DNA of 39,238 nt from Candidatus Alloscybalousia intestinigallinarum (GTDB lineage Bacteria; Bacillota_I; Bacilli_A; RF39; UBA660): contig DVKF01000037.1 in NCBI GenBank assembly GCA_018716115.1, positions 1 to 39,238 of the forward strand. Reading direction: 5' to 3'. How positions within the stretch are numbered: position 1 is the first letter of the stretch; each line of letters starts with the position of its first letter. The notes under the pieces are model-generated. The model made no database searches. It was not told the DNA's origin and saw only the letters and a list, made by a program, of their open reading frames with translations. Below, piece by piece: positions 1-39,238 of the stretch. Made by a program: the position numbers and the translations under genes.

Positions 1-128
1 AAAACCACTTACATTATCATCTATTATTTATGGTTTCATAAATTATTTGATTTTTTTTCAAAGTCGCTAAAAAAATTATTCAGAAGAAAACCTCTAGAAA
101 AAAATCTAGGGGTTTGTCTACACTCTGA

Positions 129-155
129 AAAAAATGATTACAAAAATCATTTTTT
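129..155 (-). terminator. Terminator of the iPGM-like gene
   Basis: A 10-bp stem (AAAAAATGAT with ATCATTTTTT) and 7-nt loop cover the stop codon and run into a T stretch on the minus strand. A second hairpin follows at 89-114 (AACCTCTAGA with TCTAGGGGTT, one G-T pair), also trailed by Ts. Confidence 0.7.
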
Positions 156-1595
156 AGTTAACAATCTAGTTAAAAAGTCTTTTTTCTTTAACAAAGTAGG
201 AAATTTCTTTTCCGGATTAGCACAACGAATTACAGTTCCTAATAACGTATAAATCGATCCATAGCCAAGTTTATATAAAGCTTTTTCATAACGTTGATCA
301 ATCAAAATAACCGGTACTGAACCAAAGAAATTTACTAACCCCATTTCTTTATTCGCCATAGGTAGTTCTTTCTTCATTCCAAATAAAGAAGAAACAATCA
401 ATGTGTATTTACCAAAACAAATATCCTTAATCATTGCTAAATTTTGATCAATTTGCGTTAATTTAGTTTGAAGTTCTTCAACAGAAGTAGCTTGATCCAC
501 TCGGTGGTTAATGATGATTACCTGATAATTAGGATCATTTAAAATTGCGCTCATCTTCTCTTGGGAAAATAAAATACTATTATCCGTCACCGCGAATTTT
601 ACTCTATCATTAGGCGCTTTCATCGTTAACCCATTAGCCATAAAATAGATTAAATTAATATTTGCTTGATCAGCTAAAACTAATGCCGTTACCCCAGCTT
701 GTTCTAAAGCTTTAGCCATCGAATCTTCTGCCGTTAACGTTTCAAAAATATAAGGAATCTGCAAAGCAGTACGAAGAGGAAATAAGGAATGAAAACGAAG
801 AGTTTGGGTATGAATAGAATGCGTAATAGACATTGGTGGATTACTAATCAACTGCAACAAACGATCACAATCGATTCCCTCATAATTAAATACAAAAATC
901 ATATCATTATCATGTAATGAGAAACCATCTGTCACACAGAAACCTTTCGCATCACGAGGAAGAACCTTAGTATTCCATAAAGATTCTAACTTCTTATCTA
1001 ACTCATTCCACCGTTCTCCAGTTCCTCGAAAGAACATTCTACCTAAATCTAGTAATTCATTTTCCCGTTCCGGTTGTTCAATAATCGATTGACCAAAAAT
1101 CATTCCAATCTTAATTTGTGTTAACGAATCGTAATTCAATTTATTTAAAATCTTAATCAACCGTTTATAGTCATCTATTGATTTTTGAGGGAAAATGACA
1201 TGAACAAAAACTTTTTTATTTGGATCTAATCCTAAGGCTTGAATAAAACCTTTTAAATGTTCTACTACTTGTTCATCATCTAACAAACAAAAGACATGCA
1301 TCGCTCCTTCTAAACTACGGAGTGATTCTTTAAAAGCATTAAAATTAGCATTGGTTCCAAATTGATTTTCCTCGATCATATTTTCTAAAAATGAATATCC
1401 TAATGGTTCAGCATTACCCATACTAAAAATTTGATATCCACTACTATAATCAGATGTTGTAGTAGAAAGAGAAGTAAATAAATACTCATTCATCAATCGA
1501 TCCATATTAGGCATTAAATTTTCATGATAAACATTACAAGAATCTGCCTTTTCAATTCCTAGCCCATTAATTAAAAACAATACTGTTTTATTCAC
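147..1595 (-). CDS. Phosphoglycerate mutase (iPGM)-like pseudoenzyme
   Basis: The 482-aa protein follows the overall order of cofactor-independent phosphoglycerate mutase (about 510 aa, alkaline-phosphatase fold): the N-terminal LINGLG block replaces the family's LDGWG, SMGNAEPLGYS replaces MGNSEVGH, FNYEGIDCDRL resembles NFRPDRARQ, and the C-terminal SVPVILID resembles NPVPFI. The residues that make the enzyme work are missing: the metal Asp is Asn10, the catalytic Ser is Ala62, the NxDMVGH block is NHRVDQATS and the ADHGNAE block is SSLFGMKKE. It is therefore probably catalytically dead, with a structural, binding or regulatory role that cannot be read from sequence. The start is GTG with GGAG upstream; an ATG is absent there. 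A terminator overlaps the stop codon. Homology is inferred from motif order only; the real iPGM is presumably elsewhere in the genome. Confidence 0.7.
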   Translation of the reverse strand: MNKTVLFLINGLGIEKADSCNVYHENLMPNMDRLMNEYLFTSLSTTTSDYSSGYQIFSMGNAEPLGYSFLENMIEENQFGTNANFNAFKESLRSLEGAMHVFCLLDDEQVVEHLKGFIQALGLDPNKKVFVHVIFPQKSIDDYKRLIKILNKLNYDSLTQIKIGMIFGQSIIEQPERENELLDLGRMFFRGTGERWNELDKKLESLWNTKVLPRDAKGFCVTDGFSLHDNDMIFVFNYEGIDCDRLLQLISNPPMSITHSIHTQTLRFHSLFPLRTALQIPYIFETLTAEDSMAKALEQAGVTALVLADQANINLIYFMANGLTMKAPNDRVKFAVTDNSILFSQEKMSAILNDPNYQVIIINHRVDQATSVEELQTKLTQIDQNLAMIKDICFGKYTLIVSSLFGMKKELPMANKEMGLVNFFGSVPVILIDQRYEKALYKLGYGSIYTLLGTVIRCANPEKKFPTLLKKKDFLTRLLTKK

Positions 1596-1694
1596 AAATA
1601 CCCTCTCCTTATCCTATTCTTGATTCTTATTCTTACTATATTCATTGTAACGGCAATTCCATAAATTGTCAATAAAACACCCACCCAAAGAAAA

Positions 1695-1716
1695 GAGAAC
1701 TAATTTCTTAGTTCCC
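1695..1716 (-). terminator. Terminator of the small membrane protein gene
   Basis: The stem GAACTAA/TTAGTTC with a 4-nt loop lies just past the stop codon and is followed on the minus strand by a T-rich run (TCTTTTCTTT). Confidence 0.6.
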
Positions 1717-1719
1717 AAT

Positions 1720-2025
1720 TTATTTATCGTCATCTTTCTTTGAATTAGTCAAGATAAATTCTCGTAATTCCCGGTAATAATAAGCACTACCAACCACAAA
1801 TGAAATCAAAACGAAGAAAAGTAAAAATGGAATGAGTAACGACAAAAAGAAGAAATATAAACACCATTTCCAAATAATTAAACTAAACAAAACAATAAGT
1901 AATAGTAATAGACCAATAGCTGGCACTGAATAAGCTAAACAAAATACCGTTCTACCATACTCCGTTTTACGAAAAGCTTTAATATATTTTTTCATTTTCT
2001 TTTGACTACATTGATAAATATTCAT
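1720..2025 (-). CDS. Small two-helix membrane protein, unknown function
   Basis: The 101-aa protein has a charged, Lys-rich cytoplasmic start (residues 1-25), two long hydrophobic stretches at about 28-52 and 55-80, and a charged tail ending KKDDDK. No family is recognised. The ATG is preceded by AAGGGGAG. It is followed by its own hairpin terminator, so it is probably a single-gene unit. It reads in the same direction as both neighbours but is separated from the DUF2130 gene by about 150 bp. Confidence 0.6.
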   Translation of the reverse strand: MNIYQCSQKKMKKYIKAFRKTEYGRTVFCLAYSVPAIGLLLLLIVLFSLIIWKWCLYFFFLSLLIPFLLFFVLISFVVGSAYYYRELREFILTNSKKDDDK

Positions 2026-2176
2026 CTTAATCTCCCCTTTCTAAATATTACACTCTATCTATCTATAAAACACCACCGACCGATCATCACCTCCAATTTT
2101 ATCATACCATCTAAACTATACTATAGGTCAAGTATAATCTAAGATAAATGAAAAAGTCATCAGCTTGACATCAATT

Positions 2177-3493
2177 TTACTCTTCTTCCCCATCAGGTAA
2201 AGATTGTTGGTCTTGTTTTTGTTTCAAATCTTCAAACATTTTAGCTACTGTCTCATTATGATGTGTCAATTTTTTGATAGTTAAATCCTCAGCCTTATTT
2301 TTGGCAATTCGTAAATTATTTTCACTGGAAAGTAATGCTTCTTTCGTCTTCTGCAAATGATCAATCGTCTTATCAATCTCGTCGATTGCTTTTTTGAACT
2401 TCTCACTAGCGAGTCGATAATTACGTCCAAAGCTCTCTTTAAAATTAGTAATATCTTCTTCAAAATGAGAAATATCAATATTTTGATTTTGAACAACTTG
2501 TAACTCTTTCTTGTATGTTAATGAATGAACAGCCATGCCACGAATTAAAGTAATTAATGGAATAAAAAATTGTGGGCGAATGACATACATCTTATCATAT
2601 TGATAAGACATATCGACAATACCACTATTATAGTAATCATTGTCTAACTCTAATAAGGTTACTAAAACAGCATATTCGCATTTTTTCTCACGGCGATCTT
2701 TATCCAATTCTTTTAAAAAGTCTTCATTTTTGTGTTTGGTTGCAGTTGTATCTGCTTCGTTTTTCATTTCGAACATAATTGAAACAACCTCTGTACCGTC
2801 CTCGTCAAAATCCCGGAAAATAAAATCTCCTTTAGAACCTGTTTTGATATCGTTATCTTTTTCAAAATAACAGTTCTTAAAAAGTGGTCGTAATCGATTA
2901 AACTCATTACTACAATGTTGTTCTAAGGATTCACCAATCATTTTTGTTGATTGTCTTGCTTTAAAATCACGATAATAAGCAATCTGTTCATCTTTATCTT
3001 TAATTTTTTCTTCGAAATGTTCCCGTAATGTTTTTTCTTTTAATAAATATTCGTTTTTACTTAATGTTAACTGATTATTCAATTGACTAATTTCTTGGTC
3101 TTTTTGAATAACTGCTTCTTGAACAGAATGTTTTAACTCAGTATCTTTTAACTGCAATTCGCCCTTTAATTTCTCTATCTCTAAGCTTTTTTTCGTTAAT
3201 TCTTCTTGATGAACAACTTCTAATTTATGTCTAGTTTCTTCTTCCTTATGACTTAATTCTTGCTTGAGCCCAGAAATTTCTAAATCTTGTTCTCCTAATT
3301 GCTTAGCAAATTTTTTCTGAAGTTCAGCTTCGGCCAACTTAACCGCGCTTTCTTGACTGGTTTGATATTGTTTTTCTCGAGAAGCAATCTCTCTAGCAAA
3401 TTCTTTATCCCTAACCTGTTTAACAATGGCTAAATAATCAGTCTCTTGTATTTGAAAAACAGTCCCACAATGTGGACACTTAATCTCGTTCAT
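2177..3493 (-). CDS. DUF2130 coiled-coil protein with nuclease-like core
   Basis: The 438-aa protein is of the DUF2130 type. It begins with a zinc-ribbon-like CPHCG motif, then a long Lys/Glu/Gln-rich coiled coil (about residues 25-180), then the conserved globular domain (SLEQHCSNEFN, GSKGDFIFRDF, FEMKNEAD), then a second coiled coil (about 345-425). In the core, KGDFIF followed by an E-M-K triad after a short hydrophobic strand resembles the D...ExK arrangement of PD-(D/E)XK nucleases; DNA cleavage is inference. I chose the start at 3493 (MNEIKCPHCG), which has GGTGA just upstream; a longer ORF to 3595 lacks the family start and a good ribosome binding site. It stands alone, with no clear operon partner. 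Confidence 0.75.
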   Translation of the reverse strand: MNEIKCPHCGTVFQIQETDYLAIVKQVRDKEFAREIASREKQYQTSQESAVKLAEAELQKKFAKQLGEQDLEISGLKQELSHKEEETRHKLEVVHQEELTKKSLEIEKLKGELQLKDTELKHSVQEAVIQKDQEISQLNNQLTLSKNEYLLKEKTLREHFEEKIKDKDEQIAYYRDFKARQSTKMIGESLEQHCSNEFNRLRPLFKNCYFEKDNDIKTGSKGDFIFRDFDEDGTEVVSIMFEMKNEADTTATKHKNEDFLKELDKDRREKKCEYAVLVTLLELDNDYYNSGIVDMSYQYDKMYVIRPQFFIPLITLIRGMAVHSLTYKKELQVVQNQNIDISHFEEDITNFKESFGRNYRLASEKFKKAIDEIDKTIDHLQKTKEALLSSENNLRIAKNKAEDLTIKKLTHHNETVAKMFEDLKQKQDQQSLPDGEEE

Positions 3494-3662
3494 ATAATCA
3501 CCGTCCTTTTCAATTTTACCAAATAATTTTTTGAAAATCACTATTGACTTCATTGTTTTCTGGTTCTTCGTAAAAAAAATACGCAACTTTCTCAATTAGA
3601 CTAAAATAAACCAAGAAAGTTTTTTCTAACTAGTTCCGAAGCTGCTTTTTTCGAAGAAAAGA

Positions 3663-3690
3663 TAGACAAGGTTACTTTTTGTGATATAAT
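3663..3690 (+). promoter_or_regulatory. Promoter of tRNA-Arg
   Basis: TAGACA and TATAAT are separated by 16 bp, with a TG one base before the -10 (extended -10). It ends 12 bp before the tRNA 5' end. Confidence 0.75.
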
Positions 3691-3702
3691 AATAATAGTT
3701 TT

Positions 3703-3779
<77 letters not shown>

Positions 3780-3802
3780 TTTATAATTTCATAACAGGTT
3801 AA

Positions 3803-3879
3803 GACCCACTTCTTTAGTGGGCTTTACTAATAAATAAAAGATCAGAACTTTCCTTAAAGAAAAGAAACTGATCTTTTTT
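3803..3879. terminator. Terminators between tRNA-Arg and the HD gene
   Basis: The first hairpin (CCCACT/AGTGGG, 3805-3821) has only a short T run. The second (AAAAGATCAG with CTGATCTTTT, 3836-3877) has a T run on the plus strand and Ts on the minus strand, so it can stop both the tRNA and the converging HD-domain gene. Confidence 0.7.
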
Positions 3880-3889
3880 ACCTTTACCA

Positions 3890-4396
3890 TTATCTTAAAT
3901 AATTTAATAAAATAATAAACATAAACGAAACTGAAGTAGATAACTGTTTACGTAAAATATAAGTTTTTTCATAAACCGCAACAATATCATCGACTAAATC
4001 TACTATCCAACTTTCCAAATATTTAGGTACTCGTAAATTAACAGGAAACATATGAGTTGCGATAATATCTTTTTCCATATCGGAAAGTTCAAAATAACGG
4101 CAAGCATTTTCTAAAGCATACTGCGGATGTTTAACTAAAACCGTAGTTCTTGTCTTCTTATCCGTCCCCTCGTTTTCTTCAAAGAAAAAATCATGCAATA
4201 AAGCAGCTCTCGCTACTCGGTCATAATCCAAACGAAATAACTTACTTACACGATAAGACCAAAAAGAAACTCTCACTGAATGGTCATAACGATTGTTACC
4301 ATGATGAGTAATAGAAGACAAACGTTGGAACTCTTGATGCTCCAATATATCTTGAACAATATATAGATATTCTCGATCGGTAATCTGTCGATTCAT
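3890..4396 (-). CDS. HD-domain metal-dependent hydrolase
   Basis: The 168-aa protein carries the HD signature: His in YDHSVRVSFWSYR (about residue 39), the HD pair in AALLHDFFFEE (about 68-69), ATHMFP, and a late Asp in VDLVDDIVAVYE. HD proteins of this size usually act on nucleotides or phosphoesters with a divalent metal; the substrate is unknown. The C-terminus ends in a short hydrophobic helix (SFMFIILLNYL). The ATG at 4396 has GGGGTGG upstream. A bidirectional terminator follows. There is no operon partner; the upstream 360 bp holds no gene. Confidence 0.8.
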   Translation of the reverse strand: MNRQITDREYLYIVQDILEHQEFQRLSSITHHGNNRYDHSVRVSFWSYRVSKLFRLDYDRVARAALLHDFFFEENEGTDKKTRTTVLVKHPQYALENACRYFELSDMEKDIIATHMFPVNLRVPKYLESWIVDLVDDIVAVYEKTYILRKQLSTSVSFMFIILLNYLR

Positions 4397-4756
4397 ATAC
4401 TGCCACCCCTAATAATATTATTACACTAAAGTAAATAGTATCACATTTTTAATAGTTTTTCAATGAAAAAAGGAGAAATAAATCTCCGATCTATGTAAAG
4501 CGCTTACAAAAATAAACGACTTACTATATATTATGGCAAAAAAACGAAATAGTTACCCTCTTTTTTAAGTTCACAAAAAACTTGTCAACTATAGGTTACT
4601 ACTAAGCAACTAGTCAATGAATTGTAAAATAAATAATTTTGAATAATCTTATGATATCTAGATTTTAAATAATACCACACCAGTTTGTATATATTCTATA
4701 TATTCTACTATTAACATTTTTTTAATAAGTAATTTTTAAGTATTAAAGAAAAAATT
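4397..4756. other. Gene-free AT-rich stretch
   Basis: I see no convincing gene here on either strand. It contains a small inverted repeat (GGAGA/TCTCC, about 4471-4487), a cre-like palindromic core TGTAAAGCGCTTACA at 4494-4508 (AAGCGCTT centre, but not a full match to the CcpA consensus), and AAGTT/AACTT arms at 4568-4583. It may be the decayed edge of the Rhs region to its right. Confidence 0.4.
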
Positions 4757-5068
4757 TTATTTTAATAAACCATCTTTAGAATAATATTTATTTAAAATTA
4801 ATATTACCGTTTTAAGCATATTCAGATAAATTGCCATGTTTATTCCATCATCGTTTTCTTTATTTGCAGAAATAAAATTCAACATTTTAGCTTCTATTTT
4901 CTCATCTAAATCATACACTTCATTTATTAATCTTTTGGAATTATGTATAAATTGATAACATAGTCCATTATAATAATCAAAACATATATCAAGTTGTAAA
5001 TCATGCGTACCTGCAGGATACTTAATTCCGACAAAAATTTTAATCAGTTCCATTTCTAATTTTTTCAT
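4757..5068 (-). CDS. Small hypothetical protein, possibly an orphan immunity protein
   Basis: The 103-aa acidic protein starts MKKLEMELIKIF and has no membrane segment or known motif. I chose the ATG at 5068, which has AGGA about 9 bp upstream; a GTG at 5083 would add five residues. It is the last of a run of small, very AT-rich minus-strand genes next to Rhs remnants, where displaced toxin-immunity cassettes are usual. The immunity role is inference from context only. Confidence 0.5.
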   Translation of the reverse strand: MKKLEMELIKIFVGIKYPAGTHDLQLDICFDYYNGLCYQFIHNSKRLINEVYDLDEKIEAKMLNFISANKENDDGINMAIYLNMLKTVILILNKYYSKDGLLK

Positions 5069-5083
5069 ATCATTTTTCCTCAC

Positions 5084-5313
5084 TCTATCCGGAATATTAT
5101 TTATACTAAAGTGTTAGTATGTGACCACCTCTAGTAAGCTATCTATCTAACCATCGATCTAACTAAAATTCCAACTTTGATTACCATAGTGATAATTATT
5201 GATAAAATTTAATAAACTACTATTTCGATTTAAGAATTTTTGCATCAATAGTATATTACAATACATCCCTAACATATTCAATAACCGCTTTTTCTTATTC
5301 CCTTTCTTATAAT
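5084..5313. other. Intergenic stretch with a possible decayed short ORF
   Basis: No complete recognised gene. On the minus strand a frame of about 38 codons opens near 5278 and ends ...HYGNQSWNFS at a TAG; it lacks a clear ribosome binding site and may be a remnant of a toxin tip or immunity gene. Confidence 0.25.
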
Positions 5314-5769
5314 TTAATCAGAATATGCAGAGAATCTGTGACGTATATAAGAATTATCTGCTTCTATACATTTGATATCTTCAAATTTATTATCTACTAC
5401 ATTTTGATAGATTGTATTTAACCACTTTTCATTCTTAGTATAAATATCAACAAATTCGTTATCCGTAATTAATAAAATAAGCTGACATTTACTACTAATA
5501 AATTCTTCATAAGTTTGTATATCTTCTATTTCATCCTGCGTTCGATATATTTGTATATTAGCAAATACCGGATAGTAAGTCCCATCTTCTACTAATTTTT
5601 TAAATTCTCTATTCGAATAAGATTCCTTATCAAAATAATTTTTTCCATCCAAATTATAAATCTCATCTTCTACAATATCCCATCTATAATTTTCGAAATT
5701 TATACTTTTGAATATCTTATAAAAAATATTGTCATACTCATTTTTTATTTTAAAGCGTATCCCAATCAC
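5314..5769 (-). CDS. Hypothetical cytoplasmic protein in the Rhs-remnant region
   Basis: The 151-aa soluble protein is rich in Asp, Asn, Tyr and Ile. It starts at GTG with AAGGA upstream. No family is recognised. It lies 48 bp downstream of the 415-aa membrane protein gene and reads the same way, so the two may be cotranscribed. Size, composition and position next to Rhs core debris fit an immunity protein, but no motif proves it. Confidence 0.5.
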   Translation of the reverse strand: MIGIRFKIKNEYDNIFYKIFKSINFENYRWDIVEDEIYNLDGKNYFDKESYSNREFKKLVEDGTYYPVFANIQIYRTQDEIEDIQTYEEFISSKCQLILLITDNEFVDIYTKNEKWLNTIYQNVVDNKFEDIKCIEADNSYIRHRFSAYSD

Positions 5770-5817
5770 TACTCTCGCTTCCTTTCAATATTAAATATAA
5801 TATAATTTTTACAGAAA

Positions 5818-7065
5818 CTATAAATGATAATTAAAAGTATAAATGATTAGATTTTTTTTAGAAATATCATACTTCATAGTATAAATTTGATAATCACCCG
5901 CAATATCAGGTACAGTATTATATTGACTAAGAGTACTGTTATAAAACAAATAGTACATATCATCGTGAGAAGAAAAAACAGCAGGTACCAGTTTTTTTAA
6001 TTCGGATGATACCTCAGTACTTAAAATCCAATTATCATTATTCATAATATCTTCGGCTAATGCGGTAGTATCTTCGCGTTCATAATTCACAGTAATAATT
6101 TCTAGATCTGAAATATTCTTGTAATCAAACGATTCCAAAGTTCCCAATTTTAACTGTCCAGAAGAAGGAACACTAACATCCATAATCGATTCATAATTTT
6201 TGATAATAGAATAATGATTAACTTGATCATCAAAAGAAGTAGGCAATATTGAAAAAAAGCCAAAAATCAATAAACATATACTCGCAGCGAAAGAAATTAA
6301 CATATTTTTAGAGCAATCTATTCCCCGTTCTTGATAAATATAACTAATTACAGTCGATATAATGGGTAGTGGTAACCATAACCAAAATAACCAAGTAGAT
6401 TGGATGAAACTTGCATTATGAATATCGTTTACTTCATTATACATCGCAACTGTATATAATCCACCTAAAATACTCAAAATAGATAATCCCGTTAAACACC
6501 ATATGATTTTTTTTATCATCTTTGACTTTTTTTGATTGTGAATGATCCCATTCTTTTCACATAAATGATTTTCTAAATTGTCAACTTTCTTTCTAATAAA
6601 CTGAATCAACTCTAATGTACAGCTGTTTTTTTGGATAATTATAATTTTTTCTTTTCTATTTTCTAAATATTGTAAATAAAAATTAGTATCCGTTTCAATG
6701 CTCTTATTAAACCTATCATAATTTATTTTTAAAGACATATCATTCTTTTTTTGAATTAAGTAAGTACTGTAAAATTCTATTTCTACCGCTGTATTAATCT
6801 TTTTTTTGATTAAATATGTTCTTACACCCTTAGTCACAATATTAGAAAGATTTACTTTATAGTAAATTAAATTAAAAATAAAGAAAACAGTAAAGAACAG
6901 TACAGCATCAATAATATTTTGAAAACAGACAAATATTATTATGGATATTAAAAAATTTAGAATAGTACTTTTCACTATAAAATTAAAATAAAACTTTTTC
7001 CCAAAATAAGGCACCATTCTTCCTATTTCATAACTATCAATATTGTTTTTACAACGATAAAGCAT
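5818..7065 (-). CDS. Multi-pass membrane protein, possibly YcxB-like
   Basis: The 415-aa protein has two hydrophobic helices at about 30-70, a soluble stretch at about 75-180 whose lines (FNKSIETDTNFYLQYL, KIIIIQKNSCT) look like a YcxB-type domain, then three more helices at about 185-280 and a soluble C-terminal domain of about 135 residues. The ATG has AAGGA upstream. It sits directly downstream of an Rhs core remnant, the position normally held by the immunity gene of an Rhs toxin. Function is unknown; the YcxB-like call is tentative. Confidence 0.5.
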   Translation of the reverse strand: MLYRCKNNIDSYEIGRMVPYFGKKFYFNFIVKSTILNFLISIIIFVCFQNIIDAVLFFTVFFIFNLIYYKVNLSNIVTKGVRTYLIKKKINTAVEIEFYSTYLIQKKNDMSLKINYDRFNKSIETDTNFYLQYLENRKEKIIIIQKNSCTLELIQFIRKKVDNLENHLCEKNGIIHNQKKSKMIKKIIWCLTGLSILSILGGLYTVAMYNEVNDIHNASFIQSTWLFWLWLPLPIISTVISYIYQERGIDCSKNMLISFAASICLLIFGFFSILPTSFDDQVNHYSIIKNYESIMDVSVPSSGQLKLGTLESFDYKNISDLEIITVNYEREDTTALAEDIMNNDNWILSTEVSSELKKLVPAVFSSHDDMYYLFYNSTLSQYNTVPDIAGDYQIYTMKYDISKKNLIIYTFNYHL

Positions 7066-7104
7066 CGATTTTCCTTCTTTCTTTTCTAAGTTTTTTCAGT
7101 AGTA

Positions 7105-7260
7105 CTTAGAATTAAAGTACCAATATTCGTTGTGTCTGTAATTGTACTACCCTGATTATTTTTAATCTTTACTACTTACCAGTAGAGCTATTAATTCATA
7201 AACCACTACTTGATGGTAACTTGATCTGATATTCCTACGATATTTCCTCATAGATCTAGC
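7105..7260 (-). pseudogene. Rhs/YD-repeat core remnant 2
   Basis: Conceptual translation of the minus strand, with stops and a frame change, gives D-L-stop-GNIVGISDQ and then VVKIKNNQGSTITDTTNIG, matching the end of Rhs cores (YDxWGNIVxIxD then NIGxxNPFRYRGY). The same layout recurs at 7854-8056. It lies just upstream of the 415-aa gene. No intact Rhs gene is left in the window. Confidence 0.65.
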
Positions 7261-7285
7261 CGTATTTTCATTTTATTTGTACTAC

Positions 7286-7765
7286 TTACATAATTCGAAT
7301 AAAAGAATAAATTTTTTTATTTTCCATATCTAATATTAAGATAAGATAGGATTTGTCCTGATTTTTCTTTTTCATTAAATAATAGTTGTTGGTATTCAAA
7401 AGTTGCTTAACATCGATGTTCTTATCATATGCCTCTTTTCCATCAATGCCTTTAAATTGTCCTAAGCTATCATAAAAGTTCAACAAATTATCTTGAATAG
7501 TACTCATATTTTTAGAAGAAATTGCTTCAAAATTATTTACCTCTTTTATTTTTTTTAGAAAATGTGAGTTAGAGATTGTTAAAATCGATATGGTATCCCC
7601 ATCTCTAAAAAAACTATCATAGATAACTTTTTCTTCTTTCACACCGGGTAAATAGATATGCCAATTGATAAAAGCTTCGATTTGACAACCTTTTAATGTA
7701 AAAAAACAAAATCCCAAAAATATGGAAATTAGTATTATGATTACTATTATAATTTGTCTTTTCAT
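7286..7765 (-). CDS. Membrane-anchored hypothetical protein between Rhs remnants
   Basis: The 159-aa protein starts with one hydrophobic helix (residues 4-26, ending FCFFTLKGC) that could be an uncleaved anchor or, less likely, a lipoprotein-type signal; about 130 soluble residues follow, probably outside the membrane. The ATG has AAAGGA upstream. It is bracketed by two Rhs core remnants, the usual place for a toxin-tip immunity gene. No family is recognised; the immunity role is inference. Confidence 0.5.
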   Translation of the reverse strand: MKRQIIIVIIILISIFLGFCFFTLKGCQIEAFINWHIYLPGVKEEKVIYDSFFRDGDTISILTISNSHFLKKIKEVNNFEAISSKNMSTIQDNLLNFYDSLGQFKGIDGKEAYDKNIDVKQLLNTNNYYLMKKKNQDKSYLILILDMENKKIYSFIRIM

Positions 7766-7853
7766 GAGAAAAAAATCCTTTCAAATCTATTTTACGTTAA
7801 CATCTTAATCGCCTAAATAAATAACCATCACAAAACCAAAATATTGTTAATTA

Positions 7854-8178
7854 CCCTGTCACAGCAAAGTCAAAATCATATCCACGATATCTAAACATAT
7901 CGATAATACCAATATTCGTGGTATTTTTAATTTTATTACCTTGATTATCTTTAATATTTAATACTTTACCCTACTTATCGTATTCATAAGATCTACTTGA
8001 GTAACTTGGATGTAAGATTCCTATATATCTCCTTGATATTTCTAATATAACAATAAATATCTGCCACCTCGTATACTTTATTTCTTAAACTAAATTCAGT
8101 ATATCTTCCATCTAATTCCTTTGTCAACTGATTAGAATATTCTTTGGATTTTCTAACGATAATGTTTACATGTTTCAA
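7854..8178 (-). pseudogene. Rhs/YD-repeat core remnant 1
   Basis: The minus strand reads, across one frame change and one TAG (7971-7973), YIRNI...SYEYDK, then GKVLNIKDNQGNKI, NTTNIGIIDM and FRYRGYDFDF. This is the conserved end of an Rhs core (YxYDxWGxVxxIxDxxGN...NIGxxNPFRYRGYYYD). A 61-codon open frame at 7993-8178 is part of the debris and not a gene. The remnant stops before any toxin tip and is followed by the 159-aa gene. Confidence 0.75.
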
Positions 8179-8218
8179 ACAATAACTGTCAATAGAATAA
8201 TATATTTAAAATTTCTCT

Positions 8219-10297
8219 CTACGGTGCATATATCTCAATAATCATGTTGCCATTTTCTAGTTTAACTACAATACTTCCATCTTGATCAGTTCGATAAATT
8301 TTAGAATTTTTTAAATTATCTAATACACTATCGTGTGGGTGATGATACCAATTATTTTTTCCAACAGAGATAATCGAATACTTAGGATTTACTTCGTGAA
8401 TAAATTCCTTACTTGAACTTGTTTTGCTTCCGTGATGACCAACTTTTAACACATCAATATTAGGAAAATTATACTTTTTCATCATCTCTCTTTCTACTTC
8501 TATACCAGCATCACCCATAAATAAAAACTTTTTACCATTAAATTCTGTATACAAAACAATAGAATTATTATTTTCGTCACTATGTAACTGATGATTTAAA
8601 AAATAAAAATTGTGACTGCCCATACTTAATTTTTGAATATTCTGATAATAACTAATCTCATTTTCATCAAGAACTTGAATTAGTCCTAACTCCATCTCAT
8701 TATATTTACCATGATTAAAAATTACCTTGTCAACAGGAAAAGCATCAACCAACCTAATTGCTTCTCCCATATGATCATAATCGCCATGAGTAAGAATCAA
8801 ATAATGAAGAGAACGGATACCAAAAGAATGAAGTAATGGTACTAATGTATCTTCCGCTATCGAAGAAGAGGAAAATAGCTTCCCACCAGTATCAATCAGC
8901 ATTGTCTTACCACCAGAATGAATCAAAGTAGAATCCCCCTGCCCGACATCGATAAAAATTAAAAAATGGCGGGGAAAAAGTACCAATTGAAAATAAAAAA
9001 TCGCACTCAAAGTAAAGGTTAAAATCATATAGCGTTTCTTGCCAGAAAAGAAATACAAAAGTAAAAATAAATAATAGAAAAAAATCCAACATAAAGAAGG
9101 CCGACCAAAAACAAAAATCAGATAGTCAAAGCGAACAAAATTAAGCGAAACCATCTCCATAAGATTAGTAAAAAATAAATAGATAGAATCGAAAATAGGA
9201 AAACAAAAAGTAAGTAATGTTAAAGGAAAAATGATAAAAGAAACAAACGGAACAAAAAACAAATTAAGAACAATTCCTAAAAAATTTACCTGATAAAAAT
9301 GATACAACGATATTGGTAGACCAATCAAAAAAGCAATTGTCGATATTACCAATAAATTACGAAAATAAGAATTTTGTTTTAAATGACTCCGATATAAAAT
9401 TAGAAAAAAACTAATACTAGCTGAATATTGGAAGCCTACATCATAAATAATTAAAGGGCGAAAAAGAAGAAGTATCCCAACCATTCCCAAGAATACGCTA
9501 ACTGTAGATATCTTCAGGCGAAAAATCTTTTTTAAAGACAATAAACTGAAAAAAACCACACTTCTCGCAACCGATGGAGTAAAATCCACTAAGATCATAT
9601 AAAACAAGATAAAGATTGTCACAATCACAGTCGACAAAACCATAGATAATCGAACTTTACGAAGTAACCAAAAAAGTATCGCACTAAGTAAAGAAATATG
9701 CATACCAGAAATCGCAAAGAGATGACTAATTCCATTTGTTTGATAACTATCCATTACCCCTTCTTTTAATTCCTGCTTATCTCCTAACAACAATAGTTTT
9801 AAGTAGGCACTACTTTGATAGCTTTCCATATGATGAAACAACCAATTTTTTACTCGATAAAACCAAGCCGTATTTTCAGTTAAAAGCTCAACAGATTCAA
9901 TCTCTACAACATAATATTGCCCCTTTGTTTTCAAATAATTACGATAATTAAACAAATTAGGAACCGTATTTTTATTGGGAAGAGTTAACGTTCCTTGAAG
10001 TAGAACAATATCTCCCAAATGAAAGCTTGGTAATATCTCCCCTTCATCTTTAAAATAATTACCACTGATAACTTCACCAACATCAAACACAAATTGTACA
10101 TAATCCCCACGATCAGAGACTTCTTGAATCACCGCTCGCCACTCATGAATATTTGGATCTAATTTAGATTTTTCCGGTTCAACATGACGATATACACAAA
10201 ATAAAATTCCACTAATAAAAAGAAGAAAAAAGAATCGTTCAGATAGTAAGTTGATCTTTAATTTTTTCAAAAGTACTATCTCCGATTCCGTTGACAT
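8219..10297 (-). CDS. comEC: ComEC/Rec2 DNA uptake channel
   Basis: The 692-aa polytopic protein forms the inner-membrane channel for single-stranded DNA in transformation. An N-terminal soluble OB-like part is followed by the ComEC core (YQTNGISHLFAISGMHISLL, residues 184-203, and TPSVARS), many helices to about residue 440, and a C-terminal metallo-beta-lactamase domain (FIDVGQGDS, THGDYDHMG near 500, GHHGSKTS, HHPHDSV) thought to degrade the non-transported strand. All MBL metal motifs are present. The start overlaps comEA by 59 bp; a TTG at 10270 has GGAG upstream and is an alternative start giving a 32-bp overlap. It is transcribed with comEA. The rest of the uptake pilus genes are not in this window. 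Confidence 0.93.
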   Translation of the reverse strand: MSTESEIVLLKKLKINLLSERFFFLLFISGILFCVYRHVEPEKSKLDPNIHEWRAVIQEVSDRGDYVQFVFDVGEVISGNYFKDEGEILPSFHLGDIVLLQGTLTLPNKNTVPNLFNYRNYLKTKGQYYVVEIESVELLTENTAWFYRVKNWLFHHMESYQSSAYLKLLLLGDKQELKEGVMDSYQTNGISHLFAISGMHISLLSAILFWLLRKVRLSMVLSTVIVTIFILFYMILVDFTPSVARSVVFFSLLSLKKIFRLKISTVSVFLGMVGILLLFRPLIIYDVGFQYSASISFFLILYRSHLKQNSYFRNLLVISTIAFLIGLPISLYHFYQVNFLGIVLNLFFVPFVSFIIFPLTLLTFCFPIFDSIYLFFTNLMEMVSLNFVRFDYLIFVFGRPSLCWIFFYYLFLLLYFFSGKKRYMILTFTLSAIFYFQLVLFPRHFLIFIDVGQGDSTLIHSGGKTMLIDTGGKLFSSSSIAEDTLVPLLHSFGIRSLHYLILTHGDYDHMGEAIRLVDAFPVDKVIFNHGKYNEMELGLIQVLDENEISYYQNIQKLSMGSHNFYFLNHQLHSDENNNSIVLYTEFNGKKFLFMGDAGIEVEREMMKKYNFPNIDVLKVGHHGSKTSSSKEFIHEVNPKYSIISVGKNNWYHHPHDSVLDNLKNSKIYRTDQDGSIVVKLENGNMIIEIYAP

Positions 10298-11108
10298 TCT
10301 TTAATTCATCGATGGTTTTAAATCCACCGTTAGCCTCTCGATAGGAAATAATTGCTTGTGCTTTTACTTCGCCAATTCCTGTTAAAGTCATCAATTCTTC
10401 TAAAGATGCTTGATTGAGAGAAATCTTATTAGTTCCTGATGTCACTTCTGAACTTATCTTTGATTCATTGAAATCTTGCGAAGCAGAATTGTCAGAATTC
10501 ATATTGGAATTTTGGTCATAAATATTCGTATCTTCAACACAAACACAAGCATCATTAGGATAAGTAGTCCCTGGGCAAGCTTCTATTTTTTCAACTAACT
10601 CTTCCTTCGTCGTCACAAAATTCGCTACTTCTTCCTTAGTATAAACAAAAATAACCATCTCATCAAACACTTTCTTACCTAAATTAATGACAGAAACATC
10701 AGCATTCTCTGCTAGTCCACCTGCCTTATCAATAACCTGCATCACTCTAGTATTCGGATCAACCGTATAAATGCCTGGCATCAAAACTGCCCCTTTAATA
10801 TCAACGACGATTTGACTAGAAGGCTCCTTCAAAACGACTTCTTCCCCATCTTCAACATGACTAACAGAAGCAGCTTTTTCTTCTTGTTCTCCTTGCTCTT
10901 CCTCTGCTTTCTCTAAAGTCGTATCAGTAGTGATATCATTCATATCATCAAAAGTAGAAAAAGAAACCAAATTATCCTTCTTCATAATTTGATTTTCTCC
11001 AAGAAAGAAAAAACAACCAAGAAGAATACCGATGATAAAAAGTGTTGTTCCTCCAATCCAAAAAATACGTTGATTATCAATTAACCATTCTAATTTTTTT
11101 CTTAACAT
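10239..11108 (-). CDS. comEA: ComEA DNA-binding competence protein
   Basis: The 289-aa protein has an N-terminal anchor helix (about 14-35), an acidic Glu/Thr-rich linker, a SLBB domain (VDIKGAVLMPGIYTV, about 100-170), a Cys-containing linker (CPGTTYPNDACVCVED) with a Ser/Asn-rich stretch, and a C-terminal pair of helix-hairpin-helix motifs (LNQASLEELMTLTGIGEVKA and IDELKNVNGIGDSTFEKI). It binds double-stranded DNA outside the membrane and hands it to ComEC. The start at 11108 is chosen because GGGAGG lies just upstream; the ORF reaches further to 11159 without one. The three-Cys linker is unusual for the family. Confidence 0.92.
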   Translation of the reverse strand: MLRKKLEWLIDNQRIFWIGGTTLFIIGILLGCFFFLGENQIMKKDNLVSFSTFDDMNDITTDTTLEKAEEEQGEQEEKAASVSHVEDGEEVVLKEPSSQIVVDIKGAVLMPGIYTVDPNTRVMQVIDKAGGLAENADVSVINLGKKVFDEMVIFVYTKEEVANFVTTKEELVEKIEACPGTTYPNDACVCVEDTNIYDQNSNMNSDNSASQDFNESKISSEVTSGTNKISLNQASLEELMTLTGIGEVKAQAIISYREANGGFKTIDELKNVNGIGDSTFEKIKDQLTI

Positions 11109-11165
11109 AAAATAACCTCCCAATAAGATTATTCTACATAAAGAAAGAGAAGACTTCACTAAAGT

Positions 11166-12335
11166 TTAAAATCTTCTCTTTTTCTTAGGTTTATCTGCCA
11201 TTTTTTCCAAATATAGGCGATTTTCAATATTAATCCGCTGAACAAAACATAAACTTAAAACCAAACACATCGCATAACTTCCCCCGTAACTCATAAATGG
11301 TAATGGCACACCTGTCATCGGAATAAGGCCAAAAATACCACCTAAGTTAACTACAATATGCATCAAAATATAAACGGCAACCCCCATACAAATCAAAAAT
11401 CCTCTTGTATTATAACTTTGTTTCGCAATCTTAATAATTCGACCAATTAATAAGAAATATAAAGTAAAAATAAATAACGCGCCTAAATAACCCAACTCTT
11501 CCATAATAATTGCAAAAATAAAATCAGTATGCGCTTCAGGTAAATATAAATACTTTTGCGTACTTCCCCCTAAACCAACACCCTGTAATCCACCATTGTT
11601 AATCGCGATATAACCATTACATACTTGATTACCATAACTATAAAATTTTTCTTCACTACATGGATCAGTAAAATCAAATCTCTGTAACTGTCTTTCATTA
11701 AGTAATGACTTACCACCACTAGCTAAAACAATAACCGCAATTAAAATAATACTACCTAAAATCATAAGCACCTTATTACGAATCTCTTTTTCAATCGGTG
11801 CCAGGAAAAAAATTGCCGCAACAATCACACTAAAAATAATTGCCGTTCCTAAATCCGGTTGAACAAAAATTAATCCCGCAATAATCATAGAAATAAAAAT
11901 AGGATACAAAACAACAATATAACTATTCAACTTATCCTTATTCGCATCATAATAACAAGCCAACCATAAAATAATAATAATTTTCGCAAATTCACTTGGT
12001 TGTAAAGAGACAAACCCAAAATCAATCCAACTAACTGCCAAGTTCTTTACAGTTCCATAAATTAATAATAATACCAGTAAAGCTCCAACTAAATAAACAC
12101 CTAAACTAGAAAATATTCGGTAACTCTTACTATGAAAAGGTAAAATTAAAAAAGTAAGAATTAAGCTAACCCCCAAAAATAAACACTGTTTAAAAAAATA
12201 TAGATAAGGACTAGCGTTATACTTCATAAATGAAGTAATACTAGAAGAAGAAAAAATCATAATTAGCCCTATAATAAATAAAACCACCGAAATAATAAGT
12301 AAAGGCTTATCTAAATTTTTTATCAGTTTCTTCAT
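11166..12335 (-). CDS. ftsW: SEDS glycosyltransferase, FtsW type
   Basis: The 389-aa protein with about 10 transmembrane helices is of the SEDS family, which polymerises lipid II into peptidoglycan with a partner PBP. Family motifs are ISWIDFG-like VSWIDFG, LQPSEFAKI, FVQPDLGTA, INNGGLQGVGLGGSTQK, LPEAHTDFIFAIIMEELG and GVPLPFMSYGGS. The GLGxSxQK and EAHTDF forms favour FtsW (septal) over RodA. The tail KPKKKRRF is basic. A second SEDS protein lies at 23729. The ATG has GAGGGG upstream. It reads toward comEA with a 57-bp gap. Confidence 0.85.
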   Translation of the reverse strand: MKKLIKNLDKPLLIISVVLFIIGLIMIFSSSSITSFMKYNASPYLYFFKQCLFLGVSLILTFLILPFHSKSYRIFSSLGVYLVGALLVLLLIYGTVKNLAVSWIDFGFVSLQPSEFAKIIIILWLACYYDANKDKLNSYIVVLYPIFISMIIAGLIFVQPDLGTAIIFSVIVAAIFFLAPIEKEIRNKVLMILGSIILIAVIVLASGGKSLLNERQLQRFDFTDPCSEEKFYSYGNQVCNGYIAINNGGLQGVGLGGSTQKYLYLPEAHTDFIFAIIMEELGYLGALFIFTLYFLLIGRIIKIAKQSYNTRGFLICMGVAVYILMHIVVNLGGIFGLIPMTGVPLPFMSYGGSYAMCLVLSLCFVQRINIENRLYLEKMADKPKKKRRF

Positions 12336-12496
12336 ATACTAGCTATCCCCTCTATCTATCATTATTACTATCATATCATATTTTCTCACTTTTTTATAGG
12401 ACAAATCCCGTGTTTTTTGACAATTAGACTTTTGTAATAACACTATTGAATGAAGATGAATATTTTATAATAGATAATCAAAAAGGAGGGAAGATT

Positions 12497-12688
12497 ATGT
12501 ACAATTATATGGGAGGATCTATGGGAGGATCTTGTGGATGCTCTAACATGGGTTACACTCCTTACTACCAACCTAACTATGGATATTCATACAGTGGTTG
12601 CTGCCATAATAACTCTAACTATGCTATCGTATTAGTATTATTTATTCTATTAGTCATCGTAATTGGTTCAAGATTTAATCATTGTTAA
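12497..12688 (+). CDS. YjcZ-type small spore-associated membrane protein
   Basis: The 63-aa protein has a Gly/Ser/Tyr/Cys-rich head (MGGSMGGSCGC, YSGCCH) and one C-terminal helix (YAIVLVLFILLVIVIGSRF), the layout of the YjcZ/YuzJ family of tiny spore proteins. The start is the ATG at 12497 with a perfect AAGGAGGG; an in-frame ATG upstream at 12446 has none. A TATAAT at 12466-12471 could be its -10. It is divergent from ftsW. Role in the spore is unknown. Confidence 0.7.
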   Translation: MYNYMGGSMGGSCGCSNMGYTPYYQPNYGYSYSGCCHNNSNYAIVLVLFILLVIVIGSRFNHC

Positions 12689-12793
12689 GGATAGCGAAAG
12701 CTATTCTTTTCTTTTTCTATTCACAACAAGCCAAAAAAATGTTATAATATGACCGAAGTGTTCGGGAAAAGAAAGAATAGAAGTGGTGATAAA

Positions 12794-13339
12794 ATGTTAA
12801 AAACAAAAGATATTTTAGATGAAAAAGATAAACGATTAAGAAAAATCAGTAAAGAAGTAACTTTTCCAATGGATCAAAAAGATTTAGATAACATTCAATT
12901 AATGGAAGAATACTTATATAATAGTCAAATCGAAGAATTAGCCGAAAAATATGATCTTCGTCCTGGTATGGGAATGGCAGCCATTCAAATTGGGGTAGAT
13001 AAACGGTATATCGTTATTGTCCACGAGGTAGAAGATGGATTTGACTCTTATGTTGTCATCAACCCTAAAATGGTTTCTCACTCTGAAGAAATGATCTATG
13101 TAGAAAGTGGCGAAGGATGTTTAAGTGTCAATCGTGAATGTGAAGGAATTGTTCCAAGATATGCAAGATGTACTATCGAAGGATACGATACCGAAGGAAA
13201 CAAAATAAAAATAAGAGCTCGCGAAGAATTAGCCATTGCTTTCCAACATGAAATTGATCACTTAAATGGAATTCTCTTTGTTGATAAAATTGATCCAAAA
13301 AATCCATATAAAAATATGGATAAATACCGGGCAATTTAA
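12794..13339 (+). CDS. def: Peptide deformylase
   Basis: The 181-aa enzyme removes the formyl group from the starting Met of new proteins. All three deformylase motifs are present: GMGMAAIQIG (motif 1), EGCLSV with the metal Cys (motif 2) and QHEIDHLNG with the two metal His and catalytic Glu (motif 3). The insertion between motifs and the length fit the Gram-positive type-2 class. The start at 12794 is chosen for GGTGA upstream; the longer ORF start at 12749 lacks one. It converges with the DGR reverse transcriptase and shares its terminator. Confidence 0.95.
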   Translation: MLKTKDILDEKDKRLRKISKEVTFPMDQKDLDNIQLMEEYLYNSQIEELAEKYDLRPGMGMAAIQIGVDKRYIVIVHEVEDGFDSYVVINPKMVSHSEEMIYVESGEGCLSVNRECEGIVPRYARCTIEGYDTEGNKIKIRAREELAIAFQHEIDHLNGILFVDKIDPKNPYKNMDKYRAI

Positions 13340-13367
13340 AACGTCTTCACTAATGGAGACGTTTTTT
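13339..13367. terminator. Shared terminator of def and the DGR operon
   Basis: Stem AAACGTCT/AGACGTTT with a 10-nt loop, T run on the plus strand. It contains the stop codon of the reverse transcriptase on the minus strand. Confidence 0.8.
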
Positions 13368-14474
13368 CTTAAACTCATATAAAAATCCTCTACTATCAGC
13401 AGGCAACAAATAGCCAAAATAATTTTGATGCAACATATCGTATTGATCTTCATTAGCGGTTTTCCTCAATCGATGTAAAATCCTTTTCTTCGTATTAGAA
13501 AGCAACAATATGTATAATCTTTTCTTTCGTAACACAAAGCGATAACCTAAAAAAGGAAAGCCTTGATTAGTTACTTCATAAATCTGTGTTTTTTCATTTA
13601 AAGATAATCGTAAATCATGCACCTGCTTTTCTATTTCATGTAAACATTTTTTTAAATAATTAGAATCATAATGAATCAAAATCAAATCATCCATATAACG
13701 AATATAGCACTGAACACCAAGCTTTTCTTTAATATAATGATCTAAATCATTCAAATAAAAAATAGCCAAAATCTGACTAGTCATATTTCCAATTGGTAGA
13801 CCCTTACCTTTCTCATAAAAAGGAATCTTAGCTAATCTAGCTAAATGTTCTATCTTTTCTCGCTCATTGATATTTGAATGATAAATATATTGTTTTCGTC
13901 TTTTAATAACATTCGCTAATTTCTGATTAACATAATCTAAATTTGTACTATCGATAATTGTTTTAACTAATCTAAACACCTCTTCATCCATAATCAAATG
14001 CGACAACTTAGAAAGTAAAATTTCATGATCAATCGAATAAAAATACTTATGAATATCACACTTTAACACATAAATATGTTTATGGTTTTCCTTTAAATGA
14101 TGAAGATATTTTTTCACATAAAACAAGGCAGCCTTAGATCCCTTACCATCTCTAGTTGCGACATTCATATCAATTAATTTAGGCTCAATTAAAGGAAATA
14201 AACAATAACGACTAACTAAGTGATTAATAATTTTATCAGTCATACTTTCGCTCATAATTACCCTACTTTTTGGACGATGGATTAAAAATATATTATACTT
14301 ACCATGTACATAGGCACGTTCTTGTAGTATGGTTTTAATCCCAATTAAATTCGCAGTTAAAAACATTTCATAAGCAAAAATTTTATCTTTATGACGACTA
14401 TTATTTTTAATTGAAAAAAACACTTCTCGTAGTCGATCTAAGTCTAGTAAAGTTGAATACTCAAGTTGCTTCAT
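13350..14474 (-). CDS. DGR reverse transcriptase
   Basis: The 374-aa group-II-intron-like reverse transcriptase copies the template RNA into cDNA with errors at adenines. Fingers and palm motifs are in order: YVLKCDIHKYF with the first catalytic Asp (about 140), GLPIGNMTSQ (about 225-234) and YIRYMDDLILI with the catalytic Asp pair (about 260-262), then FPFLGYRF and a thumb-like tail. The IGNxTSQ form of motif 4, in place of the QGxxxSP of introns and retroviruses, is diagnostic for DGR enzymes. There is no maturase or endonuclease domain. The ATG overlaps the Avd-like gene by 14 bp, so the two are translationally coupled. The reading frame is intact and all catalytic residues are present, so the element is probably active. 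Confidence 0.95.
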   Translation of the reverse strand: MKQLEYSTLLDLDRLREVFFSIKNNSRHKDKIFAYEMFLTANLIGIKTILQERAYVHGKYNIFLIHRPKSRVIMSESMTDKIINHLVSRYCLFPLIEPKLIDMNVATRDGKGSKAALFYVKKYLHHLKENHKHIYVLKCDIHKYFYSIDHEILLSKLSHLIMDEEVFRLVKTIIDSTNLDYVNQKLANVIKRRKQYIYHSNINEREKIEHLARLAKIPFYEKGKGLPIGNMTSQILAIFYLNDLDHYIKEKLGVQCYIRYMDDLILIHYDSNYLKKCLHEIEKQVHDLRLSLNEKTQIYEVTNQGFPFLGYRFVLRKKRLYILLLSNTKKRILHRLRKTANEDQYDMLHQNYFGYLLPADSRGFLYEFKKKRLH

Positions 14475-14808
14475 TACTCTTCACCAATCCATAAGCCATT
14501 TTTCTAATCTCAATAATATTTCTTCCTAATACTTCTACCTGCTTCTTAGTAATAATTTTTAGTTCGTAACTCATATTGGTATAAAAATCTATCATCGCTA
14601 ATTTAACTATAAAATCCTTTAAATACTTTTCTTTTACTCGAATTACTTGATTTATACTATAGGAATAAATATATTCTACTAATTCATACAATGTTCTTTG
14701 AATATTTTGTTTCAATACAATTTCTTTACCGGGATAATTCACTAATAATTTATGATAATAATGAATTAATCGCTCACACTTCGATAAAATTTTAAAATTA
14801 TAATTCAT
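14461..14808 (-). CDS. avd: Avd-like accessory variability determinant
   Basis: The 115-aa, basic, all-helical protein sits directly upstream of the reverse transcriptase, where Avd proteins are found. Its pattern (YYHKLLVNYPGKEIVLKQNI, L-x-E-L-V-E-Y-I-Y, IIEIRKMAYGLVKS) resembles the four-helix bundle Avd family, whose pentamer binds the reverse transcriptase and template RNA and is needed for cDNA synthesis. The ATG lies inside the end of the MutS-like gene (11-bp overlap) with AAGGAG 7 bp upstream. The protein lacks the Trp seen in many Avd tails, so homology rests on size, helices, charge and position. Confidence 0.8.
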   Translation of the reverse strand: MNYNFKILSKCERLIHYYHKLLVNYPGKEIVLKQNIQRTLYELVEYIYSYSINQVIRVKEKYLKDFIVKLAMIDFYTNMSYELKIITKKQVEVLGRNIIEIRKMAYGLVKSNEAT

Positions 14809-15205
14809 CTAAAAACTCCTTAATTTTTATATAATTAGTAGAATCGGAAGTAAGTAAAAATTGGATTCTATCTATTAACATTTGATTCATGGATTCTTGA
14901 AACTCTAATTTTTTAATTCTTTGAAAATAACAATAATAACAATTCTCCTGACTTTGATAAAGATCAATTTCCTCATCAGAAGAAAAAATCACATAATTAA
15001 GTCTCTCATCTTTTAATCTAGAATATACTTTTTCCAAATTTTGACGGGGAAAGCCAACTTTTCCCTTCAGTAATTGATAGGAAAAAAGATGATGGAGAAG
15101 GAGCGCATCATCGTCATATGTAATATAAAAATTACCGGATCGTAATAAAATCAAAGAATCAGGGTATTGTCTTTTTAATTCTCGATATTTATCTTTTATT
15201 TTCAT
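14798..15205 (-). CDS. MutS-domain-I-like DGR accessory protein
   Basis: The 135-aa protein matches the N-terminal mismatch-recognition domain of MutS: YRELKRQYPDSLILLRSGNF parallels YLxLKxQxPDxLLFYRMGDF, then YDDDALLLHHLF parallels YEDAxxxSxxLD. The Phe of the mismatch-wedge motif is kept (GNFY) but the following Glu is Ile. No MutS ATPase, clamp or lever domain exists. MutS-like accessory ORFs have been reported beside some other DGRs; their job is not established. Acting on mismatched cDNA-target heteroduplexes is inference. I chose the ATG at 15205, which has AGGAG 7 bp upstream; 13 extra codons upstream run through a hairpin and are unlikely to be translated. Confidence 0.82.
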   Translation of the reverse strand: MKIKDKYRELKRQYPDSLILLRSGNFYITYDDDALLLHHLFSYQLLKGKVGFPRQNLEKVYSRLKDERLNYVIFSSDEEIDLYQSQENCYYCYFQRIKKLEFQESMNQMLIDRIQFLLTSDSTNYIKIKEFLDEL

Positions 15206-15222
15206 AATTATACTCCTATTAG

Positions 15223-15246
15223 TTATGGCAGATATTTCTGCCATAA
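15223..15246 (-). promoter_or_regulatory. Perfect hairpin before the MutS-like gene
   Basis: A 10-bp perfect stem (TTATGGCAGA with TCTGCCATAA) and 4-nt loop lie 5 bp upstream of the AGGAG of the accessory gene. It lacks a T run, so it is not a terminator. It could mark the 3' end or a processing point of the template RNA, or modulate translation. Confidence 0.55.
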
Positions 15247-15272
15247 GCGATATAGCGCTAGTAATTAAAAGT

Positions 15273-15293
15273 AAATTACGTCTAATTACGTCT
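15273..15293. repeat. Short tandem repeat in the DGR spacer
   Basis: AATTACGTCT occurs twice head to tail in the spacer between the template repeat and the accessory gene. Confidence 0.5.
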
Positions 15294-15327
15294 ATATCAT
15301 ATTTTTAGAAATAGAAAACTATTTCAA

Positions 15328-15602
15328 GGGCTAATCTTGTTTCCAATCTATTAGTAGATCATAATTTCTGCTAAAAAAATTATTACTTCCTCTCACTATA
15401 AACCGTAATCTATAGCACGCGGTTCATTAGTATTTTTGTTACACTAATTGTAGTAGGAATCTGGGCGGACGCCGTTCGACGTCGTGACCCAATTCGCATT
15501 CAAGTTTCCAGTCGAATTGACGTTCCAGGCGTTCGCGTTCGCATTAGACGAATTGAAGTTATACGGCGACCGAAGAACAGTCCCAAAATAGGAGATTAGC
15601 CC
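15328..15602 (-). ncRNA. Predicted template-RNA domain closed by a 10-bp stem
   Basis: On the minus strand GGGCTAATCT (15602-15593) before TR can pair perfectly with AGATTAGCCC (15337-15328) after TR, enclosing TR and about 120 nt of spacer. In the studied Bordetella phage DGR, spacer RNA beyond TR binds the reverse transcriptase-Avd complex and primes cDNA. The equivalent role here is inference. Confidence 0.5.
15461..15570 (-). ncRNA. DGR template repeat (TR)
   Basis: This 110-bp template aligns without gaps to the variable repeat at 15729-15838. There are 12 differences, all where the template has A on the minus (coding) strand. It is GC-rich (about 54%) in a roughly 30% GC region. In the target frame it holds 11 Asn codons (AAC/AAT); no codon in it can become a stop by changing adenines. 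It is transcribed with the operon and serves as RNA template; an open frame of 60 codons across it (15444-15626) is a by-product of its resemblance to VR. Identity ends abruptly on both sides. Confidence 0.95.
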
Positions 15603-15605
15603 CGC

Positions 15606-15635
15606 TAAGCTAAAATGATGAGTCATTTTAGCTTA
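15606..15635 (-). promoter_or_regulatory. 13-bp perfect hairpin between target gene and TR
   Basis: TAAGCTAAAATGA pairs perfectly with TCATTTTAGCTTA over a 4-nt loop, 13 bp past the target stop codon and 93 bp past VR. No T run follows on the minus strand, so read-through into TR is expected. DGR targets often have a hairpin or cruciform just past VR that aids retrohoming; this one is further away and longer than the known examples. A processing signal is the alternative. Confidence 0.6.
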
Positions 15636-15648
15636 ATTCCTTCCTTTT

Positions 15649-17376
15649 TTAAGAAAGAGCTACCATATATGGATTAACCTTCGTTCCATCTCCCCCGGTA
15701 ATCAAGATATCAGCGCTCAGATTGACGACTGGGCGGACGCCGTACGACGCCGAGACCCAATACGCATGCAAGCTTCCAGTCGAATTGACGTGCCAGGCGT
15801 GCGCGGACGCATTAGACGAAGTGAAGTAATACGGCGACATTGTCCAATAAATTTGACCGGTATATAAATAGTATTCCGGATTAGCCGATAGATAAACACC
15901 ACCCGCAAAAGCTGCTTCATCAACCGTAATTAATCCAACTGGATAAGTAAGCTTTCCATTTCCTTTTTCTGGACTCACTGTAAATTTATCACTATCTTGA
16001 CTACAAGATAAACTGGGTTGCTTCTGATTTAACACTCGGTAGTACGGACTAAAAATCGTCGTTTTAGAAAACGAAAAGCCATCTCCAGAGGTAAAAGTCC
16101 GATCATTACAGAATACTTCATCACTTAAATATGATGCATAACTCACTCCATTACTATCCTGTTTATTTTGAATGTTCGTTAGATACCAACTATCAATTTT
16201 TCCCTTAATGGTTGAATCACTAGTATTATTTAAAAGGGAAGGATAATTGACTGAAGAATAAGTAATATAATTTACTTTCGCACTAGTTGGACTATTATAG
16301 CCCTTTAATCGCAATAAAAAGTCACAGGTTCCGTTTTCGGCAGTGCTTAAGCAAGTATAAGGATAACTTGCTATCGCCTCTTGATTCGCACTCTCCCACG
16401 TACCAGATATTTTATTTCCATTTAAGGTAAATTTCCTCGTTTCTTCATTAAAACTATAAGAATCACTATAATAATAAACGTTATTATCAGAAATATTGAT
16501 ATAATTTACTTGGGTCGTATCCTCTTTCAACTGAAAATTCTCATGATATTTATAACCAACATAAGTAGGATCAAAGTATTTCGAATTATATTGACTAGTT
16601 CCAATCGAAGTTGCACTTCCTGTTGCATTAGTCGAAGTACCAGAATAAATTAAGCGAATACTTCCATTTCCATTTATTCTTACTATTCGCCAAATAAAAC
16701 CGGCAAAAGATAAATAATTATTCTCTACTGCGCCCCGATAAAAATAAGATGTTCCATCATCATCGTTCGTTGCGTATAATCCAATTTCTGAATCCAATGA
16801 TTCCAAAACTTTATAAGTATAACGAATAGCTTTAGTTACTTTATAGGTTGTCGTTGTTCCAGATTGTACTTTTTCATATGCTTTTATTTGATACATTGTC
16901 GTACAATCTCTATAGGTACCAGTCGTTGAACCACAAGTATAATAATTGATATATTCATCACTTAAGTCATTATTATTATAATCGGTTAAAGTAAACATAC
17001 CGGTTGTAGAATTAAAAGTATAGCTTTTTCCTAATGTAAAATGAGCGGTTGTAGAAATAACCCCGTTTGTAGTATTAGACACTTCAGTAGTAGTCTCTTG
17101 GAAAGTAATTGTTGGCGCAGTTTGATTAGTGGTAGCATTCCCCTTAGATTCAATATAAGTCTTAGCTTCTTCAGGAGAAGATGCATAATTTTCCATCACC
17201 AACATACAATCACTCAATTTGGTAATCCCATTTTTTATACAGTAATTATCTTCTGGAACTACAATGGATACTGGAAAACTACTTTCCGTAGTAAAATAAG
17301 CAGTAGAAATATTAAAGGATAAGAGTACTCCCAAAAAAATAAGAACCAAACCAAAAAAAATCAATTTTTTTACCAT
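15649..17376 (-). CDS. DGR target: exported variable surface protein
   Basis: The 575-aa protein has a signal/anchor helix at residues 4-26 followed by AYFTTES, a SipW/TasA-type processing context. The body is Thr/Ser/Asn/Tyr-rich with paired Cys (for example YTCGSTTGTYRDC). The C-terminal domain carries the variable repeat at about residues 513-549 (SPYYFTSSNASAHAWHV ... YGVRP) and ends GGDGTKVNPYMVAL, a pattern of Firmicute surface proteins probably folding like the C-type-lectin/FGE scaffold used by DGR targets; the fold is inference. Eleven VR residues differ from the template: mostly Asn to Tyr, His, Ser or Thr. The ligand is unknown. RBS GGAGGAAG precedes the ATG. It lies 24 bp downstream of the small TasA-like gene and heads the DGR operon with it. 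Confidence 0.92.
   Translation of the reverse strand: MVKKLIFFGLVLIFLGVLLSFNISTAYFTTESSFPVSIVVPEDNYCIKNGITKLSDCMLVMENYASSPEEAKTYIESKGNATTNQTAPTITFQETTTEVSNTTNGVISTTAHFTLGKSYTFNSTTGMFTLTDYNNNDLSDEYINYYTCGSTTGTYRDCTTMYQIKAYEKVQSGTTTTYKVTKAIRYTYKVLESLDSEIGLYATNDDDGTSYFYRGAVENNYLSFAGFIWRIVRINGNGSIRLIYSGTSTNATGSATSIGTSQYNSKYFDPTYVGYKYHENFQLKEDTTQVNYINISDNNVYYYSDSYSFNEETRKFTLNGNKISGTWESANQEAIASYPYTCLSTAENGTCDFLLRLKGYNSPTSAKVNYITYSSVNYPSLLNNTSDSTIKGKIDSWYLTNIQNKQDSNGVSYASYLSDEVFCNDRTFTSGDGFSFSKTTIFSPYYRVLNQKQPSLSCSQDSDKFTVSPEKGNGKLTYPVGLITVDEAAFAGGVYLSANPEYYLYTGQIYWTMSPYYFTSSNASAHAWHVNSTGSLHAYWVSASYGVRPVVNLSADILITGGDGTKVNPYMVALS
15729..15838 (-). repeat. DGR variable repeat (VR)
   Basis: 110-bp copy of TR inside the target gene. 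Relative to TR the coding strand shows only substitutions of A (to T, C or G): 12 of 28 template adenines changed, 0 of 82 other bases. The changes hit 11 codons, nine of them Asn codons in the template and two ACG. The 3' end is GC-rich and invariant apart from one A (ACGGCGTCCGCCCAG), as expected of an initiation-of-homing region. It ends 26 codons before the stop codon. Confidence 0.95.
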
Positions 17377-17400
17377 ATACTAGCTTCCTCCTATTTCCCA

Positions 17401-17913
17401 TTAAGCTTGAACTGCCTCAAGATATACTTTGGCGTTCACTGTTTCTTTTAAACCACTAGGAACTTTAACGTACACTTTAAATTCCCTAGTCGCTTCACTC
17501 GTATCAAAAGTATATTCTAAACTAGTAATACTAGATAAATATTCCCCAGTAGAACTACTTGTATTTCCTTCTGAATCAATATAATAAAAGAGCCCATTCG
17601 AACCTTCTTCATTTTGAATAGTTAACTGATACTTAACAGGCACACCAGTAACAGCATTGTCTTTCGTATTCGTTACTTTAATTCGAAAATAAGCAATGTT
17701 ATTCTCTACATAATTAGGATTAGAATCTACTGTTACTTCACAAATAACTTCCCCTGTTGCCATACCTTGTACAACAGATTGACTAGATGATGTAAAATAA
17801 GCATATGACTCTTTTAAAATGAATACAATCAAAAACAAAATAAAACAGGCAATCATTACACTTTTTATTCGCCATCTATCCTGCTTAAACAATAACGCTA
17901 AACCTCTTTTCAT
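17401..17913 (-). CDS. TasA/camelysin-like exported protein, DGR operon
   Basis: The 170-aa protein has a basic start, one strong helix (residues 18-34) and then ESYAYFTSSSQS, the cleavage context typical of SipW-dependent TasA/camelysin-type proteins. The remaining roughly 130 residues are beta-rich (FRIKVTNTKDNAVTGVPVKY, REFKVYVKVPSGL). The next gene, the DGR target, has the matching AYFTTES context, so both are probably secreted by one route; a fibre or cell-surface scaffold for the variable protein is inference. No SipW peptidase gene is in the window. RBS AAGGAGG is 8 bp upstream of the ATG. It is the first gene of the operon. Confidence 0.72.
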   Translation of the reverse strand: MKRGLALLFKQDRWRIKSVMIACFILFLIVFILKESYAYFTSSSQSVVQGMATGEVICEVTVDSNPNYVENNIAYFRIKVTNTKDNAVTGVPVKYQLTIQNEEGSNGLFYYIDSEGNTSSSTGEYLSSITSLEYTFDTSEATREFKVYVKVPSGLKETVNAKVYLEAVQA

Positions 17914-18168
17914 CCCAATAACCTCCTTTATCGTTTCATTTTTCTAATTATTAATGGAAAAAACAGAAAGTATACATACTTTAAATAAAATTTGAAATAT
18001 TAATAATAGAACGTTTCAAAATAGAGAAAAAGAATTCTCATTTTCATAAAGTTTAATACTTTGCGAAATAGAATTTACTTAAAATTTTAGTGAAAAATAG
18101 CAGTTAAGTACATATCTTTCTATTTTTCCTACCTTCATATTAGCATATTTTGAAACTTTAATCTACTA
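17914..18168. other. Upstream region of the DGR operon
   Basis: This is where the operon promoter should lie. A weak candidate on the minus strand is TATACT (17974-17969) with TTTCAA 17 bp upstream. The left recombinase-like site is at 18043-18067, so sequence beyond it could be exchanged by recombination. No gene is seen. Confidence 0.35.
18043..18067. repeat. Recombinase core-like site, left
   Basis: TTCATAAAGT, 5-nt spacer TTAAT, then ACTTTGCGAA. The inner arms AAAGT/ACTTT are perfect inverted repeats, extended by TTC...GAA, as in tyrosine-recombinase core sites. It pairs with 21016-21040 on the other side of the integrase gene. Confidence 0.6.
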
Positions 18169-18176
18169 TTTTTTGA

Positions 18177-19760
18177 TTTGAGTTCCGGTATTTTACAGAA
18201 AATTTATATAAGGTCATAATAATTTTTAAGGTTTTGATAAAATTTTTCAAAATCTTATTTTAAAATTTCGAATTTATCCATGACAATATAGAACATCGTC
18301 AAAATGTTCTTTTTTCTATTATCCAATTAAGTAACCTTTTAGAGTTTTAATTCTAACTGTTTATATTTCTTTCTCTTTTCTATTCTTTGATATCCTTTGA
18401 TTCCTGTATGCACATATTTTAATATCTCACTAATTCCTCTTGATATCTGACTAAACCATACACATACTTTATTCCGTAACGATTTACTTCTTTCTAGTAT
18501 TTTGATTGTTAAAAGTTTTTTGTCCATATCTTCAATCAACATTCCTAAATGTCCCATATGCATCATCAACATTAAATTTAAGTTATTCATCGCTTTTAAT
18601 GTCCTCACTCGCATGTTTTCAAAATCATATTCTTGCTTTTTACTTCTAAAATACTCTTCTACCCTCCATCTATAAAAGTATAACCTTACTACCTTAATTA
18701 CATCTTCCTTACTATGTATATCTCTATTCGTCAGTAAAATCAATGGCCTCTCCTCACTTAATCCATACACAAATACCAATTCATAGTCTTTCTTATTACT
18801 TGGTAAAGTTACTTTAGTGTGGGATACTGATATTTCTACCTTTTCACCCTCAAACCATAATTCCATTTTTACTTTCCCTTTTCTCTTTAGTGCCTCATTA
18901 TATGCATTTTTCTTTCTTCCTTTAAATAGAAATATTCTCTTATCGTTCATTCTTATTACGAAATAGTTTCCACTTTTATCTATATAATCTATTATCTTAT
19001 TATCATCATATCCTCTATCAAATATCATGTTACATTTTCTATTTAGAACACTCATTACAGTATCTATGCTATCTATTGTATATTTATTTTTACTTATAAA
19101 ATTCTTACTCTTACAAGAATAAATTTCACTATATACGCTTATTGGTTGTTTTTCATTTTTCCCTAGTATTACCGCCTCACATACATGATATCCATTTACT
19201 ACTGTTTTATCTGGGTCTGATGCATCTATTATTTGATCTAAGTCTTCAAACTTCTTTCCATATCTTTTTGATATATCGCTATCATCAAATATTGATACTG
19301 CCTCATCAGGAAAATATTTTTTTACTTCATTTAGATAATTTTCTTTAATTACCTTTGCTTCTTCTTTATTTAAAGATTGTAGATTATCGCATAATCTTTC
19401 TATTGTATTTTTTAATTTTATAGTTTCATTTAACGATCTAGAAATTTCAGAAATTAAACAACTTTTACTTTTAGACAGTCCATATTGCATATCACTAATA
19501 AATTTTTTGCCCTGTTTATTTATTCCTTCTGATATTTTTTAGAAAAATTTAGAATTTCTCTTTTAGTTTCATAACAATCCATAGTATAATTAGTCATAGG
19601 AAAGCGCCTCCGTATTTTTTGTTTAGTATTGGTTTTTATGTTCAATTAAATTTTACTAAATTTTGGAGGTTTTTTCCTTATTTTTGTATCAAAAAAGTGA
19701 ATCTGTGGATAACACATTTTCACTTTTTCCTTTTCTCTCTAAATTTTACCGGAACTCAAA
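18177..19760 (-). mobile_element. IS4-type insertion sequence
   Basis: The 1584-bp element has ends TTTGAGTTCCGGTA (18177-18190) and its exact reverse complement (19747-19760), with further partly matching bases inward. It is flanked by an 8-bp direct target duplication TTTTTTGA (18169-18176 and 19761-19768). It encodes one DDE transposase on the minus strand. The 8-bp duplication and Y-x-x-R-W...E-x-x-F-R-x-x-K layout fit an IS4-group family (possibly ISPepr1-like). It sits between the DGR operon and the integrase gene, splitting the latter's upstream region. Confidence 0.9.
18339..19597 (-). CDS. IS4-family DDE transposase, frame split at an A6 run
   Basis: The main frame (18339-19490, 383 aa from an internal Met) has the DDE catalytic set: FDDSDI, MIFDRGYDD and YRWRVEEYFRSKKQE with VVNGYHV and LLTNRD around them. 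The true N-terminus is in another frame: an ATG at 19597 with GGAGG upstream reads MTNYTMDCYETKREILNFSKK, then a -1 shift in the run of six A (19535-19540) gives ISEGINKQGKKFISDMQYGL, the expected start of this family. Full length would be about 420 aa. The shift could be programmed frameshifting, an inactivating deletion or a sequencing error. The slip string TCTAAAAAAT is compatible with slippage. Confidence 0.8.
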
Positions 19761-19843
19761 TTTTTTGACAATTTTAGTGAAAAGATGGGAAAATAGTTGG
19801 AAAATTAATAGTCTAATAAATAGTCAAGAGGAGGAGAAGTTAT
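19761..19843 (+). promoter_or_regulatory. Possible promoter and leader of the integrase gene
   Basis: TTGACA (19765-19770) with GAAAAT 18 bp downstream could drive the integrase. The IS target duplication ends inside this -35, and the duplication has kept it intact. A strong GAGGAGGAGAAG ribosome binding site lies before the integrase ATG. Confidence 0.4.
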
Positions 19844-20956
19844 ATGGCTAGAAAAGGTGAAAGCATATTTTTAAGAAAGGATGGACGTTGGGAGGCTAGA
19901 TATTGTAAAGGTTACGATCATAATCATAAAATTGTTTACGGCTACTTATATGGAAAAAACTATTCCGAGGTAAAAAAGAAAAGAAATGAATTATTATTAA
20001 CAATGCCAACTTTAACTAAGAAAAAAGGAAAAAAAACGTTAAATGACTATATCGATTCATGGTTGTTACAGAAAAGAAACATTTTAAAGGAATCCACTTA
20101 TGCAAGATATGTTTGGGTAATTGATTCTCATATTAGACCATTTTTAGGAAAAATAAGAATTGATGAATTAAAAGAGGAAGATGTTGCTCGATTTATTTAT
20201 CAAAAGAAAAATTATGGGAATCTTTTAACATGTACAAATTTAGGTAGTAAAACATTAAAAGACATTGTCACTTTATTGAAACAATTATTACGATATAGTG
20301 GAATCGACTTGAAAATTGATGTTCCTAAAATTACAAGAAAAAAGATTGAGTTATTTTCTCACCTTGAACAACAACAATTAGAAAATTATTTATCTATGCA
20401 TTTAGATCCTATTCATATAGGAATTTTATTATCTTTATATACCGGTTTACGAATCGGTGAAATTTGTGCATTAAAGTGGAAAGATATTGATCTAGAAAAC
20501 AAAACACTTACGGTTTGCCATACAGTTTTACGGATTAAGGATACCAATAGTAAAGCAACGTCTAAAACAAAATTGCTTATGGCAAGTCCTAAGACAATAT
20601 TTTCTAATCGAGTGATTCCATTACCTTCTTTTTTAGTGACTATTTTAACTGCTTTAAGAATTCCTTCTGATGAGGCTATGTTTTTCTTGACTGCGTCATA
20701 TAGATTTATGGAACCACGTTCTTATTATAATCAATATAAAAGAATTTTAACAAAAGCCAATCTACCACAATATAAGTTTCATACTTTGCGTCACACTTTT
20801 GCGACTAGATGTATAGAACTTGGATTTGATGCGAAAACTTTATGTGAAATATTAGGACATTCCGATATTAAAATTACACTTTCTTTATATGTACATCCAA
20901 GTGATTGTTTAAAAGTTCAACAAATGGAAAAACTGACCTTGTTTCATTATAACTAG
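19844..20956 (+). CDS. Tyrosine recombinase / integrase
   Basis: The 370-aa enzyme has an N-terminal AP2-like arm-binding region (LRKDGRWEARYCKGYD), a SAM-like core-binding domain (about 65-165) and the catalytic domain with all six key residues: Arg in TGLRIGE (about 202), Lys in SPKT (about 249), HTLRHTF (His and Arg, about 312-315), His in LGHSDI, and the Tyr nucleophile in LYVHP (about 348). This architecture is that of Tn916-type and phage integrases, though no excisionase, relaxase or phage gene is nearby. Two core-like 25-bp sites flank the gene. It reads away from the DGR operon. Whether it moves a lost element or rearranges this locus is open. Confidence 0.92.
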   Translation: MARKGESIFLRKDGRWEARYCKGYDHNHKIVYGYLYGKNYSEVKKKRNELLLTMPTLTKKKGKKTLNDYIDSWLLQKRNILKESTYARYVWVIDSHIRPFLGKIRIDELKEEDVARFIYQKKNYGNLLTCTNLGSKTLKDIVTLLKQLLRYSGIDLKIDVPKITRKKIELFSHLEQQQLENYLSMHLDPIHIGILLSLYTGLRIGEICALKWKDIDLENKTLTVCHTVLRIKDTNSKATSKTKLLMASPKTIFSNRVIPLPSFLVTILTALRIPSDEAMFFLTASYRFMEPRSYYNQYKRILTKANLPQYKFHTLRHTFATRCIELGFDAKTLCEILGHSDIKITLSLYVHPSDCLKVQQMEKLTLFHYN

Positions 20957-21015
20957 TCTTATTAAGTGGTCAAAGTTCCCTTTTTTATTGTATCTATTAA
21001 AAATTAATATAAAAA

Positions 21016-21040
21016 TTCATAAAGTATTAAACTTTACGAA
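21016..21040. repeat. Recombinase core-like site, right
   Basis: TTCATAAAGT, 5-nt spacer ATTAA, then ACTTTACGAA. It matches the left site in both arms in direct orientation (21 of 25), while its spacer is the exact reverse complement of the left spacer (22 of 25 in inverted orientation). It lies 59 bp past the integrase stop codon. Confidence 0.6.
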
Positions 21041-21050
21041 AAATTTCACA

Positions 21051-21083
21051 AAAAAATCACTTGCTTCCCTTAGTGATTTTTTT
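21051..21083. terminator. Bidirectional terminator of integrase and kinase genes
   Basis: AAAAATCACT pairs with AGTGATTTTT over a 10-nt loop, with A/T runs on both sides, between the two converging genes. Confidence 0.8.
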
Positions 21084-21106
21084 ATTTATATATAATAGTA
21101 TTCTTA

Positions 21107-22285
21107 TCATTTAAGTGGTAAAATGATCGTAACCAATGTACCTTTCTTCCCGCTCGATTGATAGCGAATATCTCCCTTATGTAAACCTATAATCTCTTTA
21201 GAAAGGTTAACCCCAATCCCTGTTCCTTTAGGTTTAGTAGAATAAAATATCTCTCCTACTCTTTTTAAATTTTCTTTGGAAATACCAACACCATTATCAA
21301 CAACCTCAATTTTTACTCGCTTAGAAAAACAATGAGTACGAATTTCAATTTTAGTAGCCTTCGCTTCATAAGCGTTTTTAATCAAATTGATCAATACTTG
21401 TTTTAGCCTATCATAATCTCCCATCATATATAACTCATCTTGATAATGAGGAATAATCAACTTCACCTTATGTTGTTTCAAAACAGGTAACATGACATCA
21501 TAAACATCTTCAATTAATAAATATAAATCCAAAATATCTTTTCGAATATGAATATTCTTCATACTCATAAAATCATCCATCAACGTTAAAGTACGATCAA
21601 TTTCACTACGAATAATTGGAATATAACGAGAAACTTTATCCTCATCATGAACATCTAACATATCTAAATACCCTTTGCACACCGCAATAGGGTTCTTTAT
21701 TTCATGAGTAATTTTAAAAATACTCTTCTCTGTTTCCATATAATCTAGCGATAAATCCACATTTCCTAATTTCAGCAGGCGAAACATCACAACAAGTAGA
21801 AGACGGAAAAACAAAACACAAGCAAGCAAAACGAGAAAAGAATAGGCTAAATTCTCAAAATAATCCAAATAGAAAAAATAGAAAAGTGAAGTAAAAAAAG
21901 CCTTTTCAGTAATAAAAAGCGAAAGCATTTTCTGCTTTTTTTGATAAAAAATAAGATAAGTAAAAAAATAAGTACCATATTGAACAATTAACCATAATAA
22001 GGGAAAATCAACTAAGGTAAGAAGCAAAAGAGAAAAAAGAATCGATAAAATGAACGCATCATTCTCATGATACCGCAAATATCCAATAAAAATTACTAAG
22101 TCTAAGAAGAAAAACATCAAAAAGCTTCTACTATAAATCAATAAAATTGCAGAAAGAAAAAACAAAAATATCGTAAATAATAAATCTTTGTATTTCTTAT
22201 TTTTTAAATAAAAACTTACAAAGTTAAATGCAAAAACACTAAATAAACAGAGTATCCCAACTAATAAAATATCATAGAAAAACAC
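21107..22285 (-). CDS. KinB-like membrane sensor histidine kinase
   Basis: The 392-aa kinase has about six hydrophobic helices in the first 180 residues without a sizeable sensor loop, then a HisKA domain (ITHEIKNPIAVCKGYLDML, phospho-His near 194) and an HATPase domain with N box NLIKNAYEA, G1 DNGVGI, F box GEIFYSTKPKG and G2 GTGIGV. This membrane-only sensor layout resembles sporulation kinase KinB, which fits the spore coat genes next to it; the link to sporulation is inference. No response regulator is adjacent. The start is GTG with AAGG upstream. Confidence 0.85.
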   Translation of the reverse strand: MFFYDILLVGILCLFSVFAFNFVSFYLKNKKYKDLLFTIFLFFLSAILLIYSRSFLMFFFLDLVIFIGYLRYHENDAFILSILFSLLLLTLVDFPLLWLIVQYGTYFFTYLIFYQKKQKMLSLFITEKAFFTSLFYFFYLDYFENLAYSFLVLLACVLFFRLLLVVMFRLLKLGNVDLSLDYMETEKSIFKITHEIKNPIAVCKGYLDMLDVHDEDKVSRYIPIIRSEIDRTLTLMDDFMSMKNIHIRKDILDLYLLIEDVYDVMLPVLKQHKVKLIIPHYQDELYMMGDYDRLKQVLINLIKNAYEAKATKIEIRTHCFSKRVKIEVVDNGVGISKENLKRVGEIFYSTKPKGTGIGVNLSKEIIGLHKGDIRYQSSGKKGTLVTIILPLK

Positions 22286-22367
22286 ATATAATACCTTCTT
22301 TCAAGATAATTATATGTGTTTCAAACGTCGAATATTGTCGAAATCAGAAAGAATAACTAGAAATTTG

Positions 22368-22682
22368 TTATTTTAAATCATCAATATATTTTTTTAATTG
22401 CTTGCTCTCTGAGCCTAAAATAATTTTTAATTGATTATCAATTTCCACTATCCCTTTAGCACCCAATTTTTGAATGCCGTCTTTATTTACAATATCCACA
22501 TTGTGTAAAGTCACTTTAAAACGAGATAAATTAGTTTCAGTAGAAATAATATTATCTTTTCCACCTAAATATTCTACTAATTTATTCAACTCTAAATGAG
22601 CATCTTTCTTCGTTGACTTTAAAATAGCTAAAGCAATGATAATTAAAACCACTGCAATTATTATATATTGTATATAATCCAT
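22368..22682 (-). CDS. Membrane-anchored PTS EIIB-like protein lacking the active Cys
   Basis: The 104-aa protein has an N-terminal helix (residues 5-22) and one EIIB domain of the glucose type (LVEYLGGKDNI, VTLHNVDIVNKDGIQKLGAK, LKIILGSESKQL). The phosphorylated Cys of the family motif (HCATRLR) is Asn51 here (TNLSRFK), so it cannot pass phosphate in the usual way. No EIIC or EIIA gene is near. It may be a structural or regulatory relic. ATG with GGTGA upstream. Confidence 0.78.
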   Translation of the reverse strand: MDYIQYIIIAVVLIIIALAILKSTKKDAHLELNKLVEYLGGKDNIISTETNLSRFKVTLHNVDIVNKDGIQKLGAKGIVEIDNQLKIILGSESKQLKKYIDDLK

Positions 22683-22881
22683 CTATATCACCACACTCAT
22701 TATACTATAAAGAATTAGAAAAAGAAAGATGATAATTTTAGGCTATTCGTAATACACAAATTACCTCTTCGTTGAATATCTTATATTAGATATGGAGACT
22801 GGAAGACTGACAAGTCTAAAAAGTTAGTAACAAGTCTGCCAGATAAACATTATCGATTGTATTTAGAAGGGAGGGAAAACC

Positions 22882-23310
22882 ATGTGTCCAGAAGATAACA
22901 ACAAAACAAATGACCAATGCTGTCTAGCTACGATATTAAATGTTATTGTGACATTACAAAATAGAAGTGATAAATTTGATTGTTTAGCAGAAGGTTGTGA
23001 TCGACCATTCCTAGGCCCAATTCCAACTACTGTATGCTTCAATACAAGACCAATTAGCTTATATCGTTGCGCAGATGGAGGAATTTGGACTTTACCTTAC
23101 ACCTTAAATGGAGTACCAGGTACTAGTACAGTATTTAGAGTAGAAAATGTTGAAGGATGCTGTGCAACTTGCCGTGTATTAGCTGCAAATCCAGATACTA
23201 CAGCAATAGATAGCGCTCCATATGTTGGCACAGATTCATTCTTTACAATCAATCTAAATTGCGTAGGCGCTCTAAGATGTCTACCAGATACTTTCATCAA
23301 TTGTGTTTAA
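22882..23310 (+). CDS. cotZ: CotY/CotZ-family spore coat protein
   Basis: The 142-aa protein with 13 Cys matches the CotY/CotZ layout: an N-terminal Cys cluster (NDQCCLATILNVIVTLQNR), CFNTRPISLYRCADGG, the FRVENVEGCCATCRVLA block and the end FFTINLNCVGALRCLPDTF. These proteins build the crust or exosporium lattice by disulfide-linked self-assembly. Start ATG with AAGGGAGGG. It converges with another coat-type gene, so this is a small coat locus. This is the best single evidence that the organism makes spores. Confidence 0.88.
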   Translation: MCPEDNNKTNDQCCLATILNVIVTLQNRSDKFDCLAEGCDRPFLGPIPTTVCFNTRPISLYRCADGGIWTLPYTLNGVPGTSTVFRVENVEGCCATCRVLAANPDTTAIDSAPYVGTDSFFTINLNCVGALRCLPDTFINCV

Positions 23311-23316
23311 CAAAAC

Positions 23317-23340
23317 AAAGACCGTTACAAGCGGTCTTTT
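23317..23340. terminator. Bidirectional terminator between the two coat genes
   Basis: AAAGACCG/CGGTCTTT stem, 7-nt loop, T run on plus; it contains the stop codon of the minus-strand gene. Confidence 0.8.
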
Positions 23341-23645
23341 ATAATGATATCTTTTATCTCGATAATTGGAATTGTCACACCATCTATTGTCACAATACTA
23401 TTTTTCACTTTACCAGCTATTTTTGTATCATAATCACCGCGATTAGTCTTAATAATTACACCAATATTAAAAACATAACGACTACTTTTAAATAACTTAC
23501 GAAGCTTTTCTTCTACATTAACTTCTTCTAATACCTCTACTTGTCGATGATCTTCTTCATTATTCTTTACATAAAAAATGTTTTTATTATGAGTATTCTT
23601 TTTGGTAATACTATTTTTATAGATACTAGGTAATTCTTTTTTCAT
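23325..23645 (-). CDS. Probable spore coat protein, CotO-like
   Basis: The 106-aa basic protein has a Lys/Asn-rich N-terminal half with an acidic patch (EVLEEVNVEE) and a small beta-rich C-terminal domain (YVFNIGVIIKTNRGDYDTKI, IVTIDGVTIPIIEIKDIII) like that of CotO-type coat morphogenetic proteins. Similarity is weak and rests partly on the adjacent cotZ-like gene. The ATG at 23645 has GGAGG upstream; six more codons upstream are unlikely to be used. Confidence 0.5.
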   Translation of the reverse strand: MKKELPSIYKNSITKKNTHNKNIFYVKNNEEDHRQVEVLEEVNVEEKLRKLFKSSRYVFNIGVIIKTNRGDYDTKIAGKVKNSIVTIDGVTIPIIEIKDIIIKDRL

Positions 23646-23728
23646 ACCCTGAATCCTCCTCAAAATATCTTATGCGTTACCGTAATATTTTTAACCATTT
23701 TTTCCATAATAAAAAAAGAGGGATGATC

Positions 23729-24853
23729 ATGAAATTAAAAAAATTCAAGTGGTATAAAAGTTTACTTGTATGTCTATTCTTTTTAATGATAATTAGTATC
23801 ATTACGATTCATAGTGCCCAGACTTATTTATCAGCTAATCTTGGTAACCTCGCCCTCAAACAGCTTTTTTGGTATGGAATAGGATTAATTATCATTCTAG
23901 TTATCATCAAAATTGGAAATGAAAAAATCTATAAATCGGCTTGGATTATTTATTTTTTAGGCAATTTTCTATTACTATTACTACTCTTCATCGCTCCACC
24001 AATCAACAACAGTAAATGTTGGTTTATCATTCCCGGAATCGGATCATTTCAACCCAGTGAATTTATGAAAATATTTTTAATGATTATCGTAAGTGTCATT
24101 GTTGCTAAAGAAAGCACCAAGAAAAAAAGTATTCGCGAAGAATTATTTTTGATTGGCAAAATTTTCCTATTATTTTTACTACCAAGTCTGCTTACTTTTT
24201 TAGAGCCAGATACAGGTGTCGTCATTATTTATTTTATCATCTGCTTAGCCATTCTTTTTGTATCAGGAATCAGGAAAGGTTGGTTTATCCTAGCTGGTGG
24301 CATTCTTGTTATTGGCATTGGTGGTTTCCTATATCTTTATTTTTGTCAACAAAAACTTTTCGTCGATTTATTGGGTACTGATTTATTTTATCGGATTGAT
24401 CGATTACTAGATTGGAAAAATGGAACAGGAATGCAATTAGAAAACTCGCTAACGGCTATCGGTTCAGCTGGACTATGGGGACACGGCTATAATCAAACAC
24501 CTATTTATTTTCCCGAATCTGGTACAGACTTTATTTTTGCCGTCTATGCCTCTAACTTTGGTCTAATTGGTTCTCTAGTATTAATTGGTTTACTATTCTA
24601 TTTTGATTATTGTCTTTTAAAACTAGCTAGAAGTATCAAAAACAATACCGACAAATTCATGTTAATTGGAATTAGTAGTATGTTGATTTTTCAACAATTT
24701 CAAAATATCGCCATGACTTTAGGACTCATGCCAATTACCGGAATCACGCTACCTTTTATCAGCTATGGCGGCTCTTCTCTTCTATCCTATATGATTCTGT
24801 TAGGTATCGTCTTTAATATCTATAATGACAACAAGAAAAGTGTCAATTTTTAA
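23729..24853 (+). CDS. SEDS glycosyltransferase, RodA-like
   Basis: The 374-aa protein with about 10 helices is the second SEDS family member: CWFIIPGIGSFQPSEFMKI, FLEPDTGVVII, AIGSAGLWGHGY, FPESGTDFIFAVYASNFGL and GITLPFISYGGSS. The GHGY form and lack of the FtsW KYLYLPEAH block favour RodA or a spore-specific SEDS protein over FtsW; next to coat genes a SpoVE-like role is possible. The start at 23729 is chosen for GAGGG upstream. It is divergent from the CotO-like gene with 83 bp between. Confidence 0.78.
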   Translation: MKLKKFKWYKSLLVCLFFLMIISIITIHSAQTYLSANLGNLALKQLFWYGIGLIIILVIIKIGNEKIYKSAWIIYFLGNFLLLLLLFIAPPINNSKCWFIIPGIGSFQPSEFMKIFLMIIVSVIVAKESTKKKSIREELFLIGKIFLLFLLPSLLTFLEPDTGVVIIYFIICLAILFVSGIRKGWFILAGGILVIGIGGFLYLYFCQQKLFVDLLGTDLFYRIDRLLDWKNGTGMQLENSLTAIGSAGLWGHGYNQTPIYFPESGTDFIFAVYASNFGLIGSLVLIGLLFYFDYCLLKLARSIKNNTDKFMLIGISSMLIFQQFQNIAMTLGLMPITGITLPFISYGGSSLLSYMILLGIVFNIYNDNKKSVNF

Positions 24854-24918
24854 CTTCTCTATAAACAATTTTTCTAAAAAGAATTCCCTCACCAATCGAC
24901 AAAAATCACAACTTTATC

Positions 24919-24947
24919 TTGCACCCACTAAAAAGATATGATAAAAT
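24919..24947 (+). promoter_or_regulatory. Promoter of tRNA-Glu
   Basis: TTGCAC and TAAAAT spaced 17 bp, ending 20 bp before the tRNA. Confidence 0.6.
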
Positions 24948-24967
24948 GAAGAAGGTTCAATGAAATT

Positions 24968-25044
24968 GGTCTGTTGGTGAAGTGGCTTAACACACCACCC
25001 TCTCAAGGTGGCATTCACGGGTCCGAATCCCGTACAGATCACCA
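24968..25044 (+). tRNA. tRNA-Glu (anticodon CTC)
   Basis: Full cloverleaf: acceptor GGTCTGT/ACAGATC (one G-T pair), anticodon arm CCACC-CTCTCAA-GGTGG giving CTC (reads GAG), T arm CGGGT...CCCG, encoded CCA. The sequence is close to Firmicute tRNA-Glu but with C rather than T at anticodon position 34. Confidence 0.92.
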
Positions 25045-25110
25045 AATTAGGATTAAGTTTTTTTAACTGGAATATAGAGGATATCGGAAAACCGATATTT
25101 TTTTGTTTAC
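25017..25110. repeat. Direct repeat copy 1: tRNA-Glu 3' end plus terminator
   Basis: From the T arm of tRNA-Glu through CCA, ATTAGGATTAAG, AACTGGAATATAGAGG and the terminator hairpin ATATCGG/CCGATAT (25081-25104). It recurs about 94 bp later with differences confined to homopolymer lengths and a shortened T loop. Confidence 0.85.
25081..25104 (+). terminator. Terminator of tRNA-Glu
   Basis: 7-bp stem ATATCGG/CCGATAT, AAAA loop, seven Ts. A second copy follows at 25174-25196. Confidence 0.85.
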
Positions 25111-25114
25111 TATA

Positions 25115-25203
25115 ACGGGTAGCCCGTACAGATCACCAAATTAGGATTAAGTTTTTTAACTGGAATATAGAGGATATCGGAAAAACCGATATTTTTGTTG
25201 TTT
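25115..25203. repeat. Direct repeat copy 2: truncated tRNA-Glu 3' end plus terminator
   Basis: Starts ACGGGT, skips most of the T loop, then CCCGTACAGATCACCA and the same downstream sequence with the hairpin ATATCGG/CCGATAT (25174-25192) and T run. It lacks the 5' two thirds of the tRNA, so it is not a tRNA gene. Confidence 0.85.
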
Positions 25204-25296
25204 ATTATGACTAAAACATAGACGACTATCAGGAACTTGTATTTTTTGACATTATATATACTGTTGACAAAATAACAATTAAAAACATTGTAATTA

Positions 25297-25305
25297 TGAT
25301 ATAAT
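25297..25305 (+). promoter_or_regulatory. Extended -10 promoter of the fic operon
   Basis: TGATATAAT about 60 bp before the fic ATG. TTGACA occurs at 25264-25269 but is too far for this -10. ACAAT/ATTGT arms at 25275-25291 could be an operator. Confidence 0.5.
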
Positions 25306-25366
25306 GGTAATGAAAAAACTACATTTTAATTTACATTCAACTTATCCATGATATTAGGAGGCATAC

Positions 25367-26167
25367 ATGTTAGATAGAATATTTGATTTAGCTAAAATTC
25401 AAAATAAAATTGCTAGTTTTAGTGAACCATTAAAAAAACAATACTATAACTATTTAATTGATGAATTTGGAACCCTATTCACTTTTCACTCTAACCGTAT
25501 CGAAGGAACTAATATGACTTTAACTTTAAATGATACGATAGAAATTCTAAATCATACTTATAATTTAACAACCGTAGTAGACAAAACTAAGCAAAGAGAA
25601 ATCAACGAAACAATAAATCATCAAAATGCTTTTAAGTATATTTTCGAAATATTAAATAAAAAGATAGACCTTATTACTATAATCAAAAATTTACACCAAA
25701 TCATCGGTAACGGTATTATAGAAAATGCTGGAAACTATAAAGAACATGAAAATTATTTAGTTAATAGTAATGGCAACGAAATAAATTTTACCCTACCCTC
25801 TCTCGTAACCAGTAAAATGAATGAGTTAAAACAAAAATATGAAAATGAGTGGCAAGAATTAACTGTATTTGAGCGTGCCGTAAGACTACACATGGCAATT
25901 ATTAATATTCATCCATTTAGTGACGGAAATGGTCGCGTAGCAAGACTCATTATGAATTACGAATTAATTAAAAATAATTATCCACCAATCAATATTAATG
26001 AAAGTCAAAAATTATCTTATTATTCTATTATTGAAGAAATCAATGTTAATACAGATTATCAAAATAGTCCATTAGAAATTGGTGACATTAAGCTGTTTAA
26101 TGAAACAATTCAACAACTATCTATTATGACATTTAAAAACATGCAAAAATATTTTGAAAATAAATAA
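25367..26167 (+). CDS. Fic-domain AMPylase (class II, self-inhibited)
   Basis: The 266-aa enzyme transfers AMP or another phosphate-linked group to a hydroxyl of a target protein. The Fic motif HPFSDGNGRVAR (about 182-193) is intact with catalytic His. Upstream, SNRIEGT (residues 42-48) is the S/T-x-x-x-E-G/N inhibitory motif whose Glu46 would block ATP, placing it in class II with the inhibitory helix before the Fic core, so no separate antitoxin is needed. RBS AGGAGG is 6 bp upstream of the ATG. It is followed after 25 bp by an unknown gene and then a glycosyltransferase, probably one operon. Target unknown. Confidence 0.9.
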   Translation: MLDRIFDLAKIQNKIASFSEPLKKQYYNYLIDEFGTLFTFHSNRIEGTNMTLTLNDTIEILNHTYNLTTVVDKTKQREINETINHQNAFKYIFEILNKKIDLITIIKNLHQIIGNGIIENAGNYKEHENYLVNSNGNEINFTLPSLVTSKMNELKQKYENEWQELTVFERAVRLHMAIINIHPFSDGNGRVARLIMNYELIKNNYPPININESQKLSYYSIIEEINVNTDYQNSPLEIGDIKLFNETIQQLSIMTFKNMQKYFENK

Positions 26168-26192
26168 TACTGTGATAAAAAAGGAGAATATC

Positions 26193-26690
26193 ATGTTAAA
26201 CGATTACATATATCTAGTCATTAGTCCAGATGGTGAAAAAAGATTCATTAAAAGAAATGACCTTTACAATAATCACTATGAATATTTACAAGACTTTTCA
26301 AAGCAAGATGACTATTTACGAAGCCATTCCTTTGGACTAACTTTTTCTTTAAATGACTTACAAACTAATCTTTTATTTTTTCAAGAACTAGCATCAGAAA
26401 ACAATATTATTATCGAAAACTATAAAATTCGTTCTTTTGAAAAAGTATCTACTATTACTATTTATTTACCTAATCAGACAACAAGAAAACAGGAAAAAAG
26501 CATTTCTACTTACGATGATGAATTAAAAACAACAGAATTTATTTTTTTAGAATCATACGACATGGATGAAAATAAATTTCAAGATATTCATACTGACCAC
26601 AGTGGAAAATCGACTACAGAAGTACTACACTCTTATTTAAAAAATCATCAACAAGAAGAATTCAATTACTCAACAAAAACACACAAATAG
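26193..26690 (+). CDS. Hypothetical protein in the fic operon
   Basis: The 165-aa soluble, acidic protein starts MLNDYIYLVISPDGEKRFI. No transmembrane segment, signal or family motif is recognised. The start at 26193 is chosen for AAGGAG; an in-frame upstream ATG overlaps fic without one. It lies 25 bp after fic and 13 bp before the glycosyltransferase gene. It might be a partner or substrate of Fic; that is guesswork from position. Confidence 0.6.
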   Translation: MLNDYIYLVISPDGEKRFIKRNDLYNNHYEYLQDFSKQDDYLRSHSFGLTFSLNDLQTNLLFFQELASENNIIIENYKIRSFEKVSTITIYLPNQTTRKQEKSISTYDDELKTTEFIFLESYDMDENKFQDIHTDHSGKSTTEVLHSYLKNHQQEEFNYSTKTHK

Positions 26691-26703
26691 AAAAGAGGAA
26701 ACT

Positions 26704-27714
26704 ATGAAAGTATTATTATATGCCGAAGGACTAAAAACAATTGGAAAAAGTGGTTTAGGAAAAGCCATTAAACATCAAATGACTGCTTTAGAGGATGAAC
26801 ATATTCCTTACACACTAGATCCAAAAGAAGATTATGATATCTTACACATTAACACTTGGTTTTTAAAATCCTACTTTTTCGCAAAAAAAGCAAAGAAAAA
26901 AGGGAAAAAAATTGTCTACCATGCCCATTCGACAGAAGAAGATTATAAAAATGGTTTTATTCTCGCAAAACAAACTTCTAAACTCATCAAATGGTGGTTA
27001 ATTAAGTGCTATTCTTTAGGGGATATTATTGTCACTCCCACTACTTATTCAAAAAAATTATTACAGAACTACAAAGGACTAGAAAATAAAAAAATAGTAG
27101 TGATTTCTAACGGAATTGATCTTAGCTTCTTCAAAAAAGATAAAACTTTAGGAGAAAATTTTAGAAAGAAATATCATTACACCAAAGAAGATAAAGTAAT
27201 TGTAGGAATTGGGTTATACATTGAAAGAAAAGGAATTGTTGACTTCGTAGAACTCGCTAAACGCCTACCGGAATATCAATTTATCTGGTTTGGCTACAGT
27301 CCTCTAGCAGCAGCTACTGCCCCAGTAAAAAAAGCAGTCCATACAAAACTAGATAACTTAACTTGGGCAGGATATGTCGAAAGAGAAACTATTAGAGAAG
27401 CATTAAATGGTTGTGACCTTTATCTCTTCCCTACTCTAGAAGAAACTGAAGGAATTCCAATTATTGAAGCTTGTGCATGTAAAACGAATGCCCTAATTCG
27501 GGATATTCCTATTTTTGAAGATTGGTTCCAAGACGGTGTCAATATGTACAAAGCCAAAACACTGGATGAGTTCGAAGATAAAATCAGAAAAATAATAACT
27601 GGAAAACTACCATCATTAGTAGAGAAAGCTTATCCTTTAGCCAAAGAAAAAGACATCAAAAATGTCGGTAAAAAACTAAAACAAGTCTATACTGAAGTAT
27701 TAAAAGAAAAATAA
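26704..27714 (+). CDS. GT4 glycosyltransferase, CpoA/glycolipid-synthase-like
   Basis: The 336-aa GT-B enzyme has an N-terminal Rossmann part (GKSGLGKAIKHQMTAL, DILHINTW, VYHAHSTEEDYKNG) and a C-terminal nucleotide-sugar domain (VISNGIDLSFF, GIGLYIERKGIVDFVELAKR, LFPTLEETEGIPIIEACAC) with the GT4 E-x7-E pattern. The line KSGLGKAIKHQ and HAHSTEED recall pneumococcal CpoA-type diglycosyl-diacylglycerol synthases, suggesting a role in membrane glycolipid or lipoteichoic-acid anchor synthesis; the acceptor is inference. RBS AGAGGAAA. It is the last gene of the fic operon and has its own terminator. Confidence 0.82.
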   Translation: MKVLLYAEGLKTIGKSGLGKAIKHQMTALEDEHIPYTLDPKEDYDILHINTWFLKSYFFAKKAKKKGKKIVYHAHSTEEDYKNGFILAKQTSKLIKWWLIKCYSLGDIIVTPTTYSKKLLQNYKGLENKKIVVISNGIDLSFFKKDKTLGENFRKKYHYTKEDKVIVGIGLYIERKGIVDFVELAKRLPEYQFIWFGYSPLAAATAPVKKAVHTKLDNLTWAGYVERETIREALNGCDLYLFPTLEETEGIPIIEACACKTNALIRDIPIFEDWFQDGVNMYKAKTLDEFEDKIRKIITGKLPSLVEKAYPLAKEKDIKNVGKKLKQVYTEVLKEK

Positions 27715-27750
27715 ATACAGGCGTGAAACTTATTCACTACCTGTATTTTT
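27713..27750. terminator. Terminator between the glycosyltransferase and AI-2E-family genes
   Basis: AAATACAGG/CCTGTATTT outer stem with inner GTGAA/TTCAC; T run on plus and A-rich 5' side for the converging minus gene. Confidence 0.8.
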
Positions 27751-28880
27751 TATACCCGAATATTTTTTTCCATTAACCGTTCGTTAGTTTCGTTCTTAAT
27801 AATTGCATAAATAATAGAGGCTAGTGGAAGACCGATGATCATTCCGACAATTCCCATTAAACTACCACCTAAAATTACCGCTAATAGAGTCCACATACTA
27901 GATAATCCAACAGATTTACCAACTACTTTAGGATAGATAAAGTTGTTTTCGATTTGTTGAATTACTTGGAAAATAATAATAAACAAAATCGCTTTAATTG
28001 GGCTAGTAACTGCGATTAAAACGGCGCCAATTACCATAGCAATCATTGCACCAAACATAGGAATGAGTGCAGTAATTGAGATTAAAACAGAAATAATTAA
28101 CGCATAAGGGAAACCGAGTAAACTAAGTACTGCAAAGAAAATACATCCTAATATAACCGCTTCCACGCACTGCCCTGAAATAAATTTTGAAAAAGTCTGA
28201 TTCGCTAAACGAGCCATCTCAATCACCTTGTCGGCATGTTTTTTCTTGCCATAAGCATACATTAACTTCTTACTACCAATAACTAATTGCTCTTTTTGAT
28301 TAAGCATATATATTGCAAATACAATCGCAGTAAATACAGTAAATAATCCAGACACCAAACTACTGACAAAATTTAAAGAACCATTAATAACATGATTTAA
28401 AACCGTAACCACGATATCATTAAAATTCGTTCCATTAGCTTCAAAAGCCGTTTCGATTTGCTTCTGAATATCTGGATAATCATCTGCAAGCTTTAATGCC
28501 CAATCACGTACATCATTAATTACTTGAGGAATATTAGAAATCAACAATCGTATATTTTCAATCAATTCAGGAATAAGTAAAAAGGAAATAGCGACAATAA
28601 CAGCAAAAAAGATCAATAATGCTAAAGTAATAGAAACTGTCCGAACCGGAAAGTGAATCTTTCTCCTTTTCCATTTCTTTTTGATGAAATTTTCAATTTT
28701 TGTCATGGGAATATTCAAAATAAAAGCAATAATACCACCCAAGATAAAAGGAAATAATAGTCGAAAAAAGCGATGAATAAAACTTCCTACCCCATCAAGA
28801 TTATTCAATAACCAATAAAAACCGACCCCAAAAGCAATAATACCAACAATCTTTTGGATATTTTCTTTATTTAACTCCAT
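27750..28880 (-). CDS. AI-2E/PerM-family membrane transporter
   Basis: The 376-aa protein has the family layout: two N-terminal helices, one at about 65-90, a soluble region at about 95-160, then five helices with FISGQCVEAVILGCIFF, ALIPMFGAMIAM, QIENNFIYPKVVGKSVGL and LGGSLMGIVGMIIGLPLAS. The family includes AI-2 exporter TqsA and Na+/H+ antiporters such as YtvI-like proteins; substrate cannot be told. ATG with GGAGGG upstream. Single gene. Confidence 0.85.
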   Translation of the reverse strand: MELNKENIQKIVGIIAFGVGFYWLLNNLDGVGSFIHRFFRLLFPFILGGIIAFILNIPMTKIENFIKKKWKRRKIHFPVRTVSITLALLIFFAVIVAISFLLIPELIENIRLLISNIPQVINDVRDWALKLADDYPDIQKQIETAFEANGTNFNDIVVTVLNHVINGSLNFVSSLVSGLFTVFTAIVFAIYMLNQKEQLVIGSKKLMYAYGKKKHADKVIEMARLANQTFSKFISGQCVEAVILGCIFFAVLSLLGFPYALIISVLISITALIPMFGAMIAMVIGAVLIAVTSPIKAILFIIIFQVIQQIENNFIYPKVVGKSVGLSSMWTLLAVILGGSLMGIVGMIIGLPLASIIYAIIKNETNERLMEKNIRV

Positions 28881-28937
28881 AATACCCTCCTCTTGATATT
28901 TTCATTATAACGCACATTTGAAGTTTTTGAAAGAAAA

Positions 28938-28964
28938 AACAGTATGACTTCTTCTCATACTGTT
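28938..28964 (-). terminator. Terminator of gltX
   Basis: AACAGTATGA/TCATACTGTT stem, 7-nt loop, followed on the minus strand by TTTTTTC; overlaps the gltX stop codon. Confidence 0.8.
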
Positions 28965-30615
28965 ACATAAATTTTTGAAATCTTGCTTTTATTCGTTCTT
29001 TTCCAAGTAAAGATAAAAGAACATACAAGTCAGGTGTCATACTACTTGTCGTTAAAGCAACCCGAATTACTGTTGAAACATCCGCAACACTTCCTGGATA
29101 TAACTCAGGATTTTGGCGATAAGCTTTCATATCAGTAGTATAACCAAGCTCAGTAGATAACTGTTTAATCTTTTCAAACCATGTATCTTTATCATCATGT
29201 TCATCAAAGTATTTATCAAGATAAGTAGATAGAATCTTCGCAATTTCAGCTTTGTCTTGTATTTTACCAAAATCATAGGTTAAATCCCCTGTAAAATACT
29301 CATCGTACATATACCATACTTGAGATTTTACCTTAGAGAAAGATTCATAATCCTTACGAGGTTTCTTTTGTTCACGTTCAATATTAAAGATAGCTTTTGA
29401 ATAGTCAGGATATTTCTCTAATATTTCCGCAAATTCATGATCGAACTCTTTAGCCCAAGTTAAACATCCTTGATAAACTTCTTCTGCAGTTAGGCGACTA
29501 ATATAATTTCTAGAAATATTAAGTAGTTTTTCTAAATCGAATAATGTTCCACTGACACTCATCTTTTTAAAATCAAAACGGAAATCATCGATACCAAGCG
29601 TTGGATTTTGTTCCCACCACGCTTCAAAATTAGAGTTCGCTGTCGTCATCAAATAAAGTTTAACGGCTTCTACTGGAATTCCTTGTTCATGATAATAGCT
29701 AACGGCGGCTTCAGGATCCTTTCTTTTAGAAAGTTTTCTTCTAGTTCCATCCTCATCGATTTTCATCACCACACCTAAATGAGCATATTTAGGAGGCTTA
29801 AATCCTAATACTTGAAATAATTGAAGATGAACAGGAACGGAAGAAATCCATTCTTCACCACGAATAACATGAGTCGTATGCATCAAATGATCATCAATAG
29901 CGTGAGCAAAATGATATAAAGGTAAGCCATCACTCTTAATGAGAACAATATCCATATCATTTTCTGGAAACTCAATTTTTCCTCTCACTAAATCCTGATA
30001 ACTAACTTTTTTGCGGAAATCACCAGGCGATTTTAATCTAACGATAAACTTATCCCCACGACGAATTCTCTCCGCTCTTTCTTCATTAGTAAGAAAACGA
30101 CATTTCGCATAGCTACCATAGATTCCGATTCTTTCTTTATTTAATTCCTGCATTTTTCTTGTCTCATCTAATTCTTCTTGCGTACAAAAACAAGGATAAG
30201 CGAGACCTCTTTCGACTAACGACTTGGCATAGGTACGGTAAATTTCTCTTCTCTTACTTTGAATATAAGGTCCATAAGCACCAATCTCTTCAGTTTCAGA
30301 AATTACACCTTCATCAATTTGAATATCAAAATTTTTTAAATCATCGATAATTCCTTGAATGCCATTTTCTACTGTACGTGCCCCATCAGTATCCTCAATT
30401 CTTAAATAAAATACCCCATTAGTATCCTTAGGTAATTTTTGAGCAATAAATGCTGAACGCAAACTTCCCATATGCACAAACCCCGTAGGACTTGGCGCAA
30501 ACCTAGAAACGATTGCCCCTTCTGGTAAATTCCGCTCTGGATACAACTTTTCATAATACTCTACATCATGAACAACATCGGGAAACATCAATTCTGCTAA
30601 TTCTTTATCTGTCAT
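28963..30615 (-). CDS. gltX: Glutamate--tRNA ligase
   Basis: The 550-aa class I synthetase charges tRNA with Glu. HIGH motif is SPTGFVHMGSL and KMSKS motif is RRKLSKRKD; other family blocks are LRIEDTDGART, GPYIQSKRREIY and VIRGEEWISSVPVH. It is longer than the usual 480 aa, with an N-terminal extension of about 40 residues (DKELAELMFPDV), the form found in some low-GC Firmicutes. The start at 30615 is chosen for AAAGGTGAAG upstream; a start seven codons earlier has no site. In this lineage GluRS may also make Glu-tRNA-Gln; no gatCAB is in the window. tRNA-Gln lies just upstream on the same strand. Confidence 0.95.
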   Translation of the reverse strand: MTDKELAELMFPDVVHDVEYYEKLYPERNLPEGAIVSRFAPSPTGFVHMGSLRSAFIAQKLPKDTNGVFYLRIEDTDGARTVENGIQGIIDDLKNFDIQIDEGVISETEEIGAYGPYIQSKRREIYRTYAKSLVERGLAYPCFCTQEELDETRKMQELNKERIGIYGSYAKCRFLTNEERAERIRRGDKFIVRLKSPGDFRKKVSYQDLVRGKIEFPENDMDIVLIKSDGLPLYHFAHAIDDHLMHTTHVIRGEEWISSVPVHLQLFQVLGFKPPKYAHLGVVMKIDEDGTRRKLSKRKDPEAAVSYYHEQGIPVEAVKLYLMTTANSNFEAWWEQNPTLGIDDFRFDFKKMSVSGTLFDLEKLLNISRNYISRLTAEEVYQGCLTWAKEFDHEFAEILEKYPDYSKAIFNIEREQKKPRKDYESFSKVKSQVWYMYDEYFTGDLTYDFGKIQDKAEIAKILSTYLDKYFDEHDDKDTWFEKIKQLSTELGYTTDMKAYRQNPELYPGSVADVSTVIRVALTTSSMTPDLYVLLSLLGKERIKARFQKFM

Positions 30616-30689
30616 CTTCTTCACCTTTTCCTTCATTAACTAAGCTTATTTTATCCCATTTTCTAATAGAAAACAAGAAAATTTATCAA

Positions 30690-30713
30690 AAAGAAAACCC
30701 TTATTACTAAGGG
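30690..30713 (-). terminator. Terminator of tRNA-Gln
   Basis: CCCTTA/TAAGGG stem, 4-nt loop, followed on the minus strand by TTTTCTTTTT. Confidence 0.7.
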
Positions 30714-30724
30714 ATCATAACTAT

Positions 30725-30799
30725 TGGCTGCCCCAGCTAGATTCGAACTAGCGCATAATAGATTCAGAGTCTACTGCCTTACCGCTTGGCTATGGGGCA
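30725..30799 (-). tRNA. tRNA-Gln (anticodon CTG)
   Basis: Minus-strand cloverleaf: acceptor TGCCCCA/TGGGGCA, D arm GCC...GGC, anticodon arm GTAGA-CTCTGAA-TCTAT giving CTG (reads CAG), T arm GCTAG-TTCGAAT-CTAGC, discriminator G, encoded CCA. Confidence 0.94.
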
Positions 30800-30937
30800 A
30801 TCACAAGTAACATAATATCATAATCCATTAGAAATTTCAATTGTTTTTCCTAAAAACAAGTAATTTAAAAATCGTATTTTTCTGGCATCAATTATTTTGG
30901 GCTTTCCTTTTTGCTTATGAGTTAGATACTCACAGAA

Positions 30938-30970
30938 AAACTTCGCTTCCCTATTTAAGAAGCGAAGTTT
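30938..30970 (-). terminator. Terminator of the large membrane-anchored protein gene
   Basis: 11-bp stem AACTTCGCTTC/GAAGCGAAGTT with a 9-nt loop and a short T run on the minus strand. Confidence 0.8.
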
Positions 30971-31007
30971 CCATCACAGTATCACTCTTTTTATTGAAAT
31001 TTTTTCA

Positions 31008-33050
31008 CTATCTGACAAGTTGTTTAACATCTTCTACTTGGTAAAATCCTTCCGCTAAACTTGGATTAACATTTCCATTTACATCCTTAGAATTTCCATT
31101 AATGGCTAAATAGCCGATAACTTGTGCTCCCATATCTTGATACTGCTGACACAAATCGATATCAGAAAGTAAGACATCGTATTCTTCGCCATCTAACTGG
31201 AATACTACTTTATACGCTTCACGAACAGTATCTTGATCATAATATGGTACTTTCCCATCCTCTTCATTCATATGAATATTAGAATATACTTTAGCACCTT
31301 CTTGAAGAGTAAATTCTTCTAAATAAGCAAGTGGAGTTACTTCCAAATTCGTAACTTTTGATGATGTTTGTTTAGCTTGAGCAACTTCTTTCATCTCATG
31401 ATTAGAAACAACCTCGGCACTAGAAGTATTTTCTAAAACAACAGTTTCTTCTTCTCTTGGCTTTTCAGTTTCTTTTTCCTCTACTTTTTCCGTTATACTT
31501 TCAGAAGATGGAGTAATTTGAATAGAAGACGATTCAAGTTCTGCTTCAGTAAAAGTTAAATCATCACTATCAATATCTGTCTCAATCGTATTTCCATTTA
31601 CCGTAGCCAATTCTGTAGAATGGGTATCACCTAATCGAAATAAAGAGGCAATTCCTAAACCGGCAACTAAACCAAATGCTGAAAGCGTAACAAGAAATCT
31701 CTGTTTACGTGGAAAATTCTGTTCTTGATAAAATTTTATATATTCATTAGCAGACTCTAGTAAAGAAGAATAATTATCTTCTCGATCTAGATTGGTTGAA
31801 TATAAAGCCTTATCTAATTTCTTTTCCATACAATTGACACTAAGTTTCGTAATCGTATCTAAGTCTCGATTATCATCGCCTTTAAGAGGTATATTGGTTA
31901 CTCTTTCTAATCTTTTTTGAATTTGAAGTGCTTTTTTCGTTGTTAAATAGTAACCATTTTTTTGAATCATTTGACAAGTATGATAATGGTAATTTACCCC
32001 TGATACAAAATGAAACTTAGAGGTAATTTTCGTCCATTTATTATATATTTTACTTGCTTCTTTAAAATGGTTAATCTTCTTTTGAACAACATCTAAAGGA
32101 GTAGAAGAAGATACATTTTTACTCTTTTTATGCATATTCTTTTTCCTTGGTGAAGCATAATAATTAAGTTCTTTACGTAACTTACGCATCGTTTTTTCAG
32201 CTTTTTCTAATTCTTCTTCAGACACACGACTAATCATATCATAATAACCATTTGCATTTAATAAATCAATTTCTTCTAAAGATAATCTTTCTCCATTTCT
32301 AAGGGTTACTTTCTTCGTTTCTATTGGCTTTACAATGCCATCTAACTGTGCTACTATCTTAGAAATTGCTTCTCTCTCTCTACGAATAGCCTTCTCTTTT
32401 AATGGACTAGTAACTTGCTTCAAACTTGCTTGATTAACAAAAGATTTTTCAACTGTCTTTAAAGAACAAGTATAATAACCCGTTACATATTTATGATAAA
32501 AATCAAAAGTAAGACCATTCTTTAAGTCATCACTTAATTTTTTACGGAGAGTTTGTAGCTTTTCCAAATAATCCTCTTTTACCCGTTTAATTTGACGCTT
32601 ATTTACAGAAAATTTCTTCTTATTTTCTCTCTTCCTTACTGTATACTCCTTAAAGTCCATTTTCGCTAAACGACCTTCAATCAACTGAAGGTTATGTTCA
32701 TAAGCTTGTTTTTTCTTATCATTACGTAATAAAGAAAGATACTCTTCTACAGTAAAATCTAAAATTTCCTTGTCCTCTTCTTGGGCATCCAAATACAAGT
32801 CATATAAACCAACATAAAGCTTTAAAAAACGATCGATAGCAATAGACATCGTTTCAGTCCGATTATCTAACTTAGTATCTGGAAGAAGATCACATTCGCG
32901 TTTCAATTCGTAAGCAAGATTAACGTTATCTATCAAAGAACCAAGAGTCATCTTTCTTACTTGACGTAGTTCCCATACTAATTGTAGAAACATTTGATAA
33001 TTCATTTCTATCTGTTTTACTACTTCTGCTTTTTCTTTTTTCATTTCCAT
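31008..33050 (-). CDS. Large membrane-anchored protein, unknown function
   Basis: The 680-aa protein has a helical, Lys/Glu-rich cytoplasmic part (about 1-440; heptad-like at 130-200 and 270-310), one transmembrane helix (about 448-470, LVTLSAFGLVAGLGIASLF), an acidic Ser/Thr/Glu linker (about 475-580), and a C-terminal extracellular domain of about 95 residues (FTLQEGAKVYSNIHMNEEDG, YLAINGNSKDVNGNVNPSLA). No family is recognised. A cytosol-to-surface layout suggests an envelope or signalling role, but nothing proves it. ATG at 33050 with GGGAG upstream; the longer ORF to 33107 lacks a site. Confidence 0.65.
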   Translation of the reverse strand: MEMKKEKAEVVKQIEMNYQMFLQLVWELRQVRKMTLGSLIDNVNLAYELKRECDLLPDTKLDNRTETMSIAIDRFLKLYVGLYDLYLDAQEEDKEILDFTVEEYLSLLRNDKKKQAYEHNLQLIEGRLAKMDFKEYTVRKRENKKKFSVNKRQIKRVKEDYLEKLQTLRKKLSDDLKNGLTFDFYHKYVTGYYTCSLKTVEKSFVNQASLKQVTSPLKEKAIRREREAISKIVAQLDGIVKPIETKKVTLRNGERLSLEEIDLLNANGYYDMISRVSEEELEKAEKTMRKLRKELNYYASPRKKNMHKKSKNVSSSTPLDVVQKKINHFKEASKIYNKWTKITSKFHFVSGVNYHYHTCQMIQKNGYYLTTKKALQIQKRLERVTNIPLKGDDNRDLDTITKLSVNCMEKKLDKALYSTNLDREDNYSSLLESANEYIKFYQEQNFPRKQRFLVTLSAFGLVAGLGIASLFRLGDTHSTELATVNGNTIETDIDSDDLTFTEAELESSSIQITPSSESITEKVEEKETEKPREEETVVLENTSSAEVVSNHEMKEVAQAKQTSSKVTNLEVTPLAYLEEFTLQEGAKVYSNIHMNEEDGKVPYYDQDTVREAYKVVFQLDGEEYDVLLSDIDLCQQYQDMGAQVIGYLAINGNSKDVNGNVNPSLAEGFYQVEDVKQLVR

Positions 33051-33367
33051 ACTAATCAACTCCCAATAACGGGGCCTATTATAACACAAATAAACGAATA
33101 TTGTCAAAATTTGTCGCCTTTACTTGCCCTCCTTACTTGCCACAAAACTTCATGATTTATACTTTCCATCACCAGGTTAGTTATCAAGTTTGAAAACTAA
33201 AAACTTTTTTATATTTTCTGCCTATCTATTTTCTTCTATCTACTTATTTAAATTTACATTTGAACGGCTAATAATAAAATTACAAATGATTTAGTAAAAA
33301 GAACTTCCTCTGATAATTTACTATCCCTTTTCCCCGTGATATAATAAATATAAAATAAATAAAGGAG
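33051..33367. other. Divergent promoter region
   Basis: Between the divergent 680-aa protein and ABC transporter genes. An extended -10 (TGTGATATAAT region, TG at 33337-33338, TATAAT at 33340-33345) points to the ABC genes. No gene or clear operator is seen; several short poly-T tracts are present. Confidence 0.5.
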
Positions 33368-33376
33368 ATGATCGAG

Positions 33377-34078
33377 TTGTCCTATATTGAATTTAAAGAA
33401 GTAAATAAAATTTATGGAGAAAAAGAAAATAAAATTCACGCCCTAGTAAATACTAGCTTTCAAATTGAAAAAAGTGAACTGGTTGTCATCTTAGGTCCAA
33501 GTGGTGCGGGTAAAACGACAGCATTAAATATACTAGGTGGTATGGATAACGCAACAAGTGGAGAAGTAATCATCGACGGAAAAAATATTACCCATTATAG
33601 TAAAAAAGAACTAACCCGTTATCGTAGAAATGATATTGGTTTTGTCTTCCAATTTTATAACTTAATTCAAAATTTAACTGCGTTAGAAAACGTAGAACTA
33701 GCAATAGAAATCTGTAAAGACCATTTTGATCCCAAAGAAATTTTAAAAAGTGTAGGTTTAGAGAATAGAATGAATAACTTTCCAAGTCAACTATCTGGTG
33801 GTGAGCAACAACGAGTAGCGATCGCTAGAGCCATCGCAAAAAATCCTAAAATACTTCTAGCTGATGAACCAACTGGTGCATTAGACTACACAACTGGTAA
33901 ACAAATTTTAAAACTCCTAAAACAGATTCAACAAGAAAGAGGCGTAACCGTAATTATCATCACTCATAATTCCGCAATTGCCCCTATGGCCGATAAAGTC
34001 ATCAAATTCAAAAATGGACAAGCAGAAAATGTCATTCTGAATGAAAAACCTCTTCCAGTAGAGGAAATAGAATGGTGA
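33377..34078 (+). CDS. ABC transporter ATPase, MacB/LolD type
   Basis: The 233-aa ATPase has Walker [11 protein letters not shown] loop FVFQFYNL, signature [14 protein letters not shown], Walker [13 protein letters not shown] and H loop ITHN; the TGALD D loop is typical of the lipoprotein/bacteriocin-export (MacB, LolD, BceA) group. I place the start at a TTG (33377) because AAAGGAG lies 9 bp upstream; the ATG at 33368 directly abuts the ribosome binding site. Its stop codon overlaps the GGTGA of the permease gene, so the pair is coupled. Confidence 0.9.
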
Positions 34079-34082
34079 TACT

Positions 34083-36644
34083 ATGCTAATCAAAGAAAGC
34101 TTTATCAGTATTAAAAAAAACTACAAACGTTATATTTCCTTAATTTTAATTATTCTATTAGGTGTAGGATTCTATGCAGGTATTAAAGCCAGTTCACCAG
34201 ATATGAAAGATACACTAAATCATTTTTATCAACAACACAACCTATATGATTTTCAATTAATTTCCAAACTAGGAATTTTAGAAGAAGATATCGCAGAACT
34301 ACAAAATGCAGGATACACCGTAGAAGCCATATACAGTTTTGATACAGTAATAAAAAAGCAGGAAGAAAATGCCGTCAAAGTATATAGTTACGATAAAAAC
34401 AGTAAAATAAATACACTTACTTTGATCGAAGGAAAATACCCCCAACAAGAAAATGAATGCGTAATTGAAAAAAATGAAACGACAGAAGATTTTAAAATTG
34501 GAGATAAACTAACCGTAGGACAAGGAAATCTAAATCAAAAGGAATTAACCATAACTGGTTTCATTCAAAGTCCAATCTATATTTCTCAAGAAAAAGATTC
34601 TACCAATCTTTTATCCGGAAAAATTGATTATTACTTATATACACCAAAAGAAAATTTTACAGACGACTACTACTCTATTTTATATGTTGATTTAGATAAT
34701 GAAAAAAGTATTTTTTCTAAAAGCTATGACAAAAAAATACAAGATGAAGAAAAAAAACTACAAGAGATTACAAATAAACGAAATACTATCAGAAAAGAAG
34801 AACTACTAAATCCGATTCGAAATCAGCAAAACACATTAGAACAACAATACAATACCTTAAAAGAACAATATGAAAATATAGAAAACAATCCGAACATCAG
34901 TAATGAACAAAAAGAAACACTAGCCACCACTTTAGAATCTTTAGAAAACAGTAAAGTTGAACTCGAAGATTCTATTCAAACAATCGAAGATAGCGAGTGG
35001 TACATATTAGATATTACTTCTAATATTGGCGTATATCAATACGAACAAGATACTCTCCGACTCTCTAATATCGCGGAAATCTTCCCTCTTGTTTTCTTCG
35101 TAGTAGCTATTTTAGTTTGTTTAACTACAATGACTAGAATGATTGAAGAACAAAGAAGTCAAATAGGAACTTTAAAATCTTTAGGTTATACTAGTTTTAC
35201 AATTATGTTTAAATACATTATCTACGCTTTAAGTGCTACTTTAATAGGCTCTATTATGGGTGTCACGATCGGATTTAAAATTATTCCTAATATTATCTTC
35301 AATATGTATGATGTTGCTTATAACATCCCAGATTTTCAAAATAGTTTTCAAATGGATTTAGCGATTCAAGGAACACTAATCGCATTAGTTTGTACCCTAG
35401 GAGCCACCATTTATACTTCAATTAAAACCTTAAAAGAAGTTCCTGCCGAATTACTAAGACCTAAAGCCCCAAAAAGTGGTAAACGAGTTCTATTAGAAAA
35501 AATCCCATTGATTTGGAAAAGATTACATTTTTCACATAAAGTAACCATTCGTAATGTTTTTAGGTACAAAAAGAAATTCCTAATGACAATTATTGGAATA
35601 TCGGGATCAACGGCATTAGTCTTAGCTGGTTTTGGTCTAAAAGATTGTATTGAGCGACTTGTTCCTGATCAATATGAACATGTTTTTCAATATCAAGCAA
35701 CTGTTACTTTAACAGAAAACGCTACTTCCGAGCAAAAGGAACAAATCCTTACCGAGTTAGAAAATAAAGAAGAAATAACCGATATTTTAAGAGTTGATCA
35801 AGAAGGAATTCAAATTGACTATAATGATACTACTCAAAATGTTCAAGTAATTATTCCAGATGGCAATATAGAAAATTTTATTCGTTTACAAAATCGAGAA
35901 AGTAAAGAAATATATACATTAACTAGCGGCGTCATCATTACCGAAAAAATAGCTAACTTATTAGACAAACAAATAGGAGATACTATTAGTTTCGAAATAA
36001 ATAAAGAAACTTATCAAGAAAAAATAACAGGTATTACTGAAAACTATTTCAATCATTACTTCTATTTGCCACAAATAGAAGCCAAAGAGAAAGATAACTA
36101 CAACACACTCTTTCTTAAAACCATAAATTTAACCGAAAAAGAAGAAAAAGACTTAGCAACGATTTTAAAAGAAATACCAGGCATATCATCAATAAGCTTC
36201 ACTTCAGATAGTAAAGATACTTTTGATTCGACAATGAAAAACTTTAGTTACGTGGCACTTATCTTAATCGTATCAGCAGGACTATTAGCATTTATCGTTT
36301 TATATAATTTAGAAAGTGTTAATATTAGTGAAAGAGTTCGAGAACTAGCAAGCATTAAAGTATTAGGTTTCTATGATAAAGAAGTATATTTATACATCAC
36401 TAGAGAAACCATCATTCTATTTATTATCGGAATAGTCATTGGTTTAGGATTAGGAAACATTCTAGTTTATTATATATTAAAAACCTGTGAACAAGATATT
36501 ATGATGTTTAATCCTATCGTTGCATGGCCAAGTTATTTTTATACTCTTCTTATTATGATTGTATTTATCTCTATTGTCAGTATTACTTCTTATTTTACTC
36601 TCAAAAAAATTGACATGATTGAATCATTAAAAAGTGTAGAATAA
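34083..36644 (+). CDS. FtsX-family ABC permease with periplasmic coiled coil
   Basis: The 853-aa permease has a first helix (about 15-35), a large external domain (40-330) with a predicted coiled coil (about 215-300, rich in EQQYNTLKEQYE-like repeats), three helices (about 333-450, FFVVAILVCLTTMTRMIEEQ), a middle helix and second external domain (about 490-720), and three final helices (about 725-840, ESVNISERVRELASIKVLGF). Two FtsX blocks make it a single-chain permease as in BceB-type or antimicrobial-peptide exporters. The coiled coil is typical of Firmicute members. A terminator follows. The substrate is unknown; no sensor genes adjoin. Confidence 0.88.
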   Translation: MLIKESFISIKKNYKRYISLILIILLGVGFYAGIKASSPDMKDTLNHFYQQHNLYDFQLISKLGILEEDIAELQNAGYTVEAIYSFDTVIKKQEENAVKVYSYDKNSKINTLTLIEGKYPQQENECVIEKNETTEDFKIGDKLTVGQGNLNQKELTITGFIQSPIYISQEKDSTNLLSGKIDYYLYTPKENFTDDYYSILYVDLDNEKSIFSKSYDKKIQDEEKKLQEITNKRNTIRKEELLNPIRNQQNTLEQQYNTLKEQYENIENNPNISNEQKETLATTLESLENSKVELEDSIQTIEDSEWYILDITSNIGVYQYEQDTLRLSNIAEIFPLVFFVVAILVCLTTMTRMIEEQRSQIGTLKSLGYTSFTIMFKYIIYALSATLIGSIMGVTIGFKIIPNIIFNMYDVAYNIPDFQNSFQMDLAIQGTLIALVCTLGATIYTSIKTLKEVPAELLRPKAPKSGKRVLLEKIPLIWKRLHFSHKVTIRNVFRYKKKFLMTIIGISGSTALVLAGFGLKDCIERLVPDQYEHVFQYQATVTLTENATSEQKEQILTELENKEEITDILRVDQEGIQIDYNDTTQNVQVIIPDGNIENFIRLQNRESKEIYTLTSGVIITEKIANLLDKQIGDTISFEINKETYQEKITGITENYFNHYFYLPQIEAKEKDNYNTLFLKTINLTEKEEKDLATILKEIPGISSISFTSDSKDTFDSTMKNFSYVALILIVSAGLLAFIVLYNLESVNISERVRELASIKVLGFYDKEVYLYITRETIILFIIGIVIGLGLGNILVYYILKTCEQDIMMFNPIVAWPSYFYTLLIMIVFISIVSITSYFTLKKIDMIESLKSVE

Positions 36645-36646
36645 AA

Positions 36647-36679
36647 AAAACATTCCTGTTGATATGGGAATGTTTTTTA
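36647..36679 (+). terminator. Terminator of the ABC operon
   Basis: AAAACATTCC/GGAATGTTTT stem and T run, 3 bp after the permease stop codon. Confidence 0.85.
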
Positions 36680-36847
36680 TACAGAAAACAGGATTATCAA
36701 CAAAATTAAAACAATAGAAAAACAGAAAATTCTTTCTCAAAAAAATTTCAAAATAGAAAATTTTGTAATTCTACAATTATTGCTTGTGCTACGAACAAAC
36801 GTTTTAAATAATAAGTTCACAGAGGGAAAAAACAAACCCAATTGTAA

Positions 36848-37726
36848 TTACGGTCTAAACAACTCCCCATTAGTATCATAAAGCAAAGGACTTTCTTCTT
36901 GGCGATAACGATTATGGAAAAATTGATCACTAACCACTAAACGAGTAGGTGTAATCTTTAAATTTTCCTTAAATTCTGTTTCTGAGCTTTCATAAGTTGA
37001 ATACGTAATTATAATTTCCATCTGATGAGGAAAATCAGAAAGAGAAGTGACCGTAAACGCATCTTCTTCATAAGAAGTTAATGTAGAAGAGTAATGACGA
37101 TTAGTTTCTGAAAAAGTAATTGTTGCTAATTTATCATTCACAAAATCCCTCTCATCCAAAGCCATAGAAGTACTAGCCCATAATTTTTGATTAAAAAATA
37201 CTTCTATTTTAAAATCTTGAATATCAAGTTTCTCATATTCATCCCGTAATTGAACACCAGAAATATAAATATAATCATTTTCGTTAGAATAAAGAACTAA
37301 ACCATGATGTAGCCAAAAATGCTCACTCTCCCCTATAAATGAATACACCGCTATCTTTTTATAATTATGTAAAAAATATACAAACATAAAGATAAACAAA
37401 ATAAGCAGCACAGATAAAATAACAAAGAAAATTCTACTTTGCTTTTTCATCCCTCTACGCTCTTTTTGAATCGTATGAACCATTAAAGAACTTACCTCAG
37501 AAGAAACAATTTCATTCGTTTGCTCCCCTTTAATTAAATCTAAAACACTACATCCTAAACAACGAGCTAGATCTTCATATAAAGAAATATCTGGCAAATA
37601 ATTTCCATTTTCCCATCTAGAAACTGTTCGATTAGTAACAGCTAATTTTTCAGCTAACATTGCCTGTGTTAAACCTCTTTCTTTTCGCAAAGATGCAATA
37701 AAAGAGCCAAATTTCTTCTGATCCAT
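36848..37726 (-). CDS. Membrane-bound XRE-family regulator
   Basis: The 292-aa protein has an N-terminal helix-turn-helix (FIASLRKERGLTQAMLAEKL, VTNRTVSRWENGNYLPDI; residues 7-60), a short linker, one transmembrane helix (about 98-117, IFFVILSVLLILFIFMFVYF) and a C-terminal domain outside the membrane (120-292). It could sense something outside and control transcription directly. No target is evident; the neighbouring ABC operon converges with it. ATG with AGGTGATG upstream. Confidence 0.85.
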   Translation of the reverse strand: MDQKKFGSFIASLRKERGLTQAMLAEKLAVTNRTVSRWENGNYLPDISLYEDLARCLGCSVLDLIKGEQTNEIVSSEVSSLMVHTIQKERRGMKKQSRIFFVILSVLLILFIFMFVYFLHNYKKIAVYSFIGESEHFWLHHGLVLYSNENDYIYISGVQLRDEYEKLDIQDFKIEVFFNQKLWASTSMALDERDFVNDKLATITFSETNRHYSSTLTSYEEDAFTVTSLSDFPHQMEIIITYSTYESSETEFKENLKITPTRLVVSDQFFHNRYRQEESPLLYDTNGELFRP

Positions 37727-37824
37727 AAAACATCACCTAATGCCATTATATATAGTTTAATGAAAAAAAACAGGACATAAATAGCGAATATAGCCTAGTA
37801 AAACTTCAATTTAAAATCTAATCG

Positions 37825-38769
37825 TTATTCTTTAGCTTTAGACTTTTGATAAATAAGAACGGAATCTTTTTTACTTTCGTCCTGAAACTTTAATCCAACT
37901 ACGCCAAGAAAAGAAACTAAGGAAAGATGTTCCTGATAATCTTCTAATATCTGAAAAGTCTTTTCCAAATCATAAATCAGTTGCCACCCTTCTTGATATT
38001 GAGTGTCTTTAGTTGTTTGATATAAATAACTAATTAGTAACTTGCCATCATCTAGCAAATACTTACTCATCTGATCAGTCATCTTCTTCACAAAATGACG
38101 GGAAAAATAAGTACCGATATTTGATAGCCAAATTGCTGTATACTGATCTTCTAAAGAACAAGAAAATACATTACCATGAATAAAACGAGGAACCACATTT
38201 AAAACCCTTTTTTTTAACTTTAAATAAGCATCTTCATTCATCAAATAAGAATTACAATTTCTAATCACCTGAGTACGATTCTCATCAAAATAAAAGAGGT
38301 CTTTTCTAACAGTTAAGGGTGAGAAATTTTGTAATAGCTCATCCCAAAATAGATATGACTCATAATCTAAAAGACGTAAAGTACCCTTAACCTTATGATA
38401 AAGGGGTAAACTAAATGCATCACGATTATCTTTAAAAACTTTAAAATAATCTTTATAACGCAAAAAAGAAAGAAATTCTGATAATTCCAATTCCAATAAG
38501 CAAGCAACTTTCAAGTAATAATAATACTTGGTATAGGGATTAACATCTAGAACGTCTATTGTCCTAGCGCCACCCATAATGGCATTTAAAACTTGGTCTC
38601 CTGATGAACCAACAGTAAGTAACTTATCCAAATTAAATAAATTGATATAACCAGAAATATTTTCAGTTGTAAAAGGATAAAGAAGAGAAAAATCTTTTTC
38701 AAACATCTCAACATGTAGCTTTTCACAACGCTTAATCGCATTGGCTAATAAAGTCTCAAATGAATCCAT
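37825..38769 (-). CDS. DUF3419/BtaA-like SAM-dependent transferase
   Basis: The 314-aa protein has a Rossmann-type SAM site (KLLTVGSSGDQVLNAIMGGA, IDVLDVNPYTKYYYYLK, residues 49-88) like the DUF3419/BtaA group, which moves an aminocarboxypropyl group from SAM to diacylglycerol, and a later YTAIWLSNIGTYFSRHF segment (motif IV-like, about 205-222). The acceptor is not known here; an ordinary methyltransferase is the alternative. ATG with GGAGTGGGGG upstream. It lies about 100 bp upstream of the XRE gene on the same strand, with no clear coupling. Confidence 0.6.
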   Translation of the reverse strand: MDSFETLLANAIKRCEKLHVEMFEKDFSLLYPFTTENISGYINLFNLDKLLTVGSSGDQVLNAIMGGARTIDVLDVNPYTKYYYYLKVACLLELELSEFLSFLRYKDYFKVFKDNRDAFSLPLYHKVKGTLRLLDYESYLFWDELLQNFSPLTVRKDLFYFDENRTQVIRNCNSYLMNEDAYLKLKKRVLNVVPRFIHGNVFSCSLEDQYTAIWLSNIGTYFSRHFVKKMTDQMSKYLLDDGKLLISYLYQTTKDTQYQEGWQLIYDLEKTFQILEDYQEHLSLVSFLGVVGLKFQDESKKDSVLIYQKSKAKE

Positions 38770-38885
38770 TACTAACCCCCACTCCTTCCTAAAGAAACTT
38801 GACCAAGCTCTTTTTCGTTTTTTATAATAAAATTTAATCTATCACAAAAGATAAACAATCTCAAGAAATTTATAAAAAAAGCAAC

Positions 38886-38915
38886 AAAAAAATTCAGATC
38901 ATATAATCTGAATTT
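38886..38915 (-). terminator. Terminator of tRNA-Ala
   Basis: AAATTCAGAT/ATCTGAATTT 10-bp stem, 6-nt loop, T run on the minus strand. Confidence 0.85.
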
Positions 38916-38925
38916 AATATTCATC

Positions 38926-39001
38926 TGGTGGAGAATAGGGGGATCGAACCCCTGACCTCCACGGTGCAAACGTGGCGCTCTCCCAGCTGAGCTAATTCCC
39001 C
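38926..39001 (-). tRNA. tRNA-Ala (anticodon TGC)
   Basis: Minus-strand cloverleaf: acceptor GGGGAAT/ATTCTCC, D arm GCTC...GAGC, anticodon arm CCACG-TTTGCAC-CGTGG giving TGC (reads GCA), T arm CAGGGG-TTCGATC-CCC, discriminator A, encoded CCA. Confidence 0.96.
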
Positions 39002-39144
39002 AATATAATTACTTAAACAGTTATAATAGGCACTAATAACTGCTCAGTGATTTAATTGTATATCAATAGATGATTTTTGTCAACAAAAAATAAAATTTTT
39101 TTAAGAATTTATGATTAATTTGTGATAATGTCTTAAGTGTTAAC

Positions 39145-39190
39145 TTGCGAAAATGTCTCACTGTTATATAATATGTCACCGAGGTGACAT
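39145..39190 (+). promoter_or_regulatory. Promoter and RBS-sequestering hairpin
   Basis: TTGCGA and TATAAT (39167-39172) are 16 bp apart. Right after comes an 8-bp inverted repeat ATGTCACC-GA-GGTGACAT (39173-39190) whose right arm contains the GAGGTGA ribosome binding site of the gene that starts at 39193. Confidence 0.65.
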
Positions 39191-39192
39191 AA

Positions 39193-39238
39193 ATGAGAAA
39201 GGTAGAATTAAGAATGAAAGAACAAGAAAAATATAAAG
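39193..39238 (+). CDS. Partial gene at window end, possibly an IS transposase
   Basis: Only 15 codons are visible (MRKVELRMKEQEKYK). The short start resembles that of some HTH-type transposases found in AT-rich Firmicutes (ISNCY-like), and a hairpin over the ribosome binding site is common in insertion sequences. AATGTCT-type motifs recur upstream (39127-39160), which may belong to the element's left end. The call is tentative because the rest lies outside the window. Confidence 0.4.
   Translation, partial: MRKVELRMKEQEKYK

Follow-up and report, generated by a model that had tools for sequence, protein, structure and literature searches.

The window, a stretch of 39,238 nucleotides from Candidatus Alloscybalousia intestinigallinarum (contig DVKF01000037.1), harbors a diversity-generating retroelement (DGR) which we conclude, with a probability of about 95%, to be complete and to have diversified its target gene. 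It is a well-preserved addition to the DGRs of a little-studied group of gut-type Bacilli, where these cassettes occur commonly. DGRs of this kind are already known, and the value of the element lies in its accessory gene MSL. The minus strand is the coding strand of the whole element, which comprises the following features.

13350..14474, minus strand: DGR reverse transcriptase (RT), 374 aa (RVT_1, E 7e-18), with an IGNMTSQ motif and YMDD
14461..14808, minus strand: bAvd-type accessory variability determinant, 115 aa (Pfam bAvd, PF22296, E 1e-11, above the cut-off)
14798..15205, minus strand: MSL, a stand-alone MutS domain I (Pfam MutS_I, PF01624, E 8e-8, above the cut-off)
15336..15460, minus strand: structured spacer directly 3' of the template repeat, ending in ...GGAAACAAG, common to the related loci L060 and L028
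15461..15570, minus strand: template repeat (TR)
15606..15635, minus strand: perfect hairpin of 13 bp with the 4-nt loop CTCA, 3' of the target stop codon
15649..17376, minus strand: target gene, 575 aa, with an N-terminal hydrophobic segment; contains the variable repeat
15729..15838, minus strand: variable repeat (VR), coding for residues 513-549 of the 575-aa target
17401..17913, minus strand: gene for a small protein, upstream of the target gene; the translation has an N-terminal hydrophobic segment

The TR and the VR align over 110 bp without gaps, at exactly the coordinates that an earlier reading of the sequence alone had given. On the minus strand the TR consists of 28 A, 30 C, 29 G and 23 T, and our recount agrees with that sequence-only reading in that all 12 differences between the repeats are located at TR adenines and none at the 82 other bases. 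The chance of such a distribution, which had been put at below one in a million for random placement, was computed as 8.6e-9 (hypergeometric). The adenines are replaced in the VR by T (5), C (5) or G (2), and the 12 substitutions alter 11 codons, none of them synonymously; asparagine codons (AAY) account for 9 of the 11 altered template codons. The GC content of the repeats is 54-60%, compared to 30% in the window. Neither a second TR/VR pair nor a further copy of the repeats was detected in the 1.49 Mb genome assembly.

A claim that the element has worked in this lineage called for a count of VR substitutions by template base between strains, which was carried out on a sister species (G016) with a target that is 84% identical over its full length and is encoded at another locus (C31). 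Indeed, 18 of the 21 sites (out of 110) that differ between the two VRs are located at TR adenines, i.e. 18/28 A sites vs 3/82 non-A sites (Fisher 6e-11), a comparison which assumes a shared TR; the TR of the sister species itself was not found. Among 20 further loci of the family with TR/VR pairs, 303 of 311 differences occur at A, a proportion to be read with the fact that the scan which found these pairs favours A-restricted ones.

The loci L028 (Candidatus Faecimonas gallistercoris) and L029 are nearly identical cassettes in two species. Their VRs differ at 25 of 116 sites, the 153 bases after the VR differ at 2 and the first template repeat (TR1) differs at 2; the share of VR differences located at TR1 adenines (16 of 25) is blurred by the presence of two TRs and by ordinary divergence. 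Both resemble the window in the MSL-bAvd-RT order, the hairpin, the spacer and the target type, with RTs that are about 51% identical to the window RT, and differ from it in carrying two template repeats instead of one. These are arranged in tandem (L028:5022-5385 and L029:6204-6570), and TR1 reads CG in L028 where L029 has AA, the CG matching the VR of L028 itself, as if the VR had been copied back into the TR.

In the order of transcription, the cassette consists of the gene for the small, probably secreted protein, the target with the VR, the hairpin, the TR, the structured spacer, MSL, bAvd and the RT, and the reading frames overlap by 11 bases between MSL and bAvd and by 14 bases between bAvd and the RT. 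The suggestion that the DGR-type RT, the Avd-like gene and the target lie in order and form a complete system is borne out, with RT, bAvd, TR, VR and target all intact. The closest solved structure of the RT by sequence is 8ub7 (E 3e-24), which we take to be the RT of the Bordetella phage BPP-1 DGR, and the match to the PHROG RT reaches E 3e-77. In the RT tree, the protein falls into a clade with other TR/VR-linked RTs and groups with those of L060, L061, L028 and L029. The assignment of bAvd is further consistent with the PHROG family 'Avd protein of DGR' (E 3e-15) and with NCBIfam DivGenRetAVD (E 5e-12, under the cut-off of that model). The product of 17401..17913, judging from its translation, is probably secreted and its gene is perhaps part of one operon with the target; no confident family was obtained among the Pfam and NCBIfam profiles.

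The DGR is located in an insertion, which was delimited as follows.

13367..21050, no strand assigned: lineage-specific insertion of about 7.7 kb with approximate ends, holding the DGR, an IS4-type element and a tyrosine integrase
18176-19761: IS4-type element, with ends taken from a 15-bp terminal inverted repeat ATTTGAGTTCCGGTA and from the IS-free junction in G016
19844-20956: tyrosine integrase

In the window, the DGR insertion separates pdf from a histidine-kinase gene by 7.7 kb, whereas the two genes adjoin each other in the congeners G007, G008, G014 and G015. Of the element, G001 has kept at the same site only the end of the target and that of the RT, and G016 a fragment of the RT together with an inverted fragment of the integrase, lacking the IS (junction at L117). 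The simplest reading of these remains would be a gain in the ancestor of the window species, G001 and G016, followed by decay in two of them. We do not describe the DGR as a prophage element, since neither the RT nor a degenerate TR was matched by any viral contig, and RT relatives in phage records are all less than 60% identical (best among the matches listed, 33%). Elsewhere in the window, at 25029-25184, direct repeats with a spacing of 93-94 bases are 100% identical over 35 and 33 nt.

The fragments which are all that G001 and G016 keep at this site, together with the IS element inside the insertion, are in line with an alternative in which the DGR has a complete sequence but is now inactive, the VR being left frozen from earlier homing. 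We regard this as unlikely, given that RT, bAvd, MSL, TR and target show no interruption and have overlapping frames, and that the TR and the VR differ at no non-A position, from which it follows that ordinary mutations have not accumulated since the last homing. Far less probable still, indeed practically negligible, is that the repeats arose by ordinary duplication in a surface-protein family and then diverged under selection, a reading for which the three further copies of the C-terminal domain of this multi-copy target family in the genome might speak, but which conflicts with the strict adenine restriction (P 9e-9), the RT and bAvd adjoining the repeats, the lack of a DNA match between the other domain copies and the TR, and the sister-species VR (18/21 at TR adenines). 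Elsewhere in the family, some DGRs look decayed, since the avd gene of L029 (7155-7520) has TGA, a nonsense codon, where L028 has CGA, and the RT of G016 (L068:699-1643) is interrupted by a TAG and a frame change.

The target is probably a secreted or anchored surface protein. Its structure model gave no significant Foldseek match; the top match by VIA-align is the N-terminal part of the Thomasclavelia ramosa IgA peptidase (Z 13.7). For the C-terminal domain, VIA-align returned the Lcl C-terminal domain (Z 6.1) and the CD23 lectin (Z 4.3), which are middling Z scores (Foldseek alone was not significant), so that the modelled domain may be C-type-lectin-like. The target is likely to be used for variable binding at the cell surface. 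Three paralogues of the C-terminal domain are encoded in the same genome (C12:42547-43119, C9:13841-14416 and C37:1059-1679; L167, L168 and L169), none of which shows DNA-level similarity to the TR. Matches to the domain number 12 in G007 and 18 in G045, and G007 has no RT match. The target residues ~110-180 (YTFN..TGMFTL) and ~300-372 (YSFN..TRKFTL) form similar-looking modules, followed by YYTC/YPYTC, and the second of these modules is missing from the paralogues in the same genome.

The DGR of Bordetella phage BPP-1 (bRT, Avd, mtd) resembles the window element in the A-restricted TR-to-VR differences, in Avd and the related RT, in a possibly lectin-like target and in a hairpin downstream of the VR. 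In contrast to BPP-1, the window DGR is located on a bacterial chromosome and not in a phage, and it has MSL in addition. A further difference concerns the hairpin, which in phage DGRs (the hairpin/cruciform type of BPP-1) lies at a distance of 4-34 bp from the VR, with a 4-nt GRNA loop (PMC3240598), whereas the CTCA-loop hairpin of the window lies 93 bp beyond the VR and thus departs from that type in both respects. Its function may nevertheless be like that of the BPP-1 hairpin. Perfect hairpins of 11-15 bp with a 4-nt loop were found after the stop codon at 9 of 19 TR/VR loci, compared to 0.07 expected (the nine include two near-copies), and their stems differ in sequence among loci while the structure is kept. 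A function as a terminator was discarded, as there is no T-tract on the coding strand and a terminator scan returned no match.

Other relatives have a stem of different sequence flush with the TR end, and in 8 relatives the 8-nt segment directly 3' of the TR pairs (7 or 8 of 8 positions) with a segment that precedes a conserved ACAA. For spacer arms from nine loci, which were chosen by eye, pairing within the own locus beats cross-locus pairing in 66 of 72 cells, with a mean of 49 after shuffling and none of 5000 shuffles as high. The spacer stem is longer and branched in the window and its nearest relatives. No Rfam family fits the TR or the spacer; two sub-threshold eukaryotic matches were attributed to chance.

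Taken as a working model, the complex of RT and bAvd would copy the TR-spacer RNA into cDNA with mutations restricted to positions opposite adenines, and this cDNA would take the place of the homologous VR in the final section of the possibly lectin-like surface protein, thereby altering binding residues, mostly at Asn codons. The hairpin might mark the target as in BPP-1, the spacer could serve cDNA synthesis, and MSL might act on the mutated cDNA-VR heteroduplex, which it would either shield from MutS or help to hold.

MSL comprises only domain I of MutS and is devoid of the connector, core, clamp and ATPase domains. The earlier sequence-only reading had named neither the minus-strand location of the element nor the MutS-domain-I identity of this accessory gene. 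Its structure model has a pLDDT of 94.4, and the best Foldseek matches are MutS/Msh proteins, including domain I of MutS and Msh3. In MutS, the wedge Phe-Tyr of the G-x-F-Y-E motif stacks on the mispaired base and the Glu helps to read mismatches. Among 37 MSLs, the Phe is present in 36 and the Tyr in 34, and the Glu is found in 3. The loss of the Glu need not abolish binding, since MutS with an altered Glu was still crystallised on a G-T mismatch according to the entry titles of 1wbb, 1wbd and 1wb9. The host itself encodes a MutS frame of 853 codons with the full FYE and an open MutL frame.

Of 386 genomes of the family, 109 gave MSL-like matches, and 13 RTs in the tree carry MSL fused to their C-terminus. 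The fusion may have arisen once, since the 13 fused RTs all belong to a single group of 15 with support of 100/99; the window RT is located outside this group. That MSL (= PF01624) is a known DGR accessory is stated in PMC10053308, citing Wu et al. 2018, and this one sentence was the only mention of it in the accessible text of the literature searched, where we found no experiment on its role. Nor did these accessible parts contain a description of the wedge/Glu pattern or of the RT-MSL fusions, with the work of Wu et al. 2018 represented through the citing paper.

We suggest that MSL may protect the mutated heteroduplex against mismatch repair or assist the RT complex in holding it. There are roughly even odds that it binds nucleic acids as a subunit of the RT complex, contacting TR RNA or cDNA, and is unrelated to mismatch repair, which would fit the fusion to the RT, the frame overlap with bAvd and the loss of the Glu that helps MutS to read mismatches, but which leaves the near-invariant retention of the Phe-Tyr wedge unaccounted for. 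Only tentatively do we propose that MSL is a local antagonist of mismatch repair, which would cover the A-mutated cDNA-VR heteroduplex and keep MutS-MutL from undoing the mutations. A link to mismatch repair would be reasonable, because mutS was deleted in a recent reconstitution of a DGR in E. coli to help retain the DGR substitutions (PMC12875486). Should a stripped-down MutS domain indeed protect programmed mutations, this would account for DGR function in a host whose mutS and mutL are intact; the fusions of RT and MSL represent ready single-chain constructs for testing the role of MSL.

The MSL reading frame is open upstream to an ATG at 15244, which would yield a protein of 148 aa, compared to 135 aa from the start at 15205. 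The latter is probably the likelier start, because AGGAG is located 7 nt upstream of that ATG and relatives start there. A 10-bp perfect hairpin surrounds the upstream ATG (15223-15246), and a 10-bp hairpin is also located near the MSL start of L060 (7953-7976).
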